From NCBI GenBank assembly GCA_036480375.1, contig JAZGGI010000024.1, forward strand, positions 186,001-250,000: a DNA stretch of 64,000 nucleotides, written 5' to 3'. This stretch comes from Candidatus Zixiibacteriota bacterium (lineage in GTDB: Bacteria > Zixibacteria > MSB-5A5 > GN15 > JAAZOE01). Shown here piece by piece: positions 1 to 64,000 of the stretch. The translations under genes and the position numbers were made by a program. Positions within the stretch are counted from its first letter, which is position 1. Each line of letters opens with the position of its first letter. The notes beneath the pieces are model-generated. The model was given only the letters and a program-made list of their open reading frames with translations. It was not told the DNA's origin and made no database searches.

Positions 1-309
1 CTGGGTCAAAATAATCCTGATCCTGAAATTCCTGAATCTCAATCAATGGTTTCAACCGAGCCGCATTTTTATCCCAATCCGTTTGATATGACATTCACTC
101 CGACGACGACATTTACAGGAGTCTCGGATGAGGCGACGCTGGTTTTGATGACTCCGACCGGTGATATAATAAGGTCATGGGATCATTTATCGGGCGAAGA
201 AATAATCTGGGATGGAACTAACGCCAACGGTTCTGAAGTGGCCTCCAGCGTCTATTTATGGTATTTGGCCGACACCGATTATAAAGGCAAGCTGGTGGTC
301 ATTAATTAG
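1..309 (+). CDS. C-terminal end of a secreted protein with a FlgD/Por-type sorting domain (partial)
   Basis: The frame is open from base 1, so the gene begins before the window; only about 102 residues are visible. They contain the usual ingredients of the FlgD Ig-like / Por-secretion C-terminal module: a YPNPF motif, a beta-rich stretch with IIWDGTNANG, and a VASSVYLWYL segment before the basic last strand (GKLVVIN). In FCB-group bacteria this module ends exported proteins and is linked to outer-membrane sorting (family knowledge). The catalytic or binding part of the protein is outside the window, so its role cannot be stated. It converges on wecB across a 15-bp gap. Confidence 0.75.
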   Translation: MGQNNPDPEIPESQSMVSTEPHFYPNPFDMTFTPTTTFTGVSDEATLVLMTPTGDIIRSWDHLSGEEIIWDGTNANGSEVASSVYLWYLADTDYKGKLVVIN

Positions 310-324
310 GAGATATCTGCCGCC

Positions 325-1428
325 TTAAAATTTATCATAAATTTCTTCAAGAGTTTTGATGATTCTCTGAGCCGTATGGCCGTCCCAGAGATCGGGAATT
401 CGCCCTTTGGGATGTTTTCCATTAAATACGTTATTGGCCGCCTTTATTATCTTATCATATTCCAGTCCCGCTAAAACATTGGTCCCCACTTCCGCTGTAA
501 TCGGCCGCTCGGTATTTTCCCGGATGGTAATACATGGGATTTGCAGATAGGTCGTTTCTTCCTGAATACCCCCCGAATCGGTCAGTACGAGTCTGGCGTT
601 TGCCTGCAAATTTAGAAAATCCAAATATCCCACCGGGTCAATGATTTTGAAATTATCATTAGATTCAAAATTAAATCCAAATTTCGACAATGCGTTTTTG
701 GTTCTGGGATGACAGGGAAATATTACCGGTAATTTTTGACTGACTTCGCCGATCGCTTTCAGTAATATATCAAGTCTATCCTTATTATCCACATTGGCCG
801 GGCGATGGAGTGTCAGAACTGCATATTCTTTTGCCTTGATTCCCAATTGTTCAATTATTTTTGATTCTCGAGCCAACTCAAGGTTCTTGACTAAAGAATC
901 AATCATAATATTTCCAACAAAAAATACTTTATCTTCGGATACACCTTCCTTATGTAAATTTTCACTTCCTGATTTTTCTGTTATAAAAAGAAAATCGGAG
1001 AGGCGGTCTGTTACTATTCGATTGATCTCTTCGGGCATGGTATTATCAAAACTTCTCAACCCGGCTTCAACGTGAGCCAGTTTCAGACACATTTTGGATG
1101 TGACGATTGAGGCCGCCAGCGTCGAGTTGACATCTCCAAAGACAATAACAAGGTCAGGCCGATTTTTCTCGAATTCTTCTTCCAATCCGGTCATGATTTT
1201 GGCCGTTTGCCGGGCATGGCTGCCCGAGCCAACTCCGAGATAGATATCAGGTTGAGGCATTTTCAACTGTTCGAAGAACAACTGTGACAGGTTATGATCG
1301 TAATGCTGGCCGGTATGAATTAAGAAGGGATCAAATTTTTCAGTATGGGCGCTTAATTCTCGCATCAGGGGAGCGGCCTTAATAAAATTTGGCCGGGCTC
1401 CGATAATCAACATAATTTTCTTAGGCAT
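325..1428 (-). CDS. wecB: UDP-N-acetylglucosamine 2-epimerase (non-hydrolysing)
   Basis: A 367-residue cytosolic enzyme that interconverts UDP-GlcNAc and UDP-ManNAc, supplying ManNAc units for cell-surface polysaccharide. The sequence has the full family signature set: GARPNFIKAAPL at the N-terminus, TGQHYDHNLS, VFGDVNST, HVEAGLRSFD followed by PEEINRI, LTLHRPANVD and DSGGIQEE near the C-terminal nucleotide-binding half. Its length is normal for the family (about 360-380) and no catalytic motif is missing. The ATG at 1428 is directly followed by the conserved N-terminal strand, so the start is secure. It stands alone on the minus strand, convergent with the preceding partial gene and divergent from the VanZ-like gene. 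A surface-glycan role is family knowledge; no glycan operon is visible here. Confidence 0.95.
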   Translation of the reverse strand: MPKKIMLIIGARPNFIKAAPLMRELSAHTEKFDPFLIHTGQHYDHNLSQLFFEQLKMPQPDIYLGVGSGSHARQTAKIMTGLEEEFEKNRPDLVIVFGDVNSTLAASIVTSKMCLKLAHVEAGLRSFDNTMPEEINRIVTDRLSDFLFITEKSGSENLHKEGVSEDKVFFVGNIMIDSLVKNLELARESKIIEQLGIKAKEYAVLTLHRPANVDNKDRLDILLKAIGEVSQKLPVIFPCHPRTKNALSKFGFNFESNDNFKIIDPVGYLDFLNLQANARLVLTDSGGIQEETTYLQIPCITIRENTERPITAEVGTNVLAGLEYDKIIKAANNVFNGKHPKGRIPDLWDGHTAQRIIKTLEEIYDKF

Positions 1429-1647
1429 TTTATCTTTATTTCTCCATTTTCCAAAACACTACGTTAACCCTACTAATATCGGCTAAATATTATTGTAAAT
1501 TATTTCAATTCAACTGTGAATAGTGAACCTTAAGTCAGACTCAGTATAGGGTTGGTGGCAACCTAAGTCAATCTTGAAAGCAAAATCCGCTCTTTTATCT
1601 TTTATTGTTAAATGGCGATATGTTATCTTGGATGATGATTAAATTAT

Positions 1648-2646
1648 GTGAATCCTTATGAAATGAGAAATTGGCTCATGAATAATAATTCCCGGAGTAT
1701 TATATTTTTCGCCATCGTATTGCTTGCCATTATATCGCTGGGATTTATCCGACCACCCGGAAAATCTTTTCTGCTTCAATCGGTCAGTAATACCGGCCAT
1801 ATCCCGGCTTTTGGCGTTCTTGCTCTGGTACTATTTAATCTGTCAAAAAATTTTCTATCCCGGAAGTTGAAAAATCCATTTCAACATTATATAATTACCT
1901 TCGGTATCTCCAGCCTATTAGGAATCCTAACCGAATATATTCAGATCTTCGGTCCTCGCGACGCGGATATCTGGGATATCGTTCGAAACGAAATCGGAAT
2001 TATAATCTTTTTAGGATTTTGTTTATGGCGCGATACAAAACCTGTTAGCCTTTTTTCACCGGCGATGAAGAACCTGCGTAAAGGATTAATCTCACTGTTG
2101 TCTTTAATGGTGATATTATCGCTTATGCCAATAATTTTATGGAGTGGGGCCTACATTCATCGGAATAATTCATTTCCCGTAATTTGCAGTTTTGATTCTT
2201 CGCTGGAAGAGATGTTCTGGGAAATTGATCAAGCCGAAGTCTCAAGAGTAACCGGGCCGGTAGAGTGGGGGAAAGCCGATAGTGATAAAGTTGGCCAGGT
2301 TATGTTTATTCCTAAACAATATAGCGGTTTTGGAGTTTTAGAGCCCGTTCGGGATTGGAGTTTTTACAATTCTTTCGAGTTTGAAATCTATTCCCCGCTC
2401 AATACAATCTCCTGGCTTGCTCTTCGGATTGAAGATTACCGCCATGACCGAAGCTATTTCGATCGCTTTAACCGCCTGCTTGAAATACACCCGGGACCCA
2501 ATCATGTCATAATACCAATTTCGGAAATTGAAAACGGCCCGAGGGGTAGAAAACTTGATATGAATTCCATCGCCGCGATAATTTTCTTTGCCGACAAACC
2601 CGCTCAGCCTTTTTCGTTCTATTTCGATAATTTAAGACTTAATTAA
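1648..2646 (+). CDS. VanZ-like membrane protein with C-terminal beta-sandwich domain
   Basis: 332 residues from a GTG start (an in-frame ATG lies 15 bp downstream). The first half has about four hydrophobic helices and the VanZ-family pattern: a GHIPAFGVLALVL segment, then ILTEYIQIFGPRDADIWDI, in which the Glu-x2-Gln, Arg-Asp and later Asn are the family-typical polar residues. After another membrane helix (about residues 145-170) the remaining 160 residues look exported and beta-rich, ending in FSFYFDNLRL, a terminus typical of CBM11/galactose-binding-like sandwiches. VanZ proteins are membrane proteins of mostly unknown function, named for teicoplanin resistance. The fused extracytoplasmic domain is my reading of sequence texture and is less sure than the VanZ call. 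Confidence 0.75.
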   Translation: MNPYEMRNWLMNNNSRSIIFFAIVLLAIISLGFIRPPGKSFLLQSVSNTGHIPAFGVLALVLFNLSKNFLSRKLKNPFQHYIITFGISSLLGILTEYIQIFGPRDADIWDIVRNEIGIIIFLGFCLWRDTKPVSLFSPAMKNLRKGLISLLSLMVILSLMPIILWSGAYIHRNNSFPVICSFDSSLEEMFWEIDQAEVSRVTGPVEWGKADSDKVGQVMFIPKQYSGFGVLEPVRDWSFYNSFEFEIYSPLNTISWLALRIEDYRHDRSYFDRFNRLLEIHPGPNHVIIPISEIENGPRGRKLDMNSIAAIIFFADKPAQPFSFYFDNLRLN

Positions 2647-2743
2647 CAGCATTTCTATTTTTGAAATTCATTTGACCTTATTGTCCCAAAAGAGTTTTTT
2701 AAAAACTATGAATTTGAGATTGAATTAATGTTCAATAAAGGGA

Positions 2744-2771
2744 TTGACAGGCCGATAATTTTTATTAGATT
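2744..2771 (+). promoter_or_regulatory. Sigma-70-type promoter of the tRNA-Met gene
   Basis: TTGACA at 2744-2749, a 16-bp spacer, and TAGATT at 2766-2771 sit 17 bp before the mature tRNA end at 2788. Position and near-consensus -35 support it as the tRNA promoter. Confidence 0.6.
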
Positions 2772-2787
2772 ATCAAACCTGAAAAAT

Positions 2788-2861
2788 GGCGGAGTAGCTC
2801 AGCTGGTTAGAGCAGCGGAATCATAATCCGCGTGTCCGGGGTTCAAGTCCCTGCTCCGCTA
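2788..2861 (+). tRNA. tRNA-Met (anticodon CAT), elongator type
   Basis: A complete cloverleaf can be drawn. The 7-bp acceptor stem (GGCGGAG with CTCCGCT) starts with a G-U pair, as in many elongator tRNA-Met genes. The D arm is GCTC..GAGC and the anticodon stem GCGGA/TCCGC holds loop ATCATAA with anticodon CAT. The T arm contains GTTCAAGTC. The discriminator base is A and CCA is not encoded. The absence of the initiator-type C1:A72 mismatch argues against tRNA-fMet. A CAT anticodon could also be lysidine-modified tRNA-Ile2, but the GGCGGAG acceptor is more like elongator Met. Confidence 0.9.
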
Positions 2862-3017
2862 TTAATATTTCTTGCGGATTTGCCCGGGAACGAGAAGAGG
2901 TAACGATGGTATTTACCTTTTCAACAATGGCTCCCAGCATCTGTGGGTGCATTAATACCGTTTGTATTTTCGAAAGTACTTCTTCCTCAACCGCGAAACG
3001 CGAAATGTTCCATTATT

Positions 3018-3040
3018 GGCAGCATCACAGGGATGCTGCC
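3018..3040. repeat. Perfect 9-bp inverted repeat (hairpin)
   Basis: GGCAGCATC at 3018-3026 and GATGCTGCC at 3032-3040 with a 5-base loop. It has no T tract, so it is not an obvious terminator. It lies between the tRNA gene and the terminator of the minus-strand secreted-protein gene. It may be a dispersed intergenic palindrome; no second copy was recognised in this window. Confidence 0.55.
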
Positions 3041-3051
3041 CTACTGGCCAA

Positions 3052-3080
3052 TAAAAAAGGCCGATCAACATTGGCCTTTT
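3052..3080 (-). terminator. Rho-independent terminator of the dockerin-type protein gene
   Basis: On the minus strand AAAAGGCC (3080-3073) and GGCCTTTT (3062-3055) form an 8-bp stem with a 10-base loop, followed by more T residues. It lies 23 bp beyond the stop of the minus-strand gene ending at 3103. The A/T symmetry means it could work on either strand. Confidence 0.7.
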
Positions 3081-3102
3081 GAGTTTTAATATTCATATCA
3101 AT

Positions 3103-5247
3103 TTACGGACACCCCGCACACGGCGCCGGGCCGCCTTTGAATACATGGCTGATGATATAAACCGCGTCGCCAACATCGGTATTGCCGTCACAATTGGCAT
3201 CACCAGCAACAACGGGGTCAGGAGCCGGGCCGCCCTTGAAAACATGATTGATAATGAAAACCGCATCGCCAATATCAGAATTCCTGTCGCCATTGGCGTC
3301 ACCGCAAACGTAGTCACAGGCGTCGCCGATACCATCTCCATCGGAATCAGTTTGCAGGGGATTAGCTATTTCCGGACAGTTGTCAAGACCGTTACAAATG
3401 CCATCACTATCATCATCAATGCTACAATTAAGAAAAGCGATAATCTCGCGGAGGATCTTTTCGCGATCGGTCCAGCCCTGTTGATTATTGTCAATAGCCT
3501 CAAAACCAAAGCTGAAAAAAACGGAGCGATAATCGCCATTGTAAGAGATAGCGCCATAGTCCGATCGGGCACAGTATATCAGAGCAGGGGCGCCATCATT
3601 TATTGGGGCAATGTGATCATAGACAATCTGATTATTGGCGGCATCAGAACCAGAAAATTTGATTTGATCTGCCAGATCGAACACCTGATTGCCGGTATCT
3701 GCGTACATACAGGGCCAAGATAGATTCATCAAATACTCTGCACGCAGGTAGTTATGTAGAAAATCCTGATCTGTTGTGTCCAGTTGGCTGGCAATTCCCT
3801 GACCGGTAAGAAATAAGTTACCGCCGCTGTCCAAATAGTTTTTCATGGCCGCAATCTCATCTGAATCGAGCAATTGCGCTCGGTGGTCGCCGGTGAACCA
3901 GACAACCACATCGAAATTACTCAGGAATATACCCTCCAGAGGAAAAGTAAAGGCGGCATTCCAGATATCATAGATATCATATGGACAATCTGCCAAGTTC
4001 AACGCCTCTTGATAATATTGGTAGATATCATTATTGTCATCGTTATTGACTAATAGAACCATTTTTTCACCGATGGGTTTCCCAAGCTCAAACTGATCCT
4101 TCTCTGTCCCATAGTTACTCGTGTAAATCATTTCCAAATAAAATGAATCCATTTGGCTTTCATATTCTGGCGGTATTTCAAACAAGATTGGACTGGCGTT
4201 GTTATTCCCTGTGGACCTCGCCGGGATACCCCCGATGCTTGCCGACCCCTGAGTAATTATCAAATCTCCGGAAACGGCATATAACTCTATGCTACAATCT
4301 GTCAAGGGCAGAAAGTGCGGATTCTTAAAGGTGACAACCAATTCTATAGTTTCTCCACCTTCGAGTATGTTATCTCCATCACCGCCGACGACATCCGTAT
4401 AAGTCTTCCCAATCAGCTCCGGCCGATCCATCTTAAGGAAATTTACATAATTGCCAATGAAATTGGGAATCGCAAGGACATGATCATGCGGATTATAGTC
4501 AATGTTACAGGGGCCATTATAACCTGTCGCAACAAGCTCAGGAGGAGTGGTAAAATTCGAATCATACCGATAGATCGTACCACTATTGTAACCTGCAGCA
4601 TAAGTATTACCAAATTGATCTCGGGCAAGCCCGTCGCTATGTTCAAATTTTACAAGGTTAGTAACGCTTGAATCTTCAAGACTAACAGCCTGAATGTAAA
4701 GCGGACTCCCTATACCGACTACAAGCAGGCGATTGTGTTCGGCATCAAAGATCACATCTCGTGGTCCAAATCCAAGACCCGTATTAGTGTTTACAAATTC
4801 TGAGATTGAGCCATCGCCTAATTGAATCTTCCAAATTCGGTCAATCGGACCGTTACCGTTCGCGGTAGGCATATCCACAATGTATAGATTTCCTGAACTA
4901 TCAGCCGTGCACCCGCCTAAGTATCTCGAATAAGGAATATAGACATTGGAAACCATATCCGCTGTCGCAAGATCGTACCCAATTATTGATGTCATCCTGC
5001 ATTGGTAAAACGTGTTACCCACGATGCAGGCGGAATTGAAATATGGTGCCGAATCTTTGAACATGGTGACATTTCCGGATGTGTCGATCTGGATTATGTC
5101 TCCATCATAAAATAAAGAAATCAGATAGCGATTGTAAAGCGAATCCCAGGTAGCGCACTCGGGACTAGGTACTGAGATTTGTGCCCAGCCGGGGACCGAA
5201 AATGCTGCAATCAGTATAGCCGTCATCGGGATAATTAATTTATACAT
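3103..5247 (-). CDS. Secreted beta-propeller protein with ThuA-like module and dockerin-type repeats
   Basis: An exported multidomain protein of about 714 residues. I chose the ATG at 5247: AAGGAAA lies 8 bp upstream and the product then starts with a clean signal peptide (MYKLIIPMTAILIAAFS..GWAQ). The open frame itself runs up to 5352. Domain order: an SMP-30/NHL-type beta-propeller (about 30-300); a CARDB-like sandwich (GDGDNILEGGETIEL); and an alpha/beta ThuA/GATase-like module (VWFTGDHR, GGNLFLTGQG, NYLRAEY). Then come thrombospondin-type-3-like Asp loops (DSDGDGIGDACD) and two dockerin-like repeats (GDANGDRNSDIGDAVFIINH; GDANCDGNTDVGDAVYIISH). No catalytic residues are evident. The CARDB-ThuA pair recurs in the M6 peptidase at 55079. 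Function is unknown beyond a likely extracellular, Ca-binding role. Confidence 0.8.
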   Translation of the reverse strand: MYKLIIPMTAILIAAFSVPGWAQISVPSPECATWDSLYNRYLISLFYDGDIIQIDTSGNVTMFKDSAPYFNSACIVGNTFYQCRMTSIIGYDLATADMVSNVYIPYSRYLGGCTADSSGNLYIVDMPTANGNGPIDRIWKIQLGDGSISEFVNTNTGLGFGPRDVIFDAEHNRLLVVGIGSPLYIQAVSLEDSSVTNLVKFEHSDGLARDQFGNTYAAGYNSGTIYRYDSNFTTPPELVATGYNGPCNIDYNPHDHVLAIPNFIGNYVNFLKMDRPELIGKTYTDVVGGDGDNILEGGETIELVVTFKNPHFLPLTDCSIELYAVSGDLIITQGSASIGGIPARSTGNNNASPILFEIPPEYESQMDSFYLEMIYTSNYGTEKDQFELGKPIGEKMVLLVNNDDNNDIYQYYQEALNLADCPYDIYDIWNAAFTFPLEGIFLSNFDVVVWFTGDHRAQLLDSDEIAAMKNYLDSGGNLFLTGQGIASQLDTTDQDFLHNYLRAEYLMNLSWPCMYADTGNQVFDLADQIKFSGSDAANNQIVYDHIAPINDGAPALIYCARSDYGAISYNGDYRSVFFSFGFEAIDNNQQGWTDREKILREIIAFLNCSIDDDSDGICNGLDNCPEIANPLQTDSDGDGIGDACDYVCGDANGDRNSDIGDAVFIINHVFKGGPAPDPVVAGDANCDGNTDVGDAVYIISHVFKGGPAPCAGCP

Positions 5248-5540
5248 ATAAATCGTTTCCTTGATTCCAGGTCGAGCCCGTTTCAACATGTTATATAAAC
5301 CAAAATTCGGTACGCCAGTAATAAAGACTATTGAGACTATGCTCAAGAGCACTATTATTATAGGTATGGTAAGGTTACAGACTGTAAGTCAACGTAAGTC
5401 ATCCAAAAACAACCCCTGACATATCGCTTGATAACCATATAACACATCATTGTTTTTTTTTATTGTCTCCTTTATGATCACTTACTATGTTATACTTCAT
5501 TACGTGAAAGCCTAAAGACAACTCCATGTATTTACATAAC

Positions 5541-6053
5541 TTACGGTTTTAATGCCGCCGTACCCCATGTTGCCAAGCTATCCATTGACATCCCAACCGG
5601 CTTGATTATAATCCAGTTATTGCCGTTACCTTTGTTTCGGAACAACTCATTTCTCAGAAAGGCCGGATTGTTTTCACTATAGGGATCATAGCTGGCGAAG
5701 TAGAGATCCAGGTCGCCATCATGGTCGTGGTCAGCCCAGGCGGCAGCATGGGAAGGCTCATTGTCGGATGCAATTTCACCGTTGGTCATTCTTGTGAATG
5801 TACCATCGCCGTTGTTGTGGTAGAGATAGTATACATCGGTGATACTGCCGAAATTATCGTCGCAGACAAACAGGTTAGGGTAGTTGTCGCCATCATAATC
5901 TGCCCAACTGGCATCGAATGACCAGCCGCCGTCCGAGACGATTGGACTGGTTGCGACTCGAACGAACGAACTCGGATTTGGCGGCGAGGCTTCGACAGCC
6001 ACTGTGCATGAATGCAATAGCATCAAGAGCCAAACGGAGACACTGATTGCCAT
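5541..6053 (-). pseudogene. Truncated FG-GAP/VCBS repeat protein (ASPIC/UnbV-type), C-terminus lost
   Basis: 170 codons. The start is credible: AAGGGG 5 bp upstream of the ATG at 6053 and a signal peptide (MAISVSVWLLMLL..). Two FG-GAP-like blades follow: ASWADYDGDNYPNLFV and AAWADHDHDGDLDLYF, with NNGDGTF and NKGNGNNW linkers. The last piece, NNWIIIKPVGMSMDSLATWG, matches how the ASPIC/UnbV domain normally begins (NxWLxxxLxG), but the frame stops about 8 residues later and nothing resembling the remaining 60 or more residues follows. Family members are several hundred residues longer. It could still be expressed as a small secreted protein; I favour a gene remnant because the next 0.9 kb also holds fragments. 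Confidence 0.6.
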
Positions 6054-6226
6054 AGTCGCCCCTTATCTTAGTAACACCTGTTATTGCCAAATGGCACGCC
6101 ATGTGATACATCTTGCTGCTTCATAAACAGAATCCCCGATGTCCACAGTAATGTATATAGCAGCGGAATGTGCTATTGGCGGTTATAAGGCAACATCTGC
6201 CTATAGGGAAAGACGACTCTCATTAC

Positions 6227-6460
6227 TTATTTGTTTAATCTCTTGAGAGCCTTTCTTGCATCTGCAAAGTCCTCGCCTGGCTCAAGGCATTTTTCGTGGC
6301 ACAATATTACCTTTTCTGTTTTAGCTAATTGTTCATAGGCAATCCCCTTGCGCCACCACGCCCCAGCGATCGTCGGTTGTGTTGATTCGTCCGCCAGTGA
6401 GATATACTTATCGAGCAGGTTGATTGCTGTTTGCTGGTCGAATTCTCCCAGAATCCGTGT
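6227..6460 (-). pseudogene. C-terminal TPR fragment (gene remnant)
   Basis: Read on the minus strand, the frame opens after a TGA at 6461-6463 and runs to a TAA at 6227-6229. The peptide contains QQTAINLLDKYISLADEST, then AGAWWRKGIAYEQL and ARKALKRLNK, which is a tetratricopeptide-style helix pair as found at the C-terminus of many secreted hydrolases. There is no start codon or ribosome site, and it abuts an outer-membrane-protein fragment in another frame. It is best read as the leftover 3' end of a deleted gene. Confidence 0.5.
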
Positions 6461-6463
6461 TCA

Positions 6464-6894
6464 GATAGTGAAAGCAGGTACAAAACAACTCCCAGGATTA
6501 CCTCCATTGCTAAACCACTGAAGTTTTTGCCGCCGGCAACCGGTGATGAGAAGTCCGTCATCACGTTCACGTAGATACTGAAGCCGAAAATGGCGTGCCG
6601 ACTAACCATAATATCACCACCGATCCCAAATTTTGCACATAGCGCGGTTTCGAGTTCCGATCGCGAGAGCGGGATCATACTGTATTTGATTACCGAACTG
6701 ATCATGGACTTATCACTGAGACCCAGGACCGGTCCCAGTCCGGCGTGAACATAGCATCTTGTCGATGAATCTTGCAGCTTTGACAGCGGACAGAAGCGGA
6801 TACCAATGTTGAGTGATGATATCGATGCTGATGATATTGATATTGTGGCTACAAACGCTACCGGATCGTCAGACCACCCATAGCGCCGTTGGCT
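6464..6894 (-). pseudogene. Outer-membrane beta-barrel fragment (gene remnant)
   Basis: The minus-strand frame is open from 6894 downwards, with an upstream stop at 6895-6897. It encodes alternating polar/hydrophobic strands (ISSLNIGIRFCPL, CYVHAGLGPVLGLS, KFGIGGDIMV, AIFGFSIYVNVMTDFSSP, MEVILGVVLYLL), the look of the last strands of an OmpW/OMP_b-brl-type barrel. The N-terminal half and a signal peptide are missing, and the first in-frame ATG (6705) falls inside the barrel. After about 6464 the frame reads out-of-phase through the neighbouring TPR fragment. This is a decayed gene, not a functional CDS. Confidence 0.5.
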
Positions 6895-6972
6895 TTAAAT
6901 TAAAAAGTAAGCAAAGCTATTTCGCCAATAAAATAATTCCAGGCTTAATATTCGGCGAGTAGAAATATTTCC

Positions 6973-7000
6973 TTGATAATTTTCTCAAATTCAATATTAT
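6973..7000 (+). promoter_or_regulatory. Probable promoter of the Lon-like protease operon
   Basis: TTGATA (6973-6978), a 16-bp spacer, and TATTAT (6995-7000), placed immediately upstream of the first gene of the operon. Transcription would begin near 7007, giving a very short leader if the ATG at 7018 is used. Confidence 0.5.
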
Positions 7001-7017
7001 AAGTATGTTTCACAAGG

Positions 7018-8115
7018 ATGCCCTTATTTTTAGCAGGCAGGATGAAAGCTAATATGCAAAACGGGGATACTATTCTACATTTCCTAAATGATTGTCATTC
7101 TCGTAAGGAGTTCAATGCCTTTTATGAACTCTGTTATCGGTCAACTATTGGATATTTACACTTTTTACGAAATAAGGGCTATCAATTGCCTTTAGCGTTG
7201 GCAACCGATAGAAATCCGGTGGTTGATCTTAGTCTGGATATTTTGGGTTCCTTTCTACGCAGCGCCAAAAATAAACCATTTTATTTAATCTTTGACTATT
7301 TCCATCAAATTGGAATTACTGATTTTCAAAATGCCGAACCGGACGAATTATACGAAAAGTTTACACCGCTGTTGTTCCGCTTCATACGGCAGGATCTCAG
7401 TAAATTAAAAAACGAAACCGACCCGCAGATAGCCAATCTCAAACACAGGGTAAATGATATTTTGAAAAGTGATAATTATACTGTCGTGTCTTCAAATTCG
7501 GGCAGAATAAAGCGCGTTATGCTGTCGAAAAATATACATTGCAATCGTGCTGAATTACCAATAATTCCTTATGAGGAAACCTTAAAAATAGTTGAAGAAT
7601 CCTATCTTAAAAGCAACAACCGGGTTGAATGGTGTAAAAATATATTTGAAACTCTGGATAAGACACCCAAATATCAAAATATCTTTATAAAACATGAACT
7701 GATTAGCGCGATAATTGCCGTCAATATGAAATACGTCGAGGTTGAGAATATTAAACCGGTATTTACTCACGATGCCGAAAGTGAAATATTATTGCGAAAA
7801 GCTGAACGGACTATCCGTGAGGTTTTACCCTGGTTTCGTATTGATGTTCTCGAAAAATATATTGGAAAAGGCAGATTGACACCGGAATATGCCGCCAATT
7901 TTGAACGAGCAATCCAGCTGTATCTGAGAGATTTTGTTTTCTCCCCACCGACGGATCTGTTACCGGTATATTTCCGTGAAGTCATGCCCCCGGAAGAACA
8001 TAGGAGATACCTGAAAAAGTATAAATATATTTTCGAAACGGCAATTCAAAAGGCTGAAGAAGAATTTCTGAGGAGATTAAAAAATCCTACAATCGTCAGA
8101 AATAGTAGCTATTAA
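7018..8115 (+). CDS. Uncharacterised helical protein, first gene of the Lon-like protease operon
   Basis: 365 residues, mostly helical, no signal peptide or membrane segment, so probably cytosolic. I do not recognise the family. The N-terminal 70 residues (FNAFYELCYRSTIGYLHFLR, then DLSLDILGSFLRS) loosely resemble sigma-factor region 2 in texture, and the next gene encodes a zf-HC2-like protein such as often sits beside sigma factors; this is only a suggestion. The start is uncertain: ATGs at 7018, 7042 and 7054 are all in frame and none has an ideal Shine-Dalgarno spacing (AAGG is 0-3 bp from the first, GGCAGG just before the second). It is followed 29 bp later by the zinc-finger gene. Confidence 0.7.
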   Translation: MPLFLAGRMKANMQNGDTILHFLNDCHSRKEFNAFYELCYRSTIGYLHFLRNKGYQLPLALATDRNPVVDLSLDILGSFLRSAKNKPFYLIFDYFHQIGITDFQNAEPDELYEKFTPLLFRFIRQDLSKLKNETDPQIANLKHRVNDILKSDNYTVVSSNSGRIKRVMLSKNIHCNRAELPIIPYEETLKIVEESYLKSNNRVEWCKNIFETLDKTPKYQNIFIKHELISAIIAVNMKYVEVENIKPVFTHDAESEILLRKAERTIREVLPWFRIDVLEKYIGKGRLTPEYAANFERAIQLYLRDFVFSPPTDLLPVYFREVMPPEEHRRYLKKYKYIFETAIQKAEEEFLRRLKNPTIVRNSSY

Positions 8116-8144
8116 TATTATGGGAAGGCAGGAAAGGAATATAA

Positions 8145-8996
8145 ATGCATCCGGATAAAGAAAAGCTGAGTTTGTATGTCGAAGGGCGGCTGGGAGATAC
8201 GGACAGTGATCTGATCGCGAAACATCTTACTCAATGCGAGTTTTGCTGTGAGTTTTGCGATAATTATGTTTTGCTGTCGAAATCAATGGAATTATCCGAA
8301 ACTGAAAATCTTCCGCCGGAAGCATTGGATTTGGCCGACCGGCTCTTTAAGCATTCAATAAAATCAAATATTATCGAGCTTAAGTTACTCGGGAGTTCTT
8401 ATGGTAGAGTAAATCACCTGGCCGCGGATGGTAATGAAATTAAACGGGAGCGGACAAAAAACATTGCGACTCTATACTCCCAGGACCCCGAAGTTGTCCT
8501 CAGGGTTATGCATGATTCGAAGCAGAAGCATGATTATCTGCAGCTTATCAGCGACGATATTAATCTTGTCTCCCGAGTAATGATTCAGCTTCCCGAGTTA
8601 GGGCATGAATTTATCACAGATGAAAACGGTTATGCCGATGCAAGAGATACTGTTTTGAGAGACTGCGATAAACTTAAATGGCAAATCAAAATGCCCGACG
8701 CCATTTTCAATTTAGAACCGCTCGTTTATGATCCGGAAAAAGTGGAATATCAGGAAGGGACTATATTTGAAACAGAAAAGCACGATAAAATTCGGATTAC
8801 GTTTCAGGGTAAGACCGTCGGGAAGCAAATAACTCTGCAGATTCTTGAACTTGAAGGTTCTTCCGATTTTGATACAATCAAAGTAGTTGTATCGCAGGGC
8901 AAAGCGACTAAAATAATCGACGCGGGACCGGATGAGGCGGTGACTTTTGATATTTCTGATCCCGCAAATCCTATAAATATAAGGTTGTTTCAATAA
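8145..8996 (+). CDS. Zinc-finger (zf-HC2-like) protein, second gene of the Lon-like protease operon
   Basis: 283 residues, preceded by AAAGGA. Residues 1-40 have the anti-sigma-type zinc-finger pattern: an N-terminal helix (KEKLSLYVEGRLG) and His27-x3-Cys31-x2-Cys34, with two extra cysteines (35, 38). Unlike classic anti-sigma factors there is no transmembrane helix. A middle helical part (about 45-150) is followed by a beta-rich C-terminal half (about 190-283; GKTVGKQITLQILELEG). Its stop codon (8994-8996) is immediately followed by the ATG of the protease gene, implying coupled translation. A plausible job is to bind a partner (perhaps the product of the first gene) and be controlled by the adjoining protease, but this is inferred from context only. 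Confidence 0.75.
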   Translation: MHPDKEKLSLYVEGRLGDTDSDLIAKHLTQCEFCCEFCDNYVLLSKSMELSETENLPPEALDLADRLFKHSIKSNIIELKLLGSSYGRVNHLAADGNEIKRERTKNIATLYSQDPEVVLRVMHDSKQKHDYLQLISDDINLVSRVMIQLPELGHEFITDENGYADARDTVLRDCDKLKWQIKMPDAIFNLEPLVYDPEKVEYQEGTIFETEKHDKIRITFQGKTVGKQITLQILELEGSSDFDTIKVVVSQGKATKIIDAGPDEAVTFDISDPANPINIRLFQ

Positions 8997-11255
8997 ATGA
9001 GTGTGTCGCCGTTACAATTCGCGCAGGAGTTCGAAAAATTCAAATCTGAACTTTCGAAAATCCCGGCCGAGGATATCCAGATTCTTCGCTTAATGGATTT
9101 CTGGCCCAATCTCAAAGAAAAAGTTACCGATCGAAGCTATCAAAGCTATTTTGAAGAGTATCATGCCTATCTGGTGTCACTGTTAAATCACGATAATTTG
9201 AATGACCTTACAATCGATGAATTAAAACAACTTGCCGAAGCTATAATTGATATTCAACATTTTCAAAGTGATGATGAATTTATTGAATCTCTCAATTTTG
9301 TTTATACAAAATTGGCCTCATTGTACTTCTACGTCGGCGATATTGACGAGGGGTTGAAACTATGCGGGACGATAATTGGGGATGAGAGCTTATCAATTCC
9401 GGATATTATATCAGCAAGCCAGGATGCATATTCGGCCTTTAATACTGTTTACGATTATTTTAAGGATTCCCATCCTCAGTTTTTCCGACTTTTATCACAA
9501 ATCCACGATGAGTGGGAATCGGTGCGAGACGCCTATTATTATGACCGAGTTTATTGCCTCTTTGTCGAAAAAACCGATCATGGCCGGTCACTTAGGGGGC
9601 GAATGAGGCTTCTTAAAGGCTCAGTGGAATACTTTGATAAGAATGCCACCACCGACGAGATCACTTTCGATAATCAAATAAAAACACCGGACGATCCCTT
9701 TGTCGGGGCATCTTATGATGCCCTTAAGGCGGTGCGTGGAATTTTTAAGAATTTGAATTACAAAACCGAATCAACTTCGTTCTATCATGCTCATTTTGCG
9801 ATCCATGAAAGCGGGCAGACTTTTACCGGAGATTCCATCGGGCTGGCGACGGGACTTTTGGCATATACCCAATTAATGCGCCCGGATATTTCGAGAGTTG
9901 ACCGCTTTCTCTCGGCCGAGATAGCCTGCACCGGAGGGATTGAAGAATCAGGTCAAATTACTAAAGTCAACGATGAATCCTTGAAATACAAAATTGAAAG
10001 AGCCTTTTTCTCGCCTGTTAAATATCTGGTTTTGCCAAAAGACAATCAGACTGAAGCAGATAATTATCTCAAACAACTTCAAAAAAGATACCCGAAGCGC
10101 AATCTAATTATAATTGGCCTCTACAAATTCAGCGACGCTATCGAAAACCGCAATATCCTTCGTGATGAAAAAGTCTGTATCGGCGAGTTTGTCACCAAGA
10201 AAGCAATAAAATATTCCCGCGCCGCTAAAATCCAGGTCCCGATACTTCTGGCTTTATTGTACGCACTTATATGTATCATCTATCCCAAAGCGTGGATCGG
10301 CTTCGATTGGAATCCGCAGTATGTGCAACCGACTGAAACCGGATTTATTGCACTGAATGCTGATTCGGTACCTCTGTGGTCGGTTGAATTTGACAGTGAA
10401 TCACTTACAAACTCATCAAAATGGAAAATCGGAGATCTTGATGATGATGGAAAGAACGAGGTGGCGTTTATTCCAACTACACTGCCAGTTTGTGATATTA
10501 ATGCTAATCTTTTCCTATACGATGATGACAAAGACCTAATTTTTCAAGATACATGTGTTATATTGAACGAATATATAGGGGACACAACGCTGCAACAGCC
10601 ATATTTCCCTGGAGATATCGACTTTATTTCTAAAGAAGAAAGTCCAATAATAATCTCCAGAATTAAGAAATCCTTTCCGGCACGCTTACATCTAAAATTC
10701 TGGAATATGAATGGTGACCCACTTGGGTGGTATATTAATGCGGGATTCAGCGGAGCAAGTGGTAAGTGTTTTGCAAATGTCCAAGATGAAGGATTGTTCT
10801 TTCTGAGTTATAATAATCGCATGGATTGTGCATGTTTATTTGTTCTTGACCCCGATTCCAGCTATGGCACATCGCCACCCTATGGCATGAATAATAAAAA
10901 GGGCAAACAAAAATGTTACATATTATTCCCCAGAACAGATTTGAATAAGGTCAACCTTTGCAAATATAACTATCCCGGAAAACTCGTTGTTGAATCAGAT
11001 AGTCTATTTATGGTAGAAATCGGCGAAATGAATAATCTGAGTTCTCGGATCAGGTACTATTTTAACAAAGATTTTCGAGTGTTTGATGTTAAAGCTGAAG
11101 ATCCGTTTATTAATGCAAGAGATAAAGCGGTTAGAGAGAGTAAACTTGATCCAATAGAGTGGCAAACTTACTTGGAAGATCTACGCGATGGAGTAACGTA
11201 CTGGATTGATTCTGATTGGGTTACCGAAGGCGAACTTCGCGCCGCCGAAAAATAA
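8997..11255 (+). CDS. Membrane-anchored Lon-type (S16) Ser/Lys protease without ATPase domain
   Basis: 752 residues. Residues 1-230 are helical (TPR-like texture). Residues about 235-395 match the Lon proteolytic domain: catalytic-type serine S280 in TGDSIGLATGLLAY and lysine K330 in NDESLKYKIERAF, which aligns with Lon GIKEKLLAA; SAEIACTGGIEESGQI corresponds to Lon A-x-TGEI. There is no Walker A/B ATPase. One membrane helix follows (about 413-430, IQVPILLALLYALICIIY). The last 320 residues are probably extracytoplasmic and include an FG-GAP-like loop (GDLDDDGKNEVAF). The protease would thus sit on the cytosolic side of the membrane with an outside sensor-like domain. The gene starts on the base after the stop of the zinc-finger gene. 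Substrate unknown. Confidence 0.85.
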   Translation: MSVSPLQFAQEFEKFKSELSKIPAEDIQILRLMDFWPNLKEKVTDRSYQSYFEEYHAYLVSLLNHDNLNDLTIDELKQLAEAIIDIQHFQSDDEFIESLNFVYTKLASLYFYVGDIDEGLKLCGTIIGDESLSIPDIISASQDAYSAFNTVYDYFKDSHPQFFRLLSQIHDEWESVRDAYYYDRVYCLFVEKTDHGRSLRGRMRLLKGSVEYFDKNATTDEITFDNQIKTPDDPFVGASYDALKAVRGIFKNLNYKTESTSFYHAHFAIHESGQTFTGDSIGLATGLLAYTQLMRPDISRVDRFLSAEIACTGGIEESGQITKVNDESLKYKIERAFFSPVKYLVLPKDNQTEADNYLKQLQKRYPKRNLIIIGLYKFSDAIENRNILRDEKVCIGEFVTKKAIKYSRAAKIQVPILLALLYALICIIYPKAWIGFDWNPQYVQPTETGFIALNADSVPLWSVEFDSESLTNSSKWKIGDLDDDGKNEVAFIPTTLPVCDINANLFLYDDDKDLIFQDTCVILNEYIGDTTLQQPYFPGDIDFISKEESPIIISRIKKSFPARLHLKFWNMNGDPLGWYINAGFSGASGKCFANVQDEGLFFLSYNNRMDCACLFVLDPDSSYGTSPPYGMNNKKGKQKCYILFPRTDLNKVNLCKYNYPGKLVVESDSLFMVEIGEMNNLSSRIRYYFNKDFRVFDVKAEDPFINARDKAVRESKLDPIEWQTYLEDLRDGVTYWIDSDWVTEGELRAAEK

Positions 11256-11465
11256 AAAAATAACTTACCTTCCCGCTAATAACTCAAAATATTTTCTATA
11301 AACCAGCCATCTCGTTCCTATTACATCTATAGATACAGATTAGCCAAAGGGTCAATAATAATAGCCAAAGAAAGTTCGTGATGCTAAAAAACAAAATGTA
11401 CCATGCAAAATACCTAATTGGGGTATTTCAAAGACTACTTAACTCCATTTCGAAAGGATAATGCT

Positions 11466-13406
11466 ATGCTAAAATCTCTGATGACCTTACTCATCATATT
11501 TGCGGTTCTGTCGGTGGGGGGGAGGCTCGCAGCAGAACCTCTCTTTGATGCAGCTGTCAACTATCCAGTTGGTGCCGTTCCGAATGATATCTTCTCGGCT
11601 GATTATGACGGTGATGGCGATGAGGACCTGGCTGTAACCAATTCTGGTTCGGACAACATAGGCATCCTTATGAACAACGGTGACGGTACCTTTGCGACGC
11701 CGGTTGATTATTACGTTGGTGAGAACACGCATTCCGTGTTTTCGGAAGACTTCGATAGAGATGGTTACCCTGACCTGGTCGTATCGAATTACAACAGCAG
11801 CAGTTGCGTAGGTGTTGTCTCAGTATTGATTAACAATGGCGATGGGACGTTTGCACCGCCTGTAAACTACGTAGCCGGCGGTTGCCCACAATCCGTTTTC
11901 TCGGCGGATTTCGACGGCAACGGCTCTCCTGACTTGGCGGTAGCTAACGCCGGTTCTGATGATGTGTCGGTCCTGATCAACAACGGTGACGGCACCTTTG
12001 CAGCCCCCGTCAATTACCCTGTTGGTAACTATACGGTTTCTGTCATCTCGGCAGACTTTGACGGTGACGGCTGTTTGGACCTTGCCGTGGTCGGCTTCTG
12101 GACTTATGATGTTTCCATCATGATAAACAACTGCGACGGCTCGTTTGCACCACCCGTCAGTTATCCGGTAGGCGCGCTACCGACATCAGTATTTGCAGCT
12201 GATTATGACGGTGATGGCGATGAGGACTTGGCTGTGACAAATGGTGGCCCCGACAATGTCTCTGTCTTATTGAACAATGGTTACGGCATTTTTGGGCTGG
12301 CTGGTACTTATCCAGTTGGTGCAGGACCGCGTTCCGTTATTGCTGCCGATTTCAATGGCAATGGCTTCGCCGACTTGGCAGTATCCAATCAGAACTCCGA
12401 CGATTTATCCATCCTAATGAACAACGGTGATAGCTCGTTTGCGGTGGCTTTCAGTCTTCCAGTCGGTGACCAACCGTACTTTATCTCATCGGCCGACTTC
12501 GATAACAACGGCTTTCCGGACCTTGCTGTACCCAATAAAGGTTCCAACACTGTCTCAATCCTGATGAATCAGTTGTCGATGACGCTCCCCGTCCACCTCG
12601 ACATCAAGCCAGGATCATGTCCCAATCCGCTAAACGTTAAAGTGAAAGACCCGGATTTTTATTACTGGGAACCTCCCGAAAACAATAATGGCGGTGAATC
12701 AGGAAATGAAAGTTCGGATGCCTATAAGCAAATTCCAAATGGACCGATAAAAAAATGGGCTGTAGTACCGGCAGCGATCTTGGGCACGGCTGATTTTGAT
12801 GCCAGCGATATTAACCAGTCGACAATTACACTTGAAGGGATTCCAGTTGTACGCTGGAATTATGAAGATGTCGCTACTCCGATGCCAGTCGATGCAACCG
12901 AATGCGATTGCAACGCCGACGGCCCGGACGGTTTTTTAGATTTAACTCTCATGTTTGGCCGAAGTGAATTAAAAGAAGCGCTGGGTGAGGTTAATGATGG
13001 CGATGTTATTACTCTGACTATCTCCGGAGAATTAAATGACGGAACACCCTTTGAAGGAACTGACTGCGTTATTATCAGGGGAAATCCGGAGCCCGAGGGG
13101 ATACCATTTGCCAACAATACAAGTTCAGACCAATCAATGTTATTGGGCAACTATCCCAATCCGTTCAATCCGTCAACGACAATTGGCTATAATCTTGTTC
13201 AGGGCGGTCATGTCAAGTTGGAGATATTCAATATCTCAGGACAGAGAATCGTCTCTCTGGTCAATGAGGAAAAGGAAGCCGGATTGCATTCAGTCGTTTG
13301 GGACGGCAAAGATAGCTCCGGCCGTCAGGTTGCCAGCGGAATCTATTTCTACCGGCTGGAGGCTGGCGAGTTTTCTGATACCAGGAAGATGATTCTGATG
13401 AAGTAG
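11466..13406 (+). CDS. Secreted FG-GAP/VCBS repeat protein with FlgD-type C-terminal sorting domain
   Basis: 646 residues from the ATG at 11466, chosen because AAAGGA lies 7 bp upstream and a signal peptide (MLKSLMTLLIIFAVLSV..) follows; the frame is open from 11418. Seven to eight FG-GAP blades of about 47 residues fill residues 25-375, each with a DFDGDG/DYDGDG calcium loop, a DLAV strand and a NNGDGTF turn; together they should fold as a beta-propeller. An IKPGSCPNPLNVK domain follows (about 380-540), then the FlgD/Por sorting module (NYPNPFNPS, VVWDGKDSSG, GIYFYRL, KMILMK). FG-GAP propellers bind ligands or proteins at the cell surface. Near-identical DNA at 11602 and 12200 shows that blades arose by recent duplication. 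Confidence 0.88.
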   Translation: MLKSLMTLLIIFAVLSVGGRLAAEPLFDAAVNYPVGAVPNDIFSADYDGDGDEDLAVTNSGSDNIGILMNNGDGTFATPVDYYVGENTHSVFSEDFDRDGYPDLVVSNYNSSSCVGVVSVLINNGDGTFAPPVNYVAGGCPQSVFSADFDGNGSPDLAVANAGSDDVSVLINNGDGTFAAPVNYPVGNYTVSVISADFDGDGCLDLAVVGFWTYDVSIMINNCDGSFAPPVSYPVGALPTSVFAADYDGDGDEDLAVTNGGPDNVSVLLNNGYGIFGLAGTYPVGAGPRSVIAADFNGNGFADLAVSNQNSDDLSILMNNGDSSFAVAFSLPVGDQPYFISSADFDNNGFPDLAVPNKGSNTVSILMNQLSMTLPVHLDIKPGSCPNPLNVKVKDPDFYYWEPPENNNGGESGNESSDAYKQIPNGPIKKWAVVPAAILGTADFDASDINQSTITLEGIPVVRWNYEDVATPMPVDATECDCNADGPDGFLDLTLMFGRSELKEALGEVNDGDVITLTISGELNDGTPFEGTDCVIIRGNPEPEGIPFANNTSSDQSMLLGNYPNPFNPSTTIGYNLVQGGHVKLEIFNISGQRIVSLVNEEKEAGLHSVVWDGKDSSGRQVASGIYFYRLEAGEFSDTRKMILMK

Positions 13407-13467
13407 AGGGGGATGTGATAAACGGGGATGGACATCTCAATCAATGGACCATTGACTGAACATAATG

Positions 13468-13503
13468 CCCGGCGGGGATCGTGCTCTCCTCGCCGGGTTA
13501 TTC
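13468..13503 (+). terminator. Probable terminator after the FG-GAP protein gene
   Basis: CCCGGCG at 13468-13474 pairs with CGCCGGG at 13491-13497 and is followed by a modest T-rich tail (TTATT). It lies about 60 bp after the stop at 13406. The weak T tract lowers confidence. Confidence 0.5.
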
Positions 13504-13638
13504 TATGAGTAAATAACGGAAAAACGTAATCCCGGCTTAAAATCATTTCTCCTCTTTAATTTATTTCTCCCATATAATTTTCTAATGGATACTCATAAGA
13601 TTCATGCCTCCCACCGAAACGGAAATTGGGAACGATTT

Positions 13639-13666
13639 TTGCTTGAATAGTCCCGAACAGTATAAT
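13639..13666 (+). promoter_or_regulatory. Promoter of the OmpA-like/lipoprotein pair
   Basis: TTGCTT (13639-13644), 16-bp spacer, and a perfect TATAAT (13661-13666). The start would be near 13673, leaving an approximately 250-nt leader before the ATG at 13922. Confidence 0.55.
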
Positions 13667-13921
13667 TTTATGCAAAAATCACCGGAAATCCGGTGGCAGA
13701 GAAAGGATTATTAGGATACTGCGCCGATTCGAGAGAATGTAAAACGCAATGAATTGCATTATTAATGAAGGCTCATGCTGTGACTTTTGATCGATTGTCC
13801 TGAAAAATTTACGCCTTCTCCATATTCTCCTGAGTTAATAGTAAGACCGTTTCAAAAATTGCATCGACCGTTGTTTCAAGCCAATTACTAATGGCGTAAC
13901 CGGTAGAAATCAGTGTGACTT

Positions 13922-14878
13922 ATGAAGAAATTGACTTTTACGGTAGTCGGATACTTGATATTGCTGGCGTCAATCGCCTCATCCCAGGAAGTAATCATAA
14001 CCGATTTTCCGATAGGCGTCGGCTCCAATGCAAATAAGGAATTCTTCGCGCCGTATCTTGATGAATTGCAAGCGATAACAGATACGCTGCAAAAATATCC
14101 TTTGGCCCGGGCGATAGTTACCGGGGGAGCTGACGGCGAAAAATATAAACAAAATAACGATGCCAAAAATCCCGGCCTGGCGCTCGGTCGCGCGCACGTT
14201 CTGCGCAATCTCTTAATCGATGAATTTAATGTCGACTCCTCTCAAATTATTATTCAATCGGCGGATACAAAGGTAAAAGGCGCGAATTATCGATTCGCCG
14301 GCGTTCGGATAATAAACGAGCTTTCAATCCTGAACAGGCGCCTGGAAGCCCTTGAAAACAGGCCGCCGGTTGAAAAACACTTTACCGAAGTCAAGGAAAT
14401 CACCAGTGAATTCAAAGAAAGTCTGGGGCTGCAATTTGGCGTCGGCCTTTATACTTCACCTTTCGGCGGGATACCGATTGTGGCCGGGGGTATATCGTGG
14501 AAAAGTATTTTATACGCCGAAGGATTCGCCGGTCATACATTCTGGAACAGTTCTTTTGAATTTGAAGGAGTAGATCTGGATACCCGGCGACGAATGATCG
14601 GCGGCCAGATAATTTATTATCCATATGGACACATACCTGTTGGCATTGTAGGAGGTTGGATTCGTATTGAGGAAATCTCTCAAGAGTATTACAAATATGC
14701 CAAATTGTCTGAAGGTCCTCTGTTTGGGTTGCGGGCGTCGCCTTACGATTATATTTCAGTTACGGGCGCATATAATCCGGCGAAACATCTTATTGCCGGA
14801 GATTCAAAATCCAAATCGAAAAACGGCCAGTTTTTATTTACAATAACGATCCATATTGGATTCGGAGGCGAGAAGTGA
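13922..14878 (+). CDS. Secreted protein with N-terminal OmpA-like domain and C-terminal beta-rich (barrel-like) region
   Basis: 318 residues with a signal peptide (MKKLTFTVVGYLILLASIASS). Residues about 35-135 fit an OmpA-like peptidoglycan-binding fold: a DELQAITDTLQKYP helix, an AIVTGGADGE strand-turn, and LALGRAHVLRNLLIDEF followed by SSQIIIQS. The order is unusual, since OmpA domains normally follow the barrel. A short coiled segment (ILNRRLEALENRPP) leads to a C-terminal half of alternating strands that resembles a small outer-membrane barrel (LQFGVGLYTSPFGG, MIGGQIIYYPYG, FTITIHIGFG). No strong Shine-Dalgarno is visible before the ATG. It overlaps the following lipoprotein gene by 4 bp (GTGA), so the two are translated together. 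Confidence 0.7.
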   Translation: MKKLTFTVVGYLILLASIASSQEVIITDFPIGVGSNANKEFFAPYLDELQAITDTLQKYPLARAIVTGGADGEKYKQNNDAKNPGLALGRAHVLRNLLIDEFNVDSSQIIIQSADTKVKGANYRFAGVRIINELSILNRRLEALENRPPVEKHFTEVKEITSEFKESLGLQFGVGLYTSPFGGIPIVAGGISWKSILYAEGFAGHTFWNSSFEFEGVDLDTRRRMIGGQIIYYPYGHIPVGIVGGWIRIEEISQEYYKYAKLSEGPLFGLRASPYDYISVTGAYNPAKHLIAGDSKSKSKNGQFLFTITIHIGFGGEK

Positions 14879-15399
14879 AAAAACCTATTATTTGTGCCGT
14901 CTGGACTTTATTGTTAACCGGCAGCATAATCTTCGTAAATTGCTCCAATCCCCTCGAAAGTTCCGATTTGGCAGGAACGGATCCGGTTCCCAGTATAGAT
15001 ACTTTGTTCAGCATTGATACTCTGCATACGATCGACACTTTAACGCAAATTGATACACTTACAATAATAGATACAATAACAATCATTGAACCGGGGATAG
15101 GCGAATCTCAAATAGTGTGCGGCCGGATATCAACGACTCAAAAAGACCTCGTCTGGATGTTTCGAAATCCTGAGGGAACTTATAATCTTGAATTTACGGC
15201 GTTAACCGATCGGGATAAACCGGCACAGGAATTAGCTCTTGATATCGACGGCCAGGAATTTTTATGGAATCCCGGAGAAAATCCCGAATTAATAACGGAA
15301 CTAATCTTATCTCAAAATGCCGTTTTCCGCATTACGACTAATAAGCCGCCATCACTGGGTCACGCGATTGACATCTGTCTCAGCATAACCGCACATTAA
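14875..15399 (+). CDS. Putative lipoprotein with tandem IDTL repeats
   Basis: 174 residues from a GTG that overlaps the previous stop. The N-terminus is lipoprotein-like: two lysines, a hydrophobic stretch and FVNCSNPL, although Asn at -1 is not a classic lipobox. Residues about 40-70 carry a 6-residue tandem repeat (SIDTLF, SIDTLH, TIDTLT, QIDTLT, IIDTIT), likely a stalk or beta-rich spacer. The rest is a small beta domain of unknown type (about 80-174). Its coupling to the OmpA-like gene suggests that both act together in the outer envelope. No function is assigned. Confidence 0.7.
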   Translation: MKKPIICAVWTLLLTGSIIFVNCSNPLESSDLAGTDPVPSIDTLFSIDTLHTIDTLTQIDTLTIIDTITIIEPGIGESQIVCGRISTTQKDLVWMFRNPEGTYNLEFTALTDRDKPAQELALDIDGQEFLWNPGENPELITELILSQNAVFRITTNKPPSLGHAIDICLSITAH

Positions 15400-15493
15400 T
15401 AACACCTATTCTTAAATATCATTGATACGGACATACCAATCCACTAAGGCGTGTAAAGACAACAATATTTACGAAAATTAATTCACATTTTCC

Positions 15494-15521
15494 TTGACTT
15501 CGAATCGGTAATTGTTATATT
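15494..15521 (+). promoter_or_regulatory. Promoter-like sequence
   Basis: TTGACT at 15494-15499, 16-bp spacer, TATATT at 15516-15521. It faces the 47-codon ORF and the repeat-rich spacer. The nearest certain gene in that direction starts 780 bp on, so its target is unclear. Confidence 0.45.
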
Positions 15522-15780
15522 CGAATAGTAGGCCCATCTAGATTAAACAAAAGAGCATAACCAAAAGAGCACAACATGAGCACATATACTTTTTTAGGAT
15601 TGTGTACCAATGTTAACTGGAGGATTGCTTATCGATTAGTCAGTTGGGGTAATGATAGAGTGAAGCGAAGCTTAATTTCTGCATGGAAAGCTGAGCATAG
15701 CTACAACTCACCGGGGTAATTTCGAGATATCGACTAGGGACAACGATTATGCCTTTAGGGGTGTATACTGGGGACATCAC

Positions 15781-15819
15781 TGGGAATAACTGGGAACCGT
15801 TGGGAACGCTCACTGGGAA
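15781..15819. repeat. Four TGGGAA boxes, three at exact 10-bp spacing
   Basis: TGGGAA occurs at 15781, 15791, 15801 and 15814. The first three are spaced exactly 10 bp, about one helical turn, as in iteron-like or cooperative protein-binding sites. No motif match to a known regulator is claimed. Confidence 0.6.
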
Positions 15820-16057
15820 CATGCGCTAAGAGACGACAAGGATATTTCTCGTCGCTTCTATTTACTCGCCTCGACTTTTTATACAACTTAATATTTGTAA
15901 TTAGAGTGGTCAAGTAACAGGCTTTGATCAAGGCTTAGTAGTGTGTTTTAACCTCTTGGATGCGAAGGGGGGTGATAACGGGCCAAAGTATTACATGATA
16001 TACACTCTTGTAGGTGTACTTACCACGAGATGATGTTAGGAAATGTAAGTTTTTTGT

Positions 16058-16081
16058 GGAGGTCTCTCACCTAACCTGGGA
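16058..16081 (+). repeat. 24-bp dispersed repeat, left copy (inverted relative to 24277-24300)
   Basis: This sequence (GGAGGTCTCTCACC..CTGGGA) is repeated exactly in reverse complement at 24277-24300. The two copies flank the genes at 16299-23918. It contains an internal AGGT..ACCT inverted repeat. No target-site duplication is apparent. Confidence 0.85.
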
Positions 16082-16142
16082 CGGTTCTATACGAATCCGC
16101 ATATCTTTGCTATCCTGCATTTCTCAATGGTAAACAGTTTCT

Positions 16143-16222
16143 CGGCGCTTCAATTCTGAAGTGCCGAATGATACAGGGATTTCTTCCCTAACCGGAAATC
16201 CCTGTATGTGGCGATTTACGCC
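16143..16222 (+). ncRNA. Structured 5' leader with three consecutive hairpins
   Basis: Hairpin 1 pairs 16143-16152 with 16157-16166 (10 bp with one G-U, 4-base loop). Hairpin 2 pairs 16171-16183 with 16195-16207 (13 bp, perfect). Hairpin 3 is GGCG/CGCC at 16210-16222. They lie 80-155 nt before the start codon of the large secreted protein. The element may be a cis-regulatory RNA, an mRNA-stability element or an attenuator; no T tract follows. It matches no riboswitch class I recognise. Confidence 0.45.
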
Positions 16223-16298
16223 GCAAAATCCCGTTACTGCAGTTACAAATCTATTTCGTAACGCAGAACTTTTAAAAAACCTTAATTGGGAAGGTTAA

Positions 16299-19200
16299 AT
16301 GATGACAATGACAAAGAAACTATTTTTTTTAGGTTTTCTGGTATGCCTTTTCACCGCCGGTCAGGTCTTCGCGACAGCGCGTCACGTTGTCGGACCGGGC
16401 GCCGGATTTGGCGAATACGAGACAATCCAGGCCGCTCTTGATGACTGTATCAACGGTGATACCGTTCATATTCATGTCGGTGTGTATCAGGAAACCTGCA
16501 CCGTAACCGATAACGATCTCCTAATCCTCGGTGATGGCAGTGTCGAATTAATTGCACCGACCTATCAAGTCGGTACTGCTTTTAATCTTACCGGCACCGA
16601 TGGAGTCATAATGACAGATATGACAATAATGAGCTATGCCACTGGTTTAGGTGGATCCGGGGTAACCAATTTGTCCGTATCCGACGTGATCTTGGATGAT
16701 AACCTCGGCGGCGTCTCAATGAACGTGGCCGATGGAATGTTCGACAATGTCGTCGCGTCCAACGGCACCTGGGGATTCTGGATTTACTCCACCGGTTCGC
16801 TAAACGCTGACAGAAATACTCTGAATGTATGTCAGTCATTCGGTCATACCGGAAATGGTGTTGCACTTGATAATAATGCCGGCGCCTCTGCCATGGATAT
16901 GTGCGCTGTTAATTTATGCGATATTCATGACAACGGCAGTGATGGTATTAGGATTGCCGGGCAAACCACTAACGCGTCATTGACTGATAATACCCTGGCC
17001 ACTAACGGCGATGATGGTATTGATGCTACTGACGGGACTTCAACTGGTTTGACCTGTACAGGCAACGATATCTCAGGCAGCGGCGACGATGGAATCATTG
17101 TCGCTGGTGATGGTGCTGTGTCGGGCAACGTTATAAATGGAGGCGCTAGTGGTATTGTAATTGGTCCTTCAGTTGCTTCCATAGCAGTTTCCGGAAATGA
17201 CATTGATGGAGCTGTCGGCAATGGTATTACCGTTGCTGGTATGGTAATCGGTGCAATTTCCGGTAATGACGTTCAAGGTTGTGCGGTTGGTATTAATGTT
17301 GTTTTCGCATACCCCATGACAGGACATTATTTACGGATTCACACCAACTGCCTGAATAACAATGGCGTATCCGCAATGGATGTTAATCCATTTGCCTCGC
17401 CGTGGGACGTGCTATGGGAGTCTGTCAGCAACGTGGGCAACTTTTATTCGGATAATGTCGCCAGCTTGTCGGTGTTCCCGATTCCGGGCGGCGCCAACAT
17501 GGGTCGTTACGCCATAATGGCGACCAATACTCCGACTCCGGATAATGATGATCTGGCTCTGGGTGAAACCATGGTTGTGGATTTTGTCTATGATGCTGGT
17601 GATTGCGATCCGTTCATGGCTCTTAAGGCGGCTGATTTTGTCATTAGCTATGATGACGCCCTTTTGGATGTTGTCTTAATCGAAGCCGGTGACTATTTAC
17701 CGGGTGAAGTCGCTTTTGTTTATGACAATTCAACAGCAGGCACAATCGCTATCGATATCGGTAGTGGTGATTCCGAGGCCCAAACGGCCTCAGGAACTTT
17801 GGTTACTGTTACGTTTGAAGCCAAGGGTGACGCCGTCGGTGCGGGAAGCATAACTGTTGCTTCATCCTATAAGGATATGAACAACGATCCGATCCCGGCC
17901 ATGTCACCGGCGATGGCGTTTTCGGTCTCCGATCAGGTTTCTCCGTGGTTTGTCAGCACCGCTCTCAGCGGTTCGCCGACCGGGGACGATGTCTATTCGA
18001 ACGCTTTTGACATGACTCTCGATTTTGAACTGGGTGATGACTATTGCCTGTTGGGTCTCTATTATAAGATAGACGGTTTAGGCGGATGGATTCCTATAGT
18101 CTATCCGGGTGGAGCCGGCGTCTTAACCTATACCGGTTCACACCTCTTTGATATCAGCGCTCTCGTTCCGACCACTGGCGATCATACTTTGAATCTGCTT
18201 CTTTATGATTGCACCGCTTGGGGCACGAACCACGTTCTTCTTGACCTTGCTTTCTCGGTTGACAATACCGCTCCGGCGACTCCGGCGTTTGATCTTACTT
18301 CGCAGGATTGCGCCGAAGCTGGTTGGACGCACGTTGTTGGCGTAACTATCGATGTTACGACCGATTACAGCGCCGACCCGACCGATCAGGGCGAAGTACA
18401 GTGGGCATATAGTAGTGATTTGCGTCTGATTCAGCCGTTTGTGGCCTCATTTAACGTCGATCTGGACAACACCACCTATCCGGGTGATATTGTTCATACA
18501 CTTTATGTCCAGGTGACGGACGTTTATGGCAACAAGAGTGGCTGGGGCAGCAACAGTATTGAATACAATACCAGCGCCCCCGATAATTCGCTGTACTCCT
18601 TTAATGTCCCTACTCGGTCAAGATTTACTACGGTAAATGGATATGTCGAAAATTGGGGCAACTACGGCGCTACTATGTATGCCTATTCGATTAACGACGG
18701 CGGAGCCAGCTTGACATGCGACGACGCAGATTGGCAGGCTTGCTACTGGCCGATTGGAAATGCATTCCCATTCTCAGTCTATTTGGGAGACGATCCGCTT
18801 GACGACGGCGATTACGAAGTCTCATTTGCCGTTCAGGACGACGCCGGTAATGTATCCATAGTTGAATCGGATGTCATTACTCTTGATCGCACTGTTCCGG
18901 TTATTGAGAACTTTGTAATTTACGATCCGGATGGAAGCGAATGCTCCAACAACTGGAATCATAAATATGATCTCGGAGTTTCGGGCACGCCTAATCGCTT
19001 TAAAATGGGCGATGTCTCCGGAGCCGGTACCTATTCTGTGTTAGGTACGCCTGACTCAGTTGGCACCGACGGATTCACATACTATTCCGGAATGTATCTC
19101 TACACCAGCGGCGGTTCGCCGGGTGATGTTATTAGCGTCTTTGCCAGCGTTAAAGACAATGTTGGTAACGTTAGTGATGAAGCCGAAGCGACCAGCATGA

Positions 19201-21431
19201 TGATGTGGGGTACAACCAGTGTCGGTACTCTGGCGATTAATAGCGGCGATGTCTGGACTAATGATTTAACCGCTAATCTCGCTCTGACCGGCGCTACCAG
19301 CAACATTACTCATATTCGTATGGGTATGTCCGGTAGCTCGGCCGCAATGGTTCTAACTGGCGAGCCGTGGATTGAGTATGTTCCGGGCACTCATACATTT
19401 GATATGACCGGAGCGAATGAATGCAACTGGAATTATATCCATCTCGAGGGCAAGAACTGCTCCGATATGGTTACCTCTGTCCAGGCTTGGGACAGAATAG
19501 CAGTCGATACCGAAGCTCCTGTTATTGACCTCGTTGAGATTCGCGGTGGAGCGGCAAAGACCAGATATCTTAACAATCCGATAACTCTGACTTTAACCGA
19601 AAACTGTTACAGTGGTGTTCCTTACCAGATTAAGATTTCCGAAGATGGAACCTTTGGCGATCCCGCTAAAGGTGACATTGCCTATCAATCTTATACTGGT
19701 GCCGAAACGCATACTTTTGACGTTGGCGATGGCCTGCGAAAAGTATATGTAATGATAAATGACCGTGCAGGTGGCGAAGATCTTGATTCCGCTACCATTA
19801 TCCTCGATCGTGAGAAACCGACCGGTGTTCTGGAAATCGTAGGTGATCCTGCTTGCGGCGCGGCCGCCGGTTATACCTGTTCGCAGACTGGCAATACTCT
19901 TGAGGTTACCGCTATTTCCGGTGATGCTGTTTGGGTGAGATTCCGCAACTGCGCTCCTTCCATGGAAACATCATGGATAGCGATTACTCCTCCCACCATT
20001 TTCTATAACCCGTGGACCTTACATTCAGCGGGCGAAGGAACCAAGTGTGTGGAAATGCAGTTGAAAGATGATGCCGGTAATAAATCGGCTTGGATTTCCG
20101 ACGATATCATCCTTGATACCACGCCTCCGCTCTGGTCGTCAATGGGAAGCCCGTCATTTACTGCGGTGCCTTCCGAAGGTGACGGCAGTAAGAACGGTTG
20201 GCCGGCCAGTGTCGATCTAAGCTGGTCCGAGCATACGAATGCTCAGATGTACGGCGTAAACTGGCAACGAACGAACGATTATCCTCAATATGATGACGTT
20301 CTTCCGACCCATCCGCCGACCATTACATCTGACTTCGTTGGCGCTCATGATATTGCCGGATTAGAGCATACCTTTGTCGCCGAAGATATGGTTCCGGATA
20401 TTTATTACTTCAGCCTCTTTATCAGAGATGATGCGGGTAACTGGAGTACAGATTATCTGACGACAGAAGGCCAGAACTACTTCGGCGCCGACTTCAATGT
20501 GGACGGTGAGATTGAGTTCTCAGAATTCCTTACCATGGCTAACGCCTTCTATGCTCTTGAGGCTAAGACCGGTGTCTGGAATGACACTTGCGATATCGGT
20601 CCGACGACAACTGGAGATTATAATGGCTATACTACAGTCGATGGCAAGATTGACTTCGATGACTTCCTGATCTTCCTCTTCTCATTCGATGCCATGGCTG
20701 CTGAGAAGAGCATCGGTCGCAATCCTGTGATTGCCAAACCGGCCATTGGAGATGTCACTATCTCGGCTGAGATTCCTCAGGAATTCAAAGCCGGCGATGA
20801 TGTCTATGCGACAATTCGCGTCAATGAATCCGCATCGGTCAAGGCTCTCAGCCTGACAATGACCTATGATACGGATTTATTGGAAGCGGTCTCAATTGAA
20901 ACCGGTGAGATGTTTGATAATGACCGGGCGGTTCTGGTTAACCAGATCAATGGTTCCACAGTTAATATTGATGGCGCCATATTTGGTCAGGATAATCAGT
21001 TCGAATCATCCGAGATTGCGGTAATCAAATTCCGCGCCTTACAAGACGGCAGCTTCGAATTCTCAGAGCCTGAAATGGATTTGAGAGATTTCAATAATAA
21101 TCATATCGATGTTGCCTTTAGTTCGGTTTACTCATCGGGTGCATTACCTGAAGTATTTTCAATATCTCAAAACTATCCCAATCCGTTTAACCCGACAACC
21201 ACTATTGATTTCGCTCTTGCCCATTCCACCGAATGGCGAGTTGAGATATTCAATATTGTTGGGCAATCGGTTATGACCTTCTCCGGTAACGACGGTCCAG
21301 GCATGGTTAACATAACCTGGGATGGCAGCGACCATAATGGTGAAAAGGTTGCTTCCGGTATTTACTTCTACAGGGCCAGTGCGAATAACAATGGGTATGT
21401 CAAGACCCAGAAAATGGTTCTGATGAAGTAA
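16299..21431 (+). CDS. Very large secreted protein: beta-helix, two cohesin-like domains, dockerin-like region, FlgD-type sorting domain
   Basis: 1710 residues with a signal peptide (MTKKLFFLGFLVCLFTAGQVFA). GGGAAGG lies just upstream; ATGs at 16299 and 16302 are both possible. Domain order: a right-handed parallel beta-helix of pectate-lyase/NosD type (about 25-370; repeated NDGI/GNGI/DDGI turns); a cohesin-like domain (about 410-540; VISYDDALLDVVLIEAG); a series of Ig-like domains (about 545-1380) with VDNTAP/LDRTVP/LDREKP linkers; and an EF-hand/dockerin-like segment (about 1395-1465; DFNVDGEIEFSEF, DGKIDFDDF). A second cohesin-like domain (about 1480-1610) and the FlgD/Por module (NYPNPFNPT, GIYFYRAS, KMVLMK) complete it. 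It is probably a cell-surface carbohydrate-binding or scaffold protein. No catalytic residues could be assigned. It is one of a pair with the next gene. Confidence 0.88.
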   Translation: MMTMTKKLFFLGFLVCLFTAGQVFATARHVVGPGAGFGEYETIQAALDDCINGDTVHIHVGVYQETCTVTDNDLLILGDGSVELIAPTYQVGTAFNLTGTDGVIMTDMTIMSYATGLGGSGVTNLSVSDVILDDNLGGVSMNVADGMFDNVVASNGTWGFWIYSTGSLNADRNTLNVCQSFGHTGNGVALDNNAGASAMDMCAVNLCDIHDNGSDGIRIAGQTTNASLTDNTLATNGDDGIDATDGTSTGLTCTGNDISGSGDDGIIVAGDGAVSGNVINGGASGIVIGPSVASIAVSGNDIDGAVGNGITVAGMVIGAISGNDVQGCAVGINVVFAYPMTGHYLRIHTNCLNNNGVSAMDVNPFASPWDVLWESVSNVGNFYSDNVASLSVFPIPGGANMGRYAIMATNTPTPDNDDLALGETMVVDFVYDAGDCDPFMALKAADFVISYDDALLDVVLIEAGDYLPGEVAFVYDNSTAGTIAIDIGSGDSEAQTASGTLVTVTFEAKGDAVGAGSITVASSYKDMNNDPIPAMSPAMAFSVSDQVSPWFVSTALSGSPTGDDVYSNAFDMTLDFELGDDYCLLGLYYKIDGLGGWIPIVYPGGAGVLTYTGSHLFDISALVPTTGDHTLNLLLYDCTAWGTNHVLLDLAFSVDNTAPATPAFDLTSQDCAEAGWTHVVGVTIDVTTDYSADPTDQGEVQWAYSSDLRLIQPFVASFNVDLDNTTYPGDIVHTLYVQVTDVYGNKSGWGSNSIEYNTSAPDNSLYSFNVPTRSRFTTVNGYVENWGNYGATMYAYSINDGGASLTCDDADWQACYWPIGNAFPFSVYLGDDPLDDGDYEVSFAVQDDAGNVSIVESDVITLDRTVPVIENFVIYDPDGSECSNNWNHKYDLGVSGTPNRFKMGDVSGAGTYSVLGTPDSVGTDGFTYYSGMYLYTSGGSPGDVISVFASVKDNVGNVSDEAEATSMMMWGTTSVGTLAINSGDVWTNDLTANLALTGATSNITHIRMGMSGSSAAMVLTGEPWIEYVPGTHTFDMTGANECNWNYIHLEGKNCSDMVTSVQAWDRIAVDTEAPVIDLVEIRGGAAKTRYLNNPITLTLTENCYSGVPYQIKISEDGTFGDPAKGDIAYQSYTGAETHTFDVGDGLRKVYVMINDRAGGEDLDSATIILDREKPTGVLEIVGDPACGAAAGYTCSQTGNTLEVTAISGDAVWVRFRNCAPSMETSWIAITPPTIFYNPWTLHSAGEGTKCVEMQLKDDAGNKSAWISDDIILDTTPPLWSSMGSPSFTAVPSEGDGSKNGWPASVDLSWSEHTNAQMYGVNWQRTNDYPQYDDVLPTHPPTITSDFVGAHDIAGLEHTFVAEDMVPDIYYFSLFIRDDAGNWSTDYLTTEGQNYFGADFNVDGEIEFSEFLTMANAFYALEAKTGVWNDTCDIGPTTTGDYNGYTTVDGKIDFDDFLIFLFSFDAMAAEKSIGRNPVIAKPAIGDVTISAEIPQEFKAGDDVYATIRVNESASVKALSLTMTYDTDLLEAVSIETGEMFDNDRAVLVNQINGSTVNIDGAIFGQDNQFESSEIAVIKFRALQDGSFEFSEPEMDLRDFNNNHIDVAFSSVYSSGALPEVFSISQNYPNPFNPTTTIDFALAHSTEWRVEIFNIVGQSVMTFSGNDGPGMVNITWDGSDHNGEKVASGIYFYRASANNNGYVKTQKMVLMK

Positions 21432-21475
21432 GCCAAATATTTGATCAAAGCCTTGAGGGGGGTTTTGAAGCGGGT

Positions 21476-21510
21476 GAAGCGGTGCGGCGCATACGAAGCC
21501 GTACCGCTTC
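21476..21510 (+). terminator. Strong hairpin between the two large secretome genes
   Basis: 21476-21488 (GAAGCGGTGCGGC) pairs with 21498-21510 with a single mismatch and a 9-base loop. No T run follows directly (GCCGCAAAATTAG), so it may be a processing/stability hairpin or a weak terminator limiting read-through into the gene at 21564. Confidence 0.45.
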
Positions 21511-21563
21511 GCCGCAAAATTAGGAAAGAATAGACTACTTTTTTGGTTTCTGGAGGAAAGACA

Positions 21564-23918
21564 ATGTTAACAATGAAATCTTTGATTATCATCCCGATTG
21601 TCCTCCTTGTGGGGACGATTATGTGGGCGAGCGGGGATGTTGCGGCTCAATCATTATATCTGACGCCGGATTCGGTCAAAATATCGAGCGGTCAGTCAGA
21701 AACATTTGATATCGAACTTTGGGCCGACGACGCGGTATCGGGAATGAATCTCTATACCGTATATATAAATTACAATAAAGAACTTTTAGATTTATCTTAT
21801 CTGGCCGATTCGACATTTTGGATCTGCGCGGCTTTTAACGTCGATACCACCTGCCTCGATTCATTCTGCACCGATTGGTTTTATGATTCAATACCCACCG
21901 ATTCAATCTGCCTTACATATTTGGAGGATTCGACGTGCGTTGATTCAGTATATTTCGAGTGGTTGGTTGATACGTTATGCATCGATTCAATCTATGTAGT
22001 TGAAACTTATGACTCTACCTGCATGGATTCTGTATTTCTCGAATGGTGGGTTGATTCCACGGCAATCGATTCGATCTGTATTGAATGGCGGACTATAGAT
22101 TATACCTGTATTGATTCCATGTTTGTGGAATGGGAAGTGGATTCATCTGCCATAGATTCTCAATTTATCGAATGGGATGTTGATTCTACTGCCATTGATT
22201 CAGCCTGTACGGAATGGCAGGTCGATACTACCTGTATCGGAACCTGGACTTGTATTGAATGGGATGGGGAAACGTGTATAGATTCGGTGTGCTCCGAAGA
22301 ACAGATAGATTCCACCTGCATCGGCCTATGGGAATATACTGCCTGGGATTTGGATTCAACTTATATAAATGACTGGGTTATAATTGAATGGTTTGTTGAT
22401 TCCACCTATTTTAATGATTGGGTATGCCTGGAGTGGGACCCTGTTCAGGAATGCGTCACCTGGGAAGCGACAGCCTGGCATCTCGATTCAACTCTTTACA
22501 ATAATTGGCATTGTACCGTTTGGGATGTCGACACTACGGTCGTCGATGCGTGGGTATGTACGGAAGATCAATTCGACTCAACTTATTTTAACGACTGGAT
22601 ATGTCAGGCCTGGGATCCGGAGCATATATTTATCTGTCTGGGTTGGAATTATACGGCCTGGGACGTCGATTCGACCTGTGGTGGGGGTTATGAATGCACT
22701 TATGCCATTTATGATTCAACTTGCGTTGGAGATTCGGTAGAAGCAGATCCCGTTTCCGCCAATAAGATGAATGTCGATACAACTCAGTATCCCGTGGATG
22801 AGGGACCGTTGATGCATCCGCCTAATGCCGTAACAGTACCTTTTTATTCCCGATTTAATGAAGATTCGACCAGGCTTATTATCGAATCATTGATATTCTG
22901 GGAGCGTATCGCTGTTGACGGTCCGGGACATCTGGCGACTATTCATCTAAAAAATATTGGCAGCGGTATCCATCATATGACCATTGATTCGATTTATGTC
23001 AGCGATGTAGATGGTGTTGAATTACCGGTATCGGGAGAAGGGAGTGTTTTACTCCTAAACGCGCCGCCTCAGGAATTTAACCTGATACAACCAGTCAACC
23101 TGTTTGAAATGGAATTCGAAATAGGAGATTCCCTGAGTTTTTCATGGGGAGAAGCGGTTTCGTATTATGATTTGGATCCGATTATATACGAGCTACAAAT
23201 TTCGGATACTCCGGATTTCACTCCCGGGCCGGATACAAAAGTCTTTTCCGGAATTATCGGAACCTCGATAAAACTCGATGCCACCTCCGATCTCGGAGTG
23301 GGGCAATTGTATTGGAGAGTAAAGGCGATAAGTAGTTATGGAGCCGAGAGATTATCGACGCAAACAGATTGGTCGATCATTTTAAGCTCATTAATGCTTC
23401 CACCGGGAGAGTTTGATTTAACGATTCCTATTCATGACAATCACATTAATACTATAGACGGACAGGATGAAGAATTTAACTGGACCAAACCCGCTTCGAG
23501 TATTCCTGATGATACCCTGACTTACTTACTTCATATTTGGCTGGAAGACGAAGATCCTGAATTCGAAGACATAATCCTTGATAATCTGGATACGAATTAC
23601 GCTCCGATTCCGTTGAGCAATTTTGATCTCTATTTCGCCTATAATTGGAGAGCCAAATGTATCAATCGCGTGGGCTTATCGACCTGGTCAAGCCAAACTT
23701 TTAGAATGAGTTTTTACGTGAGAGGCGACGCCAATGTAGATGATAACGTCAATATCGGGGATGCGGTTTACATTATAAATCATGTTTTTAAGGGAGGGCC
23801 AGGACCGGCCCAAACTCTATACGGGGATGCCAACTGCGACGGAGAACTCAATGTGGGGGACGCTGTTTATTTAATAAATCATGTATTTAAAGGAGGCTCA
23901 CCCCCGTGCTCTGATTGA
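21564..23918 (+). CDS. Secreted dockerin-type protein with a long Cys/Trp/Asp tandem-repeat insertion
   Basis: 784 residues from the ATG at 21564 (GGAGG 7 bp upstream; the frame is open from 21543). A signal peptide (MKSLIIIPIVLLVGTIMW..) is followed by the first half of a cohesin-like domain (about 30-85; VKISSGQSETFDIELWADD, VYINYNKELLDLS). Residues about 88-390 are then about 20 tandem copies of a 14-15-residue unit, consensus D-S-T-C-I-D-S-V-F-x-E-W-x-V, with roughly two dozen Cys and as many Trp. The cohesin-like domain seems to resume afterwards (RLIIESLIFWERI, GHLATIHLKNIGSG). Two FN3-like domains (about 500-720) and two dockerin-like repeats (GDAVYIINHVFKGG) close the protein. I do not recognise the repeat. 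It follows the 1710-residue protein gene by 132 bp and ends at a strong terminator. Confidence 0.85.
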   Translation: MLTMKSLIIIPIVLLVGTIMWASGDVAAQSLYLTPDSVKISSGQSETFDIELWADDAVSGMNLYTVYINYNKELLDLSYLADSTFWICAAFNVDTTCLDSFCTDWFYDSIPTDSICLTYLEDSTCVDSVYFEWLVDTLCIDSIYVVETYDSTCMDSVFLEWWVDSTAIDSICIEWRTIDYTCIDSMFVEWEVDSSAIDSQFIEWDVDSTAIDSACTEWQVDTTCIGTWTCIEWDGETCIDSVCSEEQIDSTCIGLWEYTAWDLDSTYINDWVIIEWFVDSTYFNDWVCLEWDPVQECVTWEATAWHLDSTLYNNWHCTVWDVDTTVVDAWVCTEDQFDSTYFNDWICQAWDPEHIFICLGWNYTAWDVDSTCGGGYECTYAIYDSTCVGDSVEADPVSANKMNVDTTQYPVDEGPLMHPPNAVTVPFYSRFNEDSTRLIIESLIFWERIAVDGPGHLATIHLKNIGSGIHHMTIDSIYVSDVDGVELPVSGEGSVLLLNAPPQEFNLIQPVNLFEMEFEIGDSLSFSWGEAVSYYDLDPIIYELQISDTPDFTPGPDTKVFSGIIGTSIKLDATSDLGVGQLYWRVKAISSYGAERLSTQTDWSIILSSLMLPPGEFDLTIPIHDNHINTIDGQDEEFNWTKPASSIPDDTLTYLLHIWLEDEDPEFEDIILDNLDTNYAPIPLSNFDLYFAYNWRAKCINRVGLSTWSSQTFRMSFYVRGDANVDDNVNIGDAVYIINHVFKGGPGPAQTLYGDANCDGELNVGDAVYLINHVFKGGSPPCSD

Positions 23919-23988
23919 CGACGTAAAAAATAGGGATTAACATCCCTAACCCGCCCCTCGCAATTCCTGGTTTGTCTTTCCCCAGGAA

Positions 23989-24038
23989 AGCCCCTTTCGG
24001 CGCTGAATCACCATTCGGCGGCAAAGGGGCTATTTTTT
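23989..24038 (+). terminator. Rho-independent terminator after the Cys/Trp-repeat protein gene
   Basis: AGCCCCTTT at 23989-23997 pairs with AAAGGGGCT at 24023-24031, followed by ATTTTTT. It lies about 70 bp past the stop at 23918. Confidence 0.85.
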
Positions 24039-24458
24039 AAATTATCGGACATTTCCCCATCAAAATCACGTAATTTCGCAATAAACTTTTTAATCATAAC
24101 TGCCGATTTTATATATGGATCAAAGGAAAAGCTGCCAAAGTGTTGAAAATAAAGTGCTCTGATTTCTTTCCGAGTTAATAAGAACCTTGACAGAATTGAG
24201 TTTCGATATTAAAATGACATAACGGCTCCAGTAAATTTAATGGCATGCACGGGGTTTCAATACTTCCTAATGTCGTTCCCAGGTTAGGTGAGAGACCTCC
24301 GCATGCCTTAAAAAAAGTATAGATAAGTATATTCAATTGCCATTTTCGTCGAATCATTGCTTAAAATAATCATATTCCCTTAAAATATTTGTTATATCAT
24401 GTCCGATTTTTTCTTATAATCTCATAACTGATTAATCATATTATTTAGGATAAATCAA
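24039..24458. other. Intergenic region carrying the right copy of the 24-bp repeat
   Basis: 420 bp without a gene. The repeat copy at 24277-24300 sits inside a larger inverted pair, GGCATGC (24242-24248) and GCATGCC (24301-24307), so the whole 24242-24307 stretch could fold as one arm. The rest is AT-rich and featureless. Confidence 0.6.
24277..24300 (-). repeat. 24-bp dispersed repeat, right copy
   Basis: Exact reverse complement of 16058-16081. Immediately outside it lies GCATGCC, which pairs with GGCATGC at 24242-24248. See the left copy for the bracketing arrangement. Confidence 0.85.
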
Positions 24459-25424
24459 GTGCATCGTTACCCACATAACCCAATCTTAACCAGAAATGAT
24501 ATACCCCCAATCCAACCCCACTTGATTGATGTCAGTTCGGTTTTCAATCCCGGAGCGATAATTCATAACGGCAAAACGGTTTTATTGCTCAGAGTGCAAA
24601 ATCGGGGCCGGGAAACCTTTCTCATGAAGGCAAGCAGCCCAGATGGCTACAAGTTTGAAATTGATAGTCATGAGATAATACTCAACGGTATAGAGAAAAT
24701 AGAATCCGATATTTTTCATATTTATGATCCCCGGATAATATATCTCGATAGCCGTTATTACATCGTCGTCACGATGGATCTGGAATCCGGCTGCCGACTT
24801 GGTCTGATTGTTACCGATGATTTCGAAAAATTCGACTTTTTGGGCATTTTGTTTGACGAAGATTCTCGTAACGGAGTTTTGTTTCCGGATAAGATTAACG
24901 GCAAATATATAATGTTGGATCGACCTAATGTGATTCGAATGGTTGGCAACGCTCCAACCGGTTCGGCCATCAGACTCATGGAATCCGATGATCTTTTGAC
25001 TTGGTGGCAATCAAAAATCTTAATGAAAGGGAAAGAACATTATTGGGATGAACTTATCGGAGCCGGACCTCCGCCCATTAAAACCGAGCAGGGCTGGCTT
25101 TTGATTTATCACGGGGTCGCCACCCATTTTGCCTCTTCAAATATTTATCAAGCGGGTGTTGCCCTTCTCGAATTATCTAATCCCGGGGAAATAATATCGC
25201 GCGGCAAATATAATATTCTGGAGCCGCGCGAAGATTATGAACTGATCGGCCAGGTGCCCAATGTAATTTTCCCCACAGGGGCGGTAGTGCCCGGATTACC
25301 CCTCGGAGATACCGCGAAACGCAAAGACGAACTATGGCTTTATTATGGCGCCGCTGATACTTCCATCTGCCTTGCCACCGATAAAATAGGTGACTTGATC
25401 GATGCCTGCTTTGCCGGTTCGTAA
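24459..25424 (+). CDS. Glycoside hydrolase family 130 protein (mannoside phosphorylase/hydrolase-like)
   Basis: 321 residues from a GTG (AGGA 8 bp upstream). The five-bladed propeller hallmarks of GH130 are present: HNPILTRNDIPP at the N-terminus, FNPGAI with LLLRVQNRGR, and IYDPRI, in which Asp90 is the family catalytic acid position. NGVLFPDKINGKY, GAGPPPIKTEQGWLLIYHGV and a C-terminal LWLYYGAADTSICLA also match. No signal peptide, so cytosolic. GH130 enzymes mostly phosphorolyse or hydrolyse beta-mannosides, including Man-beta-1,4-GlcNAc from the N-glycan core; which linkage this member uses cannot be read here. It opens a same-strand run with CBM9-like, symporter, GH38 and PNGase F-like genes, which fits N-glycan core processing. 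Confidence 0.9.
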   Translation: MHRYPHNPILTRNDIPPIQPHLIDVSSVFNPGAIIHNGKTVLLLRVQNRGRETFLMKASSPDGYKFEIDSHEIILNGIEKIESDIFHIYDPRIIYLDSRYYIVVTMDLESGCRLGLIVTDDFEKFDFLGILFDEDSRNGVLFPDKINGKYIMLDRPNVIRMVGNAPTGSAIRLMESDDLLTWWQSKILMKGKEHYWDELIGAGPPPIKTEQGWLLIYHGVATHFASSNIYQAGVALLELSNPGEIISRGKYNILEPREDYELIGQVPNVIFPTGAVVPGLPLGDTAKRKDELWLYYGAADTSICLATDKIGDLIDACFAGS

Positions 25425-25506
25425 AAGGAGATCATAAAATTTGAATGATATAAAAGAAAAACGCCAATAAAAAAGGCAAACCGACACAATTTCAGAGGTT
25501 TCCGAT

Positions 25507-26646
25507 ATGAGAATAAATTTATGTATTGTATATTTAATCTGTGTGTTATTACTCCTGTCCTGTCAAACCAATTTCGATGGGGCGAAAACAAAAAAAATCT
25601 CTGATGACAGCTTTCCCATTCCTCAAATAGATTTCTCGCCGAAAAATTATATCTGTTACATGACATCAGGCACCATAAATATAGATGGAAAATTGGATAA
25701 GCGTTGCTGGTCGCTCGCGCCGTGGACGGATTGTTTTATCGATATCGAAGGAAATAATAAATCGAAACCCCGGTTTAAGACGCGGGCCAAAATGCTCTGG
25801 GATAGCTCCTGTTTTTACATCGCCGCCGAAATGGAAGAACCCCATGTCTGGGGCAAACTCCAAAAGCGAGACGCCGTCATTTACCATGATAACGATTTTG
25901 AAGTCTTTATTGATCCGGATGGTGATACGCATGAATATTATGAACTGGAAGTAAACGCTCTTAATACCCAATGGGATTTATTGATTAACAAACCCTACCG
26001 CGACGGCGGCCCGGCCATTAATGCCTGGGACATTCAGGGCTTGAAAACAGCTGTTTATATCGATGGGACAATAAACAATCCCGGTGATATTGACCGCGGT
26101 TGGAGCATTGAGATAGCGATTCCCTGGAATGTTCTGAAACAATGTGCCCATCGCCCCGCCCCACCCAAAAACGGAGATATCTGGCGAGTCAATTTCTCGA
26201 GAGTAGAATGGCAAACCTTCATCGACGACGGACAATATATAAAGCAAACCGATTCCGCGATAGGGAAGATTCTTCCCGAAGATAACTGGGTCTGGTCGCC
26301 GCAGGGACTAATCGCGATGCATTATCCCGAAATGTGGGGATACGTTCAATTCTCAAATACCGTTGTCGGCGATGGAGAAGATGTATTTATCGATCCGAAA
26401 AACGCTTCGGCTCGATGGTTTCTTCGCAAATTGTATTATGCTGAACAAACCCATCGGATGCAATACGGCCATTTTACAATCGATTTATCCTCATTGAATT
26501 TGGATGTTACGGCCATCGAAGGTTATATTTGGCCGCCCGATGTATCTATATCAGAAACTCAATTTGAGGTCATACTAAAATCATCGGGTCAAAATTCGAA
26601 TCTTCATATTACTCAGGATGGCAGAATCTGGAGTTCCGAAAACTGA
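25507..26646 (+). CDS. Lipoprotein with CBM9-like carbohydrate-binding domain
   Basis: 379 residues. The N-terminus is a clear lipoprotein signal (VLLLLSCQTN; lipobox LLSC). Residues about 55-270 match the CBM9/DOMON-like family: INIDGKLDKRCWSLAPW, then AKMLWDSSCFYIAAEMEEPHV, DNDFEVFIDPDGD, YYELEVNALNTQWDL, and WSIEIAIPWNVL. Family members bind reducing ends of glycans. The last approximately 90 residues are less conserved. It lies between the GH130 gene and the symporter and would act on the outer or periplasmic membrane face, presenting glycans to the locus. No catalytic motif is seen, so it is probably binding only. Confidence 0.85.
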   Translation: MRINLCIVYLICVLLLLSCQTNFDGAKTKKISDDSFPIPQIDFSPKNYICYMTSGTINIDGKLDKRCWSLAPWTDCFIDIEGNNKSKPRFKTRAKMLWDSSCFYIAAEMEEPHVWGKLQKRDAVIYHDNDFEVFIDPDGDTHEYYELEVNALNTQWDLLINKPYRDGGPAINAWDIQGLKTAVYIDGTINNPGDIDRGWSIEIAIPWNVLKQCAHRPAPPKNGDIWRVNFSRVEWQTFIDDGQYIKQTDSAIGKILPEDNWVWSPQGLIAMHYPEMWGYVQFSNTVVGDGEDVFIDPKNASARWFLRKLYYAEQTHRMQYGHFTIDLSSLNLDVTAIEGYIWPPDVSISETQFEVILKSSGQNSNLHITQDGRIWSSEN

Positions 26647-26690
26647 CAGAAACTTATGATATTGAAAAATGAAGAAGGAAAATCCATAGA

Positions 26691-28625
26691 ATGAATTTAT
26701 CCCTTATTGATTGGGCCATTGTATTTGTTGTACTGGGACTGATGTTTTTCTCCGTATTTGCCGCCAGACGTCTAATGCGCAGCGTCGCCGATTTTCTCGC
26801 CGCCGGTCGTTCGGCCGGACGATACGTCATCAGCGTTGCCAGCGGCGTGGCCGGTCTGGGAGCTATCACTATCGTTGGCAATCTCGAAATGAATCTCATC
26901 GCCGGGTTTTCCATGGCCTGGTGGGGGATGAGTTCGGCCCTGGTTGTACTCGTTATCACTGTCTCGGGTTGGGTCATTTATCGTTTTCGCCAAACCCGGT
27001 CTTTGACTCTACCGCAGTTTTTTGAAGTCCGCTACAGCCGCAATTTCAGAATATTCACAGGGATGATCGCGTTTCTCTCAGGTATTATCAATTTTGGAAT
27101 TTTCCCCGCCGTGGGTGCGAGGTTTTTTATTTACTTTTGCGGATTGCCGCATGAGATATCATTGATGGGATTATCCGTCAGTACGTTTCCTTTGATTATG
27201 ATAATTCTGTTGAGTATGTCATTATATTTTGTCTTTTCCGGGGGACAGATCGCCGTAATCATCGCCGATTTCTTTCAGGGACTTCTCGTCAATATTGTCT
27301 TTGTCGCCATCATCATCTACATGTTTATATCGTTTGACTGGACACATATCTTTGAGGCTTTATCGTCGGCCCCAACAGATGCGTCTCTCATAAATCCATT
27401 TAAAACGAGTCATGTCGAGGATTTCAATTTCTGGTATTTTCTGGTTGGGATTTTTGGAATAATGTATGGCACGATGTCCTGGCAGGGAACTCAGGGGTAC
27501 AATGCCTCTGCCAAAAGCGCTCATGAGGCCAAAATGGGCAGTGTTTTATCGGGTTGGCGAGGATTGCCCCAGACCTTACTTTTTATGTTTATACCGATTG
27601 TCGCCTACACGATGTTAAATCACGCCGATTTCTCAGGGATCGCTTTGCAGGTGCAAGACGCCATTGCCGGAGCCGAAACCGAGGCCGTCCGTAATCAATT
27701 AAAAGTACCGATGGTGCTCTCTCATATTCTTCCCCGGGGATTGATCGGAGCCTTTGTCGCGGTTATGGTCGCCGCTTTTATTAGTACCCATGATTCCTAT
27801 CTGCATTCCTGGGGCAGTATCCTGGTGCAGGACGTGATAATGCCGTTCCGAAAAAAACCGTTTACCCCAGGGCAGCATCTTAAAGCGCTGCGCCTCGCAA
27901 TAGTATTCGTAGCCGTCTTTATATTCTTCTTCAGTCTGTTATTCAAACAGAGTCAATATATATTTCTGTTTTTCGCCATTACGGGGGCCATCTTTGCCGG
28001 CGGTTCCGGCGCGATTATTATCGGGGGATTATACTGGAAACGAGGCACTACCGCCGCGGCTTGGGCGGCTATGATTACCGGATCGTCGATCGCCGTCGGA
28101 GGGATTATTATTCATCAAATCATTGATGACTTTTTTATTAATGGTCAATGGTTCTGGATGATAAGCATGTTCGGCAGTTCGGTGGTTTATATGGTCGTTT
28201 CTCTTTTGGGTAAAGCTCCCACTCATAATATGGATAAACTTTTGAAACGTGGGCAATATGCCGTGAAGGATGAAAGTATAATCATCGCTAAGGTTCCTTC
28301 TCGTGGTTGGAAAATGCTTGGTATGGGAAGAGAATTCACACGCGGCGACAAATTCATTTATATTGTCAACTATATCTGGACCGGCGTCTGGACAATTATA
28401 TTTATTGTCGGCACAATTTATAATCTGACCCATGATGTCGGCGACGAGAGCTGGATGACTTTTTGGAAAACGTATATTTTAATTCAAGTCGTGTTGGCGG
28501 TTATTTCCATTGTTTGGTTTTCCATAGGCGGCTTCCGAGATTTGAATAAGATGATTAGCCGGCTGAAAACGATGAAACGGGATGATTCTGACGACGGCTT
28601 TATAACCGAAGATAATCATTCCTGA
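26691..28625 (+). CDS. Sodium/solute symporter (SSS family)
   Basis: 644 residues with about 13 membrane helices. The N-terminal helix (IVFVVLGLMFFSVFAARR) is followed by DFLAAGRSAG, the usual SSS entry motif, then SVASGVAGLGAITIVGN in the position of the discontinuous first core helix. The conserved GTMSWQGTQGYNASAKSAHEA and the AAFISTHDSYLHSWGS sodium-site region are also present. SSS proteins import sugars, amino acids, sialic acid or other solutes with Na+. The locus suggests a glycan-derived sugar, but substrate cannot be read from sequence. It is 44 bp after the CBM9 gene and 24 bp before the GH38 gene, so probably co-transcribed. Confidence 0.92.
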   Translation: MNLSLIDWAIVFVVLGLMFFSVFAARRLMRSVADFLAAGRSAGRYVISVASGVAGLGAITIVGNLEMNLIAGFSMAWWGMSSALVVLVITVSGWVIYRFRQTRSLTLPQFFEVRYSRNFRIFTGMIAFLSGIINFGIFPAVGARFFIYFCGLPHEISLMGLSVSTFPLIMIILLSMSLYFVFSGGQIAVIIADFFQGLLVNIVFVAIIIYMFISFDWTHIFEALSSAPTDASLINPFKTSHVEDFNFWYFLVGIFGIMYGTMSWQGTQGYNASAKSAHEAKMGSVLSGWRGLPQTLLFMFIPIVAYTMLNHADFSGIALQVQDAIAGAETEAVRNQLKVPMVLSHILPRGLIGAFVAVMVAAFISTHDSYLHSWGSILVQDVIMPFRKKPFTPGQHLKALRLAIVFVAVFIFFFSLLFKQSQYIFLFFAITGAIFAGGSGAIIIGGLYWKRGTTAAAWAAMITGSSIAVGGIIIHQIIDDFFINGQWFWMISMFGSSVVYMVVSLLGKAPTHNMDKLLKRGQYAVKDESIIIAKVPSRGWKMLGMGREFTRGDKFIYIVNYIWTGVWTIIFIVGTIYNLTHDVGDESWMTFWKTYILIQVVLAVISIVWFSIGGFRDLNKMISRLKTMKRDDSDDGFITEDNHS

Positions 28626-28649
28626 GATCGAAATTGCGTGGAGTAGTTA

Positions 28650-31600
28650 GTGAACAAAAAAGAAGAACAAATATATATCAATCGATTTGATAAGTTTCGA
28701 GATCGAATCGCCCATCGGATTATTATCGATTCGATTCCCTTCAAAGCCGAGTATTATAATTGCAAAGAACCGGTCGCGTTTTCCAATCGATTAGACGGAA
28801 ATTACCAAAAAATTAATGCCGGTGAAATCTGGGGGCAGGCATGGCAAAGCGCATGGTTTCACCTTGAAGGAAGCGTTCCCGATAATTGGAGCGGCGGCAA
28901 AATCGTGGCACATCTCGATTTTGGCGGGGAAGGATTGGTTTATAAACCTGACGGTGAGATAATTCAGGGTATTACTAACGGCTCAGTCTTCGACGCGGAT
29001 TTTAGCCGGGATATTGTTCATCTCGATAGCACTATTCAAGCCGGGGATAAGATTGAACTCTGGGTAGAAACGGCAGCCAATGGACTTTTTGGAGTTATCA
29101 CAAATCCCGATCCCGGTCTCGACGCACCAGACCGTTACGGTATATATGACGCCCGAGTGAAGGCAATGAGCCTTGCTTTATTCGATTCCGAATTATGGCA
29201 TCTCTGGCTTGATTTGAAAATTCTTATAGGTCTTGTTAAAACTCTTCCCGAAGACAGTATCCGTCGATCCAGGATTATAAGATACCTTAATAAAGCTATC
29301 GATGTTTATGCCGACACGAGAGAAAATCTCGACAAGTGCAATGCCATATTAAAAAGAGAATTAAACAAACCGGCGTCTGCTTCCGATTTGACCGTTACTG
29401 CCGTGGGGCATGCTCATATCGACACCGCCTGGCTCTGGCCGGTCAGTGAAACGGTTCGTAAATGTGCTCGAACCTTTGCCAATCAATTGAAACTAATTGA
29501 TGAATATCCAGAATACGTTTTTGGCGCTTCGCAGCCCCAGCATTATCTCTTCGTGAAAAATCACTATCCCGAGCTTTATGAAAAAATTAAATCTGCCGTC
29601 AAATCCGGACGCTGGGAACCGCAGGGGGGAATGTGGGTCGAAGCCGACTGTAATATCATTTCAGGAGAGTCGATGATTCGGCAGATATTACATGGCAAAA
29701 ATTTCTTTAAGGATGAATTTGATTATGAAGTCGAAAATCTCTGGTTGCCGGATGTTTTTGGATATTCTCCGGCGCTGCCGCAAATAATGCAAAAAAGTGG
29801 TCTCAAGTATTTCCTGACGCAAAAATTAACATGGAATCAAATCAACGAATTTCCGCACCATACATTTATCTGGCGCGGAATAGACAGCCGTGAAGTTCTC
29901 GCTCATTTCCCGCCGGAAAATAATTACAACAGCCAACTCGGAACCGATTTTCTTGTTCCGGCTCAAACCCATTTCAAAGAAAAAGACCGTCTGGATCAAT
30001 TTCTTAGTCTCTTCGGCGTTGGTGACGGAGGAGGCGGCCCCAAAGAAGAAAATATCGAACTGGGTCGTCGGATGGCCGACCTTGAAGGAAGTCCTCGGGT
30101 TAAGTTCGGACGGGCCCATGAATATTTTGACTGGCTTGATTCTCAGCGTGATAAATTGAAAACCTGGGACGGAGAGTTATACCTCGAACTTCATCGTGGC
30201 ACCCTGACCTCTCAAGCCAGAGTAAAGAAAGCCAACCGAGAACTGGAACTGAAACTTCGCGCTCTGGAAATGTTATGGTCAACGCTTCCTCTGGATAAAT
30301 ATCCACATGATGAAATCAACGAAATATGGAAAACCGTACTCATAAATCAATTCCATGATATCATTCCCGGTTCGAGCATAACCAAAGTCTATCAAACCAC
30401 TCACAAAGAGCATACCGAAGCTCTCGAAAAATGTGAAATGTTATTTGAAACCGCCGCTGAGCAACTATTCGGAAAAGACAACGATTCATTGGTATTATTC
30501 AACAGTCTGGCCTGCCCCTATGACAATTCGATTGCATTACCGGAAGGATGGACGGCTTGCAGTCAAGTGGATAAACCAAATGACATACTGCCTGCGCAGG
30601 ATGAAAACGGAAAAACGATTTCAAAAATCCATATCGAGCCTTATTCCTTCCTGACATTAAAAAAGTTAAATAACCCCTCATTGTCTATCACACTAAAAGA
30701 TTCTTTGATCCTCGAAAACGGTTTAGTGAAATACGAGTTCAATTCAGACGGCCGACTCATAAGCGCCTATGATAAAGAAACGCGGCGGGAAATTATGCGC
30801 GAGGGCGATGCGGGAAATCTGCTTACTCTCTATGATGATCATCCCAACAATTGGGACGCCTGGGATATCGATATTTTTTACGAAGGCGCTATTGTTGATC
30901 GCGCCAAATCATGCAAAAATTTCGAAAATATATCAGGACCGGTTCGCAGTATATTGACATTTGGAATGAAAGTCGGCAACTCATGCATCACACAGAAAAT
31001 TATTCTAACCGCAGACAGCAAAAGACTTGATTTTAATACCGAAGTTGACTGGCAGGAAAAACATCGCATGCTCCGCGTTTCATTTCCGGTAAACGTATCG
31101 TTTCCTCAAGCCTCATTTGATATCCAGTACGGCTATATAAAAAGACCGACGCATTGCAATACATCATGGGATAAAGCCCGCTTCGAAACCGTTGGCCATC
31201 GGTACGCTGATTTATCCGATAACGAATATGGTGTGACCTTGTTGAACAATTGCAAATATGGATACAAAGTGCATGATAATATTCTTGATCTAAATCTCTT
31301 GCGTTCGCCCAATTATCCGGATCCCGATGCCGATATCGGACACCATAAATTTACATATAGTCTCTTACCGCATCAGGGTGACTTGATTCATTCCCGAGTC
31401 ATAGCCGAAGCGGCCAAATTAAATCAGGGAATTGAGATATTTAACGGATACAAATTTGACTGGCGCGAGATGCCCATTTCAATCGACGGAGACGGAATAT
31501 CTTTGGAAGTTGTCAAAAAGGCCGAAAAAGAAAATTGCCTGATTTTGCGTCTGTTGGAAACGAAGGGCAGAGGTTCGCGAGGCCGATTATATGTCAAAAA

Positions 31601-31730
31601 TAATAAAGATCGCAATCTTATTGAAACCTCGCTGATGGAATGGAAAGACGAAAGATTGTATCCTCCGCAGGAAACCTACGAGATAACTCTCAAACCGTTC
31701 GAAATTAAAACCTACAAATTAAAGGGATAA
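28650..31730 (+). CDS. Alpha-mannosidase, glycoside hydrolase family 38
   Basis: 1026 residues from a GTG with GGAG 7 bp upstream. Residues 1-240 are the N-terminal domain of the cytosolic (class II, Ams1/MAN2C1-type) subgroup. The catalytic domain begins with the zinc motif GHAHIDTAWLWP (H254, H256, D258). The nucleophile region is LWLPDVFGYS (D368), and YFLTQKLTWNQINEFP with FIWRG follows. HDIIPGSSI marks the end of the catalytic part, and beta-sandwich domains fill about 650-1026. No signal peptide, so substrates must be imported. It would remove alpha-mannose residues from N-glycan or mannan fragments, complementing the GH130 and PNGase F-like proteins. Confidence 0.95.
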   Translation: MNKKEEQIYINRFDKFRDRIAHRIIIDSIPFKAEYYNCKEPVAFSNRLDGNYQKINAGEIWGQAWQSAWFHLEGSVPDNWSGGKIVAHLDFGGEGLVYKPDGEIIQGITNGSVFDADFSRDIVHLDSTIQAGDKIELWVETAANGLFGVITNPDPGLDAPDRYGIYDARVKAMSLALFDSELWHLWLDLKILIGLVKTLPEDSIRRSRIIRYLNKAIDVYADTRENLDKCNAILKRELNKPASASDLTVTAVGHAHIDTAWLWPVSETVRKCARTFANQLKLIDEYPEYVFGASQPQHYLFVKNHYPELYEKIKSAVKSGRWEPQGGMWVEADCNIISGESMIRQILHGKNFFKDEFDYEVENLWLPDVFGYSPALPQIMQKSGLKYFLTQKLTWNQINEFPHHTFIWRGIDSREVLAHFPPENNYNSQLGTDFLVPAQTHFKEKDRLDQFLSLFGVGDGGGGPKEENIELGRRMADLEGSPRVKFGRAHEYFDWLDSQRDKLKTWDGELYLELHRGTLTSQARVKKANRELELKLRALEMLWSTLPLDKYPHDEINEIWKTVLINQFHDIIPGSSITKVYQTTHKEHTEALEKCEMLFETAAEQLFGKDNDSLVLFNSLACPYDNSIALPEGWTACSQVDKPNDILPAQDENGKTISKIHIEPYSFLTLKKLNNPSLSITLKDSLILENGLVKYEFNSDGRLISAYDKETRREIMREGDAGNLLTLYDDHPNNWDAWDIDIFYEGAIVDRAKSCKNFENISGPVRSILTFGMKVGNSCITQKIILTADSKRLDFNTEVDWQEKHRMLRVSFPVNVSFPQASFDIQYGYIKRPTHCNTSWDKARFETVGHRYADLSDNEYGVTLLNNCKYGYKVHDNILDLNLLRSPNYPDPDADIGHHKFTYSLLPHQGDLIHSRVIAEAAKLNQGIEIFNGYKFDWREMPISIDGDGISLEVVKKAEKENCLILRLLETKGRGSRGRLYVKNNKDRNLIETSLMEWKDERLYPPQETYEITLKPFEIKTYKLKG

Positions 31731-31734
31731 TTTT

Positions 31735-32796
31735 ATGTCCGGAAAATTCCCAAAAGCCAAACATATCTTGTTATATGCCTTTACTCTTTTGTTTATTTTC
31801 AGTAACTCATGTTTTTCACAAGAATATTCAATTGAAATCTTTCAAAAAAACGATATCCATTTCTCACTCGATGAACCGTCAAAATACGCGACGACCGAAG
31901 TCCTCTCGGCCGATAACGGAAGAGAGATCTATAGCGAAAAACAACTCCCGACTATTGGCGATCAAATGAGAATCACCGCTCATGTCGAACTTAACCCGAT
32001 TCCCAAAGACGAAATTACCGTGCACGATAAATGGGATCGAGCCGGAAATATAAGATTGAGTAAAGATGGGATGGCCGATATCGAAATTGTCAAGTTTATT
32101 ACGTCCTACGGCGGGCATACTGTTTATAACGTTGACGTATCGCATCTGGCCGCGCTTTTGCAGGACAAATGCGTTTTCAAGGGATTTGTCGACACCTGGG
32201 TTTCGCCGGCCTGGAAGGTCGATTTTTCCCTGAAGTTTGAACCTATCGAAGATAGTACCGGGGAAGATATATATATCGATTACGTCTATAATCCTGACTG
32301 GGTGGAAGGCATCATGTTCACTGAGGCCTACACTTCCAAAGAGCACGGTGAAAAGGGCGTGGAAATCGATGTGACCGTCCCGGATGATATGAAATGCGTC
32401 GTAATGAATTATTTTGTCTCGGGACATTGCACTGACGGTTCGGGAGCCGATGAATTCATTCCCAAAGACAATGTTATCTACGTTGACGATCGAATCGTCT
32501 ATCGGTTTCAACCCTGGCGCGATGACTGTCGTCAGTTTCGAGAAATAAATCCGTACACCCGCCGCTGGTCCGACGGTTACTGGTCGTCCGATTACAGTCG
32601 CAGCGGATGGTGCCCCGGCGACAAAGTCGATCCGGTTCAAATCGATCTGTCCGATTATCTCAAACCGGGTCAACATAAAATAAAATTCGTGATTGAAAAC
32701 GTCCGCCCGGATGATGAGAAAAACAATCATGGCTACTGGCGAATATCCAGCCACCTGCTGGGATGGAAAAAGAAGGCTAACCTGATCAAGTGGTAA
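31735..32796 (+). CDS. Secreted PNGase F-like peptide-N-glycosidase (N-glycan amidase)
   Basis: 353 residues with a signal peptide ending near CFSQE. It follows the two-domain layout of Elizabethkingia PNGase F: VHDKWDRAGNIRLS matches CDEWDRYANVYV, with the catalytic-type Asp at D101; KFITSYGG matches RFITPY; FKGFVDTWVSPAWKVDFSL matches the TETW strand; SGADEFIPKDNVIYVDD carries E240 at the position of Glu206; and SRSGWCPGDKVDP matches the conserved RAGWCPG loop. The equivalent of Glu118 is Asp153 (VDTW), a conservative change at an active-site position. PNGases cleave the GlcNAc-Asn bond and release whole N-glycans. It starts 5 bp after the GH38 stop, the end of the glycan locus. Assignment rests on remembered PNGase F sequence, without an alignment program. 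Confidence 0.82.
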   Translation: MSGKFPKAKHILLYAFTLLFIFSNSCFSQEYSIEIFQKNDIHFSLDEPSKYATTEVLSADNGREIYSEKQLPTIGDQMRITAHVELNPIPKDEITVHDKWDRAGNIRLSKDGMADIEIVKFITSYGGHTVYNVDVSHLAALLQDKCVFKGFVDTWVSPAWKVDFSLKFEPIEDSTGEDIYIDYVYNPDWVEGIMFTEAYTSKEHGEKGVEIDVTVPDDMKCVVMNYFVSGHCTDGSGADEFIPKDNVIYVDDRIVYRFQPWRDDCRQFREINPYTRRWSDGYWSSDYSRSGWCPGDKVDPVQIDLSDYLKPGQHKIKFVIENVRPDDEKNNHGYWRISSHLLGWKKKANLIKW

Positions 32797-33365
32797 ACAT
32801 CATCCCTCATCCTACTGAATGTATCTGAGAATAATATGCTCTTTTAAGCATGCGATTATCCCGGTTTTTGTCATGGCTTCCAGAGTTTGATGGGAGTAAT
32901 TCCCGAATTCAAAAATCCATCACCTCCAATAATGATTCCAGCCATTGAAATATTTGACTATCCTGCCACGACATCGGATCAAATCCGCAGAACCTTTCCG
33001 GTCAGCATGATGAACATATTGATGAAAATATTGAATGTTATCAATGCCATGCCTCGACGGTCAACCCAAATTTGGCAATCACCGGTTTAGGCCAACATAT
33101 CAATGGCTCAATTGAAGTAGAATTTTCAAGCGGCGACGGGACTTTTGCAGGCGGCCAGTACAGCAACGTCGGCTGCCACGATACCGAAAGCTGGTAGACT
33201 TTCTGAAATAAATCCAGAACTTTCACTCGGTTGCATAAAATCGCTTGCATGTTTGGAAAATAATCTATAATTTCAAAGATGCTTCGCACTATCCTCGCAA
33301 CATTTTTTTAGACTGGATTAATTATGAATCATTTTATCAATCTGTTTATGGGATCATCCGCCCGG
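32797..33365. other. Spacer with a cytochrome remnant, between PNGase-like and amidohydrolase genes
   Basis: Apart from the CxxCH fragment (separate entry) this 0.57-kb stretch shows no intact gene and no strong terminator. Confidence 0.5.
32958..33197 (+). pseudogene. Fragment of a multihaem CxxCH cytochrome-type protein
   Basis: An open frame of 79 codons after a TGA at 32955-32957, ending at TAG 33195-33197. It encodes CHDIGSNPQN at the start, a haem-c motif CYQCH (33036-33050), the stretch ITGLGQHINGSIEVEFSSG, and ends YSNVGCHDTESW. This is the repeating style of Geobacter-like CxxxxCH/CxxCH multihaem proteins. There is no start codon or signal peptide and the upstream frame is closed, so this is the surviving 3' end of a lost gene. 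Confidence 0.6.
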
Positions 33366-36300
33366 ATGACACGCAAAATGGGGCTGATATTTTTCGTACT
33401 GATGACTTTCGTGTCAATCGGATCGGCGTTATCACAGACAACGCCGGTAATCGGTATCCGTGATAAGACACCGGATGTGAAAGCGTTTATAAACGCAAAA
33501 ATAATTGTATCTCCCGAAAAAACTATTGACAGCGCAACGATGATAATAGGAAACGGTAAGATCCTGGACATCGGCCGGGATGTCAAAATACCGGATGAGG
33601 CTGATATAATCGACATCAAGGGAAAAACAATTTACCCGGGATTTATTGAAACCGTTTCAGAATACGGGTTACCGAAGGAAAAAGACGGTCGTTCCACAGG
33701 ACGGCGCGGATCAAACCCGCCCAAATATGAAGGCGACCGTATCGGTGGAAATGCTTGGAATAACGCCATCCATGCCGAGAAAAACTGGGGTCAGTCTTTT
33801 CGCCCGTCTTCTGACGATTCCAAGCAGTTTTTGTCGATGGGTTTCACGATGGTCCAATCGGCCAAACTCGACGGCGTATTTCGCGGTCGCTCATTTGTGG
33901 CGTTGCTCGGTGACGGCTTGCCCAATGATTTACTGATTAAGCCGTACGGCTCGCATTTCGCGTCGTTTGCCAAGGGCAGTTCACAGCAATCATATCCCGG
34001 CTCGTTATTTGGAATCATTGCCATGATTCGCCAGACATTTTATGATATTGATTGGTATCAAAAGGCGCATCAGGCTTATTCGCAGAATAATAATCAAAAG
34101 ATGCCCGAATTCAATTCGGCAATAGAAGCATTACGCAATTTAAAAAATGAAAAATTGATATTTGAAGGCGACACCGGCAGTCAGACAATATTGCGCTCGG
34201 CTCGGATCGCCGATGAATTCGGATACGATTTTGTGCATATTACCGGTGGCCGAGAATATGCCTGGTTAGACGAAGTCAAAAATACCGGTGCGACCTTAAT
34301 CGTCCCTCTTAATTTTCCCAAAAAACCCGCATTGGAAAATCCTCTCGACGGCCTGGATAATTCATTATATACTTTGCGTCATTGGGAAACAGCGCCTTCA
34401 AATCCGGCCCGGCTGGAATCAAAAAATATTACCTTTGCATTAACCACGCATCGCCTGGAGAAAAAAAAATCTTTCTGGGAAAACCTCCGCACCGCCATGA
34501 AGCGAGGCTTAACCAAAGAAAAGGCTTTTGCCGCCTTGACGACGATTCCCGCCGAAATTTGCGGTGTTTTGGATATTGCGGGTACTTTGGAAAAAGGAAA
34601 AATGGCTAACTTCTTCATTTGCGACGGTGATATCTTCGAAGAGGAATGCGATATATATTCAGTCTGGGTAGCCGGTAAGAAAAACGATATTACTCCTTTT
34701 CCGGTTACTGAATTTTCAGGCGAGTATGACCTGACAGTTAACGAACAAGCGCTGACGCTGATTCTGGAAGGGAAACCGACAGGGCTTTCCGGTAAAGTTC
34801 AAATGGATGAATGGAAGGAAAAAATAAAAAACGTCAGCACTGAACGTAATTTTGTTTCCTTCTCGGCTATTATTGACAGCGTTAAAGACGCGGGTTTATC
34901 GCATTTTACCGGTCGTAAAGAAAACGATAAAATTACCGGGAAGTGCACTTTGCCGAATGGAGCATTTGTTGATTGGAGCGCGATTAGAATAGGCGATGTC
35001 CCCGAAGAAGAACCGGAAGCTGATACAACAGCCACAGATGAGAATAAAAATGATAAACCGAAGAAGAAGGGCAAGAAAGACAAGGATAAAAAAGAAGAAT
35101 TCTTTGCCGGTTTCACTTATCCCAACATGGCTTTCGGCATTGAGTCATTACCTGTTCAGGAAGATGTTCTAATAAAGAATGCCACGGTCTGGACCGCCGA
35201 AGATGCCGGTATTCTGGAAAGCACGGATATTCTCGTCAAGGACGGGAAATTCGCGAAAATCGGTCAGAATCTGGAAGCGCCTTCCGGTGTCAGAGTAATT
35301 GATGCCTCCGGAAAGCATGTTACTCCCGGAATTATCGATGATCATGGTCACATCGCGGCATCCGGCGATATTAATGAGGGTACTTTTGCGATAACTCCTG
35401 AAGTAAGAATCGGCGATGTTGTTAACCCCGAGGATATAGCGATATATCGTCAGCTGGCGGGAGGTGTAACAACGGTTATGTGCCTGCATGGTTCGGCCAA
35501 TCCTATCGGAGGTCAAAATCAAACGATGAAGTTGCGCTGGGGCTCGAATGCAGAAGAAATGAAATTCAAAAACGCCGCTCCTACTATAAAATTTGCCCTC
35601 GGTGAAAACGTCAAGCAGAGCAACTGGGGCGATAATATGCGGAGCCGTTATCCTCAATCCCGGATGGGCGTCGAATCAATCATGAGGGACGTGTTTCAGG
35701 CGGCTCGCGAATATGAACAGGATTGGGAAAAGTATAATGAACTTTCCAAAAAAGAAAAAACGCGAACCATCCCGCCCCGCAAAGATATTGGTCTGGACGC
35801 AATTGTTGAAGTCTTAAATTCGAGGATGATGGTTCATTGTCATTCCTATGTTCAGAGCGAAACTCTGATGATGATGCGGCTGGCGGAACAATTCGGCTTC
35901 AGGATTGATGTCTTTGTGCATATCCTGGAAGGCTATAAAGTCGCCGATGAGATGGCCCGACATGGTGCTATGGCCACGACTTTCTCGGATTGGTGGGCAT
36001 ATAAATTCGAGGTTTATGATGCCATACCCTACGGCGGTGCTTTAATGGCCGAGAAAGGTGTTAATACGTCCTTCAATTCAGATAGTCGAGATGTGGCCCG
36101 GCGCTTAAATCAGGAAGCCGGGAAAGCAATCCTGTATGGAGGAATGGCTCCTGAGGAAGCCATCAAATTGATTACGATTAATCCCGCGACACATTTGGGA
36201 GTTGATCAATATGTGGGAAGTATCGCCGAAGGCAAGGACGCCGATTTCTCAATTTGGAACGAATACCCGCTTTCAATTTATGCCAAAGCCGAACAAACCT

Positions 36301-36425
36301 GGATTGACGGTAAGAAATATTTCGATATTGAAACCGATAAAAAACTGCGCGAGGCAGTCAACTCGGAAAGAAATAAATTGATACAAAAAATCCTGAAATC
36401 CTCTAAAAAAGGCGGAGGTAAGTAA
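33366..36425 (+). CDS. Exported double amidohydrolase-family protein (degenerate N-half, intact C-half)
   Basis: About 1019 residues from the ATG at 33366 (frame open from 33324); this start gives a signal peptide (MTRKMGLIFFVLMTF..SALSQ). Two amidohydrolase units are fused. The first (about 30-430) keeps the outer beta-sandwich (IIGNGKILDIGRDVK, IDIKGKTIYPGFIE) but has no HxH metal motif. A Lys-rich linker (about 540-575) leads to the second (about 600-1000), with DDHGHIAA (metal HxH), MVHCHSY, VHILEGYK and SFNSDSRD, the usual TIM-barrel metal ligands, and GSIAEGKDADFSIW at the end. Such enzymes hydrolyse amide or ring C-N bonds; imidazolonepropionase-like and dipeptidase-like relatives exist. 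Substrate unknown. It is 1 bp from the next amidohydrolase gene. Confidence 0.85.
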   Translation: MTRKMGLIFFVLMTFVSIGSALSQTTPVIGIRDKTPDVKAFINAKIIVSPEKTIDSATMIIGNGKILDIGRDVKIPDEADIIDIKGKTIYPGFIETVSEYGLPKEKDGRSTGRRGSNPPKYEGDRIGGNAWNNAIHAEKNWGQSFRPSSDDSKQFLSMGFTMVQSAKLDGVFRGRSFVALLGDGLPNDLLIKPYGSHFASFAKGSSQQSYPGSLFGIIAMIRQTFYDIDWYQKAHQAYSQNNNQKMPEFNSAIEALRNLKNEKLIFEGDTGSQTILRSARIADEFGYDFVHITGGREYAWLDEVKNTGATLIVPLNFPKKPALENPLDGLDNSLYTLRHWETAPSNPARLESKNITFALTTHRLEKKKSFWENLRTAMKRGLTKEKAFAALTTIPAEICGVLDIAGTLEKGKMANFFICDGDIFEEECDIYSVWVAGKKNDITPFPVTEFSGEYDLTVNEQALTLILEGKPTGLSGKVQMDEWKEKIKNVSTERNFVSFSAIIDSVKDAGLSHFTGRKENDKITGKCTLPNGAFVDWSAIRIGDVPEEEPEADTTATDENKNDKPKKKGKKDKDKKEEFFAGFTYPNMAFGIESLPVQEDVLIKNATVWTAEDAGILESTDILVKDGKFAKIGQNLEAPSGVRVIDASGKHVTPGIIDDHGHIAASGDINEGTFAITPEVRIGDVVNPEDIAIYRQLAGGVTTVMCLHGSANPIGGQNQTMKLRWGSNAEEMKFKNAAPTIKFALGENVKQSNWGDNMRSRYPQSRMGVESIMRDVFQAAREYEQDWEKYNELSKKEKTRTIPPRKDIGLDAIVEVLNSRMMVHCHSYVQSETLMMMRLAEQFGFRIDVFVHILEGYKVADEMARHGAMATTFSDWWAYKFEVYDAIPYGGALMAEKGVNTSFNSDSRDVARRLNQEAGKAILYGGMAPEEAIKLITINPATHLGVDQYVGSIAEGKDADFSIWNEYPLSIYAKAEQTWIDGKKYFDIETDKKLREAVNSERNKLIQKILKSSKKGGGK

Positions 36426-36426
36426 A

Positions 36427-37770
36427 ATGAAAACAGCATACGAAATTAGAGGATTTATTCATTCCATTAATATGGCAAAAGCCATGACTATATTTTTAGT
36501 CGTGACCGTATCTTTTTATGTTAGCGTTGCCGCGCATGATTATGTACCGGGCGAAAAACAATCCCAGCCCATCCTTCTCAAAGGAGGCAATCTGCATACA
36601 ATCAGCAATGGTCTCATGGAAAATACCGATATACTTTTTGAAAATGGACGAATCGCAAACATTGGAACAAATTTGACATTGCCTGATAATACTGAAATAA
36701 TTGATGTGACCGGCAAAGAAGTCTATCCGGGAATTATCGCACCTGCCACCAATATCGGACTTACGGAAATCGGGGCCGTAAGAGCTACGAATGATACTCG
36801 CGAGATAGGTATGATTAATCCCAATGTCAAATCTCGCATCGCTTATAATCCGGATTCGGAGATTATTCCATCGGTCAGGGCTCATGGTATCACAACGGCC
36901 CTGATTGTGCCCGGTGGTTCGGTAATCGCAGGTATTTCCAGCCTGATAAATCTCGATGGCTGGACGGTCGAGGATGCCGCCGAAAAAATCGATCTCGGCT
37001 TACATCTTAATTGGCCCGGTGTATTGAGCGGGGGAGGACGATTCGGGCGCCGACAGGATCCCGGTAAAATACGCGAACGGCAAATTCAGGCCCGGGAAAA
37101 TATATATCAAATGTTCAGAGACGCTCGCGCCTATTATAATGCCCGTCAAACCGATGCGGATATGAAGATTGATGAACGCTGGGAAGCGATGATGCCGGTT
37201 TTCTCTGAGGGAATGCCGGTCTTTATCAGTGCCAATGATTATCGACAGATTGAACAGGCCGTTAGTTTTTCAAAAGAATTCGGTCTCAAAATGATCCTGG
37301 TCGGAGGTGGGGATGCCTGGATGTGTACCGATTTACTAAAAGAAAATGATGTCCCGGTCATCACTCGTTCAGCCGAAGGCCGGCCTATGCGCGCAGATGA
37401 AGCCTACGATATGGCCTTCACCTTACCGGCTAAACTCGCCGAAGGCGGCGTTGATTTTTGCATTGGTCAAGCTCGCGGAACGGGCACGAGAAATTTGCCG
37501 TTTCAGGCTGGACGAGCGGCTGGTAACGGTCTTTCAAAAGAAGAAGCCCTGAGAGCTATTACTCTTTCTACAGCTGAGATCCTTGGAGTTGCCGATGATC
37601 TGGGTTCTCTCGAAGTCGGCAAGAAAGCGACCATTGTCGTATCCGAAGGTGATATTATGGACATGGTGACTCAAAACGTTGTCCTGGAATTTATCGAAGG
37701 CCGCAAAGTCGATTTGAACAATAAACACAAAGAACTTTACGAAAAGTACCGTCAAAAATCATTGAATTGA
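36427..37770 (+). CDS. Amidohydrolase-like protein lacking the HxH metal motif
   Basis: 447 residues. GGAGG precedes the ATG at 36427, which follows the previous stop by 1 bp; a membrane/signal segment lies at about 16-35 (AMTIFLVVTVSFYVSVAAH). The outer sandwich is amidohydrolase-like (ILFENGRIANIGTNLTLP, EIIDVTGKEVYPGIIAP), and the C-terminus has LSKEEALRAITLSTAEILGV and GSLEVGKKATIVV. Where active enzymes carry HxH after PGxID there is PGIIAPATNIG, and no clear metal set is visible, so it is probably catalytically altered or structural. It likely works with the larger homologue just upstream, possibly as a subunit. Terminator at 37793. Confidence 0.82.
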   Translation: MKTAYEIRGFIHSINMAKAMTIFLVVTVSFYVSVAAHDYVPGEKQSQPILLKGGNLHTISNGLMENTDILFENGRIANIGTNLTLPDNTEIIDVTGKEVYPGIIAPATNIGLTEIGAVRATNDTREIGMINPNVKSRIAYNPDSEIIPSVRAHGITTALIVPGGSVIAGISSLINLDGWTVEDAAEKIDLGLHLNWPGVLSGGGRFGRRQDPGKIRERQIQARENIYQMFRDARAYYNARQTDADMKIDERWEAMMPVFSEGMPVFISANDYRQIEQAVSFSKEFGLKMILVGGGDAWMCTDLLKENDVPVITRSAEGRPMRADEAYDMAFTLPAKLAEGGVDFCIGQARGTGTRNLPFQAGRAAGNGLSKEEALRAITLSTAEILGVADDLGSLEVGKKATIVVSEGDIMDMVTQNVVLEFIEGRKVDLNNKHKELYEKYRQKSLN

Positions 37771-37792
37771 TTTTAGTAATTCATTCAATATT

Positions 37793-37825
37793 AAGACCGT
37801 CTGATTTTTTCAGGCGGCCTTTTTT
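37793..37825 (+). terminator. Terminator at the end of the amidohydrolase operon
   Basis: 37793-37804 pairs with 37810-37821 (one mismatch, one wobble) around a T-rich loop and is followed by TTTTT. It sits between convergent genes. Confidence 0.7.
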
Positions 37826-37835
37826 ATATTATGCA

Positions 37836-38825
37836 TTATAGCCTTATTTTCGTTCCCAATCGCAACTGACAGGCATTTTTCAAAACGACCGACGCTGCCG
37901 CCAAATCCTGCACGGCATTTCCTACCGACTTAAAAAATGTTATCTCATCATCTGATTTTCGACCTTCAATTTCACCTGATGCGACCTGACCAATTTCGCC
38001 TACGATATCATGCTCTGATATAATTCCATGCCGGAGAGGAATTATTATATCACCCGCCTCTTCCAGATTTGAAGTAATCGAATCGACAAAAATTCTTGAC
38101 CGGGCTACTGTATCCAAAGGAATCTCCTGCATTTCCGGCGTGTATGATCCGACCCCGTTAATATGAGTTCCGTTCGATACATTATTATCTCCAAAAACCG
38201 GTTCGGAAGAATTTGTGGCGGTACAAATTATATCTACTTCGCACAGGCGATCCATATCATCCGCCGCAACTAAATCTACCTCAATCTTATCCTTAAAATC
38301 GTAAATGAATTTCTCGGATTGATTTGGGTTGCGATCGATTATGTATACTTTTTCAATATTTCTTACCGCGCACACTGCTTCAAGCTGCTTTCGTCCCTGC
38401 CTTCCGGCGCCGATTATCGCAGCCACTCGTGTGTCTTTTCGAGCCAGCAAATTGGTCGCCAATCCGGACGCCGCGCCCGTTCGGATGGCCGTAAGTGACG
38501 CTCCATCCATAATGGCCAGCGGTTGACCCGTCTCCGCGTCGAATACAGTCACCAGGGCATGTATCAGTGGCAATCCTTTTTCAGGATTCTTATTCGAAAC
38601 GGTAACGGTTTTGATTCCGATTTTGGTTTCGCTGGGGAGATAAACCGGCATAATTAAAGTCATGGCGTCATGCTCATTTATTTTTGTGTGAATTCTTTGC
38701 GGCACGATAGCCTTCCCCGATGAAAGTTGAACAAAAGCGCCGCGCATGGCTTCAATCGCGTCCGGCATTGACAGACAAGATTCGACATCGGAACTCGATA
38801 AAACTAAAATTGATTTTTCAGACAT
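37836..38825 (-). CDS. Delta1-pyrroline-2-carboxylate reductase-type enzyme (ornithine cyclodeaminase/mu-crystallin family)
   Basis: About 329 residues from the ATG at 38825 (MSEKSILVLSSSDVESCL); the frame is open four codons further. Family landmarks: KIGIKTVTVSNKNP, LIHALVTVFDAETGQPLAIMD, SLTAIRTGAASGLA, the Rossmann loop AIIGAGRQGRKQLEAV, DIICTATNSSEPVF, HINGVGSYTPEMQE and VGNAVQDLAAA. Members act as ornithine cyclodeaminase, ketimine reductase or pyrroline-2-carboxylate reductase, using NAD(P)H. The gene lies 38 bp downstream of a trans-3-hydroxyproline dehydratase gene, whose product is exactly pyrroline-2-carboxylate, so reduction to L-proline is the best-supported role (context inference). 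Confidence 0.88.
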   Translation of the reverse strand: MSEKSILVLSSSDVESCLSMPDAIEAMRGAFVQLSSGKAIVPQRIHTKINEHDAMTLIMPVYLPSETKIGIKTVTVSNKNPEKGLPLIHALVTVFDAETGQPLAIMDGASLTAIRTGAASGLATNLLARKDTRVAAIIGAGRQGRKQLEAVCAVRNIEKVYIIDRNPNQSEKFIYDFKDKIEVDLVAADDMDRLCEVDIICTATNSSEPVFGDNNVSNGTHINGVGSYTPEMQEIPLDTVARSRIFVDSITSNLEEAGDIIIPLRHGIISEHDIVGEIGQVASGEIEGRKSDDEITFFKSVGNAVQDLAAASVVLKNACQLRLGTKIRL

Positions 38826-38863
38826 AACAGTTCTCAACTTAACTTTTCAATATCATTTAATTT

Positions 38864-39910
38864 CTATCGCAGAATAAATCCATGTTTCAAAGGATCATCG
38901 GGATCAATTACGAATTCATGTACTCCGGTTATGTACGCCCGCCCCTCAACTTCAGGAATAACTGCTTTATGAGGTCCGAAAACAGTCTCTTTGATTATTC
39001 GACCTGTGAATTTGCTGCCGATAATGCTCTCTATCACATACGGTTCATTTAAACCGATTTCCCCGCGGGCATAATGAATCGCCATAAGGCCGCTAACGCC
39101 CGTTCCGGTCGGACTGCGGTCAACTTCTCCTTCGGCGAATATACAAACATTACGACTATCGGAAGAATTGTCTTCGGGCGGACCAATAAAAATCGTCCCG
39201 TATAAAAAATTCAAATCATGTTCAAATGGATGCTCAATTCTGTGGGATTTCATAACCGCCCGCTTGATCATCATTCCTTTTCTGATTAATTCATAATGAT
39301 CTTGCGGCAGGCAAGTCAATCCCACATCTTGTGCCTGAACGTAAGCGTAATAAGCCCCCCCAAAAGCGAGATCATATCGAACCCGACCCAGTTCGGGCAC
39401 TTCAACTTCGGCGTCGAACGTATCAGCATACGAGGCGACATTATGAAATCGAACGCTTTCAACGTTTCCATTTTTTATTTTGGCGTACGAGGTAACCATA
39501 CCGGAAGGCGTATCGATTCTGATAACGGTCTCCGGTTCCCGTATTTCCATTAACCCTGTTTCCAGGACAACTTTAGCTATAGCGATAATCCCGTGTCCGC
39601 ACATGCTGCTGTAACCTTCATTATGCAAAAACAATATCCCGAAATCAGCCTCCGGCGATACGGCGGGAGTTATAATACAACCGTACATATCGGCATGGCC
39701 GCGCGGCTCCCACATCAGGGCGGTGCGCAAATAATCATATTTTTCAAGTGCGTGCCGCCTTCTTTCCAATATCGTTTGTCCGTCCAGTTCGGGATAACCG
39801 GCTATTATTACCCGCAACGGTTCGCCTTCGGTGTGAGCGTCAACAGTTTTAATTTTGACCCATTCGTCCGGAGGTTTCCAATCTGAGAATTGAATTGGAA
39901 ATGTACTCAT
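38864..39910 (-). CDS. Trans-3-hydroxy-L-proline dehydratase (proline racemase family)
   Basis: 348 residues; GGGAG lies 7 bp before the ATG. The proline racemase fold is evident: KTVDAHTEGEPLRVI, GHADMYGCI, HNEGYSSMCGHGIIA with the first catalytic Cys (C104), RIDTPSGMVTSY, FGGAYYAYV, and DRSPTGTGVSG. In racemases and 4-hydroxyproline epimerases the last motif is DRSPCGTG; here the second Cys is Thr (T268), the hallmark of trans-3-hydroxy-L-proline dehydratases, which give delta1-pyrroline-2-carboxylate plus water. The paired reductase gene downstream completes a route to L-proline. 3-Hydroxyproline occurs in collagen and some peptides, so the pair suggests protein scavenging. Confidence 0.88.
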   Translation of the reverse strand: MSTFPIQFSDWKPPDEWVKIKTVDAHTEGEPLRVIIAGYPELDGQTILERRRHALEKYDYLRTALMWEPRGHADMYGCIITPAVSPEADFGILFLHNEGYSSMCGHGIIAIAKVVLETGLMEIREPETVIRIDTPSGMVTSYAKIKNGNVESVRFHNVASYADTFDAEVEVPELGRVRYDLAFGGAYYAYVQAQDVGLTCLPQDHYELIRKGMMIKRAVMKSHRIEHPFEHDLNFLYGTIFIGPPEDNSSDSRNVCIFAEGEVDRSPTGTGVSGLMAIHYARGEIGLNEPYVIESIIGSKFTGRIIKETVFGPHKAVIPEVEGRAYITGVHEFVIDPDDPLKHGFILR

Positions 39911-40090
39911 TTTTTTCTCCCGTTATTTAATGTTACCCAATCTGCCCGGGTGAGTATAACAATAAATATAGATTAAATCCGTCTTCAACATATGGCAAGG
40001 AACATTTTGAGATTGTATATGAAATTGAGAAATTATATTGTCTGTCAGCGAGTTAAGATAAGCAGAACTCTGAAAGATTGGTGGAAGAAT

Positions 40091-40678
40091 ATGAAAAAAA
40101 GATGCGCCTGGGCCGGTGATGATCCTCAGATGCAAACCTATCACGACGAAGAATGGGGCGTCCCACTATACGATGATCAAAAACTCTTTGAGTTTTTAAT
40201 TCTCGAGGGTATGCAGGCCGGACTAAGTTGGTCAACAATTTTGAAAAAAAGGGATAATTTTCGGAAAGCGTTCGATAATTTTGGCGCCTCTAAAATCGCC
40301 CGCTACCGCGGCGCACGAATCGAGAAATTGATGAATGACGCGAGCATCATTCGCAATCGGATGAAAATCAAAGCCGCCATTTCGGGAGCCATAGCCTATT
40401 TGAAAATTCAAAATGAGTTTGACTCCTTCCATAAATATATCTGGCAGTTCGTGGGCGGTAAACCGATTGTTAACAAATGGAAAACTCTCAATGAAATTCC
40501 GGTTTTCACCCCTGAAGCAGAAGTAATGAGCAAAGATTTAAAGAAACGCGGATTCAACTTCGTCGGGCCGACAATTTGTTATGCTTTTATGCAGGCAACC
40601 GGCATGGTCAATGACCATACTATAGATTGCTTTCGATACAAGCAAGTTTTGAAATGGAAGAGGCGATCATTGGAATAA
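40091..40678 (+). CDS. tag: DNA-3-methyladenine glycosylase I
   Basis: 195 residues from the ATG at 40091 (GGTGGAAGA upstream; the open frame runs back to 39992, but Tag proteins start at M-x-RCAW). The zinc-ligand pattern of the family is intact: RCAWAG, YHDEEWGVP, and GMVNDHTIDCFRY. LFEFLILEGMQAGLSWSTIL and KKRGFNFVGPTICYAFMQA are classic Tag signatures. It excises 3-methyladenine from alkylated DNA in the cytosol. It has no obvious operon partner. Confidence 0.95.
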   Translation: MKKRCAWAGDDPQMQTYHDEEWGVPLYDDQKLFEFLILEGMQAGLSWSTILKKRDNFRKAFDNFGASKIARYRGARIEKLMNDASIIRNRMKIKAAISGAIAYLKIQNEFDSFHKYIWQFVGGKPIVNKWKTLNEIPVFTPEAEVMSKDLKKRGFNFVGPTICYAFMQATGMVNDHTIDCFRYKQVLKWKRRSLE

Positions 40679-40722
40679 TCTTATAATTGCAGCGACGGCG
40701 AATATTTATTATTGGGGTGATT

Positions 40723-41232
40723 ATGGAAAATAAAATGCTTGAGAAAAGGATTAAATATCTACTCATTTTTTTTATCACTGCTATGATCTTAAGCGGGTTA
40801 ACGGCATTCCCCATAGAAAAAGGTCTTGGATTTCTTAATTCTAATTTCGGCCCCGGTACTATTATGGAAAATTACTGGCCGGCTATGTCGCAGTGGATCG
40901 GGCGGGTGTTTGCGGGAGTGGTTAATACATATCACCTTTATCCGTTCATCGCCTATGGCACCGATTGGCTGGCCTTCGCCCATATCGTTATCGCAATCGC
41001 CTTTATCGGACCGCTGCGCGAACCGGTCAAAAATATATGGGTTGTGGAATTTGGCATGATTGCCTGCGCTCTTGTTTTGCCGCTGGCCTTGATCTGCGGG
41101 CCTATTAGGGGCATACCCTTTTTCTGGATTCTGATAGATTGTTCTTTTGGAGTTTTGGGATTTATCCTACTCTGGGTAACACGAAAGTATATTTTGAGAT
41201 CGGCGACAATATACTCATCTAACGATCAATGA
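40723..41232 (+). CDS. Small integral membrane protein of unknown function
   Basis: 169 residues from the ATG at 40723 (GGGGTGA upstream). Four hydrophobic helices are visible: YLLIFFITAMILSGLTAF, DWLAFAHIVIAIAFIG, FGMIACALVLPLALICG, and FWILIDCSFGVLGFILLWV. Conserved-looking loops (GPLREP, GPIRGIPFFW) flank the helices. I do not recognise a named family. It lies 45 bp after tag and overlaps the convergent DUF2461 gene by 14 bp at the 3' end. Confidence 0.75.
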   Translation: MENKMLEKRIKYLLIFFITAMILSGLTAFPIEKGLGFLNSNFGPGTIMENYWPAMSQWIGRVFAGVVNTYHLYPFIAYGTDWLAFAHIVIAIAFIGPLREPVKNIWVVEFGMIACALVLPLALICGPIRGIPFFWILIDCSFGVLGFILLWVTRKYILRSATIYSSNDQ

Positions 41233-41923
41233 TGTTTTGCAGAAATTTGTATAACGGTTTCAACAGCAGGAATTGCTCATTTAGATATTTCGCCAGCCTT
41301 GATGATAACAATAATGAATCAGGGTGTCTATATTGAACCAGGTAAAAGCTCTTCTTTTGATACCATTCCTGCAACCAATCCGGAATATCCCCGCTTAAAG
41401 ACCGTTTATATTCTTCACCGGCAAGATCAAATGCTTTCCCGCGAACAAAAGGGGCGATAACCTTTTTAAAAGCCCCCGGATTAGCTTCCAATTGGTCGCG
41501 AAATCGATCCATCGTATCGCGCGAAGCTCGATAAAACCCCATCCCATAACGGTACATATTATCATCTGACATTATTTCAAAGAAGAATCCGGGATAATCC
41601 TGCCATTGTTTACCGTTTCTCTTAAACACCAACCACATGTTTTTTTTGAACAAAGATTTATCTTTTGAAAAACGCGTGTCACGGTACATTTTGGTAATAG
41701 TCTTATTGATATTCGGGCTGGTTTCAATCTTGGGATCGATTTCAAGCATAGTTCCGCTCAATCCTGAAACCAGGTTTCTGAAAGGCGTTAATACATATTC
41801 TTCATATTTCATGCGATTTTCTTCAAACCATTTCTTGTCATTTTTCTTTCTATTGTTCTTGAGAAAAGATATGGTATCCTTGTGGAATCCATTGAACTCC
41901 AGTTTATTATGTTTACTTTTCAC
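41219..41923 (-). CDS. DUF2461 (TIGR02453-type) protein
   Basis: About 234 residues from a GTG at 41923, with GGAG 8 bp upstream; the frame is open to a TTG at 41986, but family members begin near FNGFHKDTISFLKNNRKKND. Other family features: KKWFEENRMKYEEYVLTPFR, KMYRDTRFSKDKSLFKKNM, GFFFEIMSDDNMYRYGMGFY and the C-terminal QEWYQKKSFYLVQYR. DUF2461 proteins are widespread, cytosolic and of unknown biochemical role. The gene is convergent with the membrane protein gene and overlaps it slightly. Confidence 0.85.
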   Translation of the reverse strand: MKSKHNKLEFNGFHKDTISFLKNNRKKNDKKWFEENRMKYEEYVLTPFRNLVSGLSGTMLEIDPKIETSPNINKTITKMYRDTRFSKDKSLFKKNMWLVFKRNGKQWQDYPGFFFEIMSDDNMYRYGMGFYRASRDTMDRFRDQLEANPGAFKKVIAPFVRGKAFDLAGEEYKRSLSGDIPDWLQEWYQKKSFYLVQYRHPDSLLLSSRLAKYLNEQFLLLKPLYKFLQNIIDR

Positions 41924-42051
41924 CTGGAATACTCCATTGCTTAAACGATTAAATCTATAGTTAACAATGAATGCCGAACAAAACAATCACATTTTATTTA
42001 TTAATCGCACTCTTTACATCCCGAAAATAATTTGGTATATACCAGCCACCT

Positions 42052-42849
42052 ATGAGCAAATGGCGACTTATCGTAGACGGAAAATGTCAGGCGTCATTCA
42101 ATATGGCGGCTGATAAATATTTATTTGAATACGCTGTGAAAGATTCATCCGTTCCCGTCCTCAGGATTTATGGCTGGAACGAACCTTCAATTACGATAGG
42201 AAATCACCAATCAATTGAGCGCGCACTGGATCGGTTCCGCCTCGGCGGAACACCGGTCGTCAAACGAATTACCGGCGGGCGGGCTCTATTGCATGAAACC
42301 GACGAAATCACTTATGCCGTTGCGGGTGATTTTCTGAAATACCGGCAACTGGGAAATTCCCTAAATGAATCGTATAACCTTATTTCCAGCGCCATCGTTC
42401 AATTTTATAAATTCCTGGGCTGGGCGGCTGAAATTAATCGCCGAGATAATCCCGTCTCATTAAGTAATTCAGCAACACTGCAAAAAGGGTGCATGGCCGC
42501 GGTTTCTCATTATGAAATCCTCGTCAATGGCCAAAAAATGGCGGCCGGATCGCAACGCCGTGCGACGCATTCTTTTTTACAGCATGGGGCAATCAAACTA
42601 TTCCCGCCCCAATCTCACCCGGCAATTCGGGGAGGTATGGAAGATGTTGGCTTAAAAGAAGTTGAGGGGATTAAACAAGGGCGCGATGATTTGATAGCCG
42701 GGCTCGTAAAGAAGTTTGAAGACGAATTTAGTATAGAATTTGAAAAGCATCATTGGGATTTGGGCGAGAGAAAATATATTACTGAAATAGAATCGGATTT
42801 CGGTAATTTAAATCCGGCTCAAATTGATTTAAACAAACAGGTCAGTTAA
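42052..42849 (+). CDS. Lipoate-protein ligase A family / octanoyltransferase (LipM/LplA-like)
   Basis: 265 residues. The biotin/lipoate A/B ligase fold is marked by WRLIVDGKCQASFNMAADKYL, RIYGWNEPSITIGNHQS, VVKRITGGRALLHETDEITYAV, YEILVNGQKMAAGSQRR (the conserved lysine that contacts the lipoyl/octanoyl group) and FLQHGAIKLF. The segment KGCMAAVSHYEI places a Cys where LipM-type octanoyltransferases have their catalytic Cys, so it may transfer octanoate from acyl carrier protein rather than ligate free lipoate. It attaches lipoyl precursors to 2-oxoacid dehydrogenase or GcvH domains. It stands alone in this window. Confidence 0.88.
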   Translation: MSKWRLIVDGKCQASFNMAADKYLFEYAVKDSSVPVLRIYGWNEPSITIGNHQSIERALDRFRLGGTPVVKRITGGRALLHETDEITYAVAGDFLKYRQLGNSLNESYNLISSAIVQFYKFLGWAAEINRRDNPVSLSNSATLQKGCMAAVSHYEILVNGQKMAAGSQRRATHSFLQHGAIKLFPPQSHPAIRGGMEDVGLKEVEGIKQGRDDLIAGLVKKFEDEFSIEFEKHHWDLGERKYITEIESDFGNLNPAQIDLNKQVS

Positions 42850-42934
42850 AAAGTCAATATGTTAGGGAGTTGAATTTATAGGGAAAAAATCGCTTGACTA
42901 GAGGGCGTATAATGTTGTATTTTTGACTTCTGCT

Positions 42935-42955
42935 CATCCGTTAAATAAACGGATG
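42935..42955 (+). promoter_or_regulatory. 8-bp hairpin in the leader of the TonB-receptor operon
   Basis: CATCCGTT (42935-42942) and AACGGATG (42948-42955) with loop AAATA, about 140 nt before the receptor start codon. A TTGACT lies upstream at about 42894, but no well-spaced -10 is convincing. The element may be a leader structure; it matches no riboswitch class I recognise. Confidence 0.35.
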
Positions 42956-43095
42956 CGAAAGGCATGTAATTTAGGGTTGAGATTGGAAAGGTTTGGGTGT
43001 AGGATTTGACGATTGATAATAAATCTCGAATCAAATTTATCCCTCACATAAAAACAAATCGCATTGACACTTATCCCAGTGAGGAGGGTCTCTGT

Positions 43096-46000
43096 ATGTC
43101 GAGCCGTGGTACAAAACCAATTCTTTGGATCTTTATGGCGTTCCTGATTACCGTTTTCCTGACGTCATCTATATTTGGCGCGTCGGTAGGCCGTATTAAA
43201 GGAACCATTACTGACGAAAAAACCGGCGAACCGTTATTCGGTGTTTCCGTTCAAATCAAAGGCACTACAATGGGTGCCAAAACTGATTTGGATGGGAACT
43301 TCTTGATTCTGTCGGTTCCTCCCGGTACTTACACATTATCATTTTCATCGGTTGGATATCGAAGCGTTGATATGACTGATGTTGCCGTCAGGACTGACGA
43401 AACTGCCGAGAGAAATCAGCAGCTTAAGGAATCAGTCCTTGAAACCGGCCAGGTTACGACCGTTACCGGTAAGAGAAAGGGTATTGATTTTAACCAGACC
43501 GGAACGGTTACGGTCAAAACGGCTGAAGTCATTCAGGCGGCGCCCGTGGCCACGGTTGATGATTTGCTGGCGCGTGAAACGGGAATCACTGTTGACCCGC
43601 AGGGACAATTGCATATTCGCGGTGGTCGCGCCGGCGAAACCAACTACCTCGTTGACGGCGTTAGCTACTCCGACCCCCTTGGAGGACGAGCCCCCGTTGA
43701 TGCCGGTATCAATATTTCGTCATCGGCGGTATTGGAGCTGAAGATTATTAAAGATGGCTTTGACCCCGAATACGGCGAAGCTCTCTCCGGTGTCGTAACG
43801 ATTACTTCTCCGGAAGGTTCGCCCGAAAAAACTCGCTCGCGCGTACAGTTTTATACCGACGATTTCGGCAGCAAAGACCTTAATAAGTATTCCGAAAATT
43901 ACGATATCATTGAGTTCATCATGAGCGGCCCCGATCCTCTTTTAACCAGTCGCATTCTGCCGGCTCTGGGGATAGATTATTTCGAGGATAAGTCGTTTAC
44001 ATTCTATATGTACAGTCGAGCCTATAAAACCGATTCTCGGCTGGCATACTGGAAATACAATACTCCCGGCACCCGGAAGGTTTATCCGGACTATAGTATT
44101 TTGGGCCTTGACATACCGGAAAGACAGCAAAACACGTATAATCTCGATGTCACCCTGGCGTACGATCCGACCAGCAACATGCACGTTAAAGGTCTTTACA
44201 AGGGTACCTGGAGAAAATATACCAGCTTTAGTTGGGCTCATCGTTATTCCCCGGCCACGGCGGCTATAAACTGGCAAAATACCAAAACCTTTTCACTGCA
44301 AATGAAGCAGGTTCTTTCAAAATCGACCGACTATGAGATTAACCTGTCCTACTTTGGTACCGATTTTGTGCGGAAACCGGGCGATCCGAATCATCCCGGA
44401 AAAGGACTTGATCCCGATCAGTTCTTATTCACCGATGAATATGAGACCTACGATGATTTGAATTCAAATAATCAGTTTGACAGCTATGAACCGTTTTTAA
44501 ATATTTTCCCCGATTCGGTCAGATGGGGCTCCATACATGTCCCTAATAGGAATCCGTTCGATATCATCTTTTCGGCCGACGATCAAATTGGTGGAAACTG
44601 GCGAGCCGAATTTGACCTGAACAACAACGGCCTGCTTGACGCTTATGAAGGTGAGCCGTTTGTTGATATGAATGGCAATGGCATCTATGATATTGGTGAT
44701 CGTCTGACAAAAGATGTAAACGGCAATCGCACCTATGATGAGATTTATCGCGATGTCACTTCGCCGACTGCCACCACCCGCAGCGAACCTTATATTGACG
44801 GCGATTCTTGTCTTGGTGAACAATTTATCGACATTAACCGCAACGGTGTCTATGACCTGGGGATAGATAGATTTGTTACGGCTCTTGATCCCGAAATTAA
44901 TATGGATCTGAACCGGAATAACCGTTATAACGGCCCCAACGATCCTTGGGAGCCGGGTATTCCTTATATAGACTTTAACGATAACGGAGTTTATGATCCT
45001 CCCAATAATCGTTATGATCCGGGCGAACCATTTGTTGATTTAAATAAAAATGGCAGGCATGATTTGGGCGGTGACAATAATACCGCATTTCTGAATTACG
45101 GGTTTTTACAGTCGGGTTCGTCAAATGAATGGGTCCATGAGGAAGTAGATAGGTATACGGCCAAAGGTAACTTCAAAAAAGCGATCGGACGGGCCCACGA
45201 AATAAAGGCCGGTTTCGAGTACCGTAATGAAATGGTTGGCGTTTCGGTTATCGAAGGATTGCAGAGGCGAAACGACGATACTCTCGATAACAATCCGTAT
45301 TCCGGCCGCGGGCGAGTACGTGATTTTTATTCTCGCTCACCCAAAGTTCTCGTCCTCTATTTTCGCGATAAGATTGAGTATGGTTCGTTGGTCGCTTCTT
45401 TGGGAATGCGCGCCGACTTGTTCTTCCAGGCTAATTTAAAAGGCACGCCCACGGTTCAGGATGAAACCGGTCACAACATTCAGGATATCCGTAATAAGTT
45501 TTCTCCGCGTGTTTCCATTAACTACCCGATTTCGGAAAGAGCTATGGTGCGCTTCAATTATGGCCATTTCTATGAGTTGGCGGATTACGACAGAATGTTT
45601 AGAACCGCCAATCCCTTCCAGAGCGGAAATGTACCTGTTATCGGGAACCCAAATCTGGATTATACGAAAACCATAAACTATACATTTGGCGTTAATTACG
45701 CTTTCACCGATGAGTATTCAATTAAACTGTCCGGTTACTATAAGGATTACTTCGATATTATCGCGCAATCTACCTATGACCGCGGGGGAGTTACTCTCTT
45801 TTCATATTATGACAATACCGATTATGCCCGAGTCCGCGGGTTCGAAATGGAGTTAGCCCGTGAAGCGGCTCGGTTCATTAACGGTACGCTCAGTTATGAG
45901 TATGCTTTCGCCTACGGAAAATCTTCATCGGATTCCGAAAACTATCTACGTCTGGTTGAAGGTGACGATATCTCAATCGATGAAAATCCCTTAGGTTGGG

Positions 46001-46458
46001 ATATTCGGCATCGCATTGGTCTCTGGCTGCAATTGTACTTCACCAACCGCGATCATCCTAAGCTATTCGGAATAGGCATCCCCAATGACTGGGATATGTC
46101 GGTCTACTGGCGCTTCCAGACGGGATACCCCTACACCCCGGATCGTTCCTTCCCGAATATGGTTCTGGACGTCGGTGAAAGCCCGCTGACTAATTCAATG
46201 CGCAAACCCTCGACTTCAAATACGGATATTAAATTCCGTAAACGTTTTCGGATTTCGGGTATGCAGTACACATTTGAAGCTCAGGCCAATAACCTATTCG
46301 ATAATAAAAATGTTGTGGGAGTATCTAGATTTACCGGCCGCCCCGACACCAATAATAATCAAAGCGGTATCATTGGTGGAGGTACTGAATTTAACGCCTA
46401 TCCCGGCAACTGGGGACGCGGACGTCAAATAATTCTGGGATTTGGAGTCCAATTCTAA
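43096..46458 (+). CDS. TonB-dependent receptor with carboxypeptidase-regulatory-like domain and Ca-loop insertion
   Basis: 1120 residues from the ATG at 43096 (AGGAGGG 8 bp upstream; the frame is open from 43006) with a signal peptide (ILWIFMAFLITVFLTSS). Residues about 35-120 form a CarboxypepD_reg-like sandwich (GRIKGTITDEKTGEPLFGVS). A plug domain follows (about 150-245; DDLLARETGI, LHIRGGRAGETNYLVDG), then a long outer-membrane barrel ending in the aromatic strand QIILGFGVQF. Inside the barrel, residues about 454-660 contain eight DxNxNGxYD-type loops (DMNGNGIYDIGD, DFNDNGVYD, DLNKNGRHD), probably calcium-binding extracellular structure. It likely imports or displays a large ligand, perhaps oligosaccharide or peptide. 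First gene of an operon with the PorV-like and lipoprotein genes. Confidence 0.9.
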   Translation: MSSRGTKPILWIFMAFLITVFLTSSIFGASVGRIKGTITDEKTGEPLFGVSVQIKGTTMGAKTDLDGNFLILSVPPGTYTLSFSSVGYRSVDMTDVAVRTDETAERNQQLKESVLETGQVTTVTGKRKGIDFNQTGTVTVKTAEVIQAAPVATVDDLLARETGITVDPQGQLHIRGGRAGETNYLVDGVSYSDPLGGRAPVDAGINISSSAVLELKIIKDGFDPEYGEALSGVVTITSPEGSPEKTRSRVQFYTDDFGSKDLNKYSENYDIIEFIMSGPDPLLTSRILPALGIDYFEDKSFTFYMYSRAYKTDSRLAYWKYNTPGTRKVYPDYSILGLDIPERQQNTYNLDVTLAYDPTSNMHVKGLYKGTWRKYTSFSWAHRYSPATAAINWQNTKTFSLQMKQVLSKSTDYEINLSYFGTDFVRKPGDPNHPGKGLDPDQFLFTDEYETYDDLNSNNQFDSYEPFLNIFPDSVRWGSIHVPNRNPFDIIFSADDQIGGNWRAEFDLNNNGLLDAYEGEPFVDMNGNGIYDIGDRLTKDVNGNRTYDEIYRDVTSPTATTRSEPYIDGDSCLGEQFIDINRNGVYDLGIDRFVTALDPEINMDLNRNNRYNGPNDPWEPGIPYIDFNDNGVYDPPNNRYDPGEPFVDLNKNGRHDLGGDNNTAFLNYGFLQSGSSNEWVHEEVDRYTAKGNFKKAIGRAHEIKAGFEYRNEMVGVSVIEGLQRRNDDTLDNNPYSGRGRVRDFYSRSPKVLVLYFRDKIEYGSLVASLGMRADLFFQANLKGTPTVQDETGHNIQDIRNKFSPRVSINYPISERAMVRFNYGHFYELADYDRMFRTANPFQSGNVPVIGNPNLDYTKTINYTFGVNYAFTDEYSIKLSGYYKDYFDIIAQSTYDRGGVTLFSYYDNTDYARVRGFEMELAREAARFINGTLSYEYAFAYGKSSSDSENYLRLVEGDDISIDENPLGWDIRHRIGLWLQLYFTNRDHPKLFGIGIPNDWDMSVYWRFQTGYPYTPDRSFPNMVLDVGESPLTNSMRKPSTSNTDIKFRKRFRISGMQYTFEAQANNLFDNKNVVGVSRFTGRPDTNNNQSGIIGGGTEFNAYPGNWGRGRQIILGFGVQF

Positions 46459-46506
46459 TTATGAAAATAATCTGCCGTTTGATATAGAAGCAATGGGAGA
46501 ATGCGG

Positions 46507-47466
46507 ATGAAAGTTGAAAGAAAAATATCGGTATATAAACTTACCTTGTTATGCTTTGCCGTAATGTTAGCGGTCTATCTGCCGGCTGATGTTTACGGAC
46601 AGGCCAAGGTAGGTACCTCGGGGGCGAAATTCCTTGACATCGGCGTCTCGGCCCGGGCCATGGGTATGGGTGAGGCTTATTCGGCTATCGCCAATGATGT
46701 CTCTGCGATATATTACAATCCCGCCGGACTGACTCAAATGTTTTCCCGGGAAGCAATGTTTACTCATGTTGATTACTTCGCCGGAATAACATATGATTTC
46801 GGAGCTGTGGCTTTCCCGGTTGAAATGTTATCGGGTGTCATAGGAATCGGTTTTTATACGCTAAATTCCGGGGAAATACCTTATACGACTTATGCCTATC
46901 CTGATGGTACCGGAGAAATGTTTTTCGCCAATGACTATGCAGCCACACTCACCTACGCGCGCAGCCTGACTGAGCATTTTTCATTGGGTGTTACATTCAA
47001 AATGCTGGGTGAATACTACGACAATGAATCCGCGACCGGCTGGGCGGCCGACGTGGGAACCCTATACGACACCGGTTATCGGGGATTCAAGATTGCTATG
47101 AGTATTGTCAATTTTGGCCCGGATATGACAATGATTGATCAATCATATCCGCTGCCAATTAACTTCAAATTCGGCAGTTCTTTCAATTTTATTGAAAACC
47201 CGGATCACTTTGCGGTGTTTGCTCTTGAGGGCGCTCACCCTTCGGATAATCTGGAACAGTACAACGCCGGTTTGGAATATTGGTATCTCGAGAAGTTCTC
47301 CCTCAGAGTCGGAAATAGATTCAATTATGATTCCGATGGATTTACATTTGGCGGCGGTCTGAAATGGCCTCTGGGAGAAACCAGCGAAATTAGAATCGAT
47401 TACAGTTACCAGGATATGCACTTCCTGCGAGAGATTCACAGATTTTCATTTTCGATGGCCTTTTAA
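46507..47466 (+). CDS. PorV/PorQ-like outer-membrane beta-barrel protein
   Basis: 319 residues from the ATG at 46507 (GGGAGA 7 bp upstream; an ATG 6 bp earlier is too close). A signal peptide is followed by GTSGAKFLDIGVSARAMGMG and NDVSAIYYNPAGL, the N-terminal signature of the PorV/PorQ-FadL-like barrels, then regularly alternating strands to the end (RFSFSMAF). In Bacteroidota PorV shuttles type IX cargo. In this lineage such proteins are often next to receptors, and the many FlgD/Por-type C-termini in this window make a sorting role possible. That role is inferred. Confidence 0.82.
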   Translation: MKVERKISVYKLTLLCFAVMLAVYLPADVYGQAKVGTSGAKFLDIGVSARAMGMGEAYSAIANDVSAIYYNPAGLTQMFSREAMFTHVDYFAGITYDFGAVAFPVEMLSGVIGIGFYTLNSGEIPYTTYAYPDGTGEMFFANDYAATLTYARSLTEHFSLGVTFKMLGEYYDNESATGWAADVGTLYDTGYRGFKIAMSIVNFGPDMTMIDQSYPLPINFKFGSSFNFIENPDHFAVFALEGAHPSDNLEQYNAGLEYWYLEKFSLRVGNRFNYDSDGFTFGGGLKWPLGETSEIRIDYSYQDMHFLREIHRFSFSMAF

Positions 47467-47503
47467 GGAGTAAAGCATGTTTAGAAATTCTGGAGGATAT
47501 AAA

Positions 47504-49609
47504 ATGTCTGCGATTCGCCTGCCGATTATTCTGGGCCTGGCCGCGATTGTCCTGGCAATGATAGTCAATATCGGATGTGAACCCGACCGAACGGGAACGG
47601 CCACGCCAAACTCGGCACCGCAAGTATTTATGGTGAATACGCCACCCGATAGCGCACAATTCTCGCGTAACCCGGAACTAAGCTGGTACGCGACCGATAT
47701 AGATGGATACATCGCGTTTTTCCGTTACGCGGTTATAATTGATACCAACTTAATCCTGAATGGCCAGCTGGTAACACCGGAAGTATTCATTGAGCAGGCG
47801 TCTGACGCCGATTTTGGATGGGATTCTTTGGAAGTCGACCTTGATCATCCTCAATCCACCGCCACAATCAGGCTTTATGGAGATACCCTCGATCCGGTCA
47901 ATGTGTTCACCAAACAGTACTTCTTTGTCCAGGCGCAGGATGATCGAGGCGCCATGTCTGAAATTGAATATCGAATGTATTCGCGAAACAACCACTACCC
48001 CAATACGCATGTGGGTGGAGGTACCACCTTTATTAACGCCGTTGACGCCAATTCTCCCTCGCCCGGCGTTCGTATGTCATGGTGGGGAGCTGATTCAACC
48101 GACTGGGGTCGAGCCGATCCGCCGCTCGAATATGAATGGCGACTCTACGGCCCGTTCGATGAAGACGATGATGTTATCGTCAATATAGTCCAGGAAAACT
48201 GTACTTTTGATCCGACCACCAATAGCTATATCAACTGCGATGAATTCGATGTTCTTGACCTTTCGACGATTCCCGATACCGTTTATGTAAATGTCGGCAC
48301 TGAAGATAATCCGCAGTATATCGGTAAGGCACAACCAGTAGTCAGATCGAAAGGTCCCAATTATGCTAATGATAATACGGACGTTTGGGTCACTGATCGG
48401 GAAACGACGTTATATAATGTTTTCGAAGGGTTAGGCTTGGTTTTCAGTAGCAAGTATAAGTTCATTTTTTGGGTTCGCTGCCGAGACGACGGCTTTGTAC
48501 CCGATCCGTCCCCCTCATTCGGTCAATTTCTTCTTTATGAAGCGAAGTTCGAGCGCGATGTACTGCTATTTGAGGAAACCGGATATATCAGTACTGATGG
48601 CCGTTGGCATCCCCGGACAATGGACACGACTAAGGCGGTTTATACTAATCTGATTCATAATGCGGGCTATACAGAATTTGATACATTGCAGTCAGGTAAA
48701 GATTTTTTCAATAGACAAACTTTTAATAGCCCAATTTCCGGTGATGTTCTTGGTGTCAAAATGCCGGATCTTGTGAATTTATTGTCCCACAAAATTATAA
48801 TCTATAATTCTGATTTCGTATCCGGTGGCCCCAATGAATTAGGCTCCGGGGCGCTTGTTGGAGGCGGTTATGGTATTTATTTCGCTATTGACATGGGAGC
48901 AAGCGCGTTTATGTTAACCCGGAATATAGCCAACGCACCAGATGGAGAGAGTGAGCATTTTGCACGTTACGATAATATGAGTCCTGATTTTAAACAACAC
49001 TTCGGGATTAATGCCGTAAATGTCGAGGCCTGGCTTTATTATGTGGCCAATCCAGATTATGCATTAAACCCAATATTTACAGAGCAGTTTATCGGTGCTC
49101 ATTCTAATCATGAAGACTATCCGCATATTGATTTGAATTATGGTGAAGGATCGCTTTTGGACACTCGCTACCTTCGCTGGATGCTCAAACAAGATTACAT
49201 TTTTACCGGTTCGCCGGAAATTGGCGTTTGCGAAAAAACCCAATTTGCCGCGCCTCTTTACCTTTATCTCTCCAAATACGGCGATGAATCAAGATTCCAT
49301 GGCAAGGTTTGCGGCGTCCGACAGCAAGCTGGAGATATGAGAACGGCCGCGTTCCTGTTCACTCCGCTGGCGATGGACGAAGCTCCCATGCAGGAAGCTT
49401 TCAATACGACGATGGAATGGCTTTATGAGAAATTCGCGACCGGTGAGTCAGTATCAAGTCAAAGTCCCACCGGTCCTCAATCCTCATATGGAGATATTGC
49501 CGAACGTCGCGAAAGGATTAATCAATTCCTGAATTATCTTGATAATTTCGCAACTCCGGAAGAGAGAGAAAGATATGGCGTCAATATCAAACCGGTAGTC
49601 GTTAAATAA
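47504..49609 (+). CDS. Large lipoprotein with FN3-like domain, partner of the TonB receptor
   Basis: 701 residues from the ATG at 47504 (GGAGG upstream). The lipoprotein signal ends MIVNIGCEPDR. Residues about 25-140 are FN3-like (NTPPDSAQFSRNPELSWYATDIDGYI). A middle beta-rich part follows. The last 350 residues contain alpha/beta texture with DLVNLLSHKIIIYNSD and MGASAFMLTRNIA, reminiscent of a ThuA/GATase-like fold, ending in helices. I do not recognise a named family. Its position 37 bp after the PorV-like gene suggests it sits on the same outer-membrane complex. Confidence 0.8.
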   Translation: MSAIRLPIILGLAAIVLAMIVNIGCEPDRTGTATPNSAPQVFMVNTPPDSAQFSRNPELSWYATDIDGYIAFFRYAVIIDTNLILNGQLVTPEVFIEQASDADFGWDSLEVDLDHPQSTATIRLYGDTLDPVNVFTKQYFFVQAQDDRGAMSEIEYRMYSRNNHYPNTHVGGGTTFINAVDANSPSPGVRMSWWGADSTDWGRADPPLEYEWRLYGPFDEDDDVIVNIVQENCTFDPTTNSYINCDEFDVLDLSTIPDTVYVNVGTEDNPQYIGKAQPVVRSKGPNYANDNTDVWVTDRETTLYNVFEGLGLVFSSKYKFIFWVRCRDDGFVPDPSPSFGQFLLYEAKFERDVLLFEETGYISTDGRWHPRTMDTTKAVYTNLIHNAGYTEFDTLQSGKDFFNRQTFNSPISGDVLGVKMPDLVNLLSHKIIIYNSDFVSGGPNELGSGALVGGGYGIYFAIDMGASAFMLTRNIANAPDGESEHFARYDNMSPDFKQHFGINAVNVEAWLYYVANPDYALNPIFTEQFIGAHSNHEDYPHIDLNYGEGSLLDTRYLRWMLKQDYIFTGSPEIGVCEKTQFAAPLYLYLSKYGDESRFHGKVCGVRQQAGDMRTAAFLFTPLAMDEAPMQEAFNTTMEWLYEKFATGESVSSQSPTGPQSSYGDIAERRERINQFLNYLDNFATPEERERYGVNIKPVVVK

Positions 49610-49631
49610 TAAGAACAAAGAATTCTTAATA

Positions 49632-49667
49632 AAAAAAAGCCCGCCTTTACACAAGCGGGCTTTTTTT
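49632..49667. terminator. Bidirectional rho-independent terminator
   Basis: AAAAAAAGCCCGC pairs with GCGGGCTTTTTTT around a 10-base loop (49645-49654), placed between convergent genes ending at 49609 and 49681. It should serve both. Confidence 0.92.
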
Positions 49668-49680
49668 ATTGTCAATTTGA

Positions 49681-51804
49681 TTAATTATCAGGCCATTTCC
49701 TCATACAAATCTCAGCCAAAGAATCCGCTTGGCGATTTTTCCCCAGAGAGCGATACCCTGAAATTAAATTAATGAAAGCCTCCTTAAATTCCGAATCGAA
49801 CTCAATCGCATTTCGGGAAAATAGAACCGATTTATTAAACTCTCCATTGATTCCATAAAGATATCCCAATTGATAATTAGCCAGCTTTAGTATTCTCTTT
49901 CTCGCGGCTTGTTCATCTTCAATATTCTGCCTGAACGAAATCAATCGGCGGTGATTCGTTAAGGCGTCTATAGCTTTCAAATGATTATTAATCGCCTCCG
50001 ATAAACGTCCAAGATTAGATAAATACAACGCCTCTTCAAATAAATAAACAGGATCGCCATTTAAATACTGCCTGATAGCCTTGCGGGTTTCCTCAATGTC
50101 ATTTTTGACGGCCGTGTCGCTAATACCCTCTACCGCTCTTAAAAGATTAACGGCCGCCTCTTTGTAATAAGGCTTTATATTAAGGGCCGCATCGGCGTAA
50201 TATACAGCCGAATCATATTCCTTATTGAGAATAAATATTGCCGCCAGGTTATTTGCCGCTTCCGATGATTTGGGATTATAAAGCAACTCCATGCCGAAAT
50301 ACCGCATCGCTTCCCGCGTATTTCCCGTTTTTAAATATGTAATTCCCAGGTTAACATGGCCGTTTTCGAACATGGGATTGATATTTACCAGAGAATCAAA
50401 TCTTGCCCTGGCCGCCCGATAATCTCCGGCCCGCAAATATTGATTGCCACGGATATAAAGAGCCTGATGATTATCAAGCCTTGCCGTCGCGGGAGAAAGA
50501 TTGGATAATACAATTATCAATAGCAGCGTTGCCGCTATCGAAATAACGGATCGTGATATCAATTTGCCCGCTCGAAAATTCTCATAGACGATGTTGATGC
50601 CAAATCCGCCAATGATGCAAAGTATCGGAACAATCGGCATCCTGAAGCGCGAACTGATAAAGAAAAATGATATCGCCAGGCCATATATCGCAATCAAAAA
50701 GTATAAAGACATAACCGATTTACGCGCTTTATCAAAAAACAAAGGCACAATCGCCAATCCCAGGATGAATATTAATGGCACCGGAAATTTCGACAATACT
50801 TTATTGTCAAACACCGTCATTCCCAGCGGAATATTATTGGAAAATTCACGCCCGGAAAAGAAAAGTAACAGTTTCTTGAAATACAATTTTGAAAATTCGA
50901 CCGGATGCGATAAAATATAATCAAATCCTTTACTTAGCCAATATCTTGATTGAGCGCCATATTTAATTTCCTCTCCGGTTTCACTTCTCGCAACGTAATT
51001 GGCGTCATCAAGAGTCCACTCTCTACCAAAAGGCGGCAATATGGCCGATACTCCGTCGGCTTCAGGATTATTGCCGATATAAAAGTTTATGCCGCCCTGA
51101 TATGAAATCGGTATCAATTGACTTGAAGTGATGTAGTTAATGACAGTTACAGGCGCGATTGTAATCAGTCCCACGATAATAAATACGAATGCCGGTTTTA
51201 GATTTAACTGCTTAGTTTTTTCCCTTCTGGCTCGATTAAAATACCCGTAGATTATTACCGGTAAAAATACAAGTATGGTCGGCCGGGTGATTACCGCAAG
51301 TCCGAAGAACAAACCGGTCAATAACGGAAACTTAAAATCATGCCCCCTTAAATAAAAATAATAAACCAACATGGACAACAGGATAAATAGCGAATCTAAT
51401 AGTAATTCACCTTCATAATACGCGCTTAACGGATATGCCAGATAAATCACAGAAGCGCAAACCGCGGCCAACTTATTCGAAATCTTTTTCCCGATCATAT
51501 AAATAATCGTGATAGTCAAGCATCCAAGGGCCAGCTGGACTATTCGCACGAATATTAAAGATCCCGATGATACTTTTAGAAGTAAAGCAAGGAAGAAAGA
51601 ATAAAAAGGCGCCCGGAAATAGGGAGCATTGGTCAGAAAATCGCCCTGGCCAATGACCGTTGCCCATTTATAATGGTATAGCTCATCTATCGATAATGCC
51701 GCGATCTGATTGGCGTCCTGAATTCCCCAAAGAAGATATATCAATTTCACAAAAATCGATATCGCGATAATTATAATTAATGGCTTGTCAAATCGATTTC
51801 TCAT
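49681..51804 (-). CDS. GT39-like membrane glycosyltransferase with C-terminal TPR domain
   Basis: About 707 residues from the ATG at 51804 (MRNRFDKPLIIIIAI); the frame continues to a TTG at 51840. The first 440 residues have about ten membrane helices and the PMT_2/ArnT-like layout: an acidic first periplasmic loop (DELYHYKWATVIGQGDF) and APYFRAPFYSFFLALLL. Such enzymes transfer sugar from a polyprenyl phosphate to protein or lipid. The last 240 residues are TPRs (RAGDYRAARARFDSL, LGITYLKTGNTREAM, AANNLAAIFILNKEY). Acceptor unknown; surface glycosylation is plausible. No strong ribosome site is seen before the ATG. Confidence 0.85.
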   Translation of the reverse strand: MRNRFDKPLIIIIAISIFVKLIYLLWGIQDANQIAALSIDELYHYKWATVIGQGDFLTNAPYFRAPFYSFFLALLLKVSSGSLIFVRIVQLALGCLTITIIYMIGKKISNKLAAVCASVIYLAYPLSAYYEGELLLDSLFILLSMLVYYFYLRGHDFKFPLLTGLFFGLAVITRPTILVFLPVIIYGYFNRARREKTKQLNLKPAFVFIIVGLITIAPVTVINYITSSQLIPISYQGGINFYIGNNPEADGVSAILPPFGREWTLDDANYVARSETGEEIKYGAQSRYWLSKGFDYILSHPVEFSKLYFKKLLLFFSGREFSNNIPLGMTVFDNKVLSKFPVPLIFILGLAIVPLFFDKARKSVMSLYFLIAIYGLAISFFFISSRFRMPIVPILCIIGGFGINIVYENFRAGKLISRSVISIAATLLLIIVLSNLSPATARLDNHQALYIRGNQYLRAGDYRAARARFDSLVNINPMFENGHVNLGITYLKTGNTREAMRYFGMELLYNPKSSEAANNLAAIFILNKEYDSAVYYADAALNIKPYYKEAAVNLLRAVEGISDTAVKNDIEETRKAIRQYLNGDPVYLFEEALYLSNLGRLSEAINNHLKAIDALTNHRRLISFRQNIEDEQAARKRILKLANYQLGYLYGINGEFNKSVLFSRNAIEFDSEFKEAFINLISGYRSLGKNRQADSLAEICMRKWPDN

Positions 51805-52090
51805 TATACAAATATAGTAAAGCCCTGAAATATTCAGCAAGGATTAAACATGGCTCAATATGCAATAACTATCATTTATGAATAATTTTGCAGAACCGGG
51901 CAATTTTCAGGCATACTTCGACCTCAATTTGACCATTCCGATTAACTCGTTGTCGCGCAATAATATCGAGCACCCTGTAATTATTTTGTGCAATGATATG
52001 CGCATAGTTAATCCCCTAAAAATCCTCAAAATACGACGGCACATCAATTGCACGAACATGAACGGAACCACTTTTCAAGGAGGCAAGAAG

Positions 52091-55009
52091 ATGAAGCCTG
52101 CCGCCGTTACATTGATAAAGATCATACTCTTAGGATTTCTTATAACCGGCATCGCGGTCGCCGAAGTTACCATACCTGAATCAGTTAATAATCGGTTACA
52201 ATCTACCCCTCCGACTTCAGAAATAGAATTAATACTCAGTTTTGAAAATGATCTGGTTACGCCCGATTATTATGGCGCCAAATCAGGAAAAAAGAGCGTT
52301 CGCGTTGATAGATACCGCCAGGTTGTCAATCGGCTGAATCAAAATATTAATTCCTTGAAAAACGCCCTCAAACCACAATTGCAGCTTATGCTGACTGAAG
52401 GAAAAATTTCAGAATATGAATTTTTTACAGTATCCAAATCCTTATTAATCAGGACAACAAATGAGCATGTTGATGAATTAATAAATTTGCCGGGTGTCAG
52501 GCTGATTAATCTGAATTCAGAAATCCCACTCGTCGCTCCGGTCGCTCAAAAATCGCCGTCATATATGGCGACATCGTCTCTGGCGAATTCGGCCCTGGCC
52601 GATATAAACGTTCCGTATTTATGGTCTCGGGGTCTGACCGGTAAAGGCAGCTTAATCTGTTCATTTGATACCGGGGTTGACGGCGACCACCCGGCCCTGA
52701 CTGATAAATGGCGCGGAAATTACACCCAATCGGCATCTGCCGCATGGTTCGCGCCGCGTGGCGACTCCCTGCCGTATGATAATCTTGGTCACGGCTCTCA
52801 CAGTATGGGCATTATGCTCGGCTCCACTGGTACCGATACTATCGGCGTAGCTCCCGACGCCCAATGGATATCTGCCGCCGTTATCGATCAGGGAGCCAAT
52901 CTCAGCGCCACGATTGCCGATATCCTAAACGCTTTTGATTGGGTAATAAATCCGGACGGCGATATGAATACAATGGATGATGTCCCGGATGTCTTGAATA
53001 ATAGCTGGGGCGTGCCTCAGAACATTTACAGTGACTGCAACAACACTTTCTGGACAGCAATTGAAAATATTGAAGCTGCCGGAATCGTTGCAATTTTCGC
53101 CGCCGGAAACGAAGGTCCTGACCCCCAATCTTTAAGAAATCCTGCTGATTTAGCCGGCTCGCCATTGAATTCTCTGGCAGTCGGTTCCGTCAATCAAAAT
53201 ACAAATATTATCGCCGATTTTTCCAGTCGGGGACCGTCTTCTTGTGGCGGAGCCATCAAGCCCGATATTGTCGCCCCGGGCGTAAGCATCTATTCTTCGT
53301 TTAAGGATGGTACCTATCGCTTAATGTCGGGCACCTCAATGTCGGCTCCTTTCATTAGCGGCCTCGTGGCCCTGATGCGCCAGTATAATCCGGAAGCCAC
53401 CGTCACCGAAATCAAAGCGGCTTTATTGTCCGCCACAACCGATCTGGGAGTATCAGGCGCCGATAATGTTTACGGTCATGGATATATTGACGCCTCAAAA
53501 ATATTTGATTTTCTGCCGGTACCAAACGTCCCTCACTTTACGGTTGGAAGCTACTCCATTTCCTCTGGCGGAGACGCCTACGCCGATCCCGGAGAAAACG
53601 CCGGAATTTCACTAACCATAAACGAACCAACCGGCAAAGCCGATTCGGTAGACGTCTGGATGATATCGCAATCTGAACATATTACCATCCTGCCCGATAC
53701 AATCCGGTTTTATTTCGCTCAAGGCTCTAACTACGCCACCAATTATACTCTCTTCTCCGCTTCAATTTCAGCCAATGCCGTCTCCGGTGAACGGGTATCT
53801 ATGAAAATATTTATGAACATACCGGGAATTCCTCAAGTCGATACCGCCGCAATATCAATCTTGATTGGTCGTGATATACCGGGTCAGGTTATTGAGATTA
53901 ATTCCGAAAGCATTCAATTTTCTGTTTCCGATTTTGGTCAGTTTGGCTTTGGTTTAGGTTCAATCTATCAGGCCGGCGGTCATGGATTTAAGTTCAACAA
54001 CAGCCCGAACCTGCTTTATGAAGCCGGTTTAATTATCGGCCGTAATCCTCAATTGATTTCAGACGGCATCCGCGACGAAAACGGCAAATTCAAGAGAAGT
54101 GATTTCCTGCCGGGAAACGAATTCTCAACCTACCAAAATGAGTTTGGTTTCGATGCCGTTGAAAGCAATTTTCATGACGGCGCTTCATTTCCGCCGATTC
54201 CGATTGAAGTAAAACAAACCGCTTGGACGACAAATCATAATTACTCGATTCTTGTCTTTGATATTTACAATCCGTCTCCGGAACGGCTTGATAATCTTTC
54301 AGCCGGATTCTTTTGTGATTTTGATATGGATCGATTCAACGACGCCCTTGGTTACGATAGCATGACCAGTATTGTATATCAGTACAACCCCAGCACCCAA
54401 ATTTATGTGGGATTAGTCGGACTCAGCATGGGCGAATTTGTTATCACAGCGGGCCAAAATGAAACCGATGCCAAATCGGGTTTCACGCCGGAACAAAAAT
54501 ACGAATTATTGACTTCAAATGCGCCCATTCCCGTTAATGAATCAAACGGCGACTGGCACTTTTCTATATCGCAAAATTCAGGCACTATTGACGCCTTTGC
54601 AGCCTCAACCTTCGCCGTTGCCATTATTGCCGGAAACTCTCTGCAGGAACTGCGTGAAGCCGCCCTGATCGCACAGAGCGATTATGGTCTGGTTTTGGAC
54701 GCGAAAGAGGAGGTAGCGTTATTGCCGCACGCTCTGGAACTATCCCAAAATTACCCCAATCCGTTTAATCCGGAAACTGCAATTCAATTCGTTCTGAAAT
54801 CCACTCAGCATGCGACGCTTGACGTATATAATATAATCGGTCAGAACGTGCGAAATTTGTATGACGAAATCGCGCTCGCCGGGGAACATAATGTCATTTG
54901 GGACGGTAAAGATAATAACGGTCAACGAGTCGCGTCAGGCGTTTACTTTTATCGCCTGACTACCGCCGTTGGAGATTCCGAAACCAAAAAGATGATTTTG
55001 ATGAAATAG
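52091..55009 (+). CDS. Secreted subtilisin-like serine peptidase (S8) with FlgD-type sorting domain
   Basis: 972 residues from the ATG at 52091 (AAGGAGG 8 bp upstream; the frame is open from 51878). A signal peptide (LIKIILLGFLITGIAVA) and an I9-like propeptide (about 30-140) precede the S8 domain. Its triad is Asp193 (FDTGVDGDHP), His234 (GHGSHSMG) and Ser416 (SGTSMSAPF). Beta-sandwich domains follow (about 480-880), then the Por/FlgD module (NYPNPFNPE, VIWDGKDNNG, KMILMK). It is a typical broad endopeptidase exported to the surface or medium, and is paired with the M6 peptidase 69 bp downstream. Confidence 0.93.
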   Translation: MKPAAVTLIKIILLGFLITGIAVAEVTIPESVNNRLQSTPPTSEIELILSFENDLVTPDYYGAKSGKKSVRVDRYRQVVNRLNQNINSLKNALKPQLQLMLTEGKISEYEFFTVSKSLLIRTTNEHVDELINLPGVRLINLNSEIPLVAPVAQKSPSYMATSSLANSALADINVPYLWSRGLTGKGSLICSFDTGVDGDHPALTDKWRGNYTQSASAAWFAPRGDSLPYDNLGHGSHSMGIMLGSTGTDTIGVAPDAQWISAAVIDQGANLSATIADILNAFDWVINPDGDMNTMDDVPDVLNNSWGVPQNIYSDCNNTFWTAIENIEAAGIVAIFAAGNEGPDPQSLRNPADLAGSPLNSLAVGSVNQNTNIIADFSSRGPSSCGGAIKPDIVAPGVSIYSSFKDGTYRLMSGTSMSAPFISGLVALMRQYNPEATVTEIKAALLSATTDLGVSGADNVYGHGYIDASKIFDFLPVPNVPHFTVGSYSISSGGDAYADPGENAGISLTINEPTGKADSVDVWMISQSEHITILPDTIRFYFAQGSNYATNYTLFSASISANAVSGERVSMKIFMNIPGIPQVDTAAISILIGRDIPGQVIEINSESIQFSVSDFGQFGFGLGSIYQAGGHGFKFNNSPNLLYEAGLIIGRNPQLISDGIRDENGKFKRSDFLPGNEFSTYQNEFGFDAVESNFHDGASFPPIPIEVKQTAWTTNHNYSILVFDIYNPSPERLDNLSAGFFCDFDMDRFNDALGYDSMTSIVYQYNPSTQIYVGLVGLSMGEFVITAGQNETDAKSGFTPEQKYELLTSNAPIPVNESNGDWHFSISQNSGTIDAFAASTFAVAIIAGNSLQELREAALIAQSDYGLVLDAKEEVALLPHALELSQNYPNPFNPETAIQFVLKSTQHATLDVYNIIGQNVRNLYDEIALAGEHNVIWDGKDNNGQRVASGVYFYRLTTAVGDSETKKMILMK

Positions 55010-55078
55010 GCTTGATAAATAAATTAGATATTTTATGTTTAGCTTTGGTTGAAATTCATGAAAGGATTTGGTGATATA

Positions 55079-57754
55079 ATGAACCGGTCTGGACTTACAA
55101 AAATAGCTGGAATACTATTGACGATTATCATTCTGCACGGAGTCTCTCTTGCGGCGGCTCCCTCAGAAGAAGTAATATTTCGCCTCAAGGAATCGGGTCA
55201 GCTTGATTCATATCTGGATCGACTACGCCAATTGCGCGAAGCGGGAGCTGACACGCCGGGCAAACCTCTGTTGGAGCAAAGATTGGCCGCTAACAGCCAG
55301 GCCGTCTATACCTATCACGTCGTAGTTCTCCTGATTGATTTTTCCGATATGCCCTACACTGTTGGCAACGCCGATCCCACACCGGAAGAATTCGATTCCC
55401 TGCTTTTCTCCGATAATCGCAAAAATCCAACCGGATCCATGAAGGAGTTTTATTATGAAAATTCCTACGGGAATTATGTCATCGAGGGCGATGTGTTCGG
55501 TTGGTATTCGGCTCCGTATGGACACGACTTGTTCACCGACCCGTTTAACGCCCCGACATTGGTCGCCATGGCAGTTAACGCCGCCGATAATGATGTGGAC
55601 TTCAGCAAATACGATAATGACAACGACGGATATGTCGACGGTGTTATCGTCGTCCATGCCGGAACGGGGGCCGAGGAATCAGGCGATCCGACCGATATCC
55701 ACTCCCATAGCTTTAATATCGGTCAGTCAATCCTCGTTGACGGCGTCAGAGTATACAGATATACTATTCAACCGGAAGAATCATATATAACGAGTTCTAT
55801 AATCCAGATTGGTGTTTTTTGCCATGAGTGGGGTCATATCCTGGGCCTTCCTGATTTATACGACACCGATGCCGACGCCGAAAACGAGGGTGTCGGTCGC
55901 TGGTCTATCATGGGTTCCGGCAACTATAACAACCAGTCCAAATCACCGGCTCACTTATGTGCTTGGTCAAAATACCAATTAGGATGGCTCGAACCGATTC
56001 GGGTGACGGTAAATGAATTAAACGTTGATATCCCGGCAATCGAATTTAATCCGGTCGCATATTTACTTTCCAGAAACGGAGGCGGGTCCTCGGAATACTT
56101 CCTGATTGAAAATCGTCAAAAGCTCGGCTTTGATATCGGACTTATGGGTGATGGCATCATAATTTATCATGTCGATGAATCACGCACAAATAATCGTAAT
56201 GATTGGCATCCCTTAATTTTTATTGAGCAGGCCGACGGCAAATATGATCTTCAATACGGCCGAAATCGAGGCGATGCCAACGATCCTTGGCCCTATCTGG
56301 ATAAATACGATTTTCACGATAAAACCGAACCCAGTTCCAAATACTATAGCGGAATCTCCTCGCAAGTTGCCTTATGGAACATTTCCGAATCTGACTCGGT
56401 TATGTCCGCCGACATTGATGTTACCTTTTCACGACCCTTGTTAACGGTTATGTCGGTAATGTATTCAGACCTCGCCTACGGAAATCAAAACGATGTCATT
56501 GAAGCCGGGGAGACCATTCAGCTTTTACTTGCCCTGCAAAATGACTGGGGCGACGCTGAAAACGTTGTCGCCACTTTAAATATAGACGATCCCTTGATAA
56601 CAATAGAAGAGGGTACCGCCGAATACGGTTTGATCGCCACCGGAACGAGTGCGGTCAGCGCATTTCCTTTTGAATTTACCGTCCCATCCGAATATGCGTC
56701 ACGAATTGACTCATTCTATTTTGACGTCAGCGCCAACGGGGGGTCATATACTATTTCATTCGCAGACGAAACAAATGTCGGCAAACCGCAGATTTTAATC
56801 GTTGATGCCGATGACCAAAACCCGGACAGCCTTGAAAAGGTCATTACTCAACCCCTTTACAACAATCGCAAACCGGTCCGGATTTGGGACCGCACCGATC
56901 AGGGATTACCTTTACCGGCCACGACTTCTAATTACCCTATCATGATTTGGCAGACCGGCGATTATCGAGACGATTTGTTGACGACTGAAGATATTGCCAC
57001 TATGAAAGTTTATATGTCGAATGGCGGTAATCTCTTCCTCACTGGCGAAGGATTGGCTAAGCAATTATCGACACAGGATCCTGATTTTCTCAATAATTAT
57101 CTGCGGGCAGAATATGTCGATATGCAGTACGGACTAATCCCCGCTCTCAATCCGACGGATGGACCTATCTCATCTGGGTTAAAATGGATGTTTTTGAATT
57201 TCCAATTGGCCTTCGACCATATTACTCCGACCGCCGAAGGCGTTGCAGAATGGGAATACGTCACGACTCCGGGAGAATACGGCGGGGTTTCATATAGCGG
57301 CGATAATTACAAATCTGTGTTTTTTGCCTTTAAGATGGAGGGTATTCGAAATACGGACCCTCAATTTACTCCCTCATGGGAGATAGTGGATCGCATAATG
57401 GAATTTTTTGGCGCAATTCCTACCGATGTGGAAAACCCGGGAGAGATGGCCGTTAACCTGCCCCAGCGATTCAAACTCTACCAAAACTATCCCAATCCCT
57501 TCAACCCCGTTACGACGATCAACTATCTCATTACCGGTTCTGGAGCGCGGCTCGATCATACCAGCATTGATATTTTCAATATTCTGGGTCAACACATTTT
57601 GACGCTGGTGAACCGCTACGAAATACCGGGAGAATATCAGGTTACCTGGGATGGTCACGGCAAGAACGGCTTGCCAGTGGCGTCCGGGATTTACTATTAT
57701 CGATTAACGCGCGGCGCCCATAGTGAAATGAAAAAAATGGTATTTTTGAAGTAG
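55079..57754 (+). CDS. Secreted M6-family (immune inhibitor A-like) metallopeptidase with ThuA-like module and FlgD-type domain
   Basis: 891 residues. I prefer the ATG at 55079 because it yields a clean signal peptide (LTKIAGILLTIIILHGVSLAA); upstream in-frame alternatives are a TTG at 55049 and an ATG at 55058. The catalytic domain carries the zinc motif HEWGH (His249 onward) with GLPDLYDTD, and GRWSIMGSGNYN. After a CARDB-like sandwich (NQNDVIEAGETIQL) comes the alpha/beta ThuA-like module (IWQTGDYR, GGNLFLTGEGLA, NNYLRAEY) shared with the protein at 3103-5247. The end is the FlgD/Por module (NYPNPFNPV, GIYYYRL, MVFLK). M6 enzymes degrade extracellular proteins. Confidence 0.92.
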   Translation: MNRSGLTKIAGILLTIIILHGVSLAAAPSEEVIFRLKESGQLDSYLDRLRQLREAGADTPGKPLLEQRLAANSQAVYTYHVVVLLIDFSDMPYTVGNADPTPEEFDSLLFSDNRKNPTGSMKEFYYENSYGNYVIEGDVFGWYSAPYGHDLFTDPFNAPTLVAMAVNAADNDVDFSKYDNDNDGYVDGVIVVHAGTGAEESGDPTDIHSHSFNIGQSILVDGVRVYRYTIQPEESYITSSIIQIGVFCHEWGHILGLPDLYDTDADAENEGVGRWSIMGSGNYNNQSKSPAHLCAWSKYQLGWLEPIRVTVNELNVDIPAIEFNPVAYLLSRNGGGSSEYFLIENRQKLGFDIGLMGDGIIIYHVDESRTNNRNDWHPLIFIEQADGKYDLQYGRNRGDANDPWPYLDKYDFHDKTEPSSKYYSGISSQVALWNISESDSVMSADIDVTFSRPLLTVMSVMYSDLAYGNQNDVIEAGETIQLLLALQNDWGDAENVVATLNIDDPLITIEEGTAEYGLIATGTSAVSAFPFEFTVPSEYASRIDSFYFDVSANGGSYTISFADETNVGKPQILIVDADDQNPDSLEKVITQPLYNNRKPVRIWDRTDQGLPLPATTSNYPIMIWQTGDYRDDLLTTEDIATMKVYMSNGGNLFLTGEGLAKQLSTQDPDFLNNYLRAEYVDMQYGLIPALNPTDGPISSGLKWMFLNFQLAFDHITPTAEGVAEWEYVTTPGEYGGVSYSGDNYKSVFFAFKMEGIRNTDPQFTPSWEIVDRIMEFFGAIPTDVENPGEMAVNLPQRFKLYQNYPNPFNPVTTINYLITGSGARLDHTSIDIFNILGQHILTLVNRYEIPGEYQVTWDGHGKNGLPVASGIYYYRLTRGAHSEMKKMVFLK

Positions 57755-57780
57755 AAGTGGTTCCAGCTTCATCTTCTTTA

Positions 57781-57813
57781 TAAAGGCCGGTGTTCACTGG
57801 CCTTTATTTTTAT
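57781..57813 (+). terminator. Terminator after the M6 peptidase gene
   Basis: TAAAGGCC (57781-57788) pairs with GGCCTTTA (57799-57806), followed by TTTTTATTT. It lies 27 bp past the stop at 57754. Confidence 0.85.
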
Positions 57814-57873
57814 TTGGATTTATTTCGAAATTGTTCGATTTACCTTTATTTTCCTCCCATCCGATTATCGGTG

Positions 57874-57902
57874 TTGACACTCGAACAAAAACGGCGTACT
57901 AT
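57874..57902 (+). promoter_or_regulatory. Strong sigma-70-type promoter of the ecfT-purQ operon
   Basis: Perfect TTGACA (57874-57879), a 17-bp spacer, and TACTAT (57897-57902), 20 bp before the ecfT start codon. It follows a terminator, so it is the natural promoter for the long downstream run. Confidence 0.8.
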
Positions 57903-57922
57903 TGACTGTTCTGGAGTGTTCT

Positions 57923-58735
57923 ATGCTGAGTACGGATAAACTCATTATTGGTCAATACCAACCCGGTCAGGGATTTACCTATCGACTTGATCCGCGAACC
58001 AAAATATTGATAATCTTTATGGTCATGATCTGGGTTTTGGCGATTACTAATCTTGTATTTTATCTTTGCCTGATTGCGACACTCTTTACCTGGCTGCTTT
58101 CATGCCGCCTGGGAATCACTCGAATCTTAAACAATCTGAAACCAATCATCTGGTTTGTGACCTTTACGATTCTTATTCATTTTGTGTTTTCGGGGAAAAA
58201 TGATCCGGTCAAAATATTCCAAATCGGTGAATTTAGCGTAAGTGCGACGGCTTTGAAACTGGCCGCAATTTATTCGGCGCGCATAGTCATTTTTGTTCTG
58301 GCTACTTTTGTGATTTCCCTGACAACCAGCCCATTAGCGATCTCTGAAGGAATCGTATCTTTAATAAAGCCGCTGAGATGGCTGAAAGTACCGGTTTATG
58401 ATCTGGGTATGATTTTATTTATCGCTCTGCGCTTTATTCCGGTTTTGACCGGCGAATTTGAAATGATCCGAAAAGCTCAATATATACGAGGAATAAGTTT
58501 GTCGGGTAATTTGTTTTCCCGAATTAAAAAATCTATCGCGCTAATCCTTCCGGTTTTTTTCGGCGCTATGCGGCGAGCCGATGAGCTTTCGGTCGCTATT
58601 GAAACGCGCGGCTATAAGAGCGGCCAACCGCGCAGTTCGCTCCGGCCTCTGCGGTTTTCAATGGTCGATATTTCTACCCTCAGCTTGTTGGTTATGATCG
58701 CAATTGGTTATATTGCTGCGCGGAATTTGTTATAA
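57923..58735 (+). CDS. ecfT: Energy-coupling factor transporter transmembrane protein (EcfT)
   Basis: 270 residues from the ATG at 57923 (TGGAG 6 bp upstream; the frame is open from 57902). Family features: YRLDPRTKILIIFMVMIWV at the N-terminus, several membrane helices, and the cytosolic coupling region IRKAQYIRGISL and IETRGYKSG, with Ala/Arg-Gly motifs that contact the ATPase subunits. EcfT couples ATP hydrolysis to vitamin or metal uptake through exchangeable S components. No EcfA or S-component gene is adjacent, so those must lie elsewhere. Its stop overlaps the truA start by 1 bp (TAATG). Confidence 0.92.
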   Translation: MLSTDKLIIGQYQPGQGFTYRLDPRTKILIIFMVMIWVLAITNLVFYLCLIATLFTWLLSCRLGITRILNNLKPIIWFVTFTILIHFVFSGKNDPVKIFQIGEFSVSATALKLAAIYSARIVIFVLATFVISLTTSPLAISEGIVSLIKPLRWLKVPVYDLGMILFIALRFIPVLTGEFEMIRKAQYIRGISLSGNLFSRIKKSIALILPVFFGAMRRADELSVAIETRGYKSGQPRSSLRPLRFSMVDISTLSLLVMIAIGYIAARNLL

Positions 58736-59466
58736 TGAGCAGAAATATAAAACTGAAAATTGAATATAACGGTTCCGATTATTCCGGCTGGCAATACCAG
58801 CCGAAACAAAAAACGGTGCAGGGCGAGATTGAGAGAGCGATCAAGAAAGTAATTTCAAAAAAAGCCACTCTGTACGTTGCCGGTCGCACCGATGCCGGAG
58901 TTCACGCCCGAGGGCAAGTAGCCAATTTTAGGACAGAATCAAAATTAACTCCATCTAAATTACGAGATGCCTTGAATTTTTACCTGCCGAATGATATATT
59001 GATTGTTTCGGCGCATGAAGTTCCGATTGATTTTCATGCCCGATATGATGCGATTTACAGGCATTATTGCTATAATATTGCTGGCGAGCGCTCGGCCTTT
59101 GACAATGATAGAACCTGGCTGGTGCGCGCGTCTTTGAACAGAGCGGCTCTTGAAAGGGCGGCCGATTATATAATTGGAGATCATGATTTCGCTTCGTTTT
59201 GCGTATCAAGTTCTTTGAAAGAAAATAATCATTGCCTGATCTATCACTCGCGATGGATAAGCAATAAGAAATGTTTGAGTTATGAGATAACTGCCGACAG
59301 GTTTTTGCATACGATGATCAGGTCGTTAGTCGGTTTAATGATAGAATTCGCGCGCGGCGCGATTACATTTAAACGCTTTAAGGAAATATTTCACGGCGGC
59401 GACCATTCCGCCCTGCCCCGGATAGCCCCGGCGCTGGGCCTTTGTCTGGTTGAAGTCGAATATTAA
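58735..59466 (+). CDS. truA: tRNA pseudouridine(38-40) synthase
   Basis: 243 residues, normal for TruA. Conserved elements: IEYNGSDYSGWQYQP at the N-terminus, the catalytic GRTDAGVHA with Asp53, VPIDFHARYDAIYRHYCY, and LHTMIRSLVGLMIEFARG near the end. It isomerises uridines 38-40 in the anticodon arm of tRNAs. Translationally coupled to ecfT by the TAATG overlap, an association also common in Gram-positive genomes. Confidence 0.95.
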   Translation: MSRNIKLKIEYNGSDYSGWQYQPKQKTVQGEIERAIKKVISKKATLYVAGRTDAGVHARGQVANFRTESKLTPSKLRDALNFYLPNDILIVSAHEVPIDFHARYDAIYRHYCYNIAGERSAFDNDRTWLVRASLNRAALERAADYIIGDHDFASFCVSSSLKENNHCLIYHSRWISNKKCLSYEITADRFLHTMIRSLVGLMIEFARGAITFKRFKEIFHGGDHSALPRIAPALGLCLVEVEY

Positions 59467-59483
59467 AATATGGGGAGATAAAA

Positions 59484-60131
59484 ATGAAGTTTTTTATCGA
59501 CACGGCCAATCTCGATGAAATAAAACAGGCGGCCGATATGGGGATTTTGGATGGCGTTACTACGAATCCATCTTTGTTGGCCAAAGAAAAGGGCTCCTAC
59601 AAAGAGATCCTGACGAAAATATGCAAAATCGTTCCGGGATCGGTATCGGCCGAAGTGGTGGCGATTGATGCCGAGGGCATGATCAGGGAAGGCAAAGAAC
59701 TGGCCCGAATAGCGGACAATATAACCATCAAAATCCCGACCATTCTGGAAGGTCTCAAGGCGATTAAATCTCTCGCCGCCGAAGGCATCATGACCAACGC
59801 GACGCTCGTTTTTAATCCTATGCAGGCTTTGATGGTCGCCAAAGCGGGAGCGACTTATGCCTCGCCGTTTATCGGTCGCATCGACGACATGTCTCATGAC
59901 GGCATGCGATTAATCGAAAAAATCATCGTCATATATGAAAATTACGGCTATGAAACGCAGGTTTTATCGGCTTCGATTCGAACCACGCAGCACGTCATCC
60001 AGTCAGCCTTAATGGGCGCCCATGTATGTACAATGCCGTTTAAGGTTATCACTCAGTTGATCAAGCACCCGCTGACCGATATCGGACTCAAAAAATTCCT
60101 CGAAGATTGGGAAAAGGTGAATAAGGGCTAA
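59484..60131 (+). CDS. fsa: Fructose-6-phosphate aldolase/transaldolase-like protein (TalC/Fsa type)
   Basis: 215 residues, the size of small transaldolases. GGGAGA precedes the ATG. Signatures: MKFFIDTANLDEIKQAADMG, GVTTNPSLLAKE, the Schiff-base lysine Lys83 in NITIKIP, TNATLVFNPMQALMVAKAGA and ASPFIGRIDD. It would either cleave fructose-6-phosphate or act as transaldolase in the pentose phosphate pathway; members of this group in bacteria are often true transaldolases. The call between the two activities is open. Confidence 0.9.
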   Translation: MKFFIDTANLDEIKQAADMGILDGVTTNPSLLAKEKGSYKEILTKICKIVPGSVSAEVVAIDAEGMIREGKELARIADNITIKIPTILEGLKAIKSLAAEGIMTNATLVFNPMQALMVAKAGATYASPFIGRIDDMSHDGMRLIEKIIVIYENYGYETQVLSASIRTTQHVIQSALMGAHVCTMPFKVITQLIKHPLTDIGLKKFLEDWEKVNKG

Positions 60132-60133
60132 TA

Positions 60134-61426
60134 ATGATAGAACGATATACTCTCCCGGAAATGGGAAGCGTCTGGATGGAGCAAAACAAATTTGAAAGCT
60201 GGCTGAAAGTCGAAATCGCCGCCAGCCGCGCCCTGGCCGATTTGGGCATAATCCCTAAAAAGGCCTTCCGGGTTATCGAAAAGAAAGCCGCCTTTAGCCT
60301 CAAGCGGATCGAAAAAATCGAAGCCAGAGTCGATCATGATGTGATTGCCTTTTTGACTTCCGTCGCGGAGAAGGTCGGGCCCGAAGCCAAATTTATTCAT
60401 TACGGCATGACCTCTTCGGATGTTCTTGATACGGCTACAGCTTTATGCTTGAAACAGGCGTCCGAGCTTATTGATAAAAAAATAATTCGCGCTCTCTCGG
60501 CTATACGCTCTTTGGCCAAACGGCATAAACTAACACCGATAATCGGGCGCACTCACGGCGTATTCGCCGAACCGACTAGCCTGGGATTGAAATTCGCCAT
60601 GTGGTACACTGAGCTTAAGCGGGGACAAAAGAGATTCAAAATGGCTGCCAATGAAGTCGCCGTTGGCAAAATTTCCGGAGCTGTCGGCAATTTCGCCAAC
60701 CTCGACCCGATTGTAGAAAAAAAGGTCTGTCGCGAACTTAAACTCACACCAGCGGAAGTCTCTACCCAGGTCGTTCAGCGTGACCGTTATGCCGCCTATT
60801 TAAATACCATCGCGTTAATCGGGTCGTCTCTGGAAAAATTCGCGACCGAAATCAGGAACCTTCAGCGCAGTGAAATCGGAGAGCTACAGGAGGGATTTGC
60901 CAAAGGTCAAAAAGGTTCTTCGGCCATGCCTCATAAAAAAAATCCGATCACAGCCGAGCGCATCGCAGGCTTATCCCGAGTCTTGCGCGGCAATGCATTG
61001 GCCGGGATGGAAAACATTGCCCTCTGGCATGAACGCGATATTACTCACAGCTCGGTGGAACGAGTTATTATCCCCGATAGCTGTATCTTAATCGATTATA
61101 TGCTGGAAAAATTTATCGGTGTCCTGAAAAATCTGATCGTCAATAAAAAACGCATGAAAGAAAATATTTTTATGACCGGCGGCCTCGTCTTTTCGCAACG
61201 ACTTCTGCTTAAACTTGCCGGTCCGGTAGGCAGTCGAGAAAAGGCTTATCGAATTGTACAAATCAATGCAATGGAAGCTCACCAGGGCAAAGAAACATTT
61301 ATTAACCTTGTCAAGTCCGACCCGCGCGTAACGGCTCATTTATCGCCCGAGGAAATTGACGAGTGTTTCGGTTTGGATTATTATTTGCGAAACGTTTCCA
61401 AAATATTCAAAAGGGTATTTGGATGA
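60134..61426 (+). CDS. purB: Adenylosuccinate lyase
   Basis: 430 residues. The fumarase/aspartase-superfamily signature GSSAMPHKKNP lies at about residues 262-272, with TSSDVLDTA and IGRTHGVFAEPTSLG as the other active-site regions. It starts with the short purB-type N-terminus (MIERYTLPEMGSVWMEQNKFESWL). It cleaves SAICAR and adenylosuccinate in purine synthesis. It begins 2 bp after fsa and overlaps psd by 4 bp (ATGA). purS and purQ follow in the same operon. Confidence 0.96.
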   Translation: MIERYTLPEMGSVWMEQNKFESWLKVEIAASRALADLGIIPKKAFRVIEKKAAFSLKRIEKIEARVDHDVIAFLTSVAEKVGPEAKFIHYGMTSSDVLDTATALCLKQASELIDKKIIRALSAIRSLAKRHKLTPIIGRTHGVFAEPTSLGLKFAMWYTELKRGQKRFKMAANEVAVGKISGAVGNFANLDPIVEKKVCRELKLTPAEVSTQVVQRDRYAAYLNTIALIGSSLEKFATEIRNLQRSEIGELQEGFAKGQKGSSAMPHKKNPITAERIAGLSRVLRGNALAGMENIALWHERDITHSSVERVIIPDSCILIDYMLEKFIGVLKNLIVNKKRMKENIFMTGGLVFSQRLLLKLAGPVGSREKAYRIVQINAMEAHQGKETFINLVKSDPRVTAHLSPEEIDECFGLDYYLRNVSKIFKRVFG

Positions 61427-62064
61427 CTATTGCCAGAGACGGATTGCCTATTATTTTTGGAACCTTGGTACCGGGAATTATAATTCTCGCTCTGTATTCA
61501 TCATATCCGCATTGGTGGTTTATGCTTATCGGAATTGTTGTATCAATCTTCGGCTTATTCTGCGTTGCCTTCTTTCGCAATCCGAAACGCAAAATTCCGG
61601 ATGATAGTTCATCAATTGTTTCTCCTGCCGATGGAAAGGTGATTAAAATTCTTGAAGTTGATGATGAATATGTAGGCACGGCCTACAGAGTCGATATTTT
61701 TCTATCCATCTTTGACGTTCATCTGAATCGCATTCCTTTCAAAGGCCGCGTTGATTTTGTAAATTACCGGCCGGGAAAATTTATCTCGGCCTTCAAAGAT
61801 AAAGCCTCGGAAGATAACGAGCGAACCGATATCGGGATAGAAAGCAATCGCGGTAAATTCCGGGTGGCGCAGATTGCCGGCCTTATCGCGCGTCGAATCG
61901 TTTGCCGCCTTAAGAAAAACGATGCCGTCAATATCGGTCAGCTCTTTGGCATGATAAGATTTGGTTCCCGAACCGAAATTACCTTTCCGAAAACATTTTC
62001 GCCCGTTGTAAAAGTAGGCCAACATGTCAAAGGCGGAGAAACTATTGTCGGGAGAATCGCCTGA
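61423..62064 (+). CDS. psd: Phosphatidylserine decarboxylase (PSD-A type)
   Basis: 213 residues from the ATG at 61423 overlapping the purB stop; the open frame before it is purB shadow. The small PSD-A layout is clear: two N-terminal hydrophobic segments, FFRNPKRKIP, VSPADGKVI, VDIFLSIFDVHLNRIPF, and a C-terminal FGSRTEI at about 180-186, where cleavage between Gly and Ser makes the pyruvoyl prosthetic group. It decarboxylates phosphatidylserine to phosphatidylethanolamine at the inner membrane. The product of the next gene (PssA) makes its substrate. Confidence 0.94.
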   Translation: MTIARDGLPIIFGTLVPGIIILALYSSYPHWWFMLIGIVVSIFGLFCVAFFRNPKRKIPDDSSSIVSPADGKVIKILEVDDEYVGTAYRVDIFLSIFDVHLNRIPFKGRVDFVNYRPGKFISAFKDKASEDNERTDIGIESNRGKFRVAQIAGLIARRIVCRLKKNDAVNIGQLFGMIRFGSRTEITFPKTFSPVVKVGQHVKGGETIVGRIA

Positions 62065-62065
62065 T

Positions 62066-62770
62066 ATGCCGAATTACCGTCCCATATTTCCTGGTATTTT
62101 TACCGCCGGTAATATCTTGTGCGGCTTCTTGTCTTTGATATACGCCGCCGAAGGAAAACCGGTGGCCGCCGCCTGGCTTATCGTCTTTGCCGGGATTCTC
62201 GACGCTTTCGACGGCAAAGTCGCTCGTTTATCCGGAGGCGTAACGGATTTGGGCAAAGAGCTGGATTCATTGGCTGATTACATATCTTTCGGCATTGCTC
62301 CCGCATTCCTTATTCATACGTTTAAGCTTAATGTTTTTGGTGAAGGGGGCCTAATCGTTGGATTGATGTATATAACTGCCTCCGGCTACCGCCTGGCTCG
62401 CTTTAACCTGCTCTCATCATCTGACGAAAAGCAGAATTTCCTCGGCCTCCCGGTTCCCATTGCCGCGATGGCGCTGATAGGCTATATAATTTTCTGCCAT
62501 CATCTATGGGGCCAGATTGAGTACGCCGAATATCTCATCGTTATGATGATTCTTTTCTCGGCCCTGATGGTCTCTCAAGTGGAATATTATGCCTTGCCGG
62601 ATAATTTTAATACTCGCGAAAACAGAATTAAATTATTATATATAATTGCGCTGGCGATAGCCGGCCTAATTAAGCCGAGACTATTAATGTTCCCATTGTT
62701 CATTATGTATATTTTGGGAGGATTAATAATGGAAGGTGTCAGAATTATAAAAAGCAGTAAGCAAGAATGA
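62066..62770 (+). CDS. pssA: CDP-diacylglycerol--serine O-phosphatidyltransferase
   Basis: 234 residues from the ATG at 62066, just after the psd stop. The CDP-alcohol phosphotransferase motif is perfect: D46-x2-D49-G50-x2-A53-R54-x8-G63-x3-D67-x3-D71. About seven membrane helices surround it (FTAGNILCGFLSLIYAAEG at the start). It makes phosphatidylserine from CDP-diacylglycerol and serine, feeding Psd. Confidence 0.95.
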   Translation: MPNYRPIFPGIFTAGNILCGFLSLIYAAEGKPVAAAWLIVFAGILDAFDGKVARLSGGVTDLGKELDSLADYISFGIAPAFLIHTFKLNVFGEGGLIVGLMYITASGYRLARFNLLSSSDEKQNFLGLPVPIAAMALIGYIIFCHHLWGQIEYAEYLIVMMILFSALMVSQVEYYALPDNFNTRENRIKLLYIIALAIAGLIKPRLLMFPLFIMYILGGLIMEGVRIIKSSKQE

Positions 62771-62807
62771 ACATGCGGTCTGTTTTGCTATTTGAAAGGA
62801 ATAGAAG

Positions 62808-63053
62808 TTGAGCAAATCAAAAGCGGTTGTATATATTCGTCTCAAAGACGGAGTTTTGGACCCTCAGGGAAAAACTATCGCGCATGCGATGAGCAATATG
62901 GGGTATAACGAATTCGAATCCGTCCGTAGCGGACGCTTTTTTGAATTGGAATGCGACTCACGACCCGATTTGGAAAAAAGAATTGACGAGATTTGCCGTA
63001 AGCTCCTGGCCAATCCCGTTATCGAAAACTATAAAGTGGAAATGATCGCATGA
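62808..63053 (+). CDS. purS: Phosphoribosylformylglycinamidine synthase subunit PurS
   Basis: 81 residues from a TTG start at 62808; GAAAGGA 7 bp upstream supports that unusual codon, and the product then aligns with PurS from its first strand (AVVYIRLKDGVLDPQGKTI, MGYNEFESVRSGRFFELE). PurS bridges PurQ and PurL in the FGAM synthetase complex. It overlaps purQ by 4 bp (ATGA). Confidence 0.93.
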   Translation: MSKSKAVVYIRLKDGVLDPQGKTIAHAMSNMGYNEFESVRSGRFFELECDSRPDLEKRIDEICRKLLANPVIENYKVEMIA

Positions 63054-63760
63054 AATTCGGTGTCGTAACATTTCCCGGTTCCAACGGCGATTATGATTCC
63101 TATACTGCCGCAAAATTCGCCCTCGGAAAAGAAACAACCTTTTTATGGCATAAATCGAGCTCCCTCGAAGGATGCGATGTCGTTATCCTGCCCGGCGGAT
63201 TTTCATACGGCGATTACCTGCGCAGCGGCTCGATCGCGAGATTTTCTCCAATTATGAAATCTGTTATCAAATTTGCCAATTCCGGCGGCATTGTAATCGG
63301 CTTTTGCAACGGATTTCAGGTCCTGGTGGAATCCGGACTACTTCCCGGCGCCCTGATGCGCAATTCTCATCTGCGTTTCCGTAATAGATTTGTATATCTC
63401 AAGGTGGAAGATTATAATACGCCGTTTACCAACGCCTGCGCCCCCGGAAAAACGTTAAAGATTCCGATTGCTCACGGCGACGGCAATTACTATAATTTTC
63501 AATCGGAACTTGATGATCTCGAAAAGAATGGCCAGATTATTTTCAGGTATGCGGAAGAAGACGGAACAGTTACTGAAAAGGCGAATCCCAACGGGTCGCT
63601 TCTCAATATTGCCGGGATTTGCAGCAAAGAAAGCAACGTACTGGGAATGATGCCGCATCCGGAACGGGCCGCGGAAAAGATTCTTAATTCCGATGACGGC
63701 CTATATGTATTTAAATCAATGGCCGCTCATTTTGAAAAAAAACCGGCTAAAACGGGCTAA
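63050..63760 (+). CDS. purQ: Phosphoribosylformylglycinamidine synthase glutaminase subunit PurQ
   Basis: 236 residues, class I amidotransferase. The nucleophile Cys86 is in GFCNGFQVL, and the His/Glu partner is MMPHPERAAE near the C-terminus; FPGSNGDYDS and LPGGFSYGDYLRSG are PurQ signatures. It supplies ammonia from glutamine to PurL. purL is not in the window and may be elsewhere or beyond the end. Confidence 0.96.
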   Translation: MKFGVVTFPGSNGDYDSYTAAKFALGKETTFLWHKSSSLEGCDVVILPGGFSYGDYLRSGSIARFSPIMKSVIKFANSGGIVIGFCNGFQVLVESGLLPGALMRNSHLRFRNRFVYLKVEDYNTPFTNACAPGKTLKIPIAHGDGNYYNFQSELDDLEKNGQIIFRYAEEDGTVTEKANPNGSLLNIAGICSKESNVLGMMPHPERAAEKILNSDDGLYVFKSMAAHFEKKPAKTG

Positions 63761-63780
63761 ATGCCAAATATCGGTTTGAT

Positions 63781-64000
63781 ATGAAAAGACGCGAAGTTAT
63801 CTTTATTGTTACCAGTTTGATTCTGGGAGCTGTCATCGGCGGACTGGTGGGAGACATAATCGCGACCTATCTTCCACCCGGAGCGGCCAAAACCTTGTTT
63901 TCCAAATCGATTCAGATCGGAATCGACACGACTCGATTTGATTTTTATGCGATCGCCTTTACTTTTGGACTCATGATAAAAATAAACTTTTTATCGGTTC
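63781..64000 (+). CDS. DUF4321-like small membrane protein (partial, cut by window end)
   Basis: The ATG at 63781 opens a frame to the last base (73 codons visible). It shows an N-terminal membrane helix (IFIVTSLILGAVIGGLVGD) and a C-terminal FAFTFG-like stretch (AIAFTFGLMIKINFLS), the pattern of DUF4321 proteins, whose function is unknown. It is 20 bp after purQ and probably in the same operon. Confidence 0.7.
   Translation, partial: MKRREVIFIVTSLILGAVIGGLVGDIIATYLPPGAAKTLFSKSIQIGIDTTRFDFYAIAFTFGLMIKINFLSV

Follow-up and report, generated by a model that had tools for sequence, protein, structure and literature searches.

A Zixibacteria gene cassette predicted to couple an outside signal to a surface-protein gene through a transmembrane Lon-type protease

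RESULTS

A conserved cassette in Zixibacteria

The window, the whole 64,000-nt stretch of contig JAZGGI010000024.1 (Candidatus Zixiibacteriota bacterium) that was analyzed, contains what may be a self-contained cassette carrying a signal from outside the cell to a gene: P3 would sense the signal and cut P2, and the P1 protein so freed would fire the promoter of P4. We regard this reading as evenly balanced between right and wrong. The features are as follows, with coordinates giving the position in the window.

6973..7000, + strand: sigma-70-like promoter ahead of P1, TTGATA-N16-TATTAT, read directly from the sequence
7018..8115, + strand: P1, 365 aa, helical, new family, predicted promoter-recognizing regulator (ORF; 41 aligned members)
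8083..8113, + strand: weaker element, AATCCTACAAT-N11-GTAGCTATT, inside the 3' end of P1 (14.3 bits)
8145..8996, + strand: P2, soluble ZAS/zf-HC2 protein, predicted inhibitor of P1 (motif and profile matches)
8223..8246, + strand: P2 zinc motif H27-x3-C31-x2-C34, invariant in 41 members
8997..11255, + strand: P3, with N-terminal helical region (residues 5-178), Lon-type protease domain (~184-392), helix (410-428), and outer domain (~432-752)
9834..9836, + strand: P3 predicted catalytic Ser280 in a GDS motif (Ser in 39/39 homologues)
9990..9992, + strand: P3 predicted catalytic Lys332 (37/37 homologues have Lys; LonB has its catalytic Lys at the aligned position)
10224..10280, + strand: P3 membrane helix, residues 410-428 (hydropathy 2.28)
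11292..11322, + strand: strong element, TTTTCTATAAA-N11-GTTCCTATT (23.2 bits), predicted to serve P4 as a private promoter
11466..13406, + strand: P4, secreted surface protein with six FG-GAP_3 repeats and a FlgD_ig/Por_Secre_tail C terminus

The original prediction for this locus described P1, P2, and P3, with the P3 start directly following the P2 stop, and the ORF coordinates bear this out; it missed the fourth gene, P4, which follows P3. Its account is partly confirmed, with the ORFs, the P2 zinc site, and the P3 architecture standing, but not the choice of Lys330 or a sigma region 2 in P1. The P1 start is placed at the first ATG, and ATGs further in are also possible. Non-conservation of the trio had been set beforehand as a possible refutation, and the order P1-P2-P3 is kept in ~40 loci spread over many families of one phylum, the Zixibacteria. 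In most loci P2 and P3 are adjacent or share a few bases; exceptions to the trio are locus L154, with P3 lacking a neighboring P1 or P2, and locus L079, with a P1-P2 pair lacking P3. A tighter P3 alignment scan matches only Zixibacteria and MAGs, although it used two short patterns and does not prove absence elsewhere. No viral copies of P3 were found when looked for. As a defense system the locus has only weak PADLOC matches, including one to CARF_LON that reflects the P3 Lon domain, and that identity was rejected.

P3 is a predicted receptor-protease

P3 is predicted, from its sequence and model, to be an inside, ATPase-free Lon-fold protease with a Ser280/Lys332 dyad. Its profile matches archaeal LonB (E 5e-5), Lon_C is matched in 8 of 28 members, and the AlphaFold model, a structure prediction called for beforehand, has the Lon proteolytic-domain fold, aligning with that of Escherichia coli Lon with a TM-score to target of up to 0.81 (E ~5e-8). 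No AAA+ ATPase family match was found in the P3 chain or its homologues, except for one to ChlI, in keeping with the non-ATPase S16 protease described originally. The lone ChlI match falls within the Lon-like fold family. The serine of the dyad was correctly placed in the original prediction, but the lysine is two residues off: position 330 varies among homologues (R, K, A, P, G, N, F, S, E, H, or Q), and Lys330 was rejected in favor of Lys332. A SAVED domain has no match on P3 in Pfam or PADLOC.

The single membrane helix and outside FG-GAP-like domain predicted earlier are also recovered, the helix having basic residues on its N side and FG-GAP_3 being matched in the outer domain of 14/28 members. 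In five Zixibacteria, the P3 outer domain and membrane helix are instead joined, in the same topology, to a histidine-kinase-type ATPase (HATPase_c), and the outer domain is thus a swappable sensor module. P1, P2, and the Lon domain are absent from the genomes carrying this kinase-type receptor, and none of the fetched kinase-type loci has a bipartite element of at least 14 bits.

P2 is an anti-sigma-like zinc protein

The zf-HC2-like character ascribed to P2 holds, with a window match below threshold (18.6 bits against a curated cut-off of 22.2) and matches at E<=1 in 18 of 41 members. Residue ~2 is His or Cys in nearly all 41 and is presumed to provide the fourth zinc ligand. The C-terminal domain appears beta-rich by pattern, and the P2 profile matches anti-sigma structures of the RslA, RsiW, and DdvA type. 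An invariant LAADG stretch (A93-A94) is a candidate P3 cleavage site, as cutting behind LAA might produce a tail resembling ssrA. This ZAS resemblance and the conserved gene linkage are the basis for predicting that P2 inhibits P1 in an anti-sigma-like manner.

P1 lacks detectable sigma homology

P1 was originally called a helical protein with faint sigma-region-2 texture. The first part is right, since the AlphaFold model (mean pLDDT 89.5) is all-helical except for one hairpin, but no sigma region 2 was found by Pfam, profile comparison, or Foldseek. Sigma70_r2 is matched in 0/41 members in Pfam, and none of the 41 has a family match in Pfam or NCBIfam. A PDB sequence profile search gave no sigma homology, and Foldseek found no fold match among PDB and viral models. 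P1 was also compared by profile with 7 sigma factors of the same phylum and later with 22, N- and C-terminal halves included; the outcome was negative, the latter set with reversed controls and a positive control recovered at 100%. Weak MyD88/TIR matches (E ~0.3) are taken as chance. Calling P1 sigma-like therefore rests on promoter geometry. In the model, residues 136-149 form a helix rich in Lys and Arg, and a short beta hairpin comes next (154-158, 165-169); together they might make up a winged-helix-like piece.

A rigid bipartite element precedes P4 and P2

Together with P4, a bipartite DNA element now carries most of the functional argument, and both were overlooked originally. Its consensus, TTTTC[TC]ACAAA-N11-GNNNCTATT, is a rigid 31 bp with two unlike boxes and a fixed 11-nt spacer. 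It lies upstream of P4 in 29/32 loci (leave-one-out p<=0.01), at distances down to 29 nt from the P4 start. The strong element is the top match in the window, whereas none of five shuffled windows gave a match of at least 15 bits, and a relaxed pattern matches once in the 3.6 Mb of the source genome, in the cassette only. Perfect consensus matches among those listed from 132 genomes are all at P3-P4 junctions (4/4); single one-mismatch near-matches also occur in genomes lacking the trio. Two-mismatch counts in the 132 genomes are not above the backward control, which limits the specificity claim to perfect matches and the relaxed pattern in the source genome; with three mismatches, the source genome gives 18 matches against 37 in the backward control, and no further regulon targets can be claimed.

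A second copy, scored with the matrix trained on P4 sites, precedes P2 at p<=0.01 in 26 of 43 loci. It stands ~30 nt before the P2 start (31 nt in the window), a spacing compatible with a −10 box, start site, and ribosome site. The site overlaps the coding part of P1, in frame in 18/25 loci, so its conservation could be partly coding, and several loci of subfamily B (e.g., L042, L044, and L046) have only a weak site or none. No element is present upstream of P1. Dyads of the TTGA-N19-TATA type occur upstream of P1 in 7/37 loci, compared with at most 4 in shuffles.

P4 is the predicted output

P4 is predicted from its sequence to be the secreted and surface-sorted output of the cassette; its start is placed at ATG 11466, after GAAAGGAT, in an ORF that opens at TTG 11418. 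A sorting tail is present on the gene downstream of P3 in 22 of 30 loci versus 7 of 109 controls (Fisher 3e-13), and for genes of at least 400 aa the counts are 20/23 versus 3/28. The tail models were trained on these same downstream genes, with the tails independently confirmed by Pfam. The ten downstream proteins that were scanned are FG-GAP, laminin-G, dockerin, or sorting-tail proteins, and none is a TonB-dependent receptor.

DISCUSSION

We propose that P3 is a one-piece transmembrane receptor-protease, whose outer domain would sense an outside signal, perhaps P4 itself or its state of secretion, or else a ligand handled by P4, and so switch on the inside Lon-type Ser280/Lys332 protease. 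The most likely substrate would be P2, the soluble anti-sigma-like zinc protein that would keep P1 inactive. Its cleavage would release P1, a new helical regulator, to direct transcription from the element ahead of P4 as output; action at the element ahead of P2-P3 would serve as feedback by replenishing inhibitor and sensor. P1 itself is probably transcribed from an ordinary promoter. The original prediction had likened the layout to regulated proteolysis, which the conserved trio, the Lon fold and dyad, and the receptor module support. Neither of the two outcomes it had named as refuting was seen, but its lysine was two residues off and the sigma resemblance of P1 was looked for and not found. 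That a transmembrane Lon-type receptor-protease directly frees a promoter-specificity factor outside the sigma family, with a private promoter for each cassette and the sensor plugged onto kinases in relatives, is a tentative proposal that we hold at well below even confidence.

P1 could instead be a classical DNA-binding activator or repressor with the element as its operator, P2 and P3 controlling it by binding or proteolysis. The failure to detect sigma homology and the putative winged-helix-like piece favor this, but the asymmetric element, its fixed spacing, and its position ~30 nt ahead of P2 and as close as 29 nt ahead of P4 are core-promoter geometry rather than that of a palindromic operator, and we consider it unlikely, if a serious possibility. 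The element might also be read by a host sigma factor or another host regulator that is unrelated to the cassette, leaving P1 another role; the source genome has 19 sigma-70-type factors, and near-matches in genomes without the trio would suit such a reader. We judge this distinctly improbable, as the element is found together with P1 and not in the kinase-type receptor loci, the perfect matches among those listed sit at trio loci, and the source genome has one strong site.

The target of P3 could likewise be P1, or P4 during export, with P2 an adaptor presenting the substrate. ATPase-free Lon enzymes need substrates that are easily unfolded or presented to them, and the tight coupling of the P2 and P3 genes would suit an adaptor, but P4 is exported whereas the protease is predicted to be inside. 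The ZAS and soluble beta-domain design of P2 also better suits a cleaved inhibitor, like CalpT cut by CalpL (PMC11417357), making the adaptor reading improbable. A catalytically dead protease domain that passes on only a conformational change is conceivable given the lack of an ATPase, but is very improbable when Ser and Lys are invariant in all homologues, including very divergent ones. Cleavage of P2 by P3, with release of P1 as promoter-recognizing regulator, is the reading we prefer.

Between an outside signal and an anti-sigma factor, the known routes rely on a receptor with separate proteases or on a membrane-spanning inhibitor. We know of no described system in which sensor and protease are one protein acting with a soluble inhibitor, nor, to our knowledge, has this set of parts been described. 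A P1 that drives the element while lacking sigma homology would represent a new kind of promoter-recognizing factor. The cassette would also give a first handle on control of the many secreted surface proteins in the uncultured phylum Zixibacteria. Its small size, together with a promoter and a reporter gene of its own, makes it suitable for reconstruction and testing in E. coli.

Several known systems share parts with the cassette. In Bacillus subtilis, YlbL (DdcP) carries a membrane-tethered Lon protease domain lacking an ATPase (PMC6051672), like that of P3, but it has a PDZ domain, probably faces outward, and clears YneA after DNA damage, outside any signaling operon. In the RseA/DegS/RseP and RsiW/PrsW/RasP systems, a signal from outside the cell leads to release of a transcription factor through anti-sigma proteolysis (PMC10202637), although with membrane-spanning inhibitors and separate proteases, whereas in the cassette the predicted inhibitor is soluble and the predicted sensor and protease are joined in one protein. 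In the PorY-PorX-SigP system of Porphyromonas gingivalis, the type IX-tailed surface protein PorA signals into a sigma pathway (PMC7712824), likewise pairing a sorting-tailed surface protein with a regulator pathway, but this is a two-component system with a genuine ECF sigma factor and no Lon protease.

The CalpL-CalpT-CalpS system consists of a type III CRISPR-associated Lon protease, an anti-sigma factor, and an ECF sigma factor, and activation cuts the inhibitor (PMC11417357, PMC12751052). Three genes are common to it and the cassette: one for a Lon protease lacking an ATPase, one for an anti-sigma-type partner, and one for a regulator of transcription, a role that is predicted for P1. However, CalpL senses cytosolic cA4 via SAVED, whereas the FG-GAP-like predicted sensor domain of P3 lies on the other side of the membrane; P1 is also not recognizable as a sigma factor, and the predicted output is a neighboring surface gene with a private element. 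FecI-FecR-FecA is a form of cell-surface signaling (reviewed in PMC9249621). Its gene order generally runs from regulator to inhibitor, and a surface-protein gene lies downstream and is under the regulator's own promoter. The cassette shares the regulator-inhibitor order and the downstream surface-protein gene but has no TonB-dependent receptor or membrane anti-sigma factor, and its protease is carried by the receptor itself. The proposed cassette would work like CalpL/T/S or FecI/R/A but belongs to neither.

Organization and distribution of the P1-P2-P3 trio

The trio, together with the gene that follows it, is organized on a single strand of contig C24 in a 3.6-Mb genome, whose named relatives belong to 'Candidatus Zixiibacteriota', as follows:

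7018-8115, plus strand: P1, a 365-aa helical protein and predicted regulator
8145-8996, plus strand: P2, a soluble zf-HC2-like protein and predicted inhibitor
8997-11255, plus strand: P3, a Lon-type protease with a membrane helix and an outer FG-GAP-like domain
11292-11322: the bipartite DNA element (23.2 bits; shuffled windows give none at 15 bits or above)
11466-13406, plus strand: P4, a secreted surface protein

Open reading frames in the window bear out the three genes originally predicted, with P3 starting on the base right after the P2 stop. The trio is also conserved elsewhere, with the order P1-P2-P3 on one strand kept without exception in about 40 loci in which all three genes are readable. 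Phylum counts are from 132 genomes, other phyla being covered by one short-pattern scan only. P1 is present in 38 of the 132 and P3 matches are found in 55; by our reading, about 35 of the latter remain once about 15 ordinary LonA enzymes and five kinase-type proteins are set aside. Among near genomes, 22 of 60 have P3 relatives. The distribution is patchy, with P1 in two of seven genomes of the same family, and some genomes carry up to four copies. There are two subfamilies of identical gene order, A (window-like) and B, which share only about 15% identity in P1 and 22% in P2.

Two loci are exceptions, and the remaining incomplete ones are broken off by contig ends or N stretches. Locus L079 has P1-P2 without P3 (4199-6228); the C terminus of its P2 is diverged, an integrase-like gene is nearby, and the locus looks like a disrupted cassette. 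Locus L154 has P3 without P1-P2 (5502-7076), its outer part lost in an N stretch, and an ordinary sigma-70-type gene adjoins on the opposite strand (4248-4946).

In nearly all loci the next gene 3' of P3, 7 to 450 nt away, shares its strand and codes for a secreted protein. Signal-peptide-like starts are present in 27 of 30 of these genes and sorting-type tails in 22 of 30. Among 109 next genes at other places in these loci, 7 have such a tail (Fisher test, 3e-13), and restriction to genes of 400 aa or longer gives 20/23 and 3/28, respectively. Independently of these tail counts, nine of ten tested P4 proteins have a Por_Secre_tail, FlgD_ig, or dockerin match above the Pfam cut-off. P4 bodies vary by locus (FG-GAP, laminin-G, carbohydrate-binding, and fibronectin), and the trio and P4 almost certainly form a cassette of four genes.

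Secreted proteins with dockerin-like tails and FG-GAP-like repeats are also encoded just 5' of the cassette (3103-5352 and 5541-6053, minus strand) and are frequent in this genome. Beside some trios (L042 1-3078, L043 10906-14775, and L046 11543-15001) a second regulatory set recurs, made up of a large TPR-like protein and an ordinary ECF sigma gene; in L042 and L046 a small zf-HC2-like gene comes after the sigma gene. A large protein 5' of another trio (L041 830-3604), TPR plus CHAT-like (caspase-type) by eye, is either unrelated or an alternative protease partner.

The P3 protease and its outer domain

P3 was described as an S16 domain lacking an ATPase, and this agrees with a profile match to Archaeoglobus fulgidus LonB (E 5e-5) and the absence of an AAA+ ATPase. 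The Lon-like fold is likewise recovered in an AlphaFold model (mean pLDDT, 87.7) that matches Lon proteolytic domains with a TM-score to target of about 0.8. Of the originally proposed dyad, Ser280/Lys330, the serine stands (39/39 sequences) and the lysine does not: position 330 varies freely among homologues whereas Lys332 is conserved (37/37), and thus the dyad is Ser280/Lys332, the residues that align with the LonB catalytic pair. The Lon-type site is very probably active. The single membrane helix and outside FG-GAP-like domain are also seen, with one clear helix at 410-428 just after a basic stretch and FG-GAP_3 matches in the outer part of 14 of 28 P3 members; simple hydropathy predicts one helix in 17 of these 28 and two in 11.

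The P3 segment comprising the membrane helix and everything outside it (model positions 412-721) also occurs as the C-terminal part of a different, kinase-type protein in five genomes (G101, G102, G106, G107, and G121), all from other families:

L149, 1616-3667
L150, 3727-5805
L151, 214-2292
L152, 5142-6710
L153, 87-2195

The inside part is HATPase_c above the Pfam cut-off in the four scanned, and most have an additional N-terminal membrane helix. These genomes lack P1 and P2, none being in the P1-positive set, and when the phylum is searched for the outer domain by itself, the Lon-type and kinase-type architectures plus fragments are recovered and nothing further. A secreted protein with P4-like tail types follows at least two kinase-type genes (L150 and L151). 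The outer domain is thus a predicted swappable sensor module, tied to signal reception and a downstream surface protein irrespective of the inside output. Locus L150 contains, in addition, a response-regulator-like gene (7772-9199).

P1, P2, and the bipartite element

The soluble zinc-finger partner is confirmed in P2, which has invariant H27, C31, and C34 (as well as A93, A94, and G162; 41 sequences) and lacks a membrane helix in 40 of 41. Its N-terminal part aligns with the anti-sigma structures 3hug_B (which we take to be RslA, the partner of SigL), RsiW, and DdvA (E 3e-4 to 7e-3), and the remainder is a predicted beta-rich domain. Between the two, all homologues have an Ala-Ala within LAADG (residues 93-94; 8421-8426), a candidate cleavage or degron site.

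P1 is modeled with a mean pLDDT of 89.5 as all helices bar one beta hairpin, and it has no match by sequence (Pfam, NCBIfam, and PDB) or by fold (PDB and viral). The faint sigma-region-2 texture noted previously is unproven at the homology level, with a best probability of 1.8% in profile comparison with 22 sigma factors and 100% for sigma factors split in halves as a positive control; the chances that P1 is sigma-like or an activator are evenly balanced.

The P3-P4 gap contains TTTTC[TC]ACAAA, exactly 11 nt, and GNNNCTATT, unlike the recurring dyads 5' of P1, which look like ordinary sigma-70 promoters. With its own locus left out of training, the element beats shuffles in 29 of 32 loci (p<=0.01). 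A relaxed pattern occurs once in the whole genome, at the P4 site, and the perfect consensus matches listed among the 132 genomes (G032, G041, G045, and G014) are all at P3-P4 junctions. Before P2, 26 of 43 loci have a weaker copy (p<=0.01), and none precedes P1 (0/39). Coding alone is insufficient to explain the P2 site, since it lies at a steady 27 +/- 7 nt from the P2 start (distance to the P1 stop is more variable; SD, 18), and of the 25 better sites nine extend past the P1 ORF and seven are out of its main frame. Two unlike boxes at fixed spacing, typically 23-35 nt from the P2 start, satisfy the needs of a -35/-10 promoter. No element is present at 14 bits or above in the kinase-type loci examined. 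The element is, with good confidence, a control site of the cassette. Extra strong copies away from the usual P2 and P4 positions (L036 5179-5209, L046 11308-11338, and L084 3889-3919; two just after P4) suggest that in some genomes the same control extends to more genes.

Proposed mechanism and comparison with known systems

The resemblance to regulated-proteolysis signaling pointed out originally is adopted as the best reading, in which an outside sensor, an inside protease, a zinc-type inhibitor, a regulator, a private promoter, and a surface protein would form one chain. A signal would activate P3, which would cleave P2 and free P1 for transcription of P4 and of P2-P3. P1 probably acts through the element, P2 is a likely inhibitor of P1, and cutting of P2 by P3 is slightly favored. 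P4, or the state of its export, is a candidate signal, because the sensor domain accompanies genes of this kind in the Lon-type and the kinase-type architecture alike.

The open-access literature yielded no account of this cassette. ATPase-free, membrane-tethered Lon enzymes do exist, as illustrated by the membrane Lon protease YlbL (PMC6051672). Because tests for SAVED, for a recognizable sigma factor, and for a TonB receptor were all negative, the cassette is a member of neither CalpL/T/S (PMC11417357) nor cell-surface signaling; it would work like the former, with a membrane receptor where CalpL has SAVED, and its output would resemble that of the latter.
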